Both the position numbers and the translations under genes were made by a program. The notes under the pieces are model-generated. The model was not told where the DNA came from and made no database searches. It saw only the letters and a list, made by a program, of their open reading frames with translations. A DNA stretch of 46,644 bases from a virus, in IMG/VR virus record IMGVR_UViG_3300044639_000272, positions 1-46,644 of that record. One strand, 5' to 3'. This document shows positions 1 through 46,644 of this stretch, one piece after another. Every line of letters starts with the position of its first letter. Positions within the stretch are counted from its first letter, which is position 1.

Positions 1-2056
1 ATGTTAGATTACCATCTGTGTCAAATGTCCACATAGCATTACTACTATTACCATCATTACTGTTGATAACAACATTACCTGTGTTTGCTAACTTAACATA
101 TAAGTTATCACTACCTAAGAACAACTCGGTTGCATACAAGTTTCCACTTGTCAAGTGAATGTGATCACCGTCAGCCGCTGTTGGATATATTAATAACTGT
201 TGATTGGCAGTAGTTCCACCTATTGGTTTTAACGCAATAGCACTACCACTAAGTGCGCCGTCCGGAATATTGGTTTCATAAACAATACTGCCTAATGGTA
301 ATGTTAAGTTACCATCTATGTCAAACATCCAAGTGTTGTTATTACTGTGAATGTATAAGTTAGGAACATTACCGTTATAGTAGCCTACTTCAAAACTTGA
401 TTCTTCACCACCTAAGAATATATTAGCATCTGGTTCGTCAATATTTGCACCTGGTGCTCGTAAGTGAATATGACTTGGACCAGTTGGGTCAAGTACTAGT
501 GACTGTGAACTATAGAGAGCATCAGGTGTAAAGACCATTGTGCTTGTATTTGAATTTTCTGGATCCAGTGAACTATTAGTAATACTTTGAATTACACTGT
601 TGCCACCTGCTAGCGTTAGGTTGCCATCAGGATTAAATGTCCAAATATTGTCATTACTACCAATAGAAATATTACCTTGAATAGTTAAATTCGTGTATGT
701 ACCAGTTGACACAGCGTTACCACCACTAACATAAGGTGTCCAAGACGTGCCGTCTACTGGTATTGAGAAGGCAGAGTCTACGAATAGTTCAAATGCATTT
801 TCTTCAACTGCTTCATAATACCAAGTGCCGTTAGCTTCTGCTGTGCCTGTGACACTTGATATGGTTACTTCGCCCTGATAAGGAAAGCTGAATGGACCCT
901 CTTCTAAAGTGACAATTACGGTAGCGTTACCTGTAGTGATACCTGTTATTGCTGAATTAAATGTTGGAGTGAGATTGCCTGACACAATATTACCTGCTGG
1001 TACTATTAGATTACCGGGTAATGTTAAATTACCGCTGCCGTCAAATATCCAAGTCTTTGCGTTTGCATCTTGATTAGTAACGATGTTAACTGATGCAGAA
1101 AATCCATTGGCGCCACCGCCGTCTGTGGTGTAAGCACGAACTGTCAAGCCGTTATCATCTTGGCGAACCATGCTGTTGACACCGTTAGCATTAGCACCAT
1201 AGTCCCATACTAAACCACGGTCAACGGCTTGGCCTGCCACGTCACCTTCAAATACAACATTACCGTCAACATCTAACACGAATGAATTGTTACCGTTAAC
1301 TAGTTCTGAGCCACCACCACCACTAAAAGGTTCACCATTTGCATAGAAATAATTGTTGGTATAAATGGCATTAGTAGTAAAATTACCACTAACATTTGCA
1401 GTTGTCAACGATGTTAATCCGGTACTGCTAATATTATAAATATAAGCCGTATTTGATATTGTTAAATTGCTACCACTTAAATTACCTGTATAAGTTGGAA
1501 GATAATTAGCTACATTACTATTTGCATATTGTGTTGGTAGTCCAGTTAATTGACTACCATTACCAATAAAATAATTTGCACTTACATTACCAGTGTATAT
1601 AGGCAAGTAATTTGCTACATTAGTATTCCCATAATTTAAATTATTATCAGTCCACGATATATTACCAAGACCATCAGTAGTTAATACATCTCCTATATTA
1701 CCGCCTGTGATTTTTAATTTAGTTATATTGGTAGTAAGTCTGCCTAAAATCTCGCCGCTTACTCGTATATTGCCTAATACGCTAAGAGTTCTTATTTTAG
1801 CATTCCAAACTAAATTATTATCGCCGCCGAATCTATTACCTTTATTAAATTGTACTTGCCCATTGGAACCACCGGGATCATTGAATATCTGCAACTCAGG
1901 AGTTCCGTACAAAGGAGGATCCGTGTAATCAATAATTACTGTTTTTTTCTCTCTTGTATCATAATCAGCCACATTAGAGGTTAATGTGTTATTTGGTTGA
2001 GGTGATAAACCTGGATCTTGATTTGGGTCTATTATTGTTCTTGGATCCGTTGCCAT
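1..2056 (-). CDS. Repeat-rich tail fibre-like protein, C-terminus cut by window edge
   Basis: The minus frame starting with ATG at 2054-2056 (AAGGAC upstream) stays open for about 685 codons and runs off the left edge, so the C-terminus is missing. The N-terminal part is rich in Asn, Gly and Thr and holds two copies of a VANYLP-(I/T)-YTGN unit near 1490-1640. Further on, a W-x-FD-x-x-GNLTLP unit recurs near 1015-1075, 600-660, 300-350 and 1-55, and HIHL motifs occur near 150 and 460. This Asn/Gly-rich beta-repeat style is shared with the genes at 21348-25781 and 44964-46644 and is typical of fibres and other virion surface proteins of T4-like marine phages. The exact part (long fibre, short fibre or whisker) cannot be told. 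No late-promoter element is visible in the short gap upstream. Confidence 0.75.
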   Translation of the reverse strand, partial: MATDPRTIIDPNQDPGLSPQPNNTLTSNVADYDTREKKTVIIDYTDPPLYGTPELQIFNDPGGSNGQVQFNKGNRFGGDNNLVWNAKIRTLSVLGNIRVSGEILGRLTTNITKLKITGGNIGDVLTTDGLGNISWTDNNLNYGNTNVANYLPIYTGNVSANYFIGNGSQLTGLPTQYANSNVANYLPTYTGNLSGSNLTISNTAYIYNISSTGLTSLTTANVSGNFTTNAIYTNNYFYANGEPFSGGGGSELVNGNNSFVLDVDGNVVFEGDVAGQAVDRGLVWDYGANANGVNSMVRQDDNGLTVRAYTTDGGGANGFSASVNIVTNQDANAKTWIFDGSGNLTLPGNLIVPAGNIVSGNLTPTFNSAITGITTGNATVIVTLEEGPFSFPYQGEVTISSVTGTAEANGTWYYEAVEENAFELFVDSAFSIPVDGTSWTPYVSGGNAVSTGTYTNLTIQGNISIGSNDNIWTFNPDGNLTLAGGNSVIQSITNSSLDPENSNTSTMVFTPDALYSSQSLVLDPTGPSHIHLRAPGANIDEPDANIFLGGEESSFEVGYYNGNVPNLYIHSNNNTWMFDIDGNLTLPLGSIVYETNIPDGALSGSAIALKPIGGTTANQQLLIYPTAADGDHIHLTSGNLYATELFLGSDNLYVKLANTGNVVINSNDGNSSNAMWTFDTDGNLT

Positions 2057-2071
2057 TTTTTGTCCTTATTA

Positions 2072-3649
2072 TTATTTTCTTAGTAAAGGGGGTATACCTG
2101 CACGACTTACTTTAAAATTAAATGCACTTGCATTCTTTTTAATTGAATCTGGTTTTACATCTACCGATAGTGCAGTTTTAAATCTTGGATCGTTCTTTTC
2201 TTTTTCACTCGGGATATAACCTGATGCTTCCCATACACGAACATCTTCTCCGCGATTCTTATTCCAAAATCTTTTACCTGCATCAGTTTGGTCATAACTT
2301 CTAACAATAGTATAGCCAAGACTTTTTACATAATCATACATTACTTTAGCAATGCCTTGACCTTGATACTTATCATCAACTTCAAGATCCTGCGGGTCTA
2401 ATTCTTTACCATCACCTATGTTAAATTTCACATGACCTAAAGTTTTATTACCCCAGTCATCAAGGGCATTAACCACTAACACATGTCCGTGTTTACTTAT
2501 TTTTAGTGTTACACCTTCAAACTCCACGAGTTTAGCTTCATTTACATTATATGTAGGGTCTGTCTTTTGACGAGGCATATTCTTAGGTTGATTAGGATCA
2601 ACTGGATCAATGTCTGTTGTCGTTAATCCAGTCTTCTTTAAAGCATCAATGTACTTGTGTTCTTCCTCTTCGCTCCCAAACGCCAGTATAGTACTAGGGG
2701 GTCCTTTACCAAAGTCATGCTTACCTAATCCTTTAAGATTACTAATATGTTGACCTAATTTATACCAATCATACACATCGCTAACATCTACTTTGACTGT
2801 TCCTGCAGGCATAGTTGGTTTAGTCTCTGGGCCAGGAGGAGGCCCATTTGGATCGTAATCTTCTGTTTTAAATCTTTTAAATTCATTAGCTAAATTATCT
2901 GCTAAATCATTTCTTTTTACTTTTCTAATTACTTTACTTTCAGGTAAACTTAGTTTTTCACTATGTAACTCATCTAGTTTTTCGTAAAGTCTTTTAATAA
3001 TACCCTGTGTACGCAATGCTTTAAATGCTAAATTCTCTGGGCCAAACTCACCATTTAAATCTAATCCAGCTTGGCGATATTTCTTAATAGTTTGTAATAC
3101 GCCCTGTATCTTTTCATAACTATTAGAACGTAGGGCAAATTCTGCTAACTTAGCTATTTTCTTAAATTTTACTTTAGCCGCTACTTGGTCAAGATTAGCT
3201 TTACGCTTTCTAGGTAATTTAATCCATTTATTGTTTAATATACTATACTCGCCCAAACTTATTACAGGTTCATTTGCATCCTGTACATATAATTCTACTT
3301 CATACCCATTGATAATTATGTCGTGTTGGTCATTATATACTATCTTTTTAGCATCAAATAACTCACGGTATACGTCATCATCTGTAAATCTAGTCATATC
3401 AACTAAAATATGTAGGTCTATATCACTGTGTTTAGTATATGAATAGGCTGCGTTGCTACCAGATAATGTTATATCTTTAACATCTAAATCGTCTATTCCC
3501 AGATGTTCTATAAAATCGTCAGCTATAATTAGTAACTGTTGGCGAACTTCGTCATTCATATGATCACCGTCAAATATAGCTTGATTTAGATCGGTATGAA
3601 AATATAATGCGTCACTTAGCTTGAAATCGTGTAATTCTTTAAGGTCCAT
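2072..3649 (-). CDS. Nucleotidyltransferase-GNAT acetyltransferase fusion, 525 residues
   Basis: The N-terminal part has a Pol-beta-type nucleotidyltransferase signature: GS at residues 64-65 followed by SDIDLHI with the two metal-binding Asp at 76 and 78. A basic, helical middle region and a Pro-rich linker (NGPPPGPETKP) follow. The C-terminal part has an acetyl-CoA binding motif of the GNAT type (YQGQGIAKVMYDY, about residues 422-434). The protein ends with a short basic tail. Substrates of both domains are unknown; tRNA, nucleotide or antibiotic-like targets are all possible. The ATG at 3649 is chosen because the next ATG upstream (3676) lies inside the terminator hairpin of the preceding gene. 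There is no Shine-Dalgarno site, but a CATAAATA late element lies 4 nt before ATG. The domain calls are firm by motif; the biological role is not known. Confidence 0.8.
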   Translation of the reverse strand: MDLKELHDFKLSDALYFHTDLNQAIFDGDHMNDEVRQQLLIIADDFIEHLGIDDLDVKDITLSGSNAAYSYTKHSDIDLHILVDMTRFTDDDVYRELFDAKKIVYNDQHDIIINGYEVELYVQDANEPVISLGEYSILNNKWIKLPRKRKANLDQVAAKVKFKKIAKLAEFALRSNSYEKIQGVLQTIKKYRQAGLDLNGEFGPENLAFKALRTQGIIKRLYEKLDELHSEKLSLPESKVIRKVKRNDLADNLANEFKRFKTEDYDPNGPPPGPETKPTMPAGTVKVDVSDVYDWYKLGQHISNLKGLGKHDFGKGPPSTILAFGSEEEEHKYIDALKKTGLTTTDIDPVDPNQPKNMPRQKTDPTYNVNEAKLVEFEGVTLKISKHGHVLVVNALDDWGNKTLGHVKFNIGDGKELDPQDLEVDDKYQGQGIAKVMYDYVKSLGYTIVRSYDQTDAGKRFWNKNRGEDVRVWEASGYIPSEKEKNDPRFKTALSVDVKPDSIKKNASAFNFKVSRAGIPPLLRK

Positions 3650-3653
3650 AATG

Positions 3654-3661
3654 TATTTATG
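3654..3661 (-). promoter_or_regulatory. T4-type late promoter element CATAAATA
   Basis: This differs from the T4 late consensus TATAAATA by one base. It lies directly after the terminator at 3661-3690 and only 4 nt before the ATG of the nucleotidyltransferase-GNAT gene, a spacing that predicts a leaderless or nearly leaderless transcript. Confidence 0.5.
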
Positions 3662-3690
3662 AAAAAAGGCTGTCATTGACAGCCCTTTTG
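3661..3690 (-). terminator. Rho-independent terminator after the glycosyltransferase gene
   Basis: GGCTGTC and GACAGCC pair around a three-base loop (3668-3684) and are followed on the minus strand by a run of six T. A-T pairs extend the base of the stem on both sides, so it could also act on + strand transcripts. It sits between the glycosyltransferase stop and the next gene. Confidence 0.75.
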
Positions 3691-3707
3691 GTTAGTTTAA
3701 ATTTAAA

Positions 3708-4703
3708 TTAAATTTTCTTACTTGCAGCTTTTTTAGCATCCGCTTTCTTTGGAGTAGCATCAACTGGAGCAGCTACAGCAGGAACACTAGGTTGCTCTAC
3801 AACCGGAGCCTGTGCTTGTTGTGCTTCTAGTGCTTGCTTCTTCTTTAATTCTTCAATGTACATAGGACCAATTGTGTTCAACAAGTTGTCCTGATTTTCC
3901 ATACAGAATACATAACTACCGCTGTGACGTAGTAATACACGTTTATCAACATATACTTTACCGCCGATATCACGCCAGTTTTCACAGAATGTCCAGTCTT
4001 CACTGTAGTAACGACCTTGACGCACTGCTGTGTCAAAGTAAGTCTTTAAGTGTTGGTCATATTTAGGGTCAAGACCAATATCATTCTTGTATGGCTTAAC
4101 TGCTGGGTGAGATTTAAGTTTCTCAAATACATGACGCTTCATTAACAAGAATCCGGTACCTGCTTTGCTGACTTCTTGGAATCCATCTGGACCTTCTTCA
4201 GCACCTTCAAATCCATTAACTACCCACTTGATAGGCATAGTCTTCATTGGATATAGTCCACCGATAACGTCAACATTACGATTCAATAATACTAACAAGT
4301 GCCATGGCTCCCAACCAATGTCAGCATCAACAAAGAATAAATGTGATGAATCTGTTTGATCCAAGAACTTAGCAGTTAATGTATTGCGGGCACGACTGAT
4401 AAGACTTTCATTAACCATTGTTTCCAATGTCCAGTCAATGCCAAGTTGACGGGCTGTATTTGCCCATTTGATAAATGACATGAATGTTGATTCAGTCAAC
4501 ATACCACCATAACAAGGCATAGCAATGTGTACACGGGTAGTGCGTAGGTAATCTACATCTACTTGTACTTGTCCGGCTTGCGGTGCTTGTTGAGCCTGTT
4601 TTGCTTGTTCAGCTATTTCCTGAACCTTTTCAACGGGTACAGTTTTTGCTTCTTTTGGTGCTGCCTTTGCGGTAGCTTTTGTCGTTGGTTTCTTTGTTGC
4701 CAT
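3708..4703 (-). CDS. Glycosyltransferase, GT-A fold
   Basis: The protein has 331 residues. An Ala/Lys/Gln-rich N-terminal stretch of about 50 residues precedes the catalytic domain, which opens with RVHIAMPCYGG. The metal and nucleotide-sugar binding DxD motif is seen as FFVDADIG, Asp at 126 and 128. Other conserved-looking parts are SRARNTLTAKFL and the C-terminal RYYSEDWTFC, where an acidic residue often acts as base in GT-A enzymes. The C-terminus is again low-complexity (Ala, Gln, Pro, Lys). Glycosyltransferases of this kind occur in many T4-like phages and may modify virion proteins, host surface or DNA; which one applies here is inferred, not shown. A GAGGA Shine-Dalgarno site precedes ATG, with a weak late element upstream. 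Residues 7-50 and 300-331 look disordered. Confidence 0.85.
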   Translation of the reverse strand: MATKKPTTKATAKAAPKEAKTVPVEKVQEIAEQAKQAQQAPQAGQVQVDVDYLRTTRVHIAMPCYGGMLTESTFMSFIKWANTARQLGIDWTLETMVNESLISRARNTLTAKFLDQTDSSHLFFVDADIGWEPWHLLVLLNRNVDVIGGLYPMKTMPIKWVVNGFEGAEEGPDGFQEVSKAGTGFLLMKRHVFEKLKSHPAVKPYKNDIGLDPKYDQHLKTYFDTAVRQGRYYSEDWTFCENWRDIGGKVYVDKRVLLRHSGSYVFCMENQDNLLNTIGPMYIEELKKKQALEAQQAQAPVVEQPSVPAVAAPVDATPKKADAKKAASKKI

Positions 4704-4726
4704 ATGGTCCTCTTAAATGATAGTAA

Positions 4727-4734
4727 TATTTACA
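4727..4734 (-). promoter_or_regulatory. Weak late promoter element TGTAAATA
   Basis: It matches 6 of 8 bases of TATAAATA. If used in the T4 geometry it would leave an 18-nt leader with GAGGA before the glycosyltransferase ATG. Confidence 0.35.
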
Positions 4735-4753
4735 TCATCAGGGCCATGCCGAA

Positions 4754-5809
4754 TTATTTTTCTTCTAAGTAGTCGGCAGTAATATCTATATCTTCTTTTA
4801 CAGGTTGATTAGTTGTTGCTACTTCAAAATAAGAATGTATACGATTATACAATTCCATATCATTTTTACTGAATTTTTCTTTTGGCTTATTAAATTCTGG
4901 ATAATATTTTTTAATCATAAAATCAATTAATGCTGGCACTGTCTTGTATGGTATACTATTAGCAATATTGGCTCTTTTACCTTCACGTGATAATTTTGGA
5001 TTGATAAAGTATACATTTACTCTTTCTGTTGGATCAGAAAAATGTATCTTAACCTCAGCTTCATTTATCTTCTTAGTTTTTAGTAATGTTGCTTCTTTAA
5101 TTAATTGTAGTATACGAATCTTTTGCTCGGTGGTTGCTTCATGTAGCAATGGACGCAACTTATGTATGATTGCTTTGGCACTTTCACTTAGTTGAAGATT
5201 TGTATCAAAGACGGGCTTAATTAAACCAGCAGCCTTGCCATATAAGTCAGTTAATATTCTATTTCTTAGTTCTTGATCACCTTTAGCGTAGGCTGCTCGT
5301 ATTGCACTAGCATCACGAATTGGCTTGCCTGCTATAGGAAATTCTGCTACATCAGTACTTACAACGTATGCATGTTTAGTCATTGGTTGTAATTGACCAT
5401 CCATATATTTTTGCAGATAGCTAGGTTGTCCACTTTTTGTCGGTTTAAATGTAAATCTAGGATCAGGTGGAATGTTTAACTCCGGTACACCTTCCATATC
5501 CTTTTTGCTTACACCAAACACCATAACAGTTTGGTCCGGGTCTATGCCTGCTTTGCGAAATCGCTCTGCGTATTCTTCTTTACCGTAAGGATTAGCTACA
5601 CTGATAATATTTTTTCTTGGGATACCCAATGCCATAGCCATTTTAGCACGATCTTCTGCACTAAATGGATTCTTTGGTAATTCTTGTTTTTGACTTAATG
5701 CAAGGTAGGTATTATTAATACCAAAGGTATCTGCTAATTGCTTAAAGCTAGAGGCATGTCCCTTATGAAAGGGATGAAATCTGCCAGGATAAACAGCAAT
5801 GGTCTGCAT
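4754..5809 (-). CDS. HxGH nucleotidylyltransferase (NMNAT/cytidylyltransferase-like)
   Basis: The protein opens with TIAVYPGRFHPFHKGHASSF. This is the signature of the HIGH-type nucleotidylyltransferase superfamily, with the catalytic HKGH at residues 15-18 and the usual GRFHPFH lead. FSAEDRAKMAMALGI at about residue 49 corresponds to the region that binds the incoming nucleotide in this family. The enzyme would transfer AMP or CMP to a phosphorylated substrate; nicotinamide mononucleotide is one candidate, as in phage NAD salvage, but substrate residues cannot be judged by eye. About 150 C-terminal residues after residue 205 are not part of the core domain and are unrecognised. The stop of the upstream gene overlaps this ATG (TAATG), implying coupled translation. 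Confidence 0.75.
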   Translation of the reverse strand: MQTIAVYPGRFHPFHKGHASSFKQLADTFGINNTYLALSQKQELPKNPFSAEDRAKMAMALGIPRKNIISVANPYGKEEYAERFRKAGIDPDQTVMVFGVSKKDMEGVPELNIPPDPRFTFKPTKSGQPSYLQKYMDGQLQPMTKHAYVVSTDVAEFPIAGKPIRDASAIRAAYAKGDQELRNRILTDLYGKAAGLIKPVFDTNLQLSESAKAIIHKLRPLLHEATTEQKIRILQLIKEATLLKTKKINEAEVKIHFSDPTERVNVYFINPKLSREGKRANIANSIPYKTVPALIDFMIKKYYPEFNKPKEKFSKNDMELYNRIHSYFEVATTNQPVKEDIDITADYLEEK

Positions 5810-6165
5810 TAATAACTTACCTTGATATACTGTACTACACCAGCACTAAAATTATTAAGTTTAGCACGTAGCCAAACATAATTTCCAGTAATATTTGTAT
5901 ATCCATTTTCGCTTAATCCTTCTACAGAATTAAGATAAACTGTAAACCAATCACTGTCGGTAGTTATGTTGGGCTCAGTTAATAATGTTGCTTGTATAAT
6001 AATAGTTCCAGTTACACCACTTAGACTCCATGTAACTGTTTGTAAATCTGCATTGCCTAGGTAATAGGCAGCGGCGGGCTGTTTAATGCCTCTGACAACT
6101 GGATTAGGAGACCCAGCGTTATATGCTGTTTGTCCTAATAATTGTAATGTTGTAGACTGTGCCAT
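5809..6165 (-). CDS. Unknown 118-residue protein, probably virion-associated
   Basis: It is rich in Thr, Asn, Val and Tyr and has alternating hydrophobic residues, suggesting a single beta-sandwich domain (segments such as VTWSLSGVTGTIIIQATLL and NYVWLRAKLNNF). There is no catalytic motif, signal peptide or membrane segment. It overlaps the upstream small gene and the downstream nucleotidylyltransferase by TAATG junctions, so the three are co-translated. The beta-rich composition and the late element ahead of the upstream gene suggest a minor structural role; this is inference. Confidence 0.65.
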   Translation of the reverse strand: MAQSTTLQLLGQTAYNAGSPNPVVRGIKQPAAAYYLGNADLQTVTWSLSGVTGTIIIQATLLTEPNITTDSDWFTVYLNSVEGLSENGYTNITGNYVWLRAKLNNFSAGVVQYIKVSY

Positions 6166-6332
6166 TATGCTCTCTCAACTTCCACTAGAACGTCACTAGC
6201 AACTAATTGTTGGACTACTTCTTCGATTGTTTTTGGGAGGTCATCAAACCCAATAGACTCTACATCTGCTGGGTTATCTCTTACTAATTGACTTAATTTA
6301 ACTACAAATACGGTTTCGACAATCTTTGCCAT
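6165..6332 (-). CDS. Unknown 55-residue protein
   Basis: Translation gives MAKIVETVFVVKLSQLVRDN, then a largely acidic remainder ending LVEVERA. It is a small, acidic, probably folded alpha/beta protein with no recognisable motif. Support for it being real: GGAG 10 nt before ATG, a late promoter element upstream at 6354-6361, and a TAATG overlap with the next gene. The Shine-Dalgarno site lies in the right arm of a hairpin (6336-6358), discussed in the findings. Confidence 0.7.
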   Translation of the reverse strand: MAKIVETVFVVKLSQLVRDNPADVESIGFDDLPKTIEEVVQQLVASDVLVEVERA

Positions 6333-6335
6333 GAA

Positions 6336-6361
6336 AAATACTCCATTATAGAGTATTTATC
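6336..6361 (-). promoter_or_regulatory. Late promoter GATAAATA embedded in an RBS-sequestering hairpin
   Basis: The late element occupies 6354-6361. An 8-bp inverted repeat AAATACTC / GAGTATTT (6351-6358 and 6336-6343, 7-nt loop) overlaps the element on one side and the GGAG ribosome site on the other. A transcript started from the element would lack the left arm and leave GGAG free. Confidence 0.55.
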
Positions 6362-7064
6362 ATTGTTCTGGGCGTTTCTCTAGTTTAAATCTACACTTAA
6401 TGATTTCCCCGAACATCAAGCTAATTAGACTATTGGTACTTTCTTCATCGTAGTCAATGAAAAAATGACTGGAACAATAATTTGTATACCAATATTTATA
6501 TTGTCGTTGATCACCGGTTAACCAACGAGTTAATGCCGGGCTGGGAACTATTACGGTATCAGTATTTTCATATCGGTTAAAGAACTTCAATAAATCTTCT
6601 TTGAATTTATCCGATACTCTTTTGGATTTTAGATAAATTCGATACTTGTGTTTAGGTTCTTTGACAAAATACCTAGTACTTTCAGGTGTACTGGTGTCAA
6701 CTTCCGTATAGTCAAACTCACAACCAAAGTTTTCTACTTGTTTTAGGAAATTTAAATCATTAGAAAATACGGCAGCAGTATTACCTTCCATGCGTATAGT
6801 GTGTGTGCGGTCTTTACCTGTGGGCAAATACTGCATCCAAGATAAAAACTTCTTAATACTATCTACCTTAGCATTTTTCCATCTAGCATTTGTTTTAGAA
6901 AGGTATTCGTCAATGTCATCTGCTGATTTCACAAACCAGCACATTGTTATACCTTCACAATAAATCCTAGCCCTATAATTATATTTACCGTAGTAAAGAC
7001 TACCCCTAGTATCAATATATTCTATGCCATCATTGCGGATCGGTGTTAACTGTAATAATCCCAT
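6360..7064 (-). CDS. Unknown 234-residue protein, coupled to the ClpA-type gene
   Basis: There is no recognisable catalytic motif. The sequence is rich in Tyr, Lys, Arg and Trp, with a C-terminal half containing KYRIYLKSKRV, VPSPALTRWL and SSHFFIDYDEES, which look like ordered core segments. The start ATG at 7064 follows GGGGAAG and lies 35 bases inside the end of the ClpA-type gene, so translation is probably coupled. This makes a working link with the unfoldase, for example as adaptor or substrate, conceivable, but nothing in the sequence proves it. No membrane segment is seen. The stop overlaps the late element of the next gene. Confidence 0.75.
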   Translation of the reverse strand: MGLLQLTPIRNDGIEYIDTRGSLYYGKYNYRARIYCEGITMCWFVKSADDIDEYLSKTNARWKNAKVDSIKKFLSWMQYLPTGKDRTHTIRMEGNTAAVFSNDLNFLKQVENFGCEFDYTEVDTSTPESTRYFVKEPKHKYRIYLKSKRVSDKFKEDLLKFFNRYENTDTVIVPSPALTRWLTGDQRQYKYWYTNYCSSHFFIDYDEESTNSLISLMFGEIIKCRFKLEKRPEQ

Positions 7065-9312
7065 CTTCCCCTACCTCTGCTATTAATTTAGGTTGTACAT
7101 CAAAAACAATTTCATCGTTCTCAATGCGTGTAACAATTACACTATTTTTAATCTTTTCAAATATGATTTTCTTACTCAATGGTACTCTAATCAATGAATC
7201 AATCTTGCGTGATAAAGGTCTAGCACCCATTTTGCTATCATATCCTTTTTCAGCTAGATATTCTACGACAGGTTCACTTAATTGTAAACTAATATCGTGT
7301 GTATCTTTTAATGATTTCTTCAAGTCATCGGTAAATTTAATAACGATTTTTTTGATTGCTAGCATATCTAGTTTACCAAACTTACAAATCAAGTCAATGC
7401 GATTCCTGAATTCAGGCTTGAAGAAATCCTTAAGTGCTTTATCATCTTCGCCGGTACGTTCTTGATTACCAAAGCCGATTTGATTGCGCTCACTATCACT
7501 TGCGCCCAAGTTACTAGTCATAATAATAATACAGTTTTTAGCATTAACTTCTTTGCCATTAGTACCGGTGACACGACCGTCATCAAGCAATTGCAAGAAG
7601 ATATTAAAAATGTCAGGGTGTGCTTTTTCTACCTCGTCAAATAGTAGAATACTATGTGGGTTCTTACTTAGGTCATTAATAAGTTTACCACCACCTAAAC
7701 TACCCTCACCGAATCCTACATATCCAGGGGGCGCCCCCAACAATGCTGACACATTAAATTTCTCTGAGTACTCACTCATATCATATTTCAACAATGTCAT
7801 ATCAAGGTTCTTGCTTAGTAGTCGAGCCAATTCTGTTTTACCAGTACCAGTTGGACCTAAGAATAAGAAACTTGCCATTGGCTTAGTTTGAGTTCCGATA
7901 CCTGCAAAACTTACATAGATACGTTCAAGTACTTTATCTACTGTTTCCTCTTGTCCGTATAATCTATCTTTGATATTACTCTCCAACGCATGAATTCTAT
8001 CATAGTTATCATCTTTGAGTTTATCTGCGGGCACGCCAGCAATTCGTTCTACTTGTTCGTAAATCAATTCTTTAGTAATGTCTGCACCTTTGTTTTCCAA
8101 TACACGTTGTTTGGCACATGCCGCATCTAACAAATCAATTGATTTGTCAGGATTCTTACGGTCATGAATATAACGTGTGGCACTTTCTACTGCGGCACTG
8201 ATTGCATCATCGGTAATATTCACATTATGAAATTCATTAAGTCTAGTACTCAACCCAGCTAAGATTTTGATTGTGCTTTCAGTTGATGGTTCATCAATGC
8301 TAACCCTGTAGAATCTACGCATCAACGCACGATCTTTTTCAAAACTCTCGTAGTATTCTTCCCACGTTGTACTAGCAATAACTTTTAGATTACCTTTAGT
8401 AATTGCAGGTTTAATCATATTAGCAAAGTCTACTGAGCCATTACTAGCACTACCAGAACCCTTCATGGTATGTGCTTCGTCAATAAACAATATTGCTTTT
8501 TTCTTAGCTACCAATGCTTCTAGTACTGCTTTGATTTTTTCTTCAAAGTCTCCCCGATACTTACTACCTGCAAGTAGATTACCAACTTCAATACTGTAAA
8601 CTTCGTGGTCTAGTAAGAACTCAGGTACATTCCCATCAGCAATCTGCTGTGCAAGTCCTTCAGCAATAGCAGTCTTACCAACGCCCGGATCACCTACCAT
8701 CAATACATTTGATTTAAATCGTTTAGCCAACACATTGATAATATCATTCAATTCTGCACTACGACCAATCAACGGATCTAGCTTATCAGTACGTGCTAAC
8801 TCGCTTAGATTAATAGTGTACTCATCTAAGATTTCATTAGCCTGACTATCAGTCAACTTAGTTGGGGTGTCACTATTTTTATAATGTTTTTGCCAATATG
8901 GTACGAATTCATTTTTGTTCAAGCCATACTTTAGTAAGAAATAATGAGCATGACTATTAGTCTCTGCTGAAATACTTAGATACAAATCAATAGTAGTTAC
9001 AACTTTCCTACCTGTAAATAGTACTTGAGTGATACTACGATTCATCACACGTTCTAATGCATTAGTTTTGCGTGGTTGAATTTCTTGTCCTACAGTATTA
9101 GTATGTTCTATTGCTCGTAGATTATCAACATAGTTAACTAATTCCTTAGTCATTGTTTCTGTATCAACTCCGTAATTATCTAAGCATTTCTTAAATGGTG
9201 CGTGTGTTACCAATGATAGTAATAGATGTTCTATGGTGCAATATTCATGGCTACGTGCTTTGGCTAGATTAACGGCTTGTTCAATGATAACCTCAATTTC
9301 AGGACTATTCAT
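7030..9312 (-). CDS. clpA: ClpA-type AAA+ protein unfoldase
   Basis: At 760 residues it matches the length of bacterial ClpA. An N-terminal Clp repeat domain (about residues 1-145, with CTIEHLLLSLVTH) is followed by two AAA+ modules. The first has Walker A GDPGVGKT near residue 207 and Walker B ILFIDEAH; the second has Walker A GPTGTGKT near 487, Walker B LLFDEVEKAH and the sensor region TSNLGA. Near residue 610 the motif QIGFGNQ lies where ClpA carries its IGL loop and ClpX its IGF loop, the docking element for ClpP. There is no long middle coiled coil of the ClpB type. The expected role is ATP-driven unfolding of proteins, feeding the host ClpP peptidase. No ClpP gene is in the window. AAGGAA precedes ATG. 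Confidence 0.93.
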   Translation of the reverse strand: MNSPEIEVIIEQAVNLAKARSHEYCTIEHLLLSLVTHAPFKKCLDNYGVDTETMTKELVNYVDNLRAIEHTNTVGQEIQPRKTNALERVMNRSITQVLFTGRKVVTTIDLYLSISAETNSHAHYFLLKYGLNKNEFVPYWQKHYKNSDTPTKLTDSQANEILDEYTINLSELARTDKLDPLIGRSAELNDIINVLAKRFKSNVLMVGDPGVGKTAIAEGLAQQIADGNVPEFLLDHEVYSIEVGNLLAGSKYRGDFEEKIKAVLEALVAKKKAILFIDEAHTMKGSGSASNGSVDFANMIKPAITKGNLKVIASTTWEEYYESFEKDRALMRRFYRVSIDEPSTESTIKILAGLSTRLNEFHNVNITDDAISAAVESATRYIHDRKNPDKSIDLLDAACAKQRVLENKGADITKELIYEQVERIAGVPADKLKDDNYDRIHALESNIKDRLYGQEETVDKVLERIYVSFAGIGTQTKPMASFLFLGPTGTGKTELARLLSKNLDMTLLKYDMSEYSEKFNVSALLGAPPGYVGFGEGSLGGGKLINDLSKNPHSILLFDEVEKAHPDIFNIFLQLLDDGRVTGTNGKEVNAKNCIIIMTSNLGASDSERNQIGFGNQERTGEDDKALKDFFKPEFRNRIDLICKFGKLDMLAIKKIVIKFTDDLKKSLKDTHDISLQLSEPVVEYLAEKGYDSKMGARPLSRKIDSLIRVPLSKKIIFEKIKNSVIVTRIENDEIVFDVQPKLIAEVGEDGIITVNTDPQ

Positions 9313-9333
9313 ATTGTTTCCTTGTTTCTATGA

Positions 9334-9341
9334 TATTTACT
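9334..9341 (-). promoter_or_regulatory. Weak late promoter element AGTAAATA
   Basis: It matches 6 of 8 bases of the T4 late consensus, overlaps the stop of the DnaJ-like gene, and would leave a 16-nt leader with AAGGAA before the ClpA-type ATG. Confidence 0.3.
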
Positions 9342-10131
9342 TGCGTTTATATTGCAAAATGCTGTCAGTTATACGACTGTCTATTATATCAGGGATAAAG
9401 GGTTTAAGCAAGATATATTGGTCACCAAAGCTCCCATTAAATGGTAATCCCTCGCCAGCTAATCTCAGTTTACTTCCGGGTTGAGATTTTTCCGGCACAG
9501 TAACATCCAACACTTTACCCGAAATTGTATTAAAGTTAAAGGTAGAGCCTACGATCAACTCGAATATATCAATTTCATGTACTGAGTATAAATGAGGACC
9601 TTCTCTTTCAAATCTATTGTGAGGAATTACTCTGAATTCTACCAGTAGTATTCCATCTTTAATAAGATTGTCATATCGCATAGATGCACCGTCATCTACT
9701 CCTTTGGGAATTTGAATTTTAATAATTTCAGGACCTTGAGGTGAGTTGAATTGTAGTACTTGTTCATCCCCTCTATATACTTGTTCTAATGTAACTTGAA
9801 CGGTAGTCCTATAATTCGGTCTCATATTTCTATGTTGTTGACTAAACATCTGACCAAAAATGTCATTTACATTAAAACCATTCATATGAAACTGGAAGCC
9901 TCCTGGCATGCCTCCTGGCATACCGCCGCCAGGGCCAAAAGGATTTGGATTATCATATTGTTGTTTTTTTCCAGGGTCGCTTAGTGTTTCATAAGCCTGC
10001 TGAATCTTTTGAAATTTAGCAGTATCTCCACCTTTGTCAGGATGGTGAATACCTGCCATTCGTCTGTATGCTTTTTTAATATCGTCTGTTGTGGCGTTTT
10101 TGGCAACGCCTAATGTTGAGTAGTGATCCAT
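9337..10131 (-). CDS. DnaJ-like co-chaperone, zinc-finger-free (CbpA type)
   Basis: An N-terminal J domain carries the essential HPD tripeptide (MAGIHHPDKGGD, HPD near residue 32), which stimulates DnaK ATPase. A Gly/Phe/Met-rich linker follows (GPGGGMPGGMPGG, then NDIFGQMF). The rest is the C-terminal beta-domain of type II J-proteins (IQIPKGVDDGASMRY, HNRFEREG, PGSKLRLAGEGLP), without the CxxCxGxG zinc finger. The protein would recruit or redirect host DnaK; no DnaK is in the window. At 264 residues it is somewhat shorter than CbpA, because the last segment is cut short. There is no clear Shine-Dalgarno site, and ATG follows a 40-base imperfect hairpin. Confidence 0.9.
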   Translation of the reverse strand: MDHYSTLGVAKNATTDDIKKAYRRMAGIHHPDKGGDTAKFQKIQQAYETLSDPGKKQQYDNPNPFGPGGGMPGGMPGGFQFHMNGFNVNDIFGQMFSQQHRNMRPNYRTTVQVTLEQVYRGDEQVLQFNSPQGPEIIKIQIPKGVDDGASMRYDNLIKDGILLVEFRVIPHNRFEREGPHLYSVHEIDIFELIVGSTFNFNTISGKVLDVTVPEKSQPGSKLRLAGEGLPFNGSFGDQYILLKPFIPDIIDSRITDSILQYKRK

Positions 10132-10175
10132 AATATTGATTATAGCACGTTAAGTGTGCTAAGTCAATATTTATT
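10132..10175 (-). promoter_or_regulatory. Late promoter AATAAATA overlapping a long hairpin before the DnaJ-like gene
   Basis: The element at 10168-10175 overlaps the putative holin stop. An imperfect inverted repeat runs from 10132 to 10171 (AATATTGA/TCAATATT outer arms, TTAGCAC/GTGCTA inner arms) and ends one base before the DnaJ ATG. There is no T-run, so a terminator is unlikely. Confidence 0.4.
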
Positions 10176-10788
10176 AAGCTACGCCGGCTACTTTTTCTTT
10201 TGTACGACCGTATGCAGCGATACCAAGAACAGCACCCATAGCAATATGATATAGTCCTGCACCTTGTAGTGTTAATGGTTGCCATTGACTAGTTACTGAG
10301 CCTTTGCTTAATGCCTGTAGTAATGACCATAATACAGGGAATATAACAAAGTCACAAGTGCATGTCAACATGTAGATCCAACCCATCATTGGACGCATTT
10401 TTTTATTGATCCAATCTGTTGCATCTTTGTCTAATGCTACAGTTGATTCTGCCCCTCCTTTTACCGCGGCTTCTGCTCCTGCTGTAAGGTTTGTGACTGG
10501 TTGTTGATTTCCAATGTTGCTTCCGCTTCCCAATGATTGTGATCCAAAACTGTTTGTAACTGGGGGTACTGCACCAAAACCCGGACTAGTTGTACCGAAT
10601 CCTGTTGACACAGGCGCTCCAAATGCTGAAGGACTAGCTGATGTGCTGGTTGTTGCATTTGAACCACCGAATGAACTACCTTGAGGGAATTGATTTACAT
10701 TAGGATCACCTGCTAATGCATCATGGTGTTCATCATCGGTTGCAGTAGGAACTTCTTGTCCTGCTTTTTTTGCTAGTAATGTAGCCAT
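10174..10788 (-). CDS. Putative holin with FG-rich N-terminal extension
   Basis: The protein has 204 residues. The C-terminal 80 residues contain two hydrophobic segments (about residues 133-160, GWIYMLTCTCDFVIFPVLW, and about 178-195, GLYHIAMGAVLGIAAYG) flanked by charged residues (KKMRP before, RTKEK after). This arrangement is like the phage holin family with three short membrane segments that is also found in gene transfer agents. The first 125 residues are low-complexity Ser/Thr/Gly/Pro/Phe with repeated FG pairs (SAFGAP, TGFGTT, PGFGAV, NSFGSQ). The role would be opening the inner membrane for an endolysin. The GH19 endolysin lies 10 kb away. It is one base from the upstream gene. Confidence 0.55.
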   Translation of the reverse strand: MATLLAKKAGQEVPTATDDEHHDALAGDPNVNQFPQGSSFGGSNATTSTSASPSAFGAPVSTGFGTTSPGFGAVPPVTNSFGSQSLGSGSNIGNQQPVTNLTAGAEAAVKGGAESTVALDKDATDWINKKMRPMMGWIYMLTCTCDFVIFPVLWSLLQALSKGSVTSQWQPLTLQGAGLYHIAMGAVLGIAAYGRTKEKVAGVA

Positions 10789-10789
10789 A

Positions 10790-11329
10790 TTATAATCCTG
10801 CCTTTGCTATAAAATCTTTCAACATACTATCTGGTTGACTGTAAATCTTTTTTTGATTCATTCCAGATAAATTACGCATCTCATTTAAATCTGTTTCTTT
10901 TCTTTTACGATATTCAGCTGGGCTTAATATCATAACAGATTTCAATTGTGCTGGGTCACACTCATATTGATTATCTTCGTAATTAATTGTCCAGTCTTTC
11001 ATTGGTAGATCAGTCAATGTTTGCATATCACTAACTAATTCACATATTCTTTCAGGTACGGTTGTTCTTCTATCCATTTCTACGAATACCAAATATTTTC
11101 CAGAACTTATTTCACCATCACTTACTTGAGCATCTAATACCCAATCATATCCACGTTCAAACCAATCAACTAAATCTTCACCAACTTGATTACCCTTAAC
11201 TGTAAATGCTAATGTCACTATCTCATCATCGTCACCCATTTTAGCGGCGTATTCATCAATTGTTATCTCTGGCATTATTTGATTTACTAAATCATGGTAA
11301 TCAAAACCTTCATTAAGAATATTAGACAT
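10790..11329 (-). CDS. Unknown acidic 179-residue protein
   Basis: No known motif is recognised. The first 120 residues look like an alpha/beta domain (IVTLAFTVKG, KYLVFVEMDRR, MKDWTINYED). The C-terminal 50 residues are helical and basic (PAEYRKRKETDLNEMRNLSG). It overlaps the upstream 207-residue gene by TAATG, so the two are probably made together and may form a complex. The stop at 10790 is one base from the next ATG. No membrane segment or signal peptide is seen. Confidence 0.75.
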   Translation of the reverse strand: MSNILNEGFDYHDLVNQIMPEITIDEYAAKMGDDDEIVTLAFTVKGNQVGEDLVDWFERGYDWVLDAQVSDGEISSGKYLVFVEMDRRTTVPERICELVSDMQTLTDLPMKDWTINYEDNQYECDPAQLKSVMILSPAEYRKRKETDLNEMRNLSGMNQKKIYSQPDSMLKDFIAKAGL

Positions 11330-11952
11330 TACATGCCTCCCATTGCCGGGGGTTGTCCGGGTGCCGGTGGCATCCCTCCCATAGCACCCATATCTGGGCC
11401 CATACCTAGAGTTTGATTATCTTCAGTTTCACTACCTTCAGTATCTAAATCATTTTCATATGCTGAATCTAATTCATCTAAGTCAATGTTTTGACCAGCT
11501 AAATCAATACTTCCTTCACGGATATCATTCATCAAGTCTTTTGGCATTTCAACACGAATAAGCCAAATTTCACGTTCTATCATCTTAGGGTAATGAGTTC
11601 CGGGCTTATAGTCGCTTGGATTTTTGATTTCAATAGGAACTTTGATTTTTGTCTTTTTGAATTTAATATTGCATCCTACAGATAATAATCTTTTAGCACC
11701 ACTTGGATCGGGCATAAGTTTTAGTGGATACATAAAGGTACAGTCAACAGTGTATCTTTTAACATTAGGTCCAGCAACTAATTCACCCAATTCCCAGTTA
11801 CGGAATGCATATAGGTCGCTTTCATCCAAAACTCGTTCAAAATCAAGCAAGGTGCTCATTGATCCATCACTAGTGTAGATGCCCTTAATAGTACTAACGA
11901 TACTCTCAAAATTGATATCGTCAAAGAATTCGGATGCTTTTATTTTGCTCAT
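11329..11952 (-). CDS. Unknown 207-residue protein, leaderless-type start
   Basis: No catalytic motif is recognised. A central beta-rich part (about residues 65-130) contains KRYTVDCTFMYPLKL and GCNIKFKKTKIKVPIEI. The C-terminus is acidic, then a Gly/Met/Pro-rich tail (GMGPDMGAMGGMPPAPG) that looks disordered. An ATG at 11967 would add five residues but lies within the late promoter element; ATG 11952 is preferred because GATAAATA ends exactly 5 nt before it. There is no Shine-Dalgarno site. The late element argues for a virion or assembly role, which is inference. Confidence 0.75.
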   Translation of the reverse strand: MSKIKASEFFDDINFESIVSTIKGIYTSDGSMSTLLDFERVLDESDLYAFRNWELGELVAGPNVKRYTVDCTFMYPLKLMPDPSGAKRLLSVGCNIKFKKTKIKVPIEIKNPSDYKPGTHYPKMIEREIWLIRVEMPKDLMNDIREGSIDLAGQNIDLDELDSAYENDLDTEGSETEDNQTLGMGPDMGAMGGMPPAPGQPPAMGGM

Positions 11953-11957
11953 AGTTG

Positions 11958-11965
11958 TATTTATC
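11958..11965 (-). promoter_or_regulatory. Late promoter GATAAATA, leaderless geometry
   Basis: It matches 7 of 8 bases of TATAAATA. In T4 the start site is 6 nt after the element, which here is the A of the ATG at 11952. A second copy lies upstream at 12014-12021. Confidence 0.55.
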
Positions 11966-12013
11966 ATATAATGCTATTTGTATAAGCATTTTAAATTCTG
12001 AAGATTAGCCTAA

Positions 12014-12021
12014 TATTTATC
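12014..12021 (-). promoter_or_regulatory. Second late promoter element GATAAATA
   Basis: It lies 56 bases before the element at 11958-11965, in the divergent gap between the 207-residue gene and phoH. RNA started here would carry a leader with a 6-bp AATGCT/AGCATT hairpin. Confidence 0.4.
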
Positions 12022-12078
12022 AAAAAACTTTAAGTAAAGACTATGCTACTGTGACACTGGACAATGCCTTTAAATAAC

Positions 12079-12123
12079 ATTGAGTTTTATGAGAACTCAT
12101 GCTCTACAAAGGAGAATATTTTG
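12079..12123 (+). promoter_or_regulatory. phoH leader: small hairpin, strong RBS and TTG start
   Basis: TGAGTT and AACTCA (12080-12098) can pair around a 7-nt loop a few bases upstream of AAAGGAG (12108-12114), which is followed by TTG at 12121. This decides the start codon. No convincing sigma-70 promoter was recognised between 11968 and 12079. Confidence 0.5.
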
Positions 12124-12903
12124 AGCAAAAGAAAGACAGGCGCTTTACGCAATCAAGAACAAGACACTAGATACTCACACAGCAAAAAACACGATTCGCA
12201 CACATTCTACGTAAAGGAAAATAAAACAATCAACTTTGATCAAAGTCGTATTAAATTAGATAAAAGACCTATTCAATTAATACCAAAATCGGTTAACCAA
12301 GAAAAATACATACTCGCACTGCTCGACCAAAATACAGATATTGTTGTGGTCAGTGGTCCAGCAGGTACTGGTAAAACATACCTAGCAATGCTGGCTGCTA
12401 TTAAAGCACTAAAAGCAGGAGAGGTTGATCGTATTATTCTTACTAGACCAGCCGTTGGAGTAGATGATGAAAAGCATGGATTCTTACCCGGAGATTTAAA
12501 TCAAAAAATGGAACCGTGGACAAGACCTTTGTTAGATGTTTTACGTGAGTATTATACGGTACGGGAAATCGCCCACATGCTAGAAGAACAAATAGTCGAA
12601 ATTGCACCCCTAGCATTCTGTCGAGGTCGAAACTTTAAAAATAGCTATATCGTATTAGATGAAGCGCAAAATGCAACACCTGGTCAACTCAAGATGATTA
12701 TGACTAGAATCGGTGTCGGTAGTAAGATTGTAATTACTGGCGATGTTGAACAAGCCGATAGAAAAACAGCCGACAATGGGCTACTAGACTTACAAAATCG
12801 ATTGAGGAAGGGGGTGATTCCAGGGTTGCAGATATGCCACTTTGAACTGAAAGATGTTCAAAGACATAAAATCATAGAACATGTACTAAACTTGTACAGT
12901 TAA
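12121..12903 (+). CDS. phoH: PhoH-like ATPase
   Basis: The protein has 260 residues. It contains the PhoH core: Walker A GPAGTGKT near residues 79-86, RIILTRPAVGVDDEKHGFLPG, FCRGRNFKNSYIVLDEAQN (Walker B with DEAQ) and IVITGDVEQADR. The family has ATPase and probably RNA helicase-like activity; it is common in marine T4-like phages. TTG at 12121 is preferred as start because AAAGGAG ends 6 nt before it. The in-frame ATG at 12064 has no Shine-Dalgarno site, and its reading would include the hairpin and ribosome site. The first 45 residues are basic and probably disordered. It is the only + strand gene between the left edge and 36211, and it has its own terminator. Confidence 0.93.
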   Translation: MSKRKTGALRNQEQDTRYSHSKKHDSHTFYVKENKTINFDQSRIKLDKRPIQLIPKSVNQEKYILALLDQNTDIVVVSGPAGTGKTYLAMLAAIKALKAGEVDRIILTRPAVGVDDEKHGFLPGDLNQKMEPWTRPLLDVLREYYTVREIAHMLEEQIVEIAPLAFCRGRNFKNSYIVLDEAQNATPGQLKMIMTRIGVGSKIVITGDVEQADRKTADNGLLDLQNRLRKGVIPGLQICHFELKDVQRHKIIEHVLNLYS

Positions 12904-12928
12904 AAAAAGGGGCATTGCCCCTTTTTTA
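12902..12928. terminator. Bidirectional rho-independent terminator
   Basis: GGGGC and GCCCC pair around ATT (12909-12921), flanked by seven A on one side and six T on the other. It serves phoH from the left and the minus strand gene ending at 12929 from the right. Confidence 0.9.
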
Positions 12929-13186
12929 TTAGTCATTGTCAGCAAATTGTTTTTCTATCCGATCAATCGCATCAGGATAAACTTGATAGAAGTAATTACG
13001 TATTCTATCCCAATCGGTATCTAATTTTTTACCTTGGATTACACATTTCACTACTTTCTTTTCTTCAAAATCCATAATCACATTACAGGTTTGATGGTCC
13101 TTATCCTTAATAGTTTTTGAAATCTCTACTTGTTCGTCAATCTGTCCGGTTGCTTTAAACAAGTAAGTAATTAATATATATCTCAT
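12929..13186 (-). CDS. Unknown 85-residue protein downstream of the clamp loader
   Basis: It starts MRYILITYLF and reads as a small alpha/beta protein with a charged middle (DFEEKKVVKCVIQGKK) and an aromatic helix near the end (DWDRIRNYFYQVYPDAI). It lies 4 bases after the gp44-like gene, the place where T4 has the small clamp-loader subunit gp62, but it is less than half the length of gp62 and no similarity is evident. It ends at the terminator shared with phoH. The function is unknown. Confidence 0.75.
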   Translation of the reverse strand: MRYILITYLFKATGQIDEQVEISKTIKDKDHQTCNVIMDFEEKKVVKCVIQGKKLDTDWDRIRNYFYQVYPDAIDRIEKQFADND

Positions 13187-13190
13187 AATT

Positions 13191-14114
13191 TTATCCTGTA
13201 AGTTCTATTAGTGTAGCAGCCAAACTAATCTCAGGTATCCCGACTAAACTTAAGTTAGCCAAACCATTGCGAATGACAATAATACTAGCATCACGCTTTT
13301 CATTTGTACTTCCCCACAATTCTAAATTATTGTACATCCAGCGATATAAATCTTCTAGTCGGCTAGGATACAAACTTAGATATTGTAACAGTATCTGTCG
13401 TCCTTCATAAATCTTACCACTCTTAAACAATGAGGTTGCTTCTACTAGCAATTCATCTTCACTGTTAGTTTGATTAGAAGTTGATATTAATTTACCACTA
13501 CTACTATTTACTTGTAATTGATTTAAACACTTACGCAAATCTGGATATGTAGCACTTACATAGTTATCCAATGCATCTAAATCAAACTCAATATTCTCAG
13601 TTACCAACACAGTAGCCGCACGTGCAGTAAATTCTGTCTTATCTGTTTTACTGATGTGAAATTCATGGCATCTGCTCTTAAGTGCAGGGATAATTCTATG
13701 TTGATAATTACAAGTCAAAATGAATCGTGCAGTCATATGATATGCTTCCATATCATTACGCAATGCTGCCTGACCTGCGGGCGACAAGTAATCTGCCTCA
13801 TCTAGTAACACAACTTTAAACTTACCGAAAGGCATAGTCTGTACAAATCCAACAATACGATCACGGACAACATCAACACTATTTTCACGACTAGCATTGA
13901 TTTCTAGAATATCATATTCTTCAATACCAAGTTCATTGATAAGTACTTTGGCAAGAGTAGTTTTGCCAGTACCCGGGTCACCGCTTAACAATAGATGAGG
14001 AATGCTTCCATCTTTGATCCAACCCTCTACTTGTTGTTTTTGATTCTCATTAACAAAAACATAATCTTCTACTGTTTTAGGGCGATACTTTTCTACCCAA
14101 AGTTGATTCTTCAT
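13191..14114 (-). CDS. 44: Clamp loader large subunit, gp44-like AAA+ ATPase
   Basis: At 307 residues it is close to T4 gp44 (319). It starts with the RFC-type box LWVEKYRPKTVEDYV, then Walker A GDPGTGKTT (about residues 45-53), Walker B VVLLDEADYLS near 100, and the SRC sensor motif (LKSRCHEF) near 146, the set seen in clamp loaders. C-terminal helices (from residue 220) would form the collar. In T4, gp44 with gp62 loads the gp45 sliding clamp for replication and, with gp33/gp55, for late transcription. The late promoters in this window fit such a system. It overlaps the upstream BI-1 gene by TAATG. Confidence 0.93.
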   Translation of the reverse strand: MKNQLWVEKYRPKTVEDYVFVNENQKQQVEGWIKDGSIPHLLLSGDPGTGKTTLAKVLINELGIEEYDILEINASRENSVDVVRDRIVGFVQTMPFGKFKVVLLDEADYLSPAGQAALRNDMEAYHMTARFILTCNYQHRIIPALKSRCHEFHISKTDKTEFTARAATVLVTENIEFDLDALDNYVSATYPDLRKCLNQLQVNSSSGKLISTSNQTNSEDELLVEATSLFKSGKIYEGRQILLQYLSLYPSRLEDLYRWMYNNLELWGSTNEKRDASIIVIRNGLANLSLVGIPEISLAATLIELTG

Positions 14115-14803
14115 TATTTTCTATCACCAAAAAGTTGCAATAAGTTTATAAAAATGTTAATAAAGTCCATATATAGTGTCAATGCACCTCGAACTTCTGA
14201 AACATCCGAATTTTCACTGATACTCAATTCTTCACGGATTTGCTGAGTATCATAGGCAGTTAATCCCAAAAAGATTATAATAGCTAATGCACTAATGACC
14301 ATTTGCATAACTGTACTACCAATGAATATATTAATTATACTAGCAATTACAATTGCAATCAAGCCTACAAACATAAATTTTCCCAGGCTGTCTAAACTCT
14401 GTTTAGTAAAGTACCCATAGAAACTCATAGTACCAAATAATATTGCCGCGCCCATAAATGCACTAACAATACTGCCCATAGTGAACACTGCAAAGATCAT
14501 TGCAAAACTCAATCCCATTAATGCCGCAAAGCCATGCAAGCATAACTGGGCAACACCTTTACTAGGATTATTACCTAGCACATAACTGACACCAAAGATT
14601 GCCGCTAGTGGAGCAAAGATCACAATCCACTTTAGTACACCTGTAAAAAAGAACTGCAATAGTTCCGGTGTAGTTCCTACCCAGTAACTAACTAGCATTG
14701 ATACAATAACTGCTAATGACATGTGTTTGTACACACTTACCATACTGGTATTAATTTCGTCTGCTGAACGATATGCGGGTGCATATAAATTTTCATAAAT
14801 CAT
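14114..14803 (-). CDS. Bax inhibitor-1 / YccA family membrane protein
   Basis: The protein has 229 residues. After a 25-residue N-terminal part, about seven hydrophobic segments can be counted (starting LAVIVSMLVSYWVG, VLKWIVIFAPLAAIF, and so on). The family signature LGLTAYDTQQI lies near residues 179-189, and the mid-protein pattern HGFAALMGLSFAMIF is also typical. Bacterial members such as YccA bind the FtsH protease in the inner membrane and slow proteolysis; others affect calcium flux. A phage copy could protect phage membrane proteins or delay lysis; that is inference. It overlaps gp44 by TAATG and lies 2 bases after the 91-residue gene. Confidence 0.88.
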   Translation of the reverse strand: MIYENLYAPAYRSADEINTSMVSVYKHMSLAVIVSMLVSYWVGTTPELLQFFFTGVLKWIVIFAPLAAIFGVSYVLGNNPSKGVAQLCLHGFAALMGLSFAMIFAVFTMGSIVSAFMGAAILFGTMSFYGYFTKQSLDSLGKFMFVGLIAIVIASIINIFIGSTVMQMVISALAIIIFLGLTAYDTQQIREELSISENSDVSEVRGALTLYMDFINIFINLLQLFGDRK

Positions 14804-14805
14804 TT

Positions 14806-15081
14806 TTATTTCCTTAACATTTCATAAGTTATAATGTGTGCGATACTTTGACCCAAATCTTGGTCACTATTGATGATATGCAATCTACGGTCGTTTCTGT
14901 CATTCTTTTCATCATACTGACTATACTGCATAACATATCCACCGACAGCACTCAGAATAGTAAAATTCATACCATTTCCCTCAATTTCCCTATCTCTACT
15001 TGAGATTGAACGGATGGATGATGCCTCTGTCTCATCTTCTTCAAAAATCCAATTGCGTAATTTACGTCTTAACCAATTCAT
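14806..15081 (-). CDS. Unknown 91-residue protein
   Basis: The N-terminus is basic and aromatic (MNWLRRKLRNWIFEEDE), like an amphipathic membrane-surface helix, and is followed by a Ser/Arg-rich linker. The second half (MNFTILSAVGGYVMQYSQYD and RLHIINSDQDLGQSIAHIIT) looks like a small beta-hairpin/helix domain. It overlaps the upstream gene by 4 bases (ATGA) and precedes the BI-1 gene by 2. No function is recognised. Confidence 0.75.
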   Translation of the reverse strand: MNWLRRKLRNWIFEEDETEASSIRSISSRDREIEGNGMNFTILSAVGGYVMQYSQYDEKNDRNDRRLHIINSDQDLGQSIAHIITYEMLRK

Positions 15082-15611
15082 TCTTCTTCCTTTTTACCTT
15101 TTTTTGGTGTATCAAACGGCCACTTAGCAGTTTCTACAGTAGACGCAAGTTCGGGTCCAAATGGCCACTGTGTGGGTTTTTCTAGCATTGCTCTTGCCTC
15201 AGCATCATTAGAACTTTCAACAACTTCATCGGTGTCTACATTCGTAATGATTAAATCGCAATCAATGATCATTTCACATTCATCTTGACTCCAACCATGT
15301 TCTTCTAAGTCAAGCCAACTGTTACCTTCTTCAAAGAATTCTTCTAGCCATGCTTGTGTTTCTTCATCACACTCATCCATGTCGTGTTCTTCCCAACACC
15401 CGTCGTTGGTTTCAACAAGTTCAGCCTCGTATCCGCAATTGTAGATATCTACTCCGGATTCAATGGCCGGTGGATTGTCATCGTCTGTATAAACAGTAAA
15501 TTCTCCCCAGCGCCAGCCAGTTTCGATCATTACTTTGTTATCATCTTTCGTAAAGTAATTACGTTCAATGATTGATTTTTTCCATTCAGGTTTAACACTC
15601 CACGTTGCCAT
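15078..15611 (-). CDS. Unknown very acidic 177-residue protein
   Basis: It begins MATWSVKPEWKKSIIERNYF. ATG 15611 is chosen over the alternative start 48 bases upstream because GGAG lies 8 nt before it. The protein is strongly acidic and rich in Trp and Glu/Asp (for example CWEEHDMDECDEETQAWLEE), then ends with a basic KKGKKEEE tail. Such highly acidic phage proteins may mimic DNA or bind basic host proteins, but no motif supports a specific role. It lies one base downstream of the co-chaperonin gene and overlaps the 91-residue gene. Confidence 0.75.
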   Translation of the reverse strand: MATWSVKPEWKKSIIERNYFTKDDNKVMIETGWRWGEFTVYTDDDNPPAIESGVDIYNCGYEAELVETNDGCWEEHDMDECDEETQAWLEEFFEEGNSWLDLEEHGWSQDECEMIIDCDLIITNVDTDEVVESSNDAEARAMLEKPTQWPFGPELASTVETAKWPFDTPKKGKKEEE

Positions 15612-15612
15612 T

Positions 15613-15981
15613 TTAATCTCCTTTGTCTGAAATGTATTCGTCTTGCATAGGTTCGTCACTAACTAGCAGTATATCATTAGAATCAACTCTACGCAACGTC
15701 TTTTTACCCTCTTCATCTTCAATATCGATTCCTCTGGTCCATCTACCGTGAGCAATACAAATATATTGACCAATTTTCAAATCACCGTCATACTCAGGTC
15801 CAAACTTATAAATCTGTGCCCAACGAGGACGAATGCCCGTACCCTTCATATCATCATTCAACAAAATAATACCACTTGTAGTAATACGTTGGTCAAAATG
15901 CATATCAGTTACAACAATATAATCCTTAATAGGCTTAAATTGTTCTTTATTAAATTTATGTGCTTCAAATGCTAATTTCAC
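15613..15981 (-). CDS. 31: GroES-like co-chaperonin, gp31-like
   Basis: At 122 residues it is between GroES (97) and the slightly longer T4 gp31 (111). The core starts FKPIKDYIVVTD and includes a flexible segment QRITTSGIILLNDD (residues 31-44), whose GIIL fits the hydrophobic tripeptide of the GroES/gp31 mobile loop that docks on GroEL. The strand pattern YKFGPEYDGDLKIGQYICI and VDSNDILLVSDE at the end match the GroES barrel. The expected role is to replace host GroES on GroEL so that the larger phage capsid protein folds. The start is GTG: GTGA overlaps the stop of the upstream gene and GAGG lies upstream. Confidence 0.8.
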   Translation of the reverse strand: MKLAFEAHKFNKEQFKPIKDYIVVTDMHFDQRITTSGIILLNDDMKGTGIRPRWAQIYKFGPEYDGDLKIGQYICIAHGRWTRGIDIEDEEGKKTLRRVDSNDILLVSDEPMQDEYISDKGD

Positions 15982-16280
15982 TTTTTAATATCCTCATCGT
16001 TATCAAATAATTCTTTCTCTTCCGAAGTCAAATCTTCTATGACACTGGGCTTTGGAATATTTACTGGCTTGTTAACAGCATTTGGTTGTCGTTGACCAAC
16101 TGCTTTTTGATAGTTGTTTTTAACTCGTTTCGTACTATCTTTAATAACTTGGTTATTACTATCAACAATGTCACCACGGGCATTTACATTCATGTTTCCC
16201 ACTGCCCTGACTTTTTCATTTTTTGAGGCTAAACGGCTCATATCAACCATTTTGCCCTGTGCTGTTCTATATGCTGGCAT
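15978..16280 (-). CDS. Unknown basic 100-residue protein
   Basis: It begins MPAYRTAQGKMVDMSRLASK and continues through VRAVGNMNVNARGDIVDS, a pattern that looks well ordered, then a basic, probably disordered middle (STKRVKNNYQKAVGQRQ) and an acidic C-terminus (EEKELFDNDEDIKK). No enzyme motif is seen. GGAG precedes ATG. Its stop overlaps the GTG start of the co-chaperonin gene, implying coupled translation, so a link with folding or assembly of a virion protein is possible. Confidence 0.75.
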   Translation of the reverse strand: MPAYRTAQGKMVDMSRLASKNEKVRAVGNMNVNARGDIVDSNNQVIKDSTKRVKNNYQKAVGQRQPNAVNKPVNIPKPSVIEDLTSEEKELFDNDEDIKK

Positions 16281-16289
16281 AATTTTCTC

Positions 16290-16811
16290 CTATTTTAAAA
16301 ATTCATCTATAGATAAATCATAATATATGCTATTTATTCTATGGATCCCTATCAGATATAGAACATAACTGCTCACACTACTACCCCTACCCACTCCCCA
16401 AACAATATTATGTTCACGCATCATATCCACTAGATACTTACAATAACGCAATAATGGGAACATATCACGTTCTAAGAATAGAATTAATTCACTTCCAGTT
16501 CGTTGTAGTTCGTCATCCGTTTTACACTTATCTAAAACATATTTGGCTATGTCTAACTCATTGTATTCTTTTGGCATGTACCAATTCTGTTGATTCATTA
16601 TATCAAAATCTTCAACGTTCATATCTAATTCAGAATATGATATCATATTGGGAAATACAGAGTCCATTGGAGTTATTAACTCTAATTCAGGATTATTATG
16701 TATCGGTGATTCTACTATTGCATTTTTAACAGTCACTGTGGGGTCGCTAAGGAATATATGACATAGGTCATTTTCGTTTAGAATTTGTCTACTGTACTTG
16801 TCAATTCGCAT
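16290..16811 (-). CDS. DNA polymerase III alpha-like fragment without catalytic aspartates
   Basis: The last 45 residues read WGVGRGSSVSSYVLYLIGI (about residues 136-154) followed by HRINSIYYDLSIDEFLK. This is the same order as in bacterial DnaE, where a GPGRGSGAGSLVAY motif and a DPL-x-LLFERFL stretch come just before the catalytic PDFDxDF. The protein stops exactly there, at 173 residues, so the aspartates are absent. The helix before the motif (FPLLRYCKYLVDMMREHNI) also matches the DnaE layout. It cannot be an active polymerase on its own; a nucleotide- or DNA-binding role is possible. ATG 16811 is preferred to TTG 16817. There is no Shine-Dalgarno site, and a sigma-70-like promoter ends 5 nt before ATG. 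Confidence 0.65.
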   Translation of the reverse strand: MRIDKYSRQILNENDLCHIFLSDPTVTVKNAIVESPIHNNPELELITPMDSVFPNMISYSELDMNVEDFDIMNQQNWYMPKEYNELDIAKYVLDKCKTDDELQRTGSELILFLERDMFPLLRYCKYLVDMMREHNIVWGVGRGSSVSSYVLYLIGIHRINSIYYDLSIDEFLK

Positions 16812-16816
16812 ACACA

Positions 16817-16845
16817 ACTATAACACATTTGTGTGTATGATGCAA
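16817..16845 (-). promoter_or_regulatory. Sigma-70-like promoter TTGCAT-17-TATAGT
   Basis: The -35 is at 16840-16845 and the -10 at 16817-16822, with a 17-bp spacer, in the short gap before the Pol III alpha-like gene. The -10 ends 5 nt before ATG 16811, so the RNA would be leaderless or nearly so. The -35 is a 3 of 6 match. Confidence 0.4.
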
Positions 16846-16848
16846 CCT

Positions 16849-17451
16849 CTATTTGTCCACTTTTTCAAATGAGGCGTACAATATTTCGGAAGCGTCAGAA
16901 GTAACTTTCTTATCTTTCCAATTCAATGAGAGTTCATCCCAATTATTAACACTTTTGGTTAGTTTGACTATTTTCTTTTTGGATTTGATCATCTTATTGA
17001 TTATCTTCAAATTATTTTCACGCCACCAGCCCTTGTTACTAAATGGACCTGTATTTTCTTCAATGCTATGTAAGCAACTTACACCATCACTCATCTTGCT
17101 TGTAATTTGGATATCATGTATTAACAATCTGCCCTCAGCAATAGCGTTTAATTTAACCAATAACATAATGCCAATGATTTGATCATATGGCTCTTCCGGG
17201 ATAACACAAATTTTTAAACCTGCATCATTCAATTGCTCTATTATATCAGTATTTACATCATGCACAAATACAGCATTTTCTAATACTACATGAATGAAAT
17301 ACTTAATTCTATCTAATGCTATATTTTGTTCTTGGATAGAGTCTGACTCTACAGTGCAATTGATATCAATATCATAAATGTTCATGTAGAATTCGTTTTC
17401 ATAATACATACCAGATACGAACTGGAAATCTTTTTGAATTCTAGCGGTCAT
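16849..17451 (-). CDS. Unknown 200-residue protein
   Basis: It has an ordered alpha/beta look over residues 15-135 (YMNIYDIDINCTV, EQNIALDRIKYFIHVVLENA, GLKICVIPEEPYDQIIGIML, GRLLIHDIQITS). A basic Lys-rich part follows (MIKSKKKIVKLTK). No catalytic motif is recognised. The start overlaps the stop of the 78-residue gene by ATGA, and there is no separate Shine-Dalgarno site, so translation is likely coupled. The gene ends 4 bases before the -35 box of the next promoter. Confidence 0.75.
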   Translation of the reverse strand: MTARIQKDFQFVSGMYYENEFYMNIYDIDINCTVESDSIQEQNIALDRIKYFIHVVLENAVFVHDVNTDIIEQLNDAGLKICVIPEEPYDQIIGIMLLVKLNAIAEGRLLIHDIQITSKMSDGVSCLHSIEENTGPFSNKGWWRENNLKIINKMIKSKKKIVKLTKSVNNWDELSLNWKDKKVTSDASEILYASFEKVDK

Positions 17452-17684
17452 TTATTGTCTTTGCTAATATTAATTTTGTTTCCTAAATTTTGCTTCTTGT
17501 ATACTTCATCTATGCGTTTACTATATTCTACTTTATAGCTTTCTAAAATCATAAGCATTTGATGAATCATAGGACCGTTTTGAGACCTATATACAAAATT
17601 TAGTTTCTGTGTTAGATCCTGAATAGTATTTTGCAATTCTTCAATTGTTTTACCACTTAGATCATTAATGAAAGGATGTTGCAT
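17448..17684 (-). CDS. Unknown 78-residue helical protein
   Basis: The sequence is almost entirely helix-forming: TIEELQNTIQDLTQKLNFVY and MIHQMLMILESYKVEYSKRI, with a heptad-like pattern of hydrophobic residues, suggesting a two-helix hairpin or coiled-coil dimer. A polar Lys/Asn tail follows. No function is recognised. The ATG lies in the right arm of a 22-bp palindrome that contains a perfect TATAAATA late element 5 nt upstream, and there is no Shine-Dalgarno site. Confidence 0.8.
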   Translation of the reverse strand: MQHPFINDLSGKTIEELQNTIQDLTQKLNFVYRSQNGPMIHQMLMILESYKVEYSKRIDEVYKKQNLGNKINISKDNK

Positions 17685-17704
17685 TCATATATTTATATAT
17701 GAAT
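17683..17704 (-). promoter_or_regulatory. Perfect late promoter TATAAATA inside a 22-bp palindrome
   Basis: ATTCATATAT and ATATATGAAT are perfect inverted arms around TT. The late element occupies 17690-17697 on the minus strand and ends 5 nt before the ATG at 17684, which would make the ATG the first codon of the transcript. Confidence 0.6.
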
Positions 17705-17717
17705 ATGTGAATGGAAA

Positions 17718-18518
17718 TTAAACTGCGCTTAACGCTACTTTGCCCCAAATAGAAGAAGAACCGTTATATGTGCCTACACAAACATATAGATATGAGCCGT
17801 CTGTGCAAATCTGTCCGGGCCCGTCTCCAGGTAATCCCAAATTAGTAGGTGCTCTAACTGGGATTTGACTTCCCTTTTGATTCCTATTTGTAGGTGAAAC
17901 ATCCAGTGTTGCTCCACAATCTAATGTAGAGAAATTATATGTTAATTTATTCACACCATTGGGAACTGTAACTACATTAGTATAAGTGGTACTAGGAGTA
18001 ACTGTGCCATTTGAATAATAGTTTTCTAACAGTCTAGCACTAGGCAATAATCCAGCACTGACATTTCCTCCTACATTTACGGTTGAACTAGGGAAGGTGA
18101 TGAACGCACTACTATTAGATATGGATAGCATCAATTGTACATTACTTTGTGTACCAGAGGGTGCCCACCCACCAAATGAAATTGCTGTATTTTGAGTAAT
18201 AGTTCCGTATTGGACATCCCCTTTACTTACATCTATAGTAACAGTACTAGGTAAGTTACTTCCTAAGTTATAAGTTTTAGCACGAAAACCTTGAATGGCA
18301 GCATTGCTTATCAATGTATTTGCCATGTCATTATTCAATGTCGAATTAGTAAGGGCAGATTTTACAATTGCTTTGGATTGCAGATCAGTTAACTCAGTGC
18401 CAGCAGTATCTAAATTAGTTTTAATGCTGGTAAAATTATCCCTAAAACCTTGTGTGGTGTTGTTGACACCAGGTACTGGATATGTGGTGTCAATTGAATT
18501 AGTGTTTATGTTGCTCAT
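17718..18518 (-). CDS. Fibre- or baseplate-associated virion protein
   Basis: The protein has 266 residues. The N-terminus NTTQGFRDNFTSIKTNLDTA resembles the start of the large fibre at 21348-25781 (IRSAFQKIQNNFSDLYN), which suggests a shared attachment helix. The rest is beta-rich and Ser/Thr/Asn-rich, with no enzyme motif, and ends with a segment (PGQICTDGSYLYVCVGTYN) typical of phage structural proteins that report a small terminal domain. It follows the Ig-like repeat gene by 23 bases and has its own late element and GGAA site. The exact place in the virion is unknown. Confidence 0.65.
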   Translation of the reverse strand: MSNINTNSIDTTYPVPGVNNTTQGFRDNFTSIKTNLDTAGTELTDLQSKAIVKSALTNSTLNNDMANTLISNAAIQGFRAKTYNLGSNLPSTVTIDVSKGDVQYGTITQNTAISFGGWAPSGTQSNVQLMLSISNSSAFITFPSSTVNVGGNVSAGLLPSARLLENYYSNGTVTPSTTYTNVVTVPNGVNKLTYNFSTLDCGATLDVSPTNRNQKGSQIPVRAPTNLGLPGDGPGQICTDGSYLYVCVGTYNGSSSIWGKVALSAV

Positions 18519-18535
18519 TTTGTTATTCCGTTATG

Positions 18536-18543
18536 TATTTATT
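18536..18543 (-). promoter_or_regulatory. Late promoter element AATAAATA
   Basis: It overlaps the stop of the Ig-like repeat gene and leaves a predicted 12-nt leader with GGAA before ATG 18518. Confidence 0.55.
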
Positions 18544-20710
18544 ACTCTAAAGTGTCGGGTAAAATAGTTTTTCTAGGGAATAGAACAGGAATATCATATA
18601 CATTCATTGGGTCAGGGGTAGGATAACCTCCTGGAAATTCATTCCAATTTGCCTTAACTAATTTAACGTTATAGTTAAAAGATGCACTTTTGTCTATGGT
18701 AAATCTATCTACAGAAAAATCAATTTCATTTAGTCTATGAGTCCAATAATTATCTATTACAAATTTGATCATGTTACTCTTACCCGGCAATGTGTATGCT
18801 ATTACCCATGCTTGCACAAACCCCAATGTATTACCATCTTCTTGTTGTGAAGTCATCCATCTAGGTAGTAAATCCTGATCATCAGTATATTCTAAGTGAT
18901 TAGTTAATTCAACTCGCATATTTGTTAAACTAGCTGGGTATAAATCTCTAATATAGCCTGGACTATAACTAGTATAAATGCTTTCATCACTAGTGAATCT
19001 ATCGTCATTAGAAACATAATATGGGCCTCGATCCATACTTATTTTTCTAGGCCACTGTATTTTAATAGGGATACTTACCCCTTTTGGATTTACTAAATCA
19101 TCAATAATAGATGAATAAACTACTTCGTATATAATTTCATTATTACTATCTCTTGCAACCGCAGTTTTAATTTCACCTAATACCAGTTTTCTATCATAAT
19201 GATTTTTTTGCATAGCATTAATATAATGTGATAAGTCAGTAGAATCTACACCATATATATGTATATATTTTACTTCTGACGCTTTACCAAAATACACATC
19301 ATCTGGTCTATATAAGAAGTTAGTAGGTATTAGTTGTTCATTGGTTAACAATGAATTTATAATTTGTCGCCCAGCTAAATTAGGAGTAGCTTTCAAGTAT
19401 ATATTATCAGTTGGATTAGTAAATTTTTGATATACAGTTAATGTAAATTCTCTAGTTGCTTGTACAACAGGAAATTGAGGGTTATATGCCTGAACTGTAA
19501 ATGTATATGTAGTTGAATCACCTTGAGCTAATAGCGCACCAGTTGGTTGATACGGTACTCTACCTGTTATTTGACCATTTTCCAATAAGGTTAGGTTGGG
19601 CGGTAAACTGCCTGCTCTGATTATATAACTTATATTTCTAACAGAGGTAGCTTCTAAATATAGTTCACTTACTGAACCGTTATTTAAAATACCCAAATCA
19701 GATGAAGTAGTCCATACGATATCTTGTTCAATCTGATTGGTTACTATCATTGTATAAGTTTCAAAACTACTTCGTATACCAGGTATATCTTTTTTACACA
19801 CTGCTATATCAAACGTATATTTGCTTATCGCATTATCTGGCATAATAGGTATACCAGTTATCCAACCAGTATTAAGATCACCTGTAAGGCCTGGTGGTAA
19901 AACACCATATAAGTATGTTAATGTATTTTTATCAAAATCATGACCTAGTATCTTAAATGAAAAATATTCATTTGCTCTTGCAGTGGGTATTTTATTATCC
20001 TCAGGTAAATAATATGCGTAATACGGATCATTAATATCTAACGGTAATTCTAATGGAGTATTATTCAATATCACCGGTACTCTAGTATTTGGTGGCTTAT
20101 TGATATTTTGGTTTCTAACTACAATACTAAATGATTTACTATCATTACCTATTTCACTAATCAATTGAACATAAAAATTATAAGTTTCTGTAGTTGGGAA
20201 GCCCAACGATGTTAACGGCGGGGTAGGATAACCTTGAATTAATCCTGTATTGCTCATGTATAGGCCTGGTGGTAGGTCACCGGATGATAATACTATCCCG
20301 TATTCATTAGTTGCAACAGGATTATATACTTGTAATTGATAATTTACATATGTACTATCAAGTATGTTTAGTAGTTGACCATTAGGTGTAGTAATGTGTA
20401 CACCTTGCAAACCGTATACTCTAACAGAAAACGTTCTATCACGGATGTTATTAAAGTTATCAGTAACTCTTACTGTAAATGTGTAAGTTGTTTCTGCAAT
20501 AACATCTACTGGTTTACCAGTAATATATCCAGTATCATTGAGTGATATTGGATTTGCTGATATACCAGGTGGCAATGTACCATTAAGAAGTGTGTATGTT
20601 ACCGATATACTAGGAGATATTGGCTGTGCTACTAATTGAATCCCCAAATCAAAACCTGCAGGGAATACACCTAAATCTCCGGCAGGGGTGATCCATACTG
20701 GTTGTGCCAT
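18542..20710 (-). CDS. Ig-like (He_PIG type) repeat virion protein
   Basis: The protein has 722 residues. At least four repeats of about 90 residues in the first 430 residues share the pattern LPPG(L/I)-x(8-12)-G-x-I-x-G-x-P followed by YTFTV-x(4)-D, for example GTLPPGISANPISLNDTGYI, GDLPPGLYMSNTGLIQGYP, GVLPPGLTGDLNTGWITGIP and GSLPPNLTLLENGQITGRVP. These match the putative Ig domain family used in surface adhesins and phage structural proteins. The last 290 residues are different and unrecognised. Such proteins usually decorate tail or capsid and may bind carbohydrates. It starts one base after the endolysin stop and probably shares its transcript. Confidence 0.8.
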   Translation of the reverse strand: MAQPVWITPAGDLGVFPAGFDLGIQLVAQPISPSISVTYTLLNGTLPPGISANPISLNDTGYITGKPVDVIAETTYTFTVRVTDNFNNIRDRTFSVRVYGLQGVHITTPNGQLLNILDSTYVNYQLQVYNPVATNEYGIVLSSGDLPPGLYMSNTGLIQGYPTPPLTSLGFPTTETYNFYVQLISEIGNDSKSFSIVVRNQNINKPPNTRVPVILNNTPLELPLDINDPYYAYYLPEDNKIPTARANEYFSFKILGHDFDKNTLTYLYGVLPPGLTGDLNTGWITGIPIMPDNAISKYTFDIAVCKKDIPGIRSSFETYTMIVTNQIEQDIVWTTSSDLGILNNGSVSELYLEATSVRNISYIIRAGSLPPNLTLLENGQITGRVPYQPTGALLAQGDSTTYTFTVQAYNPQFPVVQATREFTLTVYQKFTNPTDNIYLKATPNLAGRQIINSLLTNEQLIPTNFLYRPDDVYFGKASEVKYIHIYGVDSTDLSHYINAMQKNHYDRKLVLGEIKTAVARDSNNEIIYEVVYSSIIDDLVNPKGVSIPIKIQWPRKISMDRGPYYVSNDDRFTSDESIYTSYSPGYIRDLYPASLTNMRVELTNHLEYTDDQDLLPRWMTSQQEDGNTLGFVQAWVIAYTLPGKSNMIKFVIDNYWTHRLNEIDFSVDRFTIDKSASFNYNVKLVKANWNEFPGGYPTPDPMNVYDIPVLFPRKTILPDTLE

Positions 20711-20711
20711 A

Positions 20712-21338
20712 TTATCCGTGATGTTCTAATAAATCTAATGCTAAATGATAGTGGTGTTTCCTATCTTCTAGACCAATTGTGCCACCATTGATGCGCTTAG
20801 TTAATGTAACAAAATCATCTTTATCGCAGTATTGATTTAAATTGTTATTATCCCAGAACCATCCTGCACTACTTACTGCTCCGGCAGGTGTTTCTAAGTA
20901 TGCAACAGTTTCTTCAATACTAATACCCAAATCTTCTGCAAACTTTGTATAGTTAGCACGACCAGTCAATTGAATTAATCCGCGGCCGCAGAATCTATAT
21001 CCATCGCCACTAGCTTCGTCACCGTTAGCCATACGATTAGCATAAACTCGGTTAGCAATCTTTTCAGGTTTGCGTTCATACGGCTTAGCAGTTGCTTCAT
21101 CTGGAAAGTACTTTTTAAACGTACCAACCAGGCCCTTAGCACTGTAGTTTAGATTTTCTTTAACAAAATTGAATCCACCTGATTCATGTGCAGTTTGTGC
21201 TACGAATGCAGCCGCACGATGCATATTTACATACATATCATAATATTCTGCAACCTCATGCAAAGGCTCAGCGTATAATTGTAATACGTTAACTTTTGTT
21301 TTTGGGCATAATTTTTGTAATAATTCTAATGTTATCAT
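20712..21338 (-). CDS. GH19-family endolysin (chitinase-like muramidase)
   Basis: The protein has 208 residues. The GH19 layout is clear: QTAHESGGF with the catalytic Glu at residue 52, then NLNYSAKGL, then ANRMANGDEASGDGYRF and GRGLIQLTGRANYTKFA. It would cleave peptidoglycan. There is no signal peptide or membrane anchor, so it either needs a holin or is carried on the virion. AAGGAAAT precedes ATG. It sits between a 1477-residue fibre gene (9 bases upstream) and the Ig-repeat gene (1 base downstream), not beside the putative holin at 10174-10788. Confidence 0.93.
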   Translation of the reverse strand: MITLELLQKLCPKTKVNVLQLYAEPLHEVAEYYDMYVNMHRAAAFVAQTAHESGGFNFVKENLNYSAKGLVGTFKKYFPDEATAKPYERKPEKIANRVYANRMANGDEASGDGYRFCGRGLIQLTGRANYTKFAEDLGISIEETVAYLETPAGAVSSAGWFWDNNNLNQYCDKDDFVTLTKRINGGTIGLEDRKHHYHLALDLLEHHG

Positions 21339-21347
21339 TTTATTTCC

Positions 21348-24300
21348 TTATCCATAAACTCCAACCATTGTATACCATTGTGTGGTAGTGGCTGCTACTA
21401 TCATTAATCTTGCTCCTGCCCCTAATGGGAAAGATATATTGGTTCCTAAACCATCAATCTGTGATCCGTTTGCCGGAAACACTTTAAGAGTAGATGCTGT
21501 TGTATTAATAATAATAACTTGTTGACCAACTGTAGCTCCTGGCAATCTTACAGAATCATTAACTCCAGGATTAACACTACTTACCACATTAATTGATTTA
21601 GTTAATGCAGTTGCTCCGGAAAGTGTAGTTCCTGAAGCTGAAATACCTGCCTGCACACTAACTAATACTTTGCTAAAGGTAGCATCTTGATCTGTTGCAG
21701 TTAATGCTCCGACTAGTGTTAATCCACTCAATGATCCTACACTCGTAATATTTGATTGTGCGGCACCTGTTACTGTTGTTGAAATTAGTGAATTGGCTAC
21801 TTGACCAACAATACTACCTGCTTGTAAGTTGGTTATACTAGCACCATTTCCACTAAACAATGTTGCAGTAAATGTGTTGCCACTAACATTACCTGTACTA
21901 CCTGCACTGATATCACCTGTAGTATTAATTGAACCTATGTTTGCAACACCTTGCAATATCATTTGTGTGCCGGACGTTCTTGCAAAACCACCTTGCGTTA
22001 CTACACCATTGGTGCTATTGTTATATGCAACGTGCGTAGTATTTGAACTAGCAACTGTTACTGTTCCATTAAACCCAGCTGGTGCTAAACCACTAACAAT
22101 AATAGTTGTTCCAGTTGGGAACGGTGGAATAGCTTGTGTCGCAGAGAAGGCTAAAGTTGCAACTGTTCCATTACCGCTAGAACCTGATGCTTGAATCTGT
22201 ACATTATAACCAATATTGACAGCACCTGCTGTTGTTATACCTGCATTAGCTGTAACTCTATCCATTGATGCGTTGCCACTAACTGCTAGATAACCACGTG
22301 ATATTAAATTACCACCGGAACTATCACCAGTAACATTGGCAGAAGTAAGATTTGCATTACCTATGTTAGCATTAGCACCATTTAAGTTTAAGAAACCACT
22401 GCTACTCATTGTAATAAAGTTAGCAGTAGCCACATTTGATTGAAAACTTGCAGCCTCAAGATTTATTATACTAGCATTACCTCTAATATTTAAAGATGTT
22501 CCGCCAGTACGTATACGACCTAATGTGCCAGAGGCACTTGAAGTAGTATCATTGTATTTTACAAATCCCACATTAGCTTCTGTTACTACGAATTCTCCAT
22601 TATACGCAGTTGTTGCTACACCACTGATAATTACATTGCTTCCTACTGGGAAAGGAGGGAAACTTTGTGCAGAATAATTTGCAGTTACAATTGACCCAGT
22701 ACCGGCGATTGCAGTAAGACTTAAATTTGCACCTACTGTCAATGATGAACCAATTGTAGCATTCTGGTTAATGGTTATTGTGCCACTAGCCGATATATTG
22801 CCACCTGCAGAAATATTTGTATTAGCAGTTAAATTGCCTGCTGTAGTAGTACCAGTAACACTTAGAGTACTTTGTATTTCCATACTCTGTGCATTTGCAA
22901 TACCATTAATCAACATTGCATTACTGTTTAATGTTCCAAAGTTAGCTGTTGCAGATTGGGCATTTAATGTTGCACCTAGTATTTCAAGACTAGACATTGT
23001 TGCATTACCCTGAACACGTAATCCTAAACCACCTGTTATTATTCTTGCTGATACTACACCACCTGTACCTGACGTACTACTAGTATATGTAACCGCAGTA
23101 AGATTTCCAGATACAGCAGTATATGTTCCATTATAACCGGTTGTAGTTGTCACACCTGATATTACTACCGTTGCGCCTGTTGGGAACGGTATAGTACTTT
23201 GAGAAGTAAATGTAACTGTTACTAGGTTTGTTGGTGCACCTGTGCCACTGATTGCCGATATTGCTAAATTTGCACCAACGTTTACGCTGGATGCAATACT
23301 TGCAGTATTTTGAATGACTAAAGAATTATTTGATACAATGTTTCCTATTGTAGCATTGCCTACTACTGTTAAGAATTGACCAATATTAGCATTTGCACTG
23401 GTCATATTTCCGATAACATTTAGTAATTGTGATTCCATTCTGGTAGCACCAGTTAGTTCACCATTCAATGCAATAGCAGTAGTTTCTACTGAATTCAAAT
23501 TAGCAACAGAGTTTACTCTTAATGTACCACCGGTTTCTAAATTACCAGCAGTAACTTTACCTGTAGCAGATATTAAACCAACTGATGTGATATTACCCAA
23601 TGAAGTATTACCGGCAGACAATGTACCGGCAGTAGACAATGCGGCTGCACTTAATATATTTGCTGTTACATTACCTGTAGTAGTATCACCTAATGTTGTA
23701 GTGCCAGCATTTAGTGCGCCGCTTGTAGATAACCCAAGCGCACTAAAGTAATTTGCTGTTACATTACCTGTAGTAGTATCACCTAATGTAGTGGTGCCTG
23801 CACTTAGAGTACCGGCAGTAGATAAATTGCCACCAGATAGAGTACCAGTTGCACTTAATATGTTTGCAGTTAATGTCCCTGAAACAAATGCATTTAACGT
23901 ATCAACGTTACCAGTTGTAGTAATATTTGCACCAGATACGTTTCCGGTTGCAGATATATAAGATCCTGCAGTAATAAATGTACTTGCAGCCATGCTAGCA
24001 CTTGTAGCTAATGTTGCGGCGGAAACAAATCCGCTAGTAGTTAAATTGCCTACGTTAGCATTACCATCAACTCGTAATACTCCACTGGCTACCAAATTAG
24101 CGCCCTCAACGTTACCTGATACGCTTACTATAGTGCCATCAACTCTAGTAGTAGTTATATTTCCTACACTTGCATTGCCGATTACTGTCAAGAATCCGTT
24201 TGTTACAATGTTTCCACCGCCTCGTACTCTACCTAGTGTTACAACTGTTGTAGTTATTGCACTAGTAACTGCCGCAGTAGATGTAGTACCTGTGAGAACT

Positions 24301-25781
24301 GTCCATACCCCGTTATAGGAAGTAGGAGACATACCGGTAACATTGATAGTTGTTCCAGTAGCAAAAGGTATAATATCTTGTGTAGCAAAATTTAAAATAA
24401 ATCTATTAATTCCGTATGTAACAGATGTAATTTCTAAGTCAGCACCAGAACTTACGCCTGCACTAGTTGATACAATACCAACAGTGAATACGTTAGCACC
24501 TATAATATTACCTGATGCTGTTACTTGTGTAACTCCTAAGTTACCTACGTTAGCATTTCCAGTAACTGATAATGCACCAGATGTGGTAAGATTACCACCA
24601 GATACGTTACCTGCTATACTCAACAAATTACTTGTTCTATTAAAAGTTAGGCCCGGAACTGCCGCTGCATTACCATTATCATTAAATGTAATTTCACCAT
24701 TGGCACCTGGTGCTTGCAATGTCGCAGTACCTGTTACTGTAACACCACCGCCTGTAATTATTGTTTGAGTAGCACCAGTACCAATTGTAATACTAGCAAC
24801 TGCTAATGCATCAGCTTCAACATTTCCTACTACTGATATATTGCCTGAAGTTATATCACCTATTACTGATAGGTTAGTCAATGAGCCTAAACTGGTAATC
24901 AAAGGTTGAGATGTACTGGTCATAGTACCATCTAAATACACCGCAGTTACATTGCCTGCATCAATATTACTAGTGACAACTACACTTTCCATTACAACAG
25001 CGCCAGCTGATTCTGAAATTGTTGCGCCACCTAATCTTAATGTAGTACCACTTAACCACAAATCTTTCCATCGTTGTGTTGAACTACCCAAATCATATTG
25101 ATTATTTCCAGCTGGGACAAAATTACCAGTTACATTCCCAGTGACTAATAGATTAGCAGTAGTAATATTAGCACTATTGATATTACCTGTAACTGTGATA
25201 TTACCGCCGTTAATAGTAGTTGAAGTAATAGTACTAGATACTGACACGTTAGTAAGAGTTATCGTGGTTGCATTTGATCCAATTGTTTGTGAACCTAAGT
25301 ATAAGGTAGAGCCACTTAAGTATAAATCTTTCCAACGATTAGTAGGAGTTCCTAAATCATATGTTATATTTGAACTAGGTACTAACGCTGAAGTAACAAA
25401 ATTAGCTACGTTTAAATTACTAGTACGTACATTACCTGATAAATTTGCATTGCCTGTTGTTATTGTGTTAGCTAAATTTAACACAAAAGGTGTGTTATAA
25501 CTTGAGCTGGTCGCTGTATTACTTGTAGCAGCTCCGATGCCAACCAATAAACTATTAGATGTATTAATACTAATATTAGGAAAAGCGGTTGTAATATAAA
25601 TATTACCAGTTGTTCTATTCTGTGTTAGTCCAGGTCCTACGTTTAGTTCCGATACACCTGAGGTTAGTGTAGTGTTGTATAAATCTGAAAAGTTGTTTTG
25701 TATTTTTTGGAATGCCGAACGAATTGGGTCCGCCGCTGGATCATTAGGGAAACTACCAAAATCAATAAATTGTTGGGCCAT
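21348..25781 (-). CDS. Giant repeat-rich tail fibre protein, 1477 residues
   Basis: The N-terminus (PNDPAADPIRSAFQKIQNNF) looks like an attachment helix. Two copies of a YDLG-x(3)-(N/Q)RWKDL-x-LSG motif lie near 25320-25370 and 25050-25105. The main part repeats GN(V/L/I)-type strands every 15 to 31 residues, and includes four related modules of about 85 residues (near 24225-24480, 23035-23310, 22505-22745, 21970-22225) that share P-x-F-x-x-G-x-x-(I/V), SG and YNG. A 31-residue repeat with 38 identical bases occurs at 23659-23696 and 23752-23789. The C-terminal 100 residues form a non-repetitive tip. It is probably a trimeric beta-helical fibre. A late element and AAGG precede the gene. Confidence 0.85.
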   Translation of the reverse strand: MAQQFIDFGSFPNDPAADPIRSAFQKIQNNFSDLYNTTLTSGVSELNVGPGLTQNRTTGNIYITTAFPNISINTSNSLLVGIGAATSNTATSSSYNTPFVLNLANTITTGNANLSGNVRTSNLNVANFVTSALVPSSNITYDLGTPTNRWKDLYLSGSTLYLGSQTIGSNATTITLTNVSVSSTITSTTINGGNITVTGNINSANITTANLLVTGNVTGNFVPAGNNQYDLGSSTQRWKDLWLSGTTLRLGGATISESAGAVVMESVVVTSNIDAGNVTAVYLDGTMTSTSQPLITSLGSLTNLSVIGDITSGNISVVGNVEADALAVASITIGTGATQTIITGGGVTVTGTATLQAPGANGEITFNDNGNAAAVPGLTFNRTSNLLSIAGNVSGGNLTTSGALSVTGNANVGNLGVTQVTASGNIIGANVFTVGIVSTSAGVSSGADLEITSVTYGINRFILNFATQDIIPFATGTTINVTGMSPTSYNGVWTVLTGTTSTAAVTSAITTTVVTLGRVRGGGNIVTNGFLTVIGNASVGNITTTRVDGTIVSVSGNVEGANLVASGVLRVDGNANVGNLTTSGFVSAATLATSASMAASTFITAGSYISATGNVSGANITTTGNVDTLNAFVSGTLTANILSATGTLSGGNLSTAGTLSAGTTTLGDTTTGNVTANYFSALGLSTSGALNAGTTTLGDTTTGNVTANILSAAALSTAGTLSAGNTSLGNITSVGLISATGKVTAGNLETGGTLRVNSVANLNSVETTAIALNGELTGATRMESQLLNVIGNMTSANANIGQFLTVVGNATIGNIVSNNSLVIQNTASIASSVNVGANLAISAISGTGAPTNLVTVTFTSQSTIPFPTGATVVISGVTTTTGYNGTYTAVSGNLTAVTYTSSTSGTGGVVSARIITGGLGLRVQGNATMSSLEILGATLNAQSATANFGTLNSNAMLINGIANAQSMEIQSTLSVTGTTTAGNLTANTNISAGGNISASGTITINQNATIGSSLTVGANLSLTAIAGTGSIVTANYSAQSFPPFPVGSNVIISGVATTAYNGEFVVTEANVGFVKYNDTTSSASGTLGRIRTGGTSLNIRGNASIINLEAASFQSNVATANFITMSSSGFLNLNGANANIGNANLTSANVTGDSSGGNLISRGYLAVSGNASMDRVTANAGITTAGAVNIGYNVQIQASGSSGNGTVATLAFSATQAIPPFPTGTTIIVSGLAPAGFNGTVTVASSNTTHVAYNNSTNGVVTQGGFARTSGTQMILQGVANIGSINTTGDISAGSTGNVSGNTFTATLFSGNGASITNLQAGSIVGQVANSLISTTVTGAAQSNITSVGSLSGLTLVGALTATDQDATFSKVLVSVQAGISASGTTLSGATALTKSINVVSSVNPGVNDSVRLPGATVGQQVIIINTTASTLKVFPANGSQIDGLGTNISFPLGAGARLMIVAATTTQWYTMVGVYG
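23659..23789 (-). repeat. Tandem 93-bp repeat with a 38-bp identical core inside the fibre gene
   Basis: Bases 23659-23696 and 23752-23789 are identical. The period of 93 bases is 31 codons and encodes TTLGDTTTGNVTAN plus a variable part. A third, diverged unit continues on the left. Such a repeat could expand or contract in frame. Confidence 0.8.
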
Positions 25782-25802
25782 GTCTATATCTACCTTATTA
25801 AG

Positions 25803-25810
25803 TATTTATC
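25803..25810 (-). promoter_or_regulatory. Late promoter element GATAAATA before the giant fibre gene
   Basis: It lies between a strong terminator and the fibre ATG and leaves a predicted 16-nt leader with AAGG. Confidence 0.6.
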
Positions 25811-25833
25811 GTTTTTAAATCAGATGTAGCATC

Positions 25834-25863
25834 CAAAAAAATAGCCCGGCGAACCAGGCTATT
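25834..25863 (-). terminator. Rho-independent terminator with UUCG tetraloop
   Basis: AATAGCCTGG and CCGGGCTATT pair (10 bp, one G-T wobble) around TTCG, followed on the minus strand by seven T. It closes the transcript of the 871-residue gene just before the late promoter of the fibre gene. Confidence 0.9.
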
Positions 25864-25879
25864 GAAAATACGGTTTTTA

Positions 25880-28495
25880 TTATTTTATACCGCTTAATTT
25901 CTTCCACTCGTTTAAAGATTCTCTAACCGAAACACGGGTTGGATTTCCTACTGTTTGGTCTGACTTCATCTTATGTAAGTCGCCGCCCATTGATAATAAT
26001 GCCTTTAATTGCATTAATTCTGTATCACCCATTGCATCACCGCCTGCGTCATTTGAGAAGCCCTCTTCAACTTGTTCTTCACATGTATGACCTTCATACA
26101 TCATTCCACCGCATTCATTGCAAGTTTCATGGTCGTGACCTTCTTTGACTTTTTCCATGTCACCGTCGCCATCTAAATCGGCTTCTTGTTTACCTTGGGC
26201 ACGTGCTTTTGCTAAATTACCGGTAAACATGTTACCTTCTTCCATATCATCTTCTTTGACTGGATATTGTTTTCCACCTACAGAGAATTTTTGACCTTTG
26301 TCAGGAATATTATCTGATTTTGCTTTAGCTACTGCACCTGAGAAAGCATTACCTTCGTCAGTTTTTTCTTCTTCGCCGGCATCGTCTGTGTCATCTTGTT
26401 GTGCATCACCTTCTTCGTCACCGGCTGGTTGTAATGCAGTGTCATCAGAACCTGCTTCATCTTCATAATCACTACTGTGACTGTGATCCATAGAACCTTC
26501 TTCACCACCCATATCAATGCCTGACATTTTCTTAATTAATGCAAGCATGTCATTGTCATCACCAACTACGTCAGGACTCATTTGCGGTTGAGTACCAGTA
26601 CCTGTTGGTTCTTCCTCACCTTGAGATACTACACCATAACCAACTGCAGGCTTGTCGTTTCCACCAAACACGCCGATGCCAGCGTTACGCAATACGCCCA
26701 TTAGTTGCTCTGCGTCAGCGTCAGTAGCACTAATGGTTACTGAATCTGGAGCACCTTGTTGTCCTGTACTGCTAGAAACAGTAATACCTTCATTTAGAAT
26801 GTTGTTTAGCTGATTTTCCCAGCTTTCATATTGTACGTCTTTCATTTCTTCTGTGCTTTCTAATCTAGTTTTTGGTTTACGCAATCCTGATATAAAATTA
26901 ACTGCTCTATCGGTTGCGGCATTAATAGGATCTACACTCCACGGAGTTGGCTTTTCAACTGGTTTGTTAGTAGCTTGAATTCTACTAGGTTTAAACATAC
27001 TAATATCACCTGGCTTGCTATCCATACCATGTGTTGTATGTAAATCTTTACTTGGATGAGGAATTAAATCACCTTCTTCTAAACTTTCGTCAAAGTTAAC
27101 AAAGCCAAAGTGTTCTAAGGCCGAATCACGCATCTGATCTTTATAAGAACCGGCCATGCTTCTAAATCTACCATGTGCTAATGTCTTATTAATGACTGAT
27201 ATAGCTAATGCTTTATCTTTTAATTCTATTGCAGGTTTGATGTTATAACCTTTTGGTCCTAATTCTAACTCGTCAAAGAACTTAGTCATTTGTTCTTTTT
27301 GACCTTCTGTTAATACCACATCAGTAGCTTCTAGACTCTCATGCATTTTATCTTCTTTACTACTATACTTAGCACGAATGTTTTGCTTAGTCTTTTCGCT
27401 AGCATGTTTTTGTCCAGCTTGTCGTAATGCATTCATACCATCTTTGCCGTATTTCTTGTTACCCAAATATGCTTGTAATCCTGATTCATCAACTGCATCT
27501 TCAGCCATTGTTTGATCATCAGTATTCAAACTCATTTCACCTTTACCAATTGATTGCTTAATCTGTGCAGCCAATTGAGGATTAGAAACTGTGCCTAATG
27601 TTTTATTGCCTTGCTGAATAACTTGTGTGTTAGTTTGACTAGCTGGTTTGATTTGAACAGGTTGTTGCGTGTTCATATCTTCATCTACACCTTTGTGTAT
27701 TCCTATGCCTTGATTACTACCGGGAGTTATTCCTTTAGCACGTGCATCTTTTACTGCGGCTGCAGCCGCATTTCTATGTGCTTGTGTTTGAGAATTATGA
27801 ACCCAATCTGAATCTGGATTAGCTGCTTTATTTCCGGCAACTTGGCTTGCACTTTTATAACGTACGGTATTGCCTTGGAGGCCTGGCATGCCTGTTTTCC
27901 CAGTAGGGTCTCTATAAGCTACCCGTACTGCTTCCTCTACACCTTGTTCTTTAAAATTTGTCATTGGTTTCTTTGTAACTTGAGCAGATTTATTTGTTGG
28001 TGTAACTTTAGTCGCTAATCTATCACCTACGTGTTTAACTTCTCTGTCATTACGTTTCATATTAGGATTTTTATTATAGAAATCCTGAGTTTGTTTGTTC
28101 ATCCAAGAAGTATCCTTCTCACCTTCATTAACTATTGTAGTTTGAAGTTCATCAATGTATTCTTTTAAACTGTGCTTCTTAGAAACTTTACCAACTTCTT
28201 TCTTTGGCTTCTTACCGCCACCAAATACATCACCAACACCAGTAGTGTCATATTTCTTTACTTCGCCGGAATCATCTGCGCCCTTTTTAGGACGACCACG
28301 GCCCTTTTTAGGTGCATCTTTTTTAGCTTCAGCATCTTTATTAATTTTACCGACTTTATGTCCGTATTGGTCACGTACATCTTCTTTACCATGACTTGAA
28401 CCGTAATCACCTTTATGGACTCGTCCTTTTGGTGTTTCTTTTGTTTCACCTTCGGAAAGGGAACTCATTGCTTGTAATAGGTTTCTAAAATCCAT
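25880..28495 (-). CDS. Large acidic and basic segmented protein with AT-hook-like motif, 871 residues
   Basis: No full-length family is recognised. The first 130 residues are strongly basic and include KKGRGRPKKGA (about residues 71-81), an AT-hook core that binds the minor groove of AT-rich DNA. A middle section (about 400-480) contains an ordered-looking helical domain (KGYNIKPAIELKDKALAISV, HGRFRSMAGSYKDQM). Residues 640-780 are very acidic. Near the end HDHETCNECGGMMYEGHTC (about residue 800) is a possible zinc-binding cluster. It ends SLNEWKKLSGIK. The size, segmented charge and position among head/tail genes suggest an internal or assembly protein of the virion; function is unknown. It overlaps the upstream gene by TAATG. 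Confidence 0.75.
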   Translation of the reverse strand: MDFRNLLQAMSSLSEGETKETPKGRVHKGDYGSSHGKEDVRDQYGHKVGKINKDAEAKKDAPKKGRGRPKKGADDSGEVKKYDTTGVGDVFGGGKKPKKEVGKVSKKHSLKEYIDELQTTIVNEGEKDTSWMNKQTQDFYNKNPNMKRNDREVKHVGDRLATKVTPTNKSAQVTKKPMTNFKEQGVEEAVRVAYRDPTGKTGMPGLQGNTVRYKSASQVAGNKAANPDSDWVHNSQTQAHRNAAAAAVKDARAKGITPGSNQGIGIHKGVDEDMNTQQPVQIKPASQTNTQVIQQGNKTLGTVSNPQLAAQIKQSIGKGEMSLNTDDQTMAEDAVDESGLQAYLGNKKYGKDGMNALRQAGQKHASEKTKQNIRAKYSSKEDKMHESLEATDVVLTEGQKEQMTKFFDELELGPKGYNIKPAIELKDKALAISVINKTLAHGRFRSMAGSYKDQMRDSALEHFGFVNFDESLEEGDLIPHPSKDLHTTHGMDSKPGDISMFKPSRIQATNKPVEKPTPWSVDPINAATDRAVNFISGLRKPKTRLESTEEMKDVQYESWENQLNNILNEGITVSSSTGQQGAPDSVTISATDADAEQLMGVLRNAGIGVFGGNDKPAVGYGVVSQGEEEPTGTGTQPQMSPDVVGDDNDMLALIKKMSGIDMGGEEGSMDHSHSSDYEDEAGSDDTALQPAGDEEGDAQQDDTDDAGEEEKTDEGNAFSGAVAKAKSDNIPDKGQKFSVGGKQYPVKEDDMEEGNMFTGNLAKARAQGKQEADLDGDGDMEKVKEGHDHETCNECGGMMYEGHTCEEQVEEGFSNDAGGDAMGDTELMQLKALLSMGGDLHKMKSDQTVGNPTRVSVRESLNEWKKLSGIK

Positions 28496-28713
28496 TATCG
28501 TGATCCTCGTTTATCTAATTTATCTTCCATACGTGTAAGTTGTCTTTGCAACTCCACAATTCGGTCGTTTGTATCTTCAACTTTTGCATGTGTTACAGCA
28601 ACTTTTTTTTCAATGTTTTTTACATTGTCATTCATTGTAATATATCCTGTGCCACCTATTCCCAAGGCACCAACCAAAATCCATGTAAGTTGACTGGTGT
28701 TGAATTCGATCAT
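28495..28713 (-). CDS. Small single-pass membrane protein with coiled coil
   Basis: The protein has 72 residues: one hydrophobic segment (about residues 9-27, LTWILVGALGIGGTGYITM) and then a charged helix with heptad spacing (NIEKKVAVTHAKVEDTNDRI, VELQRQLTRMEDKLDKRG). The layout resembles small phage lysis proteins of the XhlA or inner-membrane spanin kind, but no lipoprotein partner is adjacent. It could also anchor an assembly complex. The start overlaps the stop of the 198-residue gene. Confidence 0.75.
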   Translation of the reverse strand: MIEFNTSQLTWILVGALGIGGTGYITMNDNVKNIEKKVAVTHAKVEDTNDRIVELQRQLTRMEDKLDKRGSR

Positions 28714-29309
28714 TATTTTCTAGCTCCTGTACTAGGTAATTGTGGTCTTGTCATTTTAGTCATAGGACTAACTGTGTTTATTCCGTCTTTGCTCTTATTA
28801 GGACTTACTGGAGTAGTTTTGCCTGCATATGGAATATTAATACTAGGCTTTTTAGGCATTACACGATCTAGATATTGATTTGCATATTCTTTGCTAGCTT
28901 CTTTGCCATTATCTTCTAACTCTGTCTTTAGTAATAAAGGTTGATCTTTTTGTTCATTAGCATAACCTTCAGCTTCACTATTGATGCTATCATCATAATC
29001 AGTAGTAACTACTCTGACATTGTTTATGTTGCAACCACAATGTTGAGCGCATTGCTGAATCATTGGTTCAGTTGCAGGATATTTGAATTCAGCTTTGATA
29101 ATGGTAATAGACTCATTATGCAAGTCAGGAAATCCATATGGATCTTTTTGAATAGGTGTAGTTTTTGGATCATCAATTTTGACTGGGTCAAATTTGGACA
29201 AATTATGTCTGAACAATTCCAAAAAGTTTTTTTCACAATCGCCGGCAATCTTAATTGTATAGCGATATGTTCTAACACTTTCGGTTAAATATTGACGTAG
29301 GCTCTTCAT
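28713..29309 (-). CDS. Probable virion protein, 198 residues
   Basis: It begins MKSLRQYLTESVRTYRYTIK. An alpha/beta domain covers about residues 15-105 (TIKIAGDCEKNFLELFRHNL; ESITIIKAEFKYPATEPMIQ; CNINNVRVVTTDYDDS). The C-terminal 60 residues are Pro/Ser/Lys-rich and probably disordered. Its place next to the small terminase and its own late element with AGGA site argue for a head assembly or virion role. No specific T4 counterpart is recognised. Confidence 0.7.
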   Translation of the reverse strand: MKSLRQYLTESVRTYRYTIKIAGDCEKNFLELFRHNLSKFDPVKIDDPKTTPIQKDPYGFPDLHNESITIIKAEFKYPATEPMIQQCAQHCGCNINNVRVVTTDYDDSINSEAEGYANEQKDQPLLLKTELEDNGKEASKEYANQYLDRVMPKKPSINIPYAGKTTPVSPNKSKDGINTVSPMTKMTRPQLPSTGARK

Positions 29310-29328
29310 TGTTTTATTCCTGTTCTAT

Positions 29329-29336
29329 TATTTATC
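29329..29336 (-). promoter_or_regulatory. Late promoter element GATAAATA
   Basis: It overlaps the stop of the gp16-like gene and leaves a predicted 14-nt leader with AGGA before ATG 29309. Confidence 0.55.
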
Positions 29337-29820
29337 AATTTACTGGTTTTTTGTTTGCCAGAATACTCTTGAGAAGTTCATTACGATCCACTAAGCTACC
29401 CTCACCTAGTGGAACATTTGCAATCTCTTTATCTTTCTCAACATTTTTTTGATCTAGACTTGCTTTTTTCAACTGCAAATCAATCATTTTTAATTTCTTG
29501 TTAATCTTAGCCGTCTTAGCAGTTATAGCATGTCCTAACATTGTACCAGCACTATTGAATATCTCACTAGCAAATCTGCTATCGACTTGCATCCCCAAAT
29601 CCATTAAATCTTTATAACTGTCTTGAGCCAGTTTTGCCAATTCATCCATCTCAGTATCACTTGCTTCTAACCCACGAACTTGTGGTAATGCTTGTTCTAT
29701 CTTATCTAAAGTAGAGTATGTTTCTTGCGTTACTAAATCCATATCTTTGCCGAGTATGGGTTCAGTTAATGATGATTCCTCTGTAGGTAAATCAAACAAT
29801 TCTGATAATTTTTTTGTCAT
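29335..29820 (-). CDS. 16: Terminase small subunit, gp16-like
   Basis: The protein has 161 residues, mostly helical. The central part (TEMDELAKLAQDSYKDLMDL, then RFASEIFNSAGTMLGHAITAK and KINKKLKMIDLQLKKA) has the layout of T4-type small terminases, in which a pair of long helices forms the ring that recognises DNA. The N-terminus KKLSELFDLPTEE also fits this family in marine T4-like phages. It would start headful packaging with the large terminase gp17, which is outside the window. It lies next to gp4. The call rests on pattern and position, not on a catalytic motif. Confidence 0.65.
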   Translation of the reverse strand: MTKKLSELFDLPTEESSLTEPILGKDMDLVTQETYSTLDKIEQALPQVRGLEASDTEMDELAKLAQDSYKDLMDLGMQVDSRFASEIFNSAGTMLGHAITAKTAKINKKLKMIDLQLKKASLDQKNVEKDKEIANVPLGEGSLVDRNELLKSILANKKPVN

Positions 29821-29849
29821 GCTATTTGTCCATAATAGCAGTATTTATT
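29820..29849 (-). promoter_or_regulatory. Late promoter AATAAATA followed by a hairpin at the gp16 start
   Basis: The element is at 29842-29849 and overlaps the gp4 stop. TGCTATT (29834-29840) and AATAGCA (29820-29826) are perfect 7-bp arms with a 7-nt loop, and the right arm runs into the ATG. There is only a weak GGA ahead of ATG. Confidence 0.5.
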
Positions 29850-30285
29850 ACTTACGCCTACCGTTATAAAACAAGTCATCCTCTGTGATTACACGGAATG
29901 TAAATCCATATTGTTTACAGTATGCTTTAGCACTAGCCCACTTGGCGTGATTAATAGCAACAATTGCTATATCTCTTGCGCTAGCCTTTCTACTTTCAAT
30001 CAGGCTTTGTTTTTTAGGTTTGATCTCTACAATTTCAGCAAACTGTTTTCCAAACTTGTTTTCATATAGTATAAAGAAGTCTGGAATATAATTAGTAACT
30101 TTACCTGTTAAAGGATGACGATAGGGGATACGTATTGATTCGCTTGCCCATTTAATTACATTCTTGTTGCCGTCACAGAATTGCATGAATGTGAATTCCC
30201 ATCCACTACGATATCTAGGTGTATGATTACCAATATACTTATCAGGATTTCTAGGCACAAATATGCCCTGTGCAAAGTTTGCCAT
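29848..30285 (-). CDS. 4: Head completion nuclease, gp4-like
   Basis: At 145 residues it is close to T4 gp4. It shares long stretches with it as recalled: MANFAQGIFVPRNPDKYIGN, then YRSGWEFTFMQFCD, IKWASESIRIPYRHP, TNYIPDFF and EIVEIKPKK. PD at 68-69 and E-x-K at 87-89, with Glu 30, make a PD-(D/E)xK nuclease active site of the TnsA kind. In T4 gp4 acts at the end of head filling, before tail joining. The start is next to the stop of the upstream 121-residue gene. Confidence 0.95.
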   Translation of the reverse strand: MANFAQGIFVPRNPDKYIGNHTPRYRSGWEFTFMQFCDGNKNVIKWASESIRIPYRHPLTGKVTNYIPDFFILYENKFGKQFAEIVEIKPKKQSLIESRKASARDIAIVAINHAKWASAKAYCKQYGFTFRVITEDDLFYNGRRK

Positions 30286-30650
30286 TATATTACAGCATTT
30301 CTAGCTACTACTTGATTAGGTTGAGGAATAGAACTCACACCATATAAAGTTGTTTTGCTTTTCAAACTGTTTAGATAGTATGCAACCAATGCATTAGCGG
30401 TAGATAACCCATTAGAACCTTTAATTTCTTCTAACAATATCAATGGATTTTCACCAGTGATATTAGAAATTCTAAAAATGATTGTTGTAAAATTTTTAGC
30501 TACGTTTTCGCTTTTAGATAGCGAATAAAAATAACTATATATAATTTCATATTGATTAGCCTCTACAACTAAATCAAAATTATAAAATTGATCAAATACA
30601 CGTACTGTGTTATCTAACTGACTTCTTGGTGCATCTATTGTTTGTGCCAT
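30285..30650 (-). CDS. Probable virion assembly protein, 121 residues
   Basis: There is no enzyme motif. The sequence is alpha/beta (FDQFYNFDLVVEANQYEIIY, KNFTTIIFRISNITG, ALVAYYLNSLKSKTTLYGV). It sits between the gp48/54-like and gp4 genes and has its own late element with GAGG site, so a structural or assembly role is likely. I recall similar proteins at this place in other marine T4-like phages, but the function is not known. Confidence 0.7.
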   Translation of the reverse strand: MAQTIDAPRSQLDNTVRVFDQFYNFDLVVEANQYEIIYSYFYSLSKSENVAKNFTTIIFRISNITGENPLILLEEIKGSNGLSTANALVAYYLNSLKSKTTLYGVSSIPQPNQVVARNAVI

Positions 30651-30667
30651 AATATACCTCGTAAAAG

Positions 30668-30675
30668 TATTTATG
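30668..30675 (-). promoter_or_regulatory. Late promoter element CATAAATA with partly paired leader
   Basis: It overlaps the stop of the gp48/54-like gene and leaves a 12-nt leader with GAGG before ATG 30650. ATACTT and AGGTAT (one G-T pair, 5-nt loop) could pair and cover the ribosome site in read-through RNA. Confidence 0.5.
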
Positions 30676-31861
30676 TGACTTGTTTAGGTGTTGATCTAAT
30701 ATCGCTGTATGCCCCATTAATAGAGTTAGGAGCATTCCTAATTGCACTGGCTGCTTGAGTTGGGAAATTAAATGCAGTGTTGCGATTAGGTGTCCCCTGT
30801 AAAGCGTTAGTAGCTATACCCATTGCTTCTGACTTTGCAATTCTTAATATATTTTGAGGATTTTTAAAAGTATTAGCCGCGGTGCCAGCTTTCTGTACTG
30901 CTCCTACAATGTTGCCGTTTTCTAAGTCATCTAATATGCCGCCAGCAGCATCAACAAGACCACCTTGACCTAATATAGTTGCATTTGAACCGGGACGAGC
31001 GATAGGACTTAGTACAGTATCATAATGATCATTACTGCCAAAACCTTTAACAATATCATACGGCTTACGACCATCAACTGCACCTTCATAATATTTTACA
31101 GTTTCATAATTCAAAGTCATTTGATTTTCCATCACGCCACCACCTTCACTATAATTGTACGTGTCATGGCTAAAACTTTCAATGATAGGATTAATTAGTC
31201 TATACAAAGAAAAACTATGTTGGTTGAAACCGTATATATTAATACCCTTAAAGAACGGTGCTTTGCTTATGCCTAAACTTGCGGCTGAGTTAGTTGCTGG
31301 ACTATTACCAGTCTCACCTATGTATCCCCAGTCATCATTGCCAGTGATAGTAGGATCGTAAATATTTCTACGATTTAAATTATATCTAACTGCATTGTCG
31401 CCACCAAACCTAGCTGCAACACCGCTAATAGTTGTATTGGTATTACTATCCACCTGTGTTGCATCTTTATAGTAGTATGTGTAATACGTATACCATAATT
31501 TTTTAATTAAATTTTGATTATCATCATGGAATACAACGTTAATAGGATCGTATTTGATTTTAGTTTGCACTACTCGTTTACGATTGTATTGGTTTAGTGT
31601 AGCTAAATCAAATGTATACTTAGGTAGTTGTATATTTTTAACGGCTAATCCAAAATTTTGATCTTGAGGCCAACCTTGTGTAGCACCGATGTAGTCTTTG
31701 TTAATATCAAAATAAACATGGAATAGAAACTTAAACTTGGGTGAATACCCATAAGCATTTGTTCTAAATGTTTTACTTGCGTGTTGGTAATCACGCAAGT
31801 ATTCATTAGTAAAGAACGATGTTGCGGCGTCAGTTAATAGGTTTTGAACGAACCCAGCCAT
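30671..31861 (-). CDS. Baseplate-tail tube junction protein, gp48/gp54-like
   Basis: The protein has 396 residues. The core (PKFKFLFHVYFDIN, then FGLAVKNIQLPKYTFDLATL and KIKYDPINVVFHDDNQNLIK, and later SFSHDTYNYSEGGGVMENQM) follows the two-strand tail-tube fold in which gp54 and gp48 of T4 lie between baseplate and tube. The gene follows the tail tube gene by 12 bases, as expected. T4 has two separate proteins for this job; only one is in the window, and gp48 and gp54 cannot be told apart here. The C-terminal 110 residues are Ala/Asn/Gly-rich and unstructured. The Shine-Dalgarno site is weak (GAG). Confidence 0.7.
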   Translation of the reverse strand: MAGFVQNLLTDAATSFFTNEYLRDYQHASKTFRTNAYGYSPKFKFLFHVYFDINKDYIGATQGWPQDQNFGLAVKNIQLPKYTFDLATLNQYNRKRVVQTKIKYDPINVVFHDDNQNLIKKLWYTYYTYYYKDATQVDSNTNTTISGVAARFGGDNAVRYNLNRRNIYDPTITGNDDWGYIGETGNSPATNSAASLGISKAPFFKGINIYGFNQHSFSLYRLINPIIESFSHDTYNYSEGGGVMENQMTLNYETVKYYEGAVDGRKPYDIVKGFGSNDHYDTVLSPIARPGSNATILGQGGLVDAAGGILDDLENGNIVGAVQKAGTAANTFKNPQNILRIAKSEAMGIATNALQGTPNRNTAFNFPTQAASAIRNAPNSINGAYSDIRSTPKQVT

Positions 31862-31873
31862 TAATTACTCTTA

Positions 31874-32500
31874 TTAACCGATACCAGTAACTGCTGTACC
31901 ACCAAATGCACGACCTACATTTGTACCGATACCCGAAGTCAATGGTGACTGAATTGCATTATCAAATCTCACGCTTAACTGAATTGTAGCTGGGTCACTT
32001 GTTTTGTAATCCAAGTTATTATAGTTGGCTGTTTTAATAAAGCATCCATACAATTCCCAGGTTTCTAATACAGAAGGTGTAAGTACACCGTTACCACCAT
32101 CAAGAATTTCATAATTGATTTGAAACTTATAATCTTGTGCAGTTGCGGCACTAGCTTGTTCAACAAAGTCCATTTGTTTCTGAATTTGTTGTCCAACCAA
32201 TTTACTAACGTTGCCTTGAGCATCGTCACGTAGATTAACTGTAGTTTCTTGCCATGCATGTTTACCTGCAAGATAAATTCTTGAGTTATATACATCTAAG
32301 GTTACTTCATCAAATTGAACTTGGGGACGAGTAATATCCATTACTTGTTTCGTTAATTCTGTAGTGGAACCACCTACACCAAAGTTTAAGAACAATGCTC
32401 TAAAACGATATTGTAGTTTAGGCATCAATAGACCTTGTGCGTTGGTAGCATTATCCGCTGCAACGGTCATATTGAACAATGATTGTGAGGCTGTTGCCAT
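31874..32500 (-). CDS. 19: Tail tube protein, gp19-like
   Basis: At 208 residues it is longer than T4 gp19 (163). The central part follows the tube fold: KLQYRFRALFLNFG, TKQVMDITRPQVQFDEVTLD, SRIYLAGKHAWQETTVNLRD, DYKFQINYEILDGG, ETWELYGCFIKTANYN and ATIQLSVRFDNA. It directly follows the tail sheath gene, as gp18-gp19 in T4. The gene has a late element and a strong AGGAG site at 15 nt of leader. A stem-loop separates it from the sheath gene, which would allow separate, higher expression. Confidence 0.9.
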   Translation of the reverse strand: MATASQSLFNMTVAADNATNAQGLLMPKLQYRFRALFLNFGVGGSTTELTKQVMDITRPQVQFDEVTLDVYNSRIYLAGKHAWQETTVNLRDDAQGNVSKLVGQQIQKQMDFVEQASAATAQDYKFQINYEILDGGNGVLTPSVLETWELYGCFIKTANYNNLDYKTSDPATIQLSVRFDNAIQSPLTSGIGTNVGRAFGGTAVTGIG

Positions 32501-32522
32501 ATTTTATTCTCCTATATCTTTA

Positions 32523-32530
32523 TTTATCTT
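32523..32530 (-). promoter_or_regulatory. Late promoter element GATAAATA before the tail tube gene
   Basis: It leaves a predicted 15-nt leader with AGGAG, the best ribosome site among the late genes here. Confidence 0.65.
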
Positions 32531-32534
32531 TAAT

Positions 32535-32560
32535 TCACCCCTGTCTCCAAGGGTGAATAT
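32535..32560 (-). other. Stem-loop between sheath and tube genes
   Basis: ATTCACCC and GGGTGAAT (8 bp) pair around a 10-nt loop, two bases after the sheath stop. There is no T-run after it, so it may be an RNA processing or stability element or a weak terminator. Confidence 0.5.
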
Positions 32561-32562
32561 TC

Positions 32563-35500
32563 TTACTGAGCGTTTGCTAATTCACCTGTATTCAATACAC
32601 GAACCGGAATGTAAATAAACTCAGCTGCCTTGACTGGTTCAATAGCAACGTCAATCCACAATTCATTTCTGTCAATACGAGCAGGTGTGTTGTTGCTCTC
32701 ATCGCATACAACCAAATAATCATACAAACCTCGTTTTGCAACTAGGTCGATGAACAATGATTGAACTACACCGCTTATTTCATTACGTGTTACTGCATCG
32801 TTAGGTTCAAATACGAACGGACGAGCCGCAATTTGCAATCTTTCACGAATATAGCAAACCAATCTTGCTACGTTAATACGATCCAGTGCTGATTGACTAT
32901 CAAATGAGTTCTTATTACCGTAGTTCAATAAGCCAACACCTGTAAAGTATGCTAATGGATTGATTTGATTTGTATATAATACATCACGAATACTCATACG
33001 ATTCTTAACAGTCTGGAACTCACCAGTAGTAGCATTTAAGTAACCAATGTTTGTAGCATTGTCAATCGTGCCACGGCGTGTGCCTGCTGGAGCTAACCAA
33101 GGATAAGCAATAGTGTCATTACGTAAGAATGTGCGTAACATCATATGACTTGCAGGAACGACAACTGCGGCGCCTGTTAAATCTGTAGTGATACCACTTG
33201 GATAGAATACACCCAAGTAACTATCACGTGTTACCCATCCTTCTTCGCCTGTGCTTGTTGCGCCGGCTGCATTGGTTGCCCAATTTGTTAGATCGGTCGC
33301 TTGATCAGGTAAGCGCAATGGAGTATCACCAATAATATATGCAGTATTGTTACGGTCATTATTCAATGTAACCATGTCTGGTTGTAACTCTGGATATCCA
33401 GGAGCTGCGATAAGATTAAAGAATGTATCTTCTTCTCTTATACTTTGATTTGTTCCAATAGCCGCTTTAATTGATTGAACAACTAAATTACGCTGTGCTT
33501 TACGGCCCATGTATGCTGCACCGTTAGATTGCAAACCACTAACACTTACCCATGTATATGAGTATGTTGGTAGTACTGCAGGTGATGGATAGTTATTTGA
33601 GGTAAAGTAATTTGTTCTAAATTGTTTTACGTTATAACCACTACGGCGAGTATTGAATAATAACATACCTTGTGGATATAGTGCTGGATCTGGTGCATCT
33701 AAATCTAAATAATCACTTTCAAGTAATGTTTCAATGCTTACTAGAGGATCATTCACTGGATCAACAGTTCCTACATTACCCCAACGAGCATCACTAAATA
33801 GTACACCGTTTTGACTGGTTTGATCGGATGTGTCAATACTTACCCATTGATTTGTACCATCAACCTGTTCCCAACGATATAGTTTAGGATAATTTTCTAA
33901 ATCACCGCTATCGATCCACAAATCACCGTATACAAGTGCAGTACCGTCGCTTTGACCTGTTAATGGATCTGGCTCAGTAGGACTAATAATAGGTCCAGCT
34001 GGATCTGTGGTGTTAGTCCCACCGGCTGCAGGATTACCTGAGCTATCATAATTTACATTTCTATAACCATACCAATCACCATCTTTGTTTACCATAATAT
34101 CAACTTCAGATGCTGTACTGTAGTACCAATTTGTACCGTTTGTTGGATTAGTTGCAGGAGCGCCTTCATTCGCAATATATGTAATTTGTTCCCATGCTGC
34201 CAATTGAACCACATAGTTTAATCTAGGTGTTCCGCTATAATATGCCCAATCAATAATAGCACCAAGACCGGTTACTGATTTTACAATAATAGATAAATCG
34301 TTTGTGCCATCTACGCCTCCGATATCAGATCCCTTAAATGTCACAATTTCATCTACAATGTAGTCAACACCGGGAGTGACTTTGGTTATATCATAGTACC
34401 AACCTTTATCTTGATTTGCTGCTATGCTGAAAGTTGCACCGGTACCATCATCAGAACTGCTATCTTGTGATACAGATGGATTAGTATACCCTTCTACGTA
34501 AGAATATGATGTACCTGCATCACTTAAACTAAATCCAATATCAGATAACATTCCATTACTTTGACCATCAACGTAGTCACTTAGAAAAATTATTCCACCC
34601 AATGTATGTTCTAATTGAATTGCACCAGAAGTAGTTAATGATGCGTTGGTATTAGGAATACCAGCAGATAACCAAGCAGTTACAAACTCAATTGCTGTGG
34701 TTGACCCTGATGGTATTGTATATACACCTGACCCTGTAACTTTTGCAATTAATTGGTTTAACGGATCGATTGTGGGGTTTGAAACTGATCCGGTAAATAC
34801 TGAAGCTCCAATACTTGTTTTAGTCCAGTATTGTGTCGCAGAATATGGTGCTATATTAGATGATGTACCGTATGTAGCTACTACAGTTCCGACTGGAATA
34901 TCACCTCCGCCAGCAGAACTCAAGTCTGTAACAGCAGTAAGTAATGATTGGTATTTATTAACTGTTTTACTTACCCATGTATCAGTAGATGCATTATATT
35001 GAGACATTAATTGATTCATTCCTGAACCTAACACACTAGTTTTAACCCAAACACTTCCAGTAGGATGCGGGAATATTTGACTTGCAGTCCATAATGGCAT
35101 ATTAGATGATGGTCCAAAAAACACATCAGGTGCAATATATTGTTTAGGTACAATACCCATGTCAGCTAATGGAGTGTTTGTACCTTCTGATAGTGTCAAA
35201 TATGCATTCGGAGTAGGTTCACTATATGCTAAACTTAATTTATTATTAATCAGTCTAGCAGATAGATATGTTATATTCAATCCGTTAATACTAGCCGCAA
35301 CATCTGTTACAGTATCACCTGAACCAATTGTAATGGTCACTGTTAATAAACCGTTAATGTTAATAGTAAAAGTATCGCCGGTAGTTAATATAGGATTTGA
35401 TACAGTTCCGGTTACTACCGGTACAGATGCTTTCCAATCACTATCACCTAATTTAACCCAATCATTTTCTGCATTTTTATAGAAATAGGTAGAATTAGTA

Positions 35501-36090
35501 TATTCACCACCTGTTATTTCAGTCGCTATTACTGCATAACCACCCACATTACCTATCACTGATATTGGATAATCATCTGCAATATAAATTGAATCTGTAA
35601 TTACTAATGGAGTTTGATTAACAAACTTGCCGGTTGAACTATTAAATTCATAAATTCCCCACGCTGAATTTGTTGTATCTAACCAATATGTACCATCAGT
35701 TGGATCACCTAAAGGACGACTTAATGATCCAACTAAACTACCCAAATCAATATCTGCTCTTAAAACATAACAACGATTAGTAGCACCTAATAATGAATAT
35801 GTTGCTAACAAGCCATATTCATTTAATTCGTAACCCTGAATTGGTGTACCGTTTGTAGTCTTGTAAAAGAACGGGGTACCAAACAAGTTAACCAAGTCAC
35901 GTTGACTTGTTACTTGATATAATTTATTTGCATTTGCGGCTGTTGTTGCTGCCGCTACTCCTGTGCCTGCTGCATTAGCTTTGTTTTGCGCCGTTGCTAA
36001 GACTACAAGAGGAACTGAACTTGAGGCTGCTGGTAAATATTGACTCTGGTCAATGATTGTTACTTCTACGCCTGGTGATACTAGTGCCAT
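32563..36090 (-). CDS. 18: Tail sheath protein, gp18-like, with large insertions
   Basis: The protein has 1175 residues, against 659 in T4. The N-terminus (SPGVEVTIIDQSQYLPAASS, then NEYGLLATYSLLGATNRCYV) and the C-terminus (NVARLVCYIRERLQIAARPF, EISGVVQSLFIDLVAKRGLY, LWIDVAIEPVKAAEFIYIP) match contractile sheath proteins. These carry the strand-exchange arms that link neighbouring subunits. In between, about residues 150-800 hold beta-rich, Asn/Ser/Gly-rich modules such as TGTVSNPILTTGDTFTININ and TGSVSNPTIDPLNQL, which look like surface domains. The late element lies at 36143-36150 and AAGGAAA precedes ATG. Confidence 0.9.
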   Translation of the reverse strand: MALVSPGVEVTIIDQSQYLPAASSSVPLVVLATAQNKANAAGTGVAAATTAANANKLYQVTSQRDLVNLFGTPFFYKTTNGTPIQGYELNEYGLLATYSLLGATNRCYVLRADIDLGSLVGSLSRPLGDPTDGTYWLDTTNSAWGIYEFNSSTGKFVNQTPLVITDSIYIADDYPISVIGNVGGYAVIATEITGGEYTNSTYFYKNAENDWVKLGDSDWKASVPVVTGTVSNPILTTGDTFTININGLLTVTITIGSGDTVTDVAASINGLNITYLSARLINNKLSLAYSEPTPNAYLTLSEGTNTPLADMGIVPKQYIAPDVFFGPSSNMPLWTASQIFPHPTGSVWVKTSVLGSGMNQLMSQYNASTDTWVSKTVNKYQSLLTAVTDLSSAGGGDIPVGTVVATYGTSSNIAPYSATQYWTKTSIGASVFTGSVSNPTIDPLNQLIAKVTGSGVYTIPSGSTTAIEFVTAWLSAGIPNTNASLTTSGAIQLEHTLGGIIFLSDYVDGQSNGMLSDIGFSLSDAGTSYSYVEGYTNPSVSQDSSSDDGTGATFSIAANQDKGWYYDITKVTPGVDYIVDEIVTFKGSDIGGVDGTNDLSIIVKSVTGLGAIIDWAYYSGTPRLNYVVQLAAWEQITYIANEGAPATNPTNGTNWYYSTASEVDIMVNKDGDWYGYRNVNYDSSGNPAAGGTNTTDPAGPIISPTEPDPLTGQSDGTALVYGDLWIDSGDLENYPKLYRWEQVDGTNQWVSIDTSDQTSQNGVLFSDARWGNVGTVDPVNDPLVSIETLLESDYLDLDAPDPALYPQGMLLFNTRRSGYNVKQFRTNYFTSNNYPSPAVLPTYSYTWVSVSGLQSNGAAYMGRKAQRNLVVQSIKAAIGTNQSIREEDTFFNLIAAPGYPELQPDMVTLNNDRNNTAYIIGDTPLRLPDQATDLTNWATNAAGATSTGEEGWVTRDSYLGVFYPSGITTDLTGAAVVVPASHMMLRTFLRNDTIAYPWLAPAGTRRGTIDNATNIGYLNATTGEFQTVKNRMSIRDVLYTNQINPLAYFTGVGLLNYGNKNSFDSQSALDRINVARLVCYIRERLQIAARPFVFEPNDAVTRNEISGVVQSLFIDLVAKRGLYDYLVVCDESNNTPARIDRNELWIDVAIEPVKAAEFIYIPVRVLNTGELANAQ

Positions 36091-36135
36091 GTTAAATTTC
36101 CTTTATGTTATGATTATGAGGGTTAACGCCCTAAC

Positions 36136-36152
36136 GTACTAATATTTAGTAC
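36136..36152 (-). promoter_or_regulatory. Late promoter ACTAAATA in a palindrome before the sheath gene
   Basis: GTACTAA and TTAGTAC (7-bp arms, 3-nt centre) enclose the element at 36143-36150. The leader to the sheath ATG is about 47 nt and contains a second small AGGG/CCCT hairpin and AAGGAAA. It matches 6 of 8 bases of TATAAATA. Confidence 0.45.
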
Positions 36153-36198
36153 ATATCATAAAAAAAGCACCAATAACCATACCTTTAAAGGTTTCTGG

Positions 36199-36206
36199 GT
36201 TAAATA
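36199..36206 (+). promoter_or_regulatory. Late promoter element GTTAAATA before the HNH-like gene
   Basis: It matches 6 of 8 bases and is followed by CTAT, as in extended T4 late promoters. It ends 4 nt before ATG 36211, again predicting a nearly leaderless RNA. Confidence 0.35.
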
Positions 36207-36210
36207 CTAT

Positions 36211-36558
36211 ATGATTAGACCCGTTTGCAAAGAATGCAATAAAAATCTATGTGCGGTAAATTATATACGCAAAGAAAAGACATACTATAGGAGTATGTGT
36301 GATGAGTGTGGCAGAAAGAAAAACAAGAAAAAGCCAAGAACACCAAGTTGGCAAAAAGCAGGGTATAAGAAAAAACCCGCGTGTGATGTTTGCGGGTTTA
36401 AGTTTTTGTATGTATCTCAGTCTACAGTTTACCATACAGACGGTAAACTTGAGAATAATCAATATACCAATCTACGAACTGTCTGCTTAAATTGTATAGA
36501 AGTTATAAAACGAAAAGAAGTCACTTGGCGTAAGGGTGACTTAGAGGTTGATTATTGA
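36211..36558 (+). CDS. Zinc-binding HNH-like protein
   Basis: The protein has 115 residues. Four CxxC pairs are visible: CKEC (6-9), CDEC (30-33), CDVC (near 59-62) and CLNC (near 93-96). The second half, CDVCGFKF and then VYHTDGKLENNQYTNLRTVC, follows the HNH pattern with the first His, Asp and Asn in place. The last HNH residue after CLNC is Ile-Glu rather than His, so nuclease activity is uncertain. The middle is very basic (KKNKKKPRTPSWQKAGYKKK), fitting nucleic acid binding. It stands alone on the + strand between the divergent sheath gene and the convergent dNMP kinase gene, with which it overlaps by 18 bases at the 3' ends. It may be a mobile nuclease relic. Confidence 0.7.
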   Translation: MIRPVCKECNKNLCAVNYIRKEKTYYRSMCDECGRKKNKKKPRTPSWQKAGYKKKPACDVCGFKFLYVSQSTVYHTDGKLENNQYTNLRTVCLNCIEVIKRKEVTWRKGDLEVDY

Positions 36559-37176
36559 TTCAACTTGAGTATGCAAATCATCTATTGAACCATTGTTGTT
36601 TAAGTAATAGTCATATGTTAAGCCGACACTACTGTACTCGCTTGCATGTACTTTTTGTTTGTCTAGTTTAGTTTTACTCAATGACCACAATGAATTACCA
36701 TTTGGACCACGATTAAATGCTATTGCGGCATCATACCATTTAGGTTTTTCACCCCGCTCAACTCTTATTGAAGTGCCGCCGGCATTTTTGATAGCATTCA
36801 CTTCATTGGCAAAACGACAATCAGTAATTACGATGTTGTCTTTAGTTTTACGTAATTGATTTTCTACACTTGCTACCCAGATATCATTGTGAAATCCATT
36901 GCGACAAACTTCTGTTCCCCATTGTTGCAATACCCATCTAGGGGTAAGTTCAGGTATATTTAATCGCTCACTCCACCACGGGTCTACTTGTTCTCTCCAT
37001 TCCCTACTTGAGGTAGTAGTACCTTCGAGCATTTCGCGGTCCCAACCAAATACTGCGGAGCAAGCATCTTTTAACGTGCCTGCAAAACTAATTCTTTTAT
37101 ATCCGTGAAAGGTAGTGAGATAATTTGCTACTGTATCTTTTCCACTACCAATAAATCCTGTTACACCAATAATCAT
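36541..37176 (-). CDS. 1: Deoxynucleoside monophosphate kinase, gp1-like
   Basis: At 211 residues it is slightly shorter than T4 gp1 (241). It begins MIIGVTGFIGSGKDTVANYL, with the P-loop at residues 7-15, followed by ISFAGTLKDACSAVFGWDRE and RWVLQQWGTEVCR, the pattern of phage dNMP kinases. Later IVITDCRFANEVNAIKNAGG carries the DCRF motif of this family. It would phosphorylate dNMPs for phage DNA synthesis. Strong AGGAG precedes ATG, and a sigma-70 promoter lies upstream. Its 3' end overlaps the convergent HNH-like gene. Confidence 0.9.
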   Translation of the reverse strand: MIIGVTGFIGSGKDTVANYLTTFHGYKRISFAGTLKDACSAVFGWDREMLEGTTTSSREWREQVDPWWSERLNIPELTPRWVLQQWGTEVCRNGFHNDIWVASVENQLRKTKDNIVITDCRFANEVNAIKNAGGTSIRVERGEKPKWYDAAIAFNRGPNGNSLWSLSKTKLDKQKVHASEYSSVGLTYDYYLNNNGSIDDLHTQVESIINL

Positions 37177-37195
37177 TAATGATCTCCTATAGTGT

Positions 37196-37224
37196 ATTAT
37201 ATTACAGAATAGTGAAAAAGTAAA
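37196..37224 (-). promoter_or_regulatory. Sigma-70 promoter TTTACT-17-TATAAT for dNMP kinase
   Basis: The -10 (37196-37201) is a perfect match and the -35 (37219-37224) matches 4 of 6, with a 17-bp spacer. It lies between the gp13-like gene and dNMP kinase and would allow early expression in a late-gene region. Confidence 0.65.
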
Positions 37225-37231
37225 TCCTCAT

Positions 37232-37993
37232 TTAACCAATTATAAATGATAATGGTTGACTATAATCTACAAATCTCTTTAAGTCTTCCAATAATTGGTC
37301 TTGCATTGCTTTACCTTCAGCTTTCAAGGTAGTACCGTTTAATGTAGTTCCGCCTCCTGGGCCAGCGATACTAGCAAATTTCTCACGTGCCTCACCTAAG
37401 ATGCTCAAACATTGACTAAAGGTCCAGTCACCAATCCAAACACCACTACCCGGATCTTGCAACAACACTTGTTCAGGTTTTTGAATGTCAGCCCATATCA
37501 ATACTTGTTCTCCACTAGCTTTAGGATCACGAACAATACGCAATTCTTTTGTAACAGGATTGAAGGTGAATATAACAAAACCACCGAACATACGTGCGGC
37601 TAATTCAATATATTGAGCATAAAAGTCATAAGTTGCCAAACCACCTGCTTGGTTGTAATTTAACAAATAGGTATTAAGAATAGCACTACTAAAAGGGTCA
37701 AAACTACTTGCACTTGGACCAGTCTCCAATCCAATTGTTCTACGAAACAATTGTCTTACGTTAATGAATTCCGAAGGTAATGTATAAACATCTAAATTCT
37801 TTTCCATCTTTAACAAGGTGTAAGATTCTTGTGTTGAATTCTGAGCCCGTTGTCTATAAACTTTAACTGCGTATTGATATGCAGCCTCATAGTGTTCAGG
37901 ATCTAATTCTACATCAACTATCCCGCCACCAAGACGTAAATTTAAATTTCTAAATAGGTCTTCTTTTAATTCGTCTAGTGTAGTACCAGCCAT
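37232..37993 (-). CDS. 13: Neck protein, gp13-like
   Basis: The protein has 253 residues. The start (LKEDLFRNLNLRLGGGIVDV, then LDPEHYEAAYQYAVKVYRQR) matches the head-tail connector type that begins with a helix pair. It continues with VYTLPSEFINVRQLFRR and RMFGGFVIFTFNPVTKELRI, typical of neck proteins of marine T4-like phages, and ends with helices. The T4 gp13 assignment rests on this pattern and on gp14/gp15-like genes nearby; it may be another connector protein. Its ribosome site GGAGAA lies in the right arm of an 11-bp hairpin that also contains the late element. Confidence 0.6.
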   Translation of the reverse strand: MAGTTLDELKEDLFRNLNLRLGGGIVDVELDPEHYEAAYQYAVKVYRQRAQNSTQESYTLLKMEKNLDVYTLPSEFINVRQLFRRTIGLETGPSASSFDPFSSAILNTYLLNYNQAGGLATYDFYAQYIELAARMFGGFVIFTFNPVTKELRIVRDPKASGEQVLIWADIQKPEQVLLQDPGSGVWIGDWTFSQCLSILGEAREKFASIAGPGGGTTLNGTTLKAEGKAMQDQLLEDLKRFVDYSQPLSFIIG

Positions 37994-37997
37994 ATAA

Positions 37998-38026
37998 TTC
38001 TCCAGATAGTGTATTTATCTGGAGAA
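37998..38026 (-). promoter_or_regulatory. Hairpin with late promoter in the left arm and RBS in the right arm
   Basis: TTCTCCAGATA and TATCTGGAGAA are perfect 11-bp arms around a 7-nt loop. GATAAATA (38012-38019 on the minus strand) spans the left arm and loop; the GGAGA site before ATG 37993 is in the right arm. Read-through RNA from the upstream sigma-70 operon would fold; late RNA would start after the left arm. T4 genes e, soc and 49 use the same logic. Confidence 0.75.
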
Positions 38027-38036
38027 CTGAACATAA

Positions 38037-38471
38037 TCAAATATCGTTAGATTTGCGATTTTCGCTGTTGAACACGTTAAACTCACCACCGGGATATCGT
38101 GCTTTTAATTTCTCTACGTTCTCAGCAATCACATCATTAGGATCTAGGCGAAGTGCCCTGCAAGCATTGACCCAGTACCACATGATATCACCGAGTTCTC
38201 GTTTCATGTGGAATACATTATCAGCAGTTAGAGGTTTACCTTGAAAGAAAATCTTTTTAGGTATCTCAATAAACTCACCTGACTCTGCGGCTAGTCCTAA
38301 ACATGCAGTTAGCAATAAAGGTACGTTGATATCAGGTCCATGTTCTTGTGTTACATCATCAAAGTTACCGTCTAGTTCATCTAAACGATCCATAAAAGTT
38401 GTCAAATCATTGCTTGGTTGACTTGTCACAGCTTTTACAAAATCACTATATTTGTTCAAATCTACATTCAT
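38037..38471 (-). CDS. mazG: MazG-like nucleotide pyrophosphohydrolase
   Basis: The protein has 144 residues. The all-alpha NTP pyrophosphohydrolase pattern is present: GLAAESGEFIEIPKK (about residues 57-71, with acidic metal ligands in ESGE) and MKRELGDIMWYWVNACRAL (about residues 87-105). It ends VEKLKARYPGGEFN, common to phage MazG proteins. It would hydrolyse (d)NTPs or ppGpp-like nucleotides. ATG 38471 is chosen because GGAG lies 6 nt before it and it overlaps the stop of the small membrane protein gene by ATGA; an upstream start at 38483 would lie inside that gene. Confidence 0.85.
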   Translation of the reverse strand: MNVDLNKYSDFVKAVTSQPSNDLTTFMDRLDELDGNFDDVTQEHGPDINVPLLLTACLGLAAESGEFIEIPKKIFFQGKPLTADNVFHMKRELGDIMWYWVNACRALRLDPNDVIAENVEKLKARYPGGEFNVFNSENRKSNDI

Positions 38472-38644
38472 GGCATACTCCAAGCATCAAATGCAAGTAC
38501 AAAGCCCACAAATAGTAGAATAAATCCATTGCTAGTTTGTCCAAATGCAAATGCGTTCAATCCGCATAGCATGTTAACACCACCTAGTGTGTAACCTACT
38601 TTTTTACGATTCTCACCTAACCAAAATACAAGTTTGTTTATCAT
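38468..38644 (-). CDS. Small membrane protein, 58 residues
   Basis: Translation from ATG 38644 begins MINKLVFWLGENRKKVGYTL and gives two hydrophobic segments (about residues 16-34 and 40-56, NGFILLFVGFVLAFDAW). A basic turn (ENRKK) before the first segment predicts the N-terminus inside. It starts one base after the stop of the 385-residue gene and ends in an ATGA overlap with mazG, which strongly supports it as a real, co-transcribed gene. It is too small for any family call. It lies in the operon driven by the consensus promoter at 39828-39856. Confidence 0.7.
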   Translation of the reverse strand: MINKLVFWLGENRKKVGYTLGGVNMLCGLNAFAFGQTSNGFILLFVGFVLAFDAWSMP

Positions 38645-38645
38645 A

Positions 38646-39803
38646 TTAAAATGCTTTCAAAATAATCATGTTTTCATTAAAGCGACCATTGGGCACTGCA
38701 CCAACTGCTTTAATATCTTTAAAGTATTTACGAGCCGCGGGCTTGCTTCCCATAATTTCTTTAATCTGCTCACCGGGCTTACGCAAAGTTTTCATTTCGC
38801 TGGTGTTGTTGTCAAAGCCTAGAATTGTGTTACCTTTTACAGTAAATGCTTTGCTATACTCATCCGCAATGTAGTGATGCATTTTACGCTTTGCAGTATC
38901 ATATACCCATGCCTCGCTTGCACCATGCAACTTAGTTGGATGTACGCTAATCAAATCAAGTTTGTTCACGGCATCCTTGAATACTTTCAAATACTTGAGT
39001 TTAGCTACAATCTTCTCAACAGGAACTGCTTTCTTTTTACGAGGTGCTTTGCTGGCTTTCTTAATTGAAATGTAACTATTGAGGTCGCTCAACACTTGCT
39101 CAATAAATTTAAGTGTGTTACGCAATTTAACTTTGCCCAAATAACTGTAGGCTTCTGTTAACTGCTCATCCTCGCCTTCAGAAACCATGTCAAATTCTTG
39201 TTGTTTGCGCTTCCAAATCTCAACAATCAATGAGATATGCTGTGGCATGACATTAAACTTAGCAACAATGTCAACTGTTTTTTGTGTTACTTTTCCGTCA
39301 GTAATCCATTCATCAAAAATAGATTCAAGTTCACCTGCGGCTTCTAGTGCTTTTTCACGCATAATCTCCTGCACATTGGGGCGATTGCTAGGTTCTTTAT
39401 CTTTTTCAACCACTTCGGGTTTGTTGACCAGTTTATACAAACGGCTTATCTCATTTTCAAGAGTGGTTGATTCATGTTCATTGAGTTCAAGACCACGCAT
39501 TGTCATACGTGCCAACCAGCACAATGTCATCAAAAACTCAGATTCGTGAACCTTACGCAAATGTTTAGATTCGACTGTGCGATTATGATATTCCAAATAC
39601 AGGCAAAGCAACTCTTTGGCGTCTTTTTTGCCATAAAAACGATTGTACCAAGTGAAACTTTGTGTCAATGCCAAAGTTCTACGATCACTATCTGGTTGCA
39701 ACGGGAAGAAGGGTTCTTCACCCATATATTTTGTGTCAGCATCACGTGGATTTAGTGCTTTGACAAAGTGGTCAGAAGTTGGTTTGGGTTTACGGGTCGC
39801 CAT
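38646..39803 (-). CDS. Unknown 385-residue protein under a consensus early promoter
   Basis: There is no recognisable family. The N-terminal 150 residues are helical (FTWYNRFYGKKDAKELLCLY, MTLCWLARMTMRGLELNEHE). A basic stretch (KKASKAPRKKKAVPVEKIV, about residues 245-263) follows. The C-terminal 110 residues are alpha/beta and include WVYDTAKRKMHHYIADEYSK and GFDNNTSEMKTLRKPGEQIK, the latter resembling small DNA- or RNA-binding repeats but not clearly assigned. GGAGAAC precedes ATG. The perfect sigma-70 promoter means that it is probably made early and strongly. It heads an operon with the 58-residue membrane protein and mazG. Confidence 0.8.
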   Translation of the reverse strand: MATRKPKPTSDHFVKALNPRDADTKYMGEEPFFPLQPDSDRRTLALTQSFTWYNRFYGKKDAKELLCLYLEYHNRTVESKHLRKVHESEFLMTLCWLARMTMRGLELNEHESTTLENEISRLYKLVNKPEVVEKDKEPSNRPNVQEIMREKALEAAGELESIFDEWITDGKVTQKTVDIVAKFNVMPQHISLIVEIWKRKQQEFDMVSEGEDEQLTEAYSYLGKVKLRNTLKFIEQVLSDLNSYISIKKASKAPRKKKAVPVEKIVAKLKYLKVFKDAVNKLDLISVHPTKLHGASEAWVYDTAKRKMHHYIADEYSKAFTVKGNTILGFDNNTSEMKTLRKPGEQIKEIMGSKPAARKYFKDIKAVGAVPNGRFNENMIILKAF

Positions 39804-39827
39804 GTGTTCTCCTATTACGATTCATGT

Positions 39828-39856
39828 ATTATATATGATATTCCATTATTTGTCAA
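39828..39856 (-). promoter_or_regulatory. Perfect sigma-70 promoter TTGACA-17-TATAAT
   Basis: The -35 is at 39851-39856 and the -10 at 39828-39833. Both match consensus fully with a 17-bp spacer. It drives the minus strand operon 385-residue gene, membrane protein and mazG. Confidence 0.9.
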
Positions 39857-39878
39857 GTTCTATAGGTAATACTTTAGA

Positions 39879-39886
39879 CATAAATA
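39879..39886 (+). promoter_or_regulatory. Late promoter element CATAAATA for the gp14-like/gp15 operon
   Basis: It lies back to back with the sigma-70 promoter and leaves a 15-nt leader with a weak GGA before ATG 39907, followed by the typical CTA. Confidence 0.6.
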
Positions 39887-39906
39887 CTAAGTAAACGGAT
39901 AACAAC

Positions 39907-41838
39907 ATGCCTAGACTCTCATTATATCGTCCACAGAAATCAAATGATTTTAGATTCCTTGATAGAATAATTAAGGAGATGTTTGTCGTGGGAGGAACGG
40001 ATCTATACGTTCACAAGTATTTAGGCATACCTGATACCGGGGCTAGTGCTGATTTGACACAGCCTCAATATGATACTCTGGACCCGACTAACATACAAGA
40101 TTTACTATTCTTAGAAAATCGTGATAGAAAGTATGATACTAGCATTTATAGAATTCGTGGTCACTACAATGTAATGAATTTAGACTTTGATTTAAGTCAG
40201 TTTGGATTGTTCTTAAATAATGATATCATTTTTATAACTATACATTATAATGATATGATAGAACTAATAGGTCGTAAACTAATGGTAGGTGACGTATTAG
40301 AGTTACCTCACTTAACAGACTACCATCCACTTAACGAAGCGATACCTGTAGGGTTGCGTAGATATTATCAAGTGACTGATGGCAACTTTGCTAGTGAAGG
40401 TTTTAGTCAAACATGGTATCCACATTTGTGGCGCATTAAATGTGAGCCATTAGTTGACAGCCAAGAATTTAGTAACATATTAAGTCAGCCGTTAGAAAAA
40501 GATAATTTCTTGGGTGATTGGGATCCTACTAAAACATATATCATTCCTGCAGGACAAACATACACAATTCAATATGGTGATAAAACATATACTATCACAG
40601 GAGCAAGTCCAGGTGGGACTACAGTACCTGCAGGTGTAGCGCCAACTGATCCTTTGTATTGGCAGATTAGTACTGCTGATAATCTACGTGACATTATCGG
40701 TAGATATAATAAAAACATCGCAATCAATGATGCAGTGATTGCAGAAGCAAGTAGATTATTACCTAAGACAGGTTACGATAGAAGTCAATTGTATCTTGTA
40801 CCTACATTAGATGGTGAACCGGAGCCTCCAGTCAATATTATTGCACCAACTGGAAATCCTGTACCAACTAGGGCTACCCTAATGATGATGACTAATCCTA
40901 TGTACAAGAATCCAAGTCCAGTACTTAGAATAGGTGCTGAGGCTCGTAAAAAGTTATGGAGTTTGACGGGTAACGATGCTGATAAATTACGTGAACAACT
41001 TGCAATCACTTTAAAGACTGCAAAATTAGCACCACAACGCACTGATACAGGAAGTGGTCAAGTTGATGGTACGTTAGTGTTAATAGCAAAAGCAACAGGA
41101 CCAATCTCTGCACCTTATGGTACCGCAGACAACACATATAGTACCGCAGACAACTTCCCAACATTCACTCTTACATCACTTGCAGTTCCAATTGGAAGTA
41201 CTGTTATTAGTGTGCAACCACTAGATGTTACACAAGACATTGCCCCATTGAATAATCTATCAGCATTTGTTACGTCAGTTAATGGTACACGTACAGATAT
41301 ATTTGATTATGGTACACGAATTGTTAGTGTGAATAGAGTTAACAATACCTTTGTAGTAGATATTCCTACTGTAGCATTTATGCCAGCTGGTACTGAGATA
41401 ACAATAGAACCTAATTTCCCATATACAATTAGTCAACAAATGGATTTTCGTGCTGATTGTGACCCTAGATTCGTATATGTCACACGATCAAGCCCACAAG
41501 GATTTGGATATACAAACGGATATCTAATAGGCGATGGAACTGCACCTAATGGATTCCCAGTAGGATCAGGTATAACTTTCCCTGTACAACCTGCACTAGG
41601 AGATTACTTCTTACGCACCGATTATCTACCTAATTTGTTATATCGTTGGGACGGTTCACTATGGATTAGAATCGGACAGAATTCACGTGCAGGTGTAGGA
41701 ATTGATTCCACTATACCAGGACAACAATCACAAATGGCGTCATTCATCAACAATACGCAAACAACTACATTAACAGATGGTACAGTAATACCACAACAGC
41801 AACCATTGTCAACACTATTGACGATACAACCAGATTAA
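39907..41838 (+). CDS. 14: Neck protein, gp14-like, with long C-terminal extension
   Basis: The protein has 643 residues; T4 gp14 has 256. The first 210 residues contain FRFLDRIIKEMFVVGGTDLY, DLLFLENRDRKYDTSIYRIR, GRKLMVGDVLELPHLTDYHP and the end of the domain WYPHLWRIKCEPL. The pattern of a start site near a basic helix, a beta core and a GDVLELP loop fits the gp14 neck protein of marine T4-like phages. The rest includes a Pro/Thr/Gly-rich insertion and a C-terminal beta part (SSPQGFGYTNGYLIGDGTAP). It is followed 8 bases later by gp15, which supports the neck assignment. The precise T4 equivalence is moderate. Confidence 0.6.
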   Translation: MPRLSLYRPQKSNDFRFLDRIIKEMFVVGGTDLYVHKYLGIPDTGASADLTQPQYDTLDPTNIQDLLFLENRDRKYDTSIYRIRGHYNVMNLDFDLSQFGLFLNNDIIFITIHYNDMIELIGRKLMVGDVLELPHLTDYHPLNEAIPVGLRRYYQVTDGNFASEGFSQTWYPHLWRIKCEPLVDSQEFSNILSQPLEKDNFLGDWDPTKTYIIPAGQTYTIQYGDKTYTITGASPGGTTVPAGVAPTDPLYWQISTADNLRDIIGRYNKNIAINDAVIAEASRLLPKTGYDRSQLYLVPTLDGEPEPPVNIIAPTGNPVPTRATLMMMTNPMYKNPSPVLRIGAEARKKLWSLTGNDADKLREQLAITLKTAKLAPQRTDTGSGQVDGTLVLIAKATGPISAPYGTADNTYSTADNFPTFTLTSLAVPIGSTVISVQPLDVTQDIAPLNNLSAFVTSVNGTRTDIFDYGTRIVSVNRVNNTFVVDIPTVAFMPAGTEITIEPNFPYTISQQMDFRADCDPRFVYVTRSSPQGFGYTNGYLIGDGTAPNGFPVGSGITFPVQPALGDYFLRTDYLPNLLYRWDGSLWIRIGQNSRAGVGIDSTIPGQQSQMASFINNTQTTTLTDGTVIPQQQPLSTLLTIQPD

Positions 41839-41846
41839 GGTTTATA

Positions 41847-43217
41847 ATGGCACAGTTTTTTTACGACAATCAAATAAGAAGATTCTTAATTCAGTTTGCA
41901 AGAATTTTCAGCAATTGGCAAGTAACTAAAGGCAAAGACCCTGCGGGTAATGAAATACTTGTGCGTGTTCCTATTCAGTACGGGGATTCAAGTCGTATGG
42001 CTAGCACACAAATTGCACAGAACAGTCCTAGTAGTTTACCTAGCGCCCCGTTGATTACGTATTATATTAGTGGCTTAGAGTATGATCAAAAAAGAACACA
42101 AGATCCTTATTTCATTGATAAGGTAAGTGTTCGTCAACGGCAGTATAATCCAGAGACTCAAAGTTATCAAACAACACAGGGACAAGCATTTACGGTAGAA
42201 CGTGTAATGCCAGTACCTTATACATTACGAATAACAGTAGATTTTTGGACAACTAACTATTTGCAAAAATTAGAATTGGTAGAGCAATTAGGTGTGTTAT
42301 TCAATCCTAGTATGGAATTACAAAGTACAGATAACTTTATTGATTGGACCAGTTTAAGTGTTGTATATCAAGATGGATTGACATTCAGCAGTAGAACAAT
42401 ACCACAAGGTACTGGCAACCCCATAGATGTGTTGACTTGGAAGTTTCATATGCCAATTTGGATTAGCAGTCCCGCTAAGATTAAGAAACTCGGTGTTATA
42501 CATAAAATTATTGCTAGTATATTTAAAGGCAATGCTCTTACAGATATGCAAGACGATGATATGTTATTGGGAACTAGACAAAAGATTACCCCATATGGTT
42601 ATAAGATACTGTTTATCGGTAACACATTACAAATATTGCCTAGCAACGAGGCTTTTTATCCAAGAAACACAGACTTAGAGTTACCAACCAACCCTGATAC
42701 AACAGTGTATTGGCAAAGTGTATTGAATGTATATGGCACAGTGCGTCCTGGCATCAGTCAGATTTGGCTACAGAATCCATATATGGATACTGAGATTGTA
42801 GGTACACTTGCGTTTAACCCAACTGATGATAGATTACTAATATATGATGTTGACATTGACACATTGCCAGAAAATACTTTGCAAGCAGTGGATAGTGTGG
42901 TCAATCCATTATTAAAAGGTCCAGGACATGGATTGCCAGTAGCTGAATCAGGCCAACGTTATCTTATTGTAGAGGCTATAGGTAATGAATTGAATTCTGA
43001 CCCATCTATTGCATGGGGCAATGTAGTAGCCAATGCCAATGACATTATTGAATTTGATGGCCTTGATTGGGTAGTAAGTTTTGATAGTGTTAATACATTG
43101 ACCATTGAATATGTTACTAATTTAACTACTGAAGTTCAATATCGTTGGGCAGAAAGTATGTGGATGAAATCATACGAAGGATGGTATGATCAAGGAGATT
43201 ATTCTATCGTAATCTGA
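41847..43217 (+). CDS. 15: Tail sheath terminator / tail completion protein, gp15-like
   Basis: The protein has 456 residues; T4 gp15 has 272. The N-terminus FFYDNQIRRFLIQFARIFSN, then VTKGKDPAGN and RVPIQYGDSSRM, matches T4 gp15 (FYNSSFRRY..LFSN....RVPITY). VMPVPYTLRITVDFWTTNYL, LVEQLGVLFNPSMEL and WKFHMPIWISSPAKIKK follow in the same order as in gp15. Residues 235 to 456 form an extra domain. gp15 caps the tail and binds the neck, so the adjacent gp14-like gene makes functional sense. It begins 8 bases after the gp14-like stop. Confidence 0.9.
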   Translation: MAQFFYDNQIRRFLIQFARIFSNWQVTKGKDPAGNEILVRVPIQYGDSSRMASTQIAQNSPSSLPSAPLITYYISGLEYDQKRTQDPYFIDKVSVRQRQYNPETQSYQTTQGQAFTVERVMPVPYTLRITVDFWTTNYLQKLELVEQLGVLFNPSMELQSTDNFIDWTSLSVVYQDGLTFSSRTIPQGTGNPIDVLTWKFHMPIWISSPAKIKKLGVIHKIIASIFKGNALTDMQDDDMLLGTRQKITPYGYKILFIGNTLQILPSNEAFYPRNTDLELPTNPDTTVYWQSVLNVYGTVRPGISQIWLQNPYMDTEIVGTLAFNPTDDRLLIYDVDIDTLPENTLQAVDSVVNPLLKGPGHGLPVAESGQRYLIVEAIGNELNSDPSIAWGNVVANANDIIEFDGLDWVVSFDSVNTLTIEYVTNLTTEVQYRWAESMWMKSYEGWYDQGDYSIVI

Positions 43218-43238
43218 TACTATGATAAATCATAGTAT
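43217..43238 (+). promoter_or_regulatory. Late-type element GATAAATC inside a perfect hairpin at the Nudix start
   Basis: ATACTATGA and TCATAGTAT are 9-bp perfect arms around TAAA. GATAAATC (43224-43231) matches 6 of 8 bases and ends 5 nt before ATG 43237, in the right arm. An alternative ATG at 43222 lies in the left arm. Confidence 0.4.
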
Positions 43239-43665
43239 GACCAGCATCATATATAACAATTCCGCAGGTGTATTCTTTTATTCGCAAGACACTCACCGAT
43301 TCTTATACCTATTACGCAGTGATGATAAGAATCCGGGAAACTGGGGAATACCCGGTGGTAAAATAGAACAAAATGAAACTCTATTTGAGGGTCTTGAACG
43401 TGAATGTTTGGAAGAAATAAGTTATTTTCCCAATGATGCCAAATTAATACCCATTCAAAAATTCGTCAATAACACATTCACTTATCATACATTTTTCTGT
43501 AAGATAGATAAAGAATTCATACCCACATTGAACGATGAACATTGTGGCTATGCATGGATGGATCAATTACATTACCCAAAACCATTACATCCCGGATTGT
43601 TTAACACAATCAATTTTGATGTAGTACAGACTAAATTACAGAACCTCATAAAAAAAGCCGCGTAA
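43237..43665 (+). CDS. Nudix hydrolase
   Basis: The protein has 142 residues if the ATG at 43237 is used, or 147 from ATG 43222. The Nudix box GGKIEQNETLFEGLERE-CLEEIS (residues 40-62) has the GX5EX7REUXEE pattern, with Ser in place of the final Gly. It is preceded by GNWGIPGG. The enzyme hydrolyses a nucleoside diphosphate linked to another moiety; targets may be oxidised nucleotides, NADH or RNA caps. It lies 4 to 19 bases after gp15 and its stop codon is in the loop of the terminator. The start is not certain; neither has a Shine-Dalgarno site. Confidence 0.85.
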   Translation: MTSIIYNNSAGVFFYSQDTHRFLYLLRSDDKNPGNWGIPGGKIEQNETLFEGLERECLEEISYFPNDAKLIPIQKFVNNTFTYHTFFCKIDKEFIPTLNDEHCGYAWMDQLHYPKPLHPGLFNTINFDVVQTKLQNLIKKAA

Positions 43666-43678
43666 TGCGGCTTTTTTG
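43650..43678. terminator. Bidirectional rho-independent terminator
   Basis: GCCGC (43657-43661) pairs with GCGGC (43667-43671) around GTAAT, flanked by seven A and six T. The TAA in the loop is the Nudix stop codon. It also ends the convergent gene on the minus strand. Confidence 0.9.
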
Positions 43679-43694
43679 TTTCAGTATAAACTGA

Positions 43695-44858
43695 TTAGCA
43701 ATAGTTGTCTACTGCTGTATAGATTAAACCTGTTGCATCATCAGGTGTATCACTAGCACCATCCAATGTTGCAATATACTTAGTACCTGGATTTTCATCA
43801 GTACCGTTGTCAGTAAAGTCAAAAGCAAAGTGGTTAGTAACAGAGGCTGCAAATACATCTGATCCAGTAGCAAAGTTAAGATTCAAATTCATTTGATTTC
43901 TAGTTAAACTTGCATCTGCTACGTTTACCAATGTGCAAACACCAATAGCGTATACAGTACCACCAGTAGTTAAGCCAACACCATTTATTGTTGCTGTAAA
44001 TACTTTGCCAGCGGCTGCATCAGGGCCCGCGCCCAATGCTTCCCAATCGGTATCACTTACTGAAATAATCATGTAACTTCCACCTGCACAAATAAATTCA
44101 TCTTGTATACTATCTTTTTCTACTACTAAGAATTTTCTTTTACCTTTTTGACGAACAACATATCCGTCATTAGATGCTGGAGTAGAGTTAGTAAATGCAC
44201 TATTAGTTACTGTAGCTGTTGCGGCTGCATCTAAAGTGATTGATGGATATTGTTCTGCTGTAATATCAGCAGTCTCAACAGTTAAGTCAAGTTTTGCACC
44301 ACCTGGAGTAGCACTGACTGTAAAGTGTGTACTATCAACAACTGTTTTTACATAATAAACTACACCACCGGTTAAACCTGCGTAATCTGTAGATAATACT
44401 ACTGGACCATCAGCAACTAATGCTGTTGCCGCTACCGCACCTTTAGTCGTGAAACTATCAGTGGTTCCTGCTGTTGCCGCATCAATAGTGATGGTTGGGA
44501 CTGGTGTATTGATTGTATTGACTGTGCCTAGTGCTGCCACTGTAGGATCTGTTAATGCATCACCTGAGTAAATTGAATCACCAACACTAACTGTATTAGC
44601 ATAATCAGTGATACCATCACCCCAGATTACTGTAATACCTGATGTACTGTTAACTACACCATATTGCTTTTTCTCAATAGCTACTGAACATTCAATCATA
44701 TTGTCAGCACTGAAACTTGGAATTCTTCCACCAAGAATACCTGGATAGCTTCTACTAAATCCATTATCAGTTGTGCCATCATTTGGATAGCCATTATCTA
44801 CTTCTCCATCTGGATCGGCTGCTGATTGTACTTTAATTATTTTTAACGGGCGTCCCAT
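43695..44858 (-). CDS. Probable virion structural protein, 387 residues
   Basis: It begins MGRPLKIIKVQSAADPDGEV, a start I recall from abundant virion proteins in marine T4-like phages. ATG 44858 is chosen because AAGGAG lies 7 nt before it; an upstream start 36 bases earlier lacks this. Residues 50-200 contain beta-rich Ala/Thr/Gly segments (VSVGDSIYSGDAL, VYYVKTVVDSTHFTVSA). A central stretch has YVVRQKGKRKFLVVEKDS and FICAGGSYMIISVSDTDWEA, with no enzyme motif. It could be a capsid decoration or a tail-surface protein. The late element is about 85 bases upstream. Confidence 0.65.
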   Translation of the reverse strand: MGRPLKIIKVQSAADPDGEVDNGYPNDGTTDNGFSRSYPGILGGRIPSFSADNMIECSVAIEKKQYGVVNSTSGITVIWGDGITDYANTVSVGDSIYSGDALTDPTVAALGTVNTINTPVPTITIDAATAGTTDSFTTKGAVAATALVADGPVVLSTDYAGLTGGVVYYVKTVVDSTHFTVSATPGGAKLDLTVETADITAEQYPSITLDAAATATVTNSAFTNSTPASNDGYVVRQKGKRKFLVVEKDSIQDEFICAGGSYMIISVSDTDWEALGAGPDAAAGKVFTATINGVGLTTGGTVYAIGVCTLVNVADASLTRNQMNLNLNFATGSDVFAASVTNHFAFDFTDNGTDENPGTKYIATLDGASDTPDDATGLIYTAVDNYC

Positions 44859-44941
44859 TTGTTTTCTCCTTATATATGTGTGGGTTCTAGCCACTACGCG
44901 GTGGGGACCGCATAAATTCTCAGAATTAAGAATGTATTAAG

Positions 44942-44949
44942 TATTTATC
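44942..44949 (-). promoter_or_regulatory. Late promoter element GATAAATA with a long leader
   Basis: It is followed by a leader of about 78 nt before ATG 44858, which holds a GCGG/CCGC hairpin near 44897-44910 and the strong AAGGAG site. It is the longest leader among the late genes here. Confidence 0.5.
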
Positions 44950-44963
44950 AAAAATTAGTAAGA

Positions 44964-46644
44964 TCAGGTGTTTGGTGACAATGGATATGTGATATTAGCA
45001 TTCGTTCCAGTCATATACCAAGTATCACTATATATTTTTTGTAAAGTTATTGTACCGGCTGGGTAAATTTCTGCTCTAACCCATTCTTGTGGATCTGGTG
45101 CAGGTAATGCTGTATAGTTTATCAGTGCCCCTGTATTGTCTATTACTGATAATTTTACAACAACATTAGATTCACATTCAACTAATAAAGTATTACCATA
45201 AAGTGAATCATTAATGATTTCAACTTTGGATCCAATTGGGAAATTAATATTTGCTTCATCAGGGATAACCAATGTTCTTGATGAGGCCGCACGATCTAGT
45301 ATCACAGCATTATTGTCTGTTAATGCTAATTTTCTTTCAGACGGGTTAATAAACTCATTTACAGTAGTTACAATGTCTGATGAACTAATAGTACCTTCAC
45401 TACTAAATGTGATATTACCTAAACTTACATTACCACCACTATCAGTAGTAATTGAAATACCACCTAAATGAATAGTTGTGCCACTTAACCATAAATCTTT
45501 AAATCTGTTTGTTGCATTACCCAAGTCATATGTAACATTAGCGTTAGGAATAACATTACCGCCAACACTCATATCGCCGGCAGTAGTAACATAATTAGCA
45601 AACACATTATTATAATATCGTGAACTATTACCTAAATTAATAGATAAATTAGCATAAGGCATTAAGGTGTTTGAGTCCCGATGGAAGCGGAATTTTTCAT
45701 TTGATTCCATGAATCCACCAGTAGCAAAAATTATATCACCGTGAGCAACATCAGCAGTAGCAATTATTAGATTGCCACCATTACCATTTTCCATACCATG
45801 AACAAATATATAACCATCACTTGATTTGGTAATAGTATAGTTAGCATCACTAAAGTTAGATCCAGTGAAACCCATGTCAATCCAGCCTTCAATATCGCTG
45901 CCGCTGTCACCGTATGCTACCCAATCAGCACTTCCTGAATCTGATGCATTGACCATTGCTGATTGAACATATTGTACACCTGTGTCTTTTCCAATGAAAA
46001 TTTGATTTTGAAAACTTGATCCCTGTGCATTATTACCGGCAAACAAATGCAGGCCAGCATTCATTGTAGAAAATGCATGTATGTGATTACCGTGAATATT
46101 ACCTTGACTTGCTATACCACCTACTACTCTTACTGCACCTGAAGTCATATTTGTACTTTGTACAGTATTAGCAACGGTTATTTGTGCGTCAGCGTTTAAT
46201 GTCAATGTACCGTTAGAAGTTAAGCCTGTTAATGTACCAACACTCGTAATATTTGGCTGTGCATTAGTGTATATTGTACCTGCTACTAATGCATTCCCAA
46301 CTTGTCCACTTACATTGGCACCTGCTACTGAGTTAGCAATATTTGCATAATGCGATTGTACGGCACTTGTAACATTACCTGAAACATTTGCTCCGGCAAT
46401 ATTAGAGATGAATATACCATTACCAGTAAAATAATTACTTGTTGCTAAGTTACCTAAATTAGCATTACCACTTGAGATATTAGCAGTAACTGTTAGACTA
46501 CTCAATGTTCCGACGGATGTGATATTTGGTTGTGCATTAGTTGTTACTGTTCCTGCATTTGTAGTAGATCCGGCACTTGTTGCATATGTTGCATTTGCTA
46601 CTGTACCTGAGACATTAGCACCTGCTATATTAGAGATGAATATT
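44964..46644 (-). CDS. Repeat-rich tail fibre-like protein, N-terminus cut by window edge
   Basis: The frame is open to the right edge, so the start is missing; the apparent start at 46505 is a TTG (Leu) inside a repeat, and upstream codons continue the same repeats. Two units of 76 codons share IFISNIAGANVSG and NAQPNITSVGTL; identical bases recur 228 apart (46401-46415, 46629-46643). Further on it has TYDLGNATNRFKDLWLSG, the same motif as in the giant fibre, and a non-repetitive C-terminal part of about 140 residues (FINPSERKLALTDNNAVILD and GSKVEIINDSLYGNTLLVEC). It is probably a trimeric fibre protein. Confidence 0.8.
   Translation of the reverse strand, partial: IFISNIAGANVSGTVANATYATSAGSTTNAGTVTTNAQPNITSVGTLSSLTVTANISSGNANLGNLATSNYFTGNGIFISNIAGANVSGNVTSAVQSHYANIANSVAGANVSGQVGNALVAGTIYTNAQPNITSVGTLTGLTSNGTLTLNADAQITVANTVQSTNMTSGAVRVVGGIASQGNIHGNHIHAFSTMNAGLHLFAGNNAQGSSFQNQIFIGKDTGVQYVQSAMVNASDSGSADWVAYGDSGSDIEGWIDMGFTGSNFSDANYTITKSSDGYIFVHGMENGNGGNLIIATADVAHGDIIFATGGFMESNEKFRFHRDSNTLMPYANLSINLGNSSRYYNNVFANYVTTAGDMSVGGNVIPNANVTYDLGNATNRFKDLWLSGTTIHLGGISITTDSGGNVSLGNITFSSEGTISSSDIVTTVNEFINPSERKLALTDNNAVILDRAASSRTLVIPDEANINFPIGSKVEIINDSLYGNTLLVECESNVVVKLSVIDNTGALINYTALPAPDPQEWVRAEIYPAGTITLQKIYSDTWYMTGTNANITYPLSPNT
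46401..46643 (-). repeat. 228-bp in-frame tandem repeat at the fibre gene's cut end
   Basis: The same 15 bases begin the unit at 46401 and 46629. The period is 76 codons. Another copy of part of the unit (NAQPNITSVGTL) continues leftward near 46215-46275, and more copies may lie beyond the window. Confidence 0.7.

Follow-up and report, generated by a model that had tools for sequence, protein, structure and literature searches.

Folding and degradation genes in the probable late region of a giant freshwater phage, with an exchangeable slot for a Bax inhibitor-1 gene

Phages that encode parts of the protein quality-control machinery are known. The jumbo phage Atu_ph07 carries ClpX, ClpA, ClpP, ClpS and a ClpA-adjacent DnaJ in one genome (Attai et al. 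2018, PMC6102473), so a Clp/DnaJ set comparable to that treated here is already published and the system is of a known kind. ClpA, DnaJ, DnaK and Hsp20 also occur in the moraphages, which are large freshwater phages (Perez-Hernandez et al. 2025, PMC12619734). Single components have counterparts as well: T4 gp31 is a phage protein with the GroES fold and a mobile loop, and the J-domain protein of RB43 (Perrody et al. 2012, PMC3486835) is a J-protein presumed, like the one described below, to have DnaK as its partner. The Bax1-I family includes YetJ of B. subtilis and YccA of E. coli.

The DNA analysed here, referred to as the window, is a virus record of 46,644 bases that covers part of the genome of a giant freshwater phage. 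It is collinear with positions 264.6-311.8 kb of G005, a 367 kb relative that serves as a stand-in for the complete genome. The lineage consists of giant (about 350 kb), T4-related freshwater phages and is closest to rhizobial phages; the region is probably a portion of the late gene block. A sequence-only reading of the window had singled out four genes, all of which are real and correctly located, as judged by Pfam, PHROGs, NCBIfam and PDB or fold matches:

7030..9312, minus strand: ClpA-type AAA+ unfoldase, 760 aa (Pfam AAA_2, 4e-53; phrog_4871, 5e-236; TIGR02639 ClpA, 6e-235)
9337..10131, minus strand: J-protein of CbpA / class B type, 264 aa (Pfam DnaJ, 9e-22; DnaJ_C, 3e-24)
14114..14803, minus strand: Bax inhibitor-1 (BI-1) family membrane protein, 229 aa (Pfam Bax1-I, 5.6e-52)
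15613..15981, minus strand: putative GroES / gp31-type co-chaperonin, 122 aa (phrog_931, 4.8e-12; phrog_3188, 2e-4)

The unfoldase comprises Clp_N, two AAA domains with intact Walker A/B motifs, which were invariant or almost so among 97 sequences, and both pore loops. Its best NCBIfam family is ClpA and not ClpB, and in the alignment to E. coli ClpA (6.7e-179) the tripeptide I612-G-F614 falls on the ClpP-docking IGL loop. This IGF was kept in 97/97 ClpA sequences, whereas the residue two positions further varies freely. The motif marks a putative ClpP-docking loop, and the ClpP used may be that of the phage or that of the host. With 781.8 bits against an NCBIfam equivalog cut-off of 993, the protein is, as far as its sequence tells, a divergent ClpA-type unfoldase and not a certified equivalog of bacterial ClpA. 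The J-protein has a J domain with the HPD motif (conserved in 97/97 J-proteins), a G/F-rich linker and a C-terminal DnaJ_C substrate domain; domain and alignment checks found no zinc finger in it, which places it in the class B / CbpA type.

The assignment of the smallest protein to the GroES family leans on weak sequence and fold scores. The phrog_931 match is a good one. There was no Pfam match, PDB GroES chains matched at E 0.0014, and the top fold match, T4 gp31 (1g31), had a probability of 1.00 but an E-value of only 0.014. In the predicted model, pLDDT falls below 50 at residues 39-43 and 45-49 of a loop spanning residues 39-49, and a hydrophobic SGIIL motif sits in this disordered mobile loop. 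The loop pattern G-[IL]-[IVL]-[LI] was conserved among 67 GroES-like sequences. A mobile loop with a hydrophobic motif is thus present in the model and forms a putative GroEL-binding feature of the phage GroES.

The four genes are separated by a holin-like gene, a pair of head-structural genes, a PhoH gene on the opposite strand, a clamp loader and small genes. The main neighbours and the late-promoter-like boxes of the region are:

10174..10788, minus strand: holin-like gene, 3-TM GTA-holin type, below the Pfam cut-off
10790-11329 and 11329-11967, minus strand: two head-structural genes heading the DnaJ-ClpA string (phrog_13138, phrog_12928)
12064..12903, plus strand: PhoH-like ATPase separating the two strings (Pfam PhoH, 1.5e-70)
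13191..14114, minus strand: T4 gp44-type clamp loader (phrog_168, 6e-74)
11958..12021, minus strand: two GATAAATA late-promoter-like boxes (12021-12014 and 11965-11958) before the head-head-holin-DnaJ-ClpA string
10168..10175, minus strand: AATAAATA box, a consensus match 44 bp upstream of DnaJ
16331..16338, minus strand: AATAAATA box, a consensus match 58 bp upstream of the 15978-16280 / GroES string

DnaJ-ClpA and GroES-BI-1 belong to two separate strings flanking the opposed PhoH gene, and the description of the four genes as one cluster is not borne out. By position, the holin-like gene is co-transcribed with DnaJ-ClpA. The late boxes are consensus matches, and the relatives counted share descent: NATAAATA was found upstream of the 11329-11967 gene in 40 of 52 relatives (shuffled mean 2.9) and at the site before DnaJ in 40 of 81 distinct relatives (shuffled mean 3.5, maximum 7), while the box before the 15978-16280 / GroES string was found in 50 of 60 (shuffled mean 4.1). 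Across G005, GATAAATA lay upstream of ORFs in 31 of its 40 occurrences; scrambled octamers, each occurring about 26-42 times, did so in 0-6 cases. Gene starts are marked by this variant, and the window shows no enrichment of the canonical T4 late box TATAAATA. Scans for sigma-70 promoters and terminators gave nothing exceeding chance. The second GATAAATA box overlaps the listed start of 11329-11967, the true start of which may lie a few codons downstream.

Whole-record searches took in 13 relatives no shorter than 170,986 bp. GroES, DnaJ and ClpA were found in 13/13, which shows them to be conserved core genes, and their pairwise distances intercorrelate at 0.84-0.89. Among 73 loci collected using ClpA alone as query, DnaJ was immediately upstream of ClpA in all 73, with a median gap of 27 bp, and the adjacency recurred in 22/22 whole records. 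DnaJ-ClpA is thus a fixed gene pair in the lineage, and Atu_ph07 keeps it despite only 38% DnaJ identity. The pair could owe its persistence to gene order only, DnaJ, ClpA and GroES being singly useful late genes that family collinearity holds in place without cooperation; collinearity with G005 extends over the whole window and would keep neighbours together regardless of function. We consider this unlikely, since the distant phages Atu_ph07 and Phosso are rearranged around the pair, with GroES 11-25 kb away and unrelated genes inserted, and yet have DnaJ and ClpA adjacent or one gene apart.

Another reading is counter-defence: the genes would serve to degrade or inactivate immune proteins of the host, or to silence DnaJ-dependent sensors. 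Counter-defence has been proposed for phage chaperones by the authors of the moraphage study (PMC12619734). Phage sensing by bNACHT25 is reportedly mediated by DnaJ (PMC12169576), and ClpS could supply N-degron substrates. Core conservation is unusual among anti-defence genes, however, and late promoter-like boxes fit virion production better than early evasion of defence, which makes this reading improbable.

The sequence-only reading had held that the host partners of the four proteins are absent and that the phage might redirect host machines. ClpP, ClpX, ClpS, Hsp20 and DnaK are indeed not inside the 46,644-base window, but this absence is misleading, an artefact of a fragment only 46.6 kb long. 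ClpP and ClpS were each encoded by 13/13 of the large relatives, so that all of these genomes combine clpA, clpP and clpS; ClpX (zinc finger) was found in 11/13 and full-length DnaK in 5/13, whereas GroEL, FtsH and GrpE were found in none of the 13. In G005, ClpX-DnaK-Hsp20-ClpS-ClpP lie at 203.7-211.9 kb, 53-61 kb past the left end of the window, with DnaK and ClpX exceeding the NCBIfam equivalog cut-offs. The catalytic S, H and D were present in 28/28 phage ClpP. As the window's own genome is incomplete, the ClpP, ClpS and DnaK of its phage are inferred from the relatives. The chaperone and protease theme stands and appears to be under selection, as indicated by the DnaJ-ClpA adjacency, the core occurrence in large relatives and the invariant or conserved docking motifs, while redirection of host machines does not follow for ClpP, nor for DnaK where it is phage-encoded.

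A single host-takeover module, in which each of four proteins docks on host ClpP, DnaK, GroEL or FtsH, is for these reasons largely refuted already by the larger relatives. The window, G005, G021 and G022 do have all four genes inside 9 kb, and GroEL and FtsH are carried by no relative, but the partners encoded by the phages and the behaviour of BI-1 described below make this the least probable of the readings we weighed. It is also rather unlikely that the unfoldase acts mainly as a ClpB-like disaggregase or remodelling translocase, working with the J-protein and DnaK in virion assembly and not in proteolysis. Partnership with a J-protein is typical of ClpB, the DnaJ-ClpA late string includes head and holin genes, and Iyer et al. 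(2021, PMC7824862) suggested phage ClpA/ClpX as virion-assembly or translocase factors; the invariant IGF, the family assignment and the constant presence of ClpP and ClpS in the large relatives argue against it.

We therefore regard as the probable explanation a late-expressed folding and degradation kit of the lineage, with much of the protein quality-control machinery carried by the phage itself. Late in infection, the GroES-like protein would recruit host GroEL for the folding of capsid proteins, by analogy with gp31, and the J-protein would supply DnaK, of either host or phage, with virion and host proteins in an unfolded or aggregated state. ClpA, docked through IGF on phage-made ClpP and partly fed by phage ClpS, would degrade the proteins that cannot be folded.

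BI-1 behaves differently. Its Bax1-I score was 177 bits against a cut-off of 34.1, the closest solved structure is B. subtilis YetJ, two Asp positions aligned to YetJ were conserved in 72/72 and 70/72 BI-1 sequences, and no family in the PHROGs library matched it. In the window the gene stands next to the clamp loader, with a small gene on its other side:

14804..14805, no strand: upstream edge of the BI-1 slot, abutting window position 14115 in the sister phages L084/L085 (blastn flanks 93-95% identical)

These sisters, with 93-95% DNA identity and 98% ClpA identity, are without exactly BI-1, and in phages without it the clamp loader start and the stop of the 14806-15081 gene overlap. On the ClpA tree, presence at the slot required 14 changes, at least 11 of them forced, as compared to 15.0 with shuffled labels. 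The AU test rejected a grouping of the G020 BI-1 with the ClpA sisters of G020 (p 0.0002) and was borderline for the wider ClpA clade imposed on BI-1 (p 0.057). In other relatives BI-1 sits 30-65 kb away from ClpA, and its distances correlate with none of those of ClpA, DnaJ and GroES (-0.08 to -0.19). Because the three co-vary and BI-1 does not, there is no single conserved four-gene module; independent loss in relatives is what the sequence-only reading had named as counter-evidence, and BI-1 is gained and lost independently. The gene is thus shown to be optional one-gene cargo, swapped independently of GroES, DnaJ and ClpA.

Phage BI-1 sequences make a clade of their own. The nearest bacterial BI-1 found in one genome_contigs scan were from Alphaproteobacteria and mostly at most 46% identical over the full length, and a recent host-to-phage transfer was rejected on this ground. 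Recent spread between phages was likewise rejected: fourfold-degenerate sites were saturated (31-54% identity), and the BI-1 exchanges compared are therefore old. The difference in BI-1 presence between the window and L084 is recent, unlike these older exchanges. BI-1 had also been taken for a YccA-type brake on FtsH, but the YccA equivalog model, whose cut-off is 353 bits, gives it 43.8 bits, and it is not an orthologue of that modulator. It is better seen as an accessory protein of the membrane that stands apart from the set, and an ion-leak or stress protein like YetJ is more likely than an FtsH brake. We offer only tentatively that BI-1 is a fast-moving single-gene cassette among distant giant freshwater phages, entering and leaving a fixed slot without scars, its protein under strong selection and acting at the membrane, for example by blocking membrane-damage or abortive-infection defences, with a value that depends on the host.

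If the preferred explanation is true, one lineage of very large phages has both arms of bacterial quality control, folding helpers on the one side and a peptidase with two ATP-dependent motors on the other, and still relies on host GroEL, GrpE and FtsH. The functions that a giant phage supplies itself would then be sharply and testably separated from those that it takes from its host. Nearly identical phages with and without a gene in the BI-1 slot form natural pairs, in which the use of a phage BI-1 protein can be tested directly.

As far as the literature could be searched, no relevant description of a phage BI-1 turned up, and bacterial BI-1 proteins fall outside the phage clade. The moraphages are a Bacteroidota-infecting lineage, and their description (PMC12619734) mentions neither GroES nor BI-1. 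T4 gp31, the top fold match and the phrog_931 type, shares only 15% identity across the match, and GroEL binding by the window protein is predicted. The RB43 protein is an ORFan that stabilises sigma-32 (PMC3486835), whereas the J-protein of the window has the complete class B architecture and is paired with ClpA. Closest is Atu_ph07, which also has a GroES homologue, not mentioned in its paper (PMC6102473), and the same order GroES-clamp loader-PhoH-head-head-DnaJ-ClpA. It has ClpB and is without BI-1 and DnaK, whereas relatives of the window have DnaK in some cases and an exchangeable BI-1 slot, and it is this slot that is new here.

The window is part of a larger genome. Its 46,644-base record encodes a T4 gp44-type clamp loader, PhoH, tail sheath, tail tube and tail-sheath-stabiliser proteins, and the following features:

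7030-9312, minus strand, ClpA-type unfoldase
9337-10131, minus strand, J-protein (DnaJ)
14114-14803, minus strand, BI-1 protein
15613-15981, minus strand, GroES/gp31-like co-chaperonin
29848-30285, TnsA-like endonuclease-fold protein (PF08722, 2.7e-19) encoded among tail and head genes and perhaps serving as a nuclease in head completion

All four proteins that the sequence-only reading had joined into one host-takeover cluster are thus present, with weaker support for GroES than for the rest, but the genes form two strings, DnaJ-ClpA and GroES-BI-1, which that reading missed and which are separated by PhoH on the opposite strand. The identity of ClpA was concordant among Pfam, PHROGs and NCBIfam, and the protein aligned end-to-end with E. 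coli ClpA (6.7e-179), while DnaJ consists of a J domain and DnaJ_C without the zinc finger. GroES matched phrog_931 and PDB GroES chains (0.0014); in its predicted model the mobile loop is disordered and the best fold match is T4 gp31 (E 0.014, probability 1.00). BI-1 matched Bax1-I (5.6e-52), but the NCBIfam YccA model did not bear out its description as YccA-type, and the protein is no orthologue of YccA. Among solved structures, that of B. subtilis YetJ, a pH-dependent calcium leak, is nearest.

Of the named phages, Agrobacterium phage Atu_ph07 and Sinorhizobium phage Phosso are the best relatives of the window. As a large stand-in, the IMG/VR record G005 (367,104 bp; ClpA identity 78%) serves best; it contains counterparts of nearly every window gene in the same order at 264.6-311.8 kb. 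In two sister contigs, L084 and L085, ClpA is 98% identical to that of the window and the BI-1 flanks show 93-95% DNA identity.

DnaJ was located directly upstream of ClpA on the same strand in 73 of 73 loci fetched by ClpA alone (median gap 27 bp), and the arrangement recurred in 22/22 whole records, the Phosso pair being one gene apart. The intervening gene in Phosso (L083:18907-19425) encodes a peptide deformylase. The ClpP-docking IGF of ClpA and the HPD of DnaJ were each invariant (97/97 sequences). Pairwise identities of ClpA, DnaJ and GroES correlated at 0.84-0.89, a value that is descriptive because genome pairs are non-independent.

Partner genes were counted in 13 records of at least 170,986 bp (G001-G011, Atu_ph07 and Phosso). 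ClpA, DnaJ, GroES, ClpP and ClpS were present in 13/13, ClpX in 11/13 and DnaK in 5/13, while searches for GroEL, FtsH and GrpE yielded 0/13 each. The earlier claim that the host partners are absent from the phage therefore holds in these records for GroEL and FtsH but fails for ClpP and, in five of them, for DnaK. The order ClpX-DnaK-Hsp20-ClpS-ClpP in G005 (203.7-211.9 kb, 53-61 kb past the window's end) was also found in G004, G006 and G011, and the DnaK and ClpX of G005 score above curated equivalog cut-offs. In G008 and G009 this locus lacks DnaK, which is itself optional between ClpX and Hsp20 (L252:8409-10340 versus L269 and L270). Since ClpP and ClpS occur in the larger relatives and the ClpP Ser, His and Asp are kept in 28/28 aligned sequences, the partner of the window ClpA is most probably a phage-encoded ClpP, the window's own copy being predicted from these relatives.

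Four of the five DnaK-bearing records (G005:C1:158133-158723, in L249; G004; G006; G011) encode a second, short J-domain protein of ~196-211 aa, which was absent from all other records searched. G004 (524,565 bp) has ClpA, ClpP, ClpS and ClpX in two copies each and is probably two related genomes fused during assembly. A second, divergent ClpP-like protein in G001, G010, the related record G016 and Phosso (E about 1e-27 to 1e-30) is perhaps a prohead protease.

The history of BI-1 is separate from that of the other three genes. BI-1 fills a slot between a small gene (14806-15081) and the clamp loader (13191-14114) in 14 of the 62 loci retrieved by ClpA in which the stretch also includes GroES. 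The junction reads ...GAAATGTTACGCAAATGAAGAATC... in sister phages without BI-1 and ...GAAATGTTAAGGAAATAAAAATG[BI-1]AAATAATGAAGAATC... in the window. On the ClpA tree (59 rows), BI-1 presence required 14 changes, compared to 15.0 for shuffled labels, and at least 11 were forced by well-supported branches. BI-1 was 83-86% identical in phages with ClpA at only 42-64% identity, and 71-77% identical in G005 and G009 despite ClpA at 74-78%. Grouping of BI-1 from the related record G020 with its ClpA sisters was rejected (AU test, p 0.0002). Exchange at the slot would require no more than simple recombination, in co-infected cells, between the conserved genes on either side.

Relatives of BI-1 occur in at least 597 IMG/VR stretches; among the matches listed, their neighbours are mostly unrelated to those of the window, and BI-1 itself is often within ~4 kb of ClpP. 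Beyond the window's group, many phages carry BI-1 0-4 kb downstream of ClpP (44 bp after it in loci L059 and L062), a position that the gene may have occupied earlier. An acidic 193-aa gene (window 15078-15659) is also mobile, its G005 homologue being located 35 kb away, and homologues adjoin BI-1 in several loci that are unrelated in other respects (L014, L015, L026, L067). We found no report of a phage BI-1 in the open-access papers searched.

Two copies of the octamer GATAAATA head the window's head-head-holin-DnaJ-ClpA string. In G005, 31 of 40 copies were followed by an ORF within 120 bp, as opposed to 0-6 of about 26-42 when the bases of the octamer were scrambled. NATAAATA was seen again ahead of DnaJ in 40/81 relatives and ahead of the GroES string in 50/60, both far above shuffles; in the relatives checked, it did not recur immediately in front of BI-1 or the clamp loader. 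Judged by its sequence, the octamer is a T4-type late-promoter-like signal, such signals being established for T4.

Gene content, gene order, motifs and promoter-like boxes are the observed basis for the following working. Late in infection, GroES would assist host GroEL in folding capsid proteins and the J-protein would pass clients on to DnaK, while ClpA with phage ClpP and ClpS would clear proteins that fail to fold. BI-1 would act independently, in the membrane.

ClpX, ClpA, ClpB, ClpP, ClpS and DnaJ were listed for Atu_ph07 (Attai et al. 2018, PMC6102473), and Hsp10, DnaJ, ClpA/X/P/S and Hsp20 were described across jumbo phages by Iyer et al. 2021 (PMC7824862), who interpreted Hsp10 and DnaJ as factors that draw in the HSP60 and HSP70 of the host. 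DnaK, DnaJ, Hsp20 and ClpA are found in moraphages (PMC12619734). Because similar sets occur in these phages, the set described here is not wholly new; it resembles the published chaperone/protease sets and differs from them as a variant.
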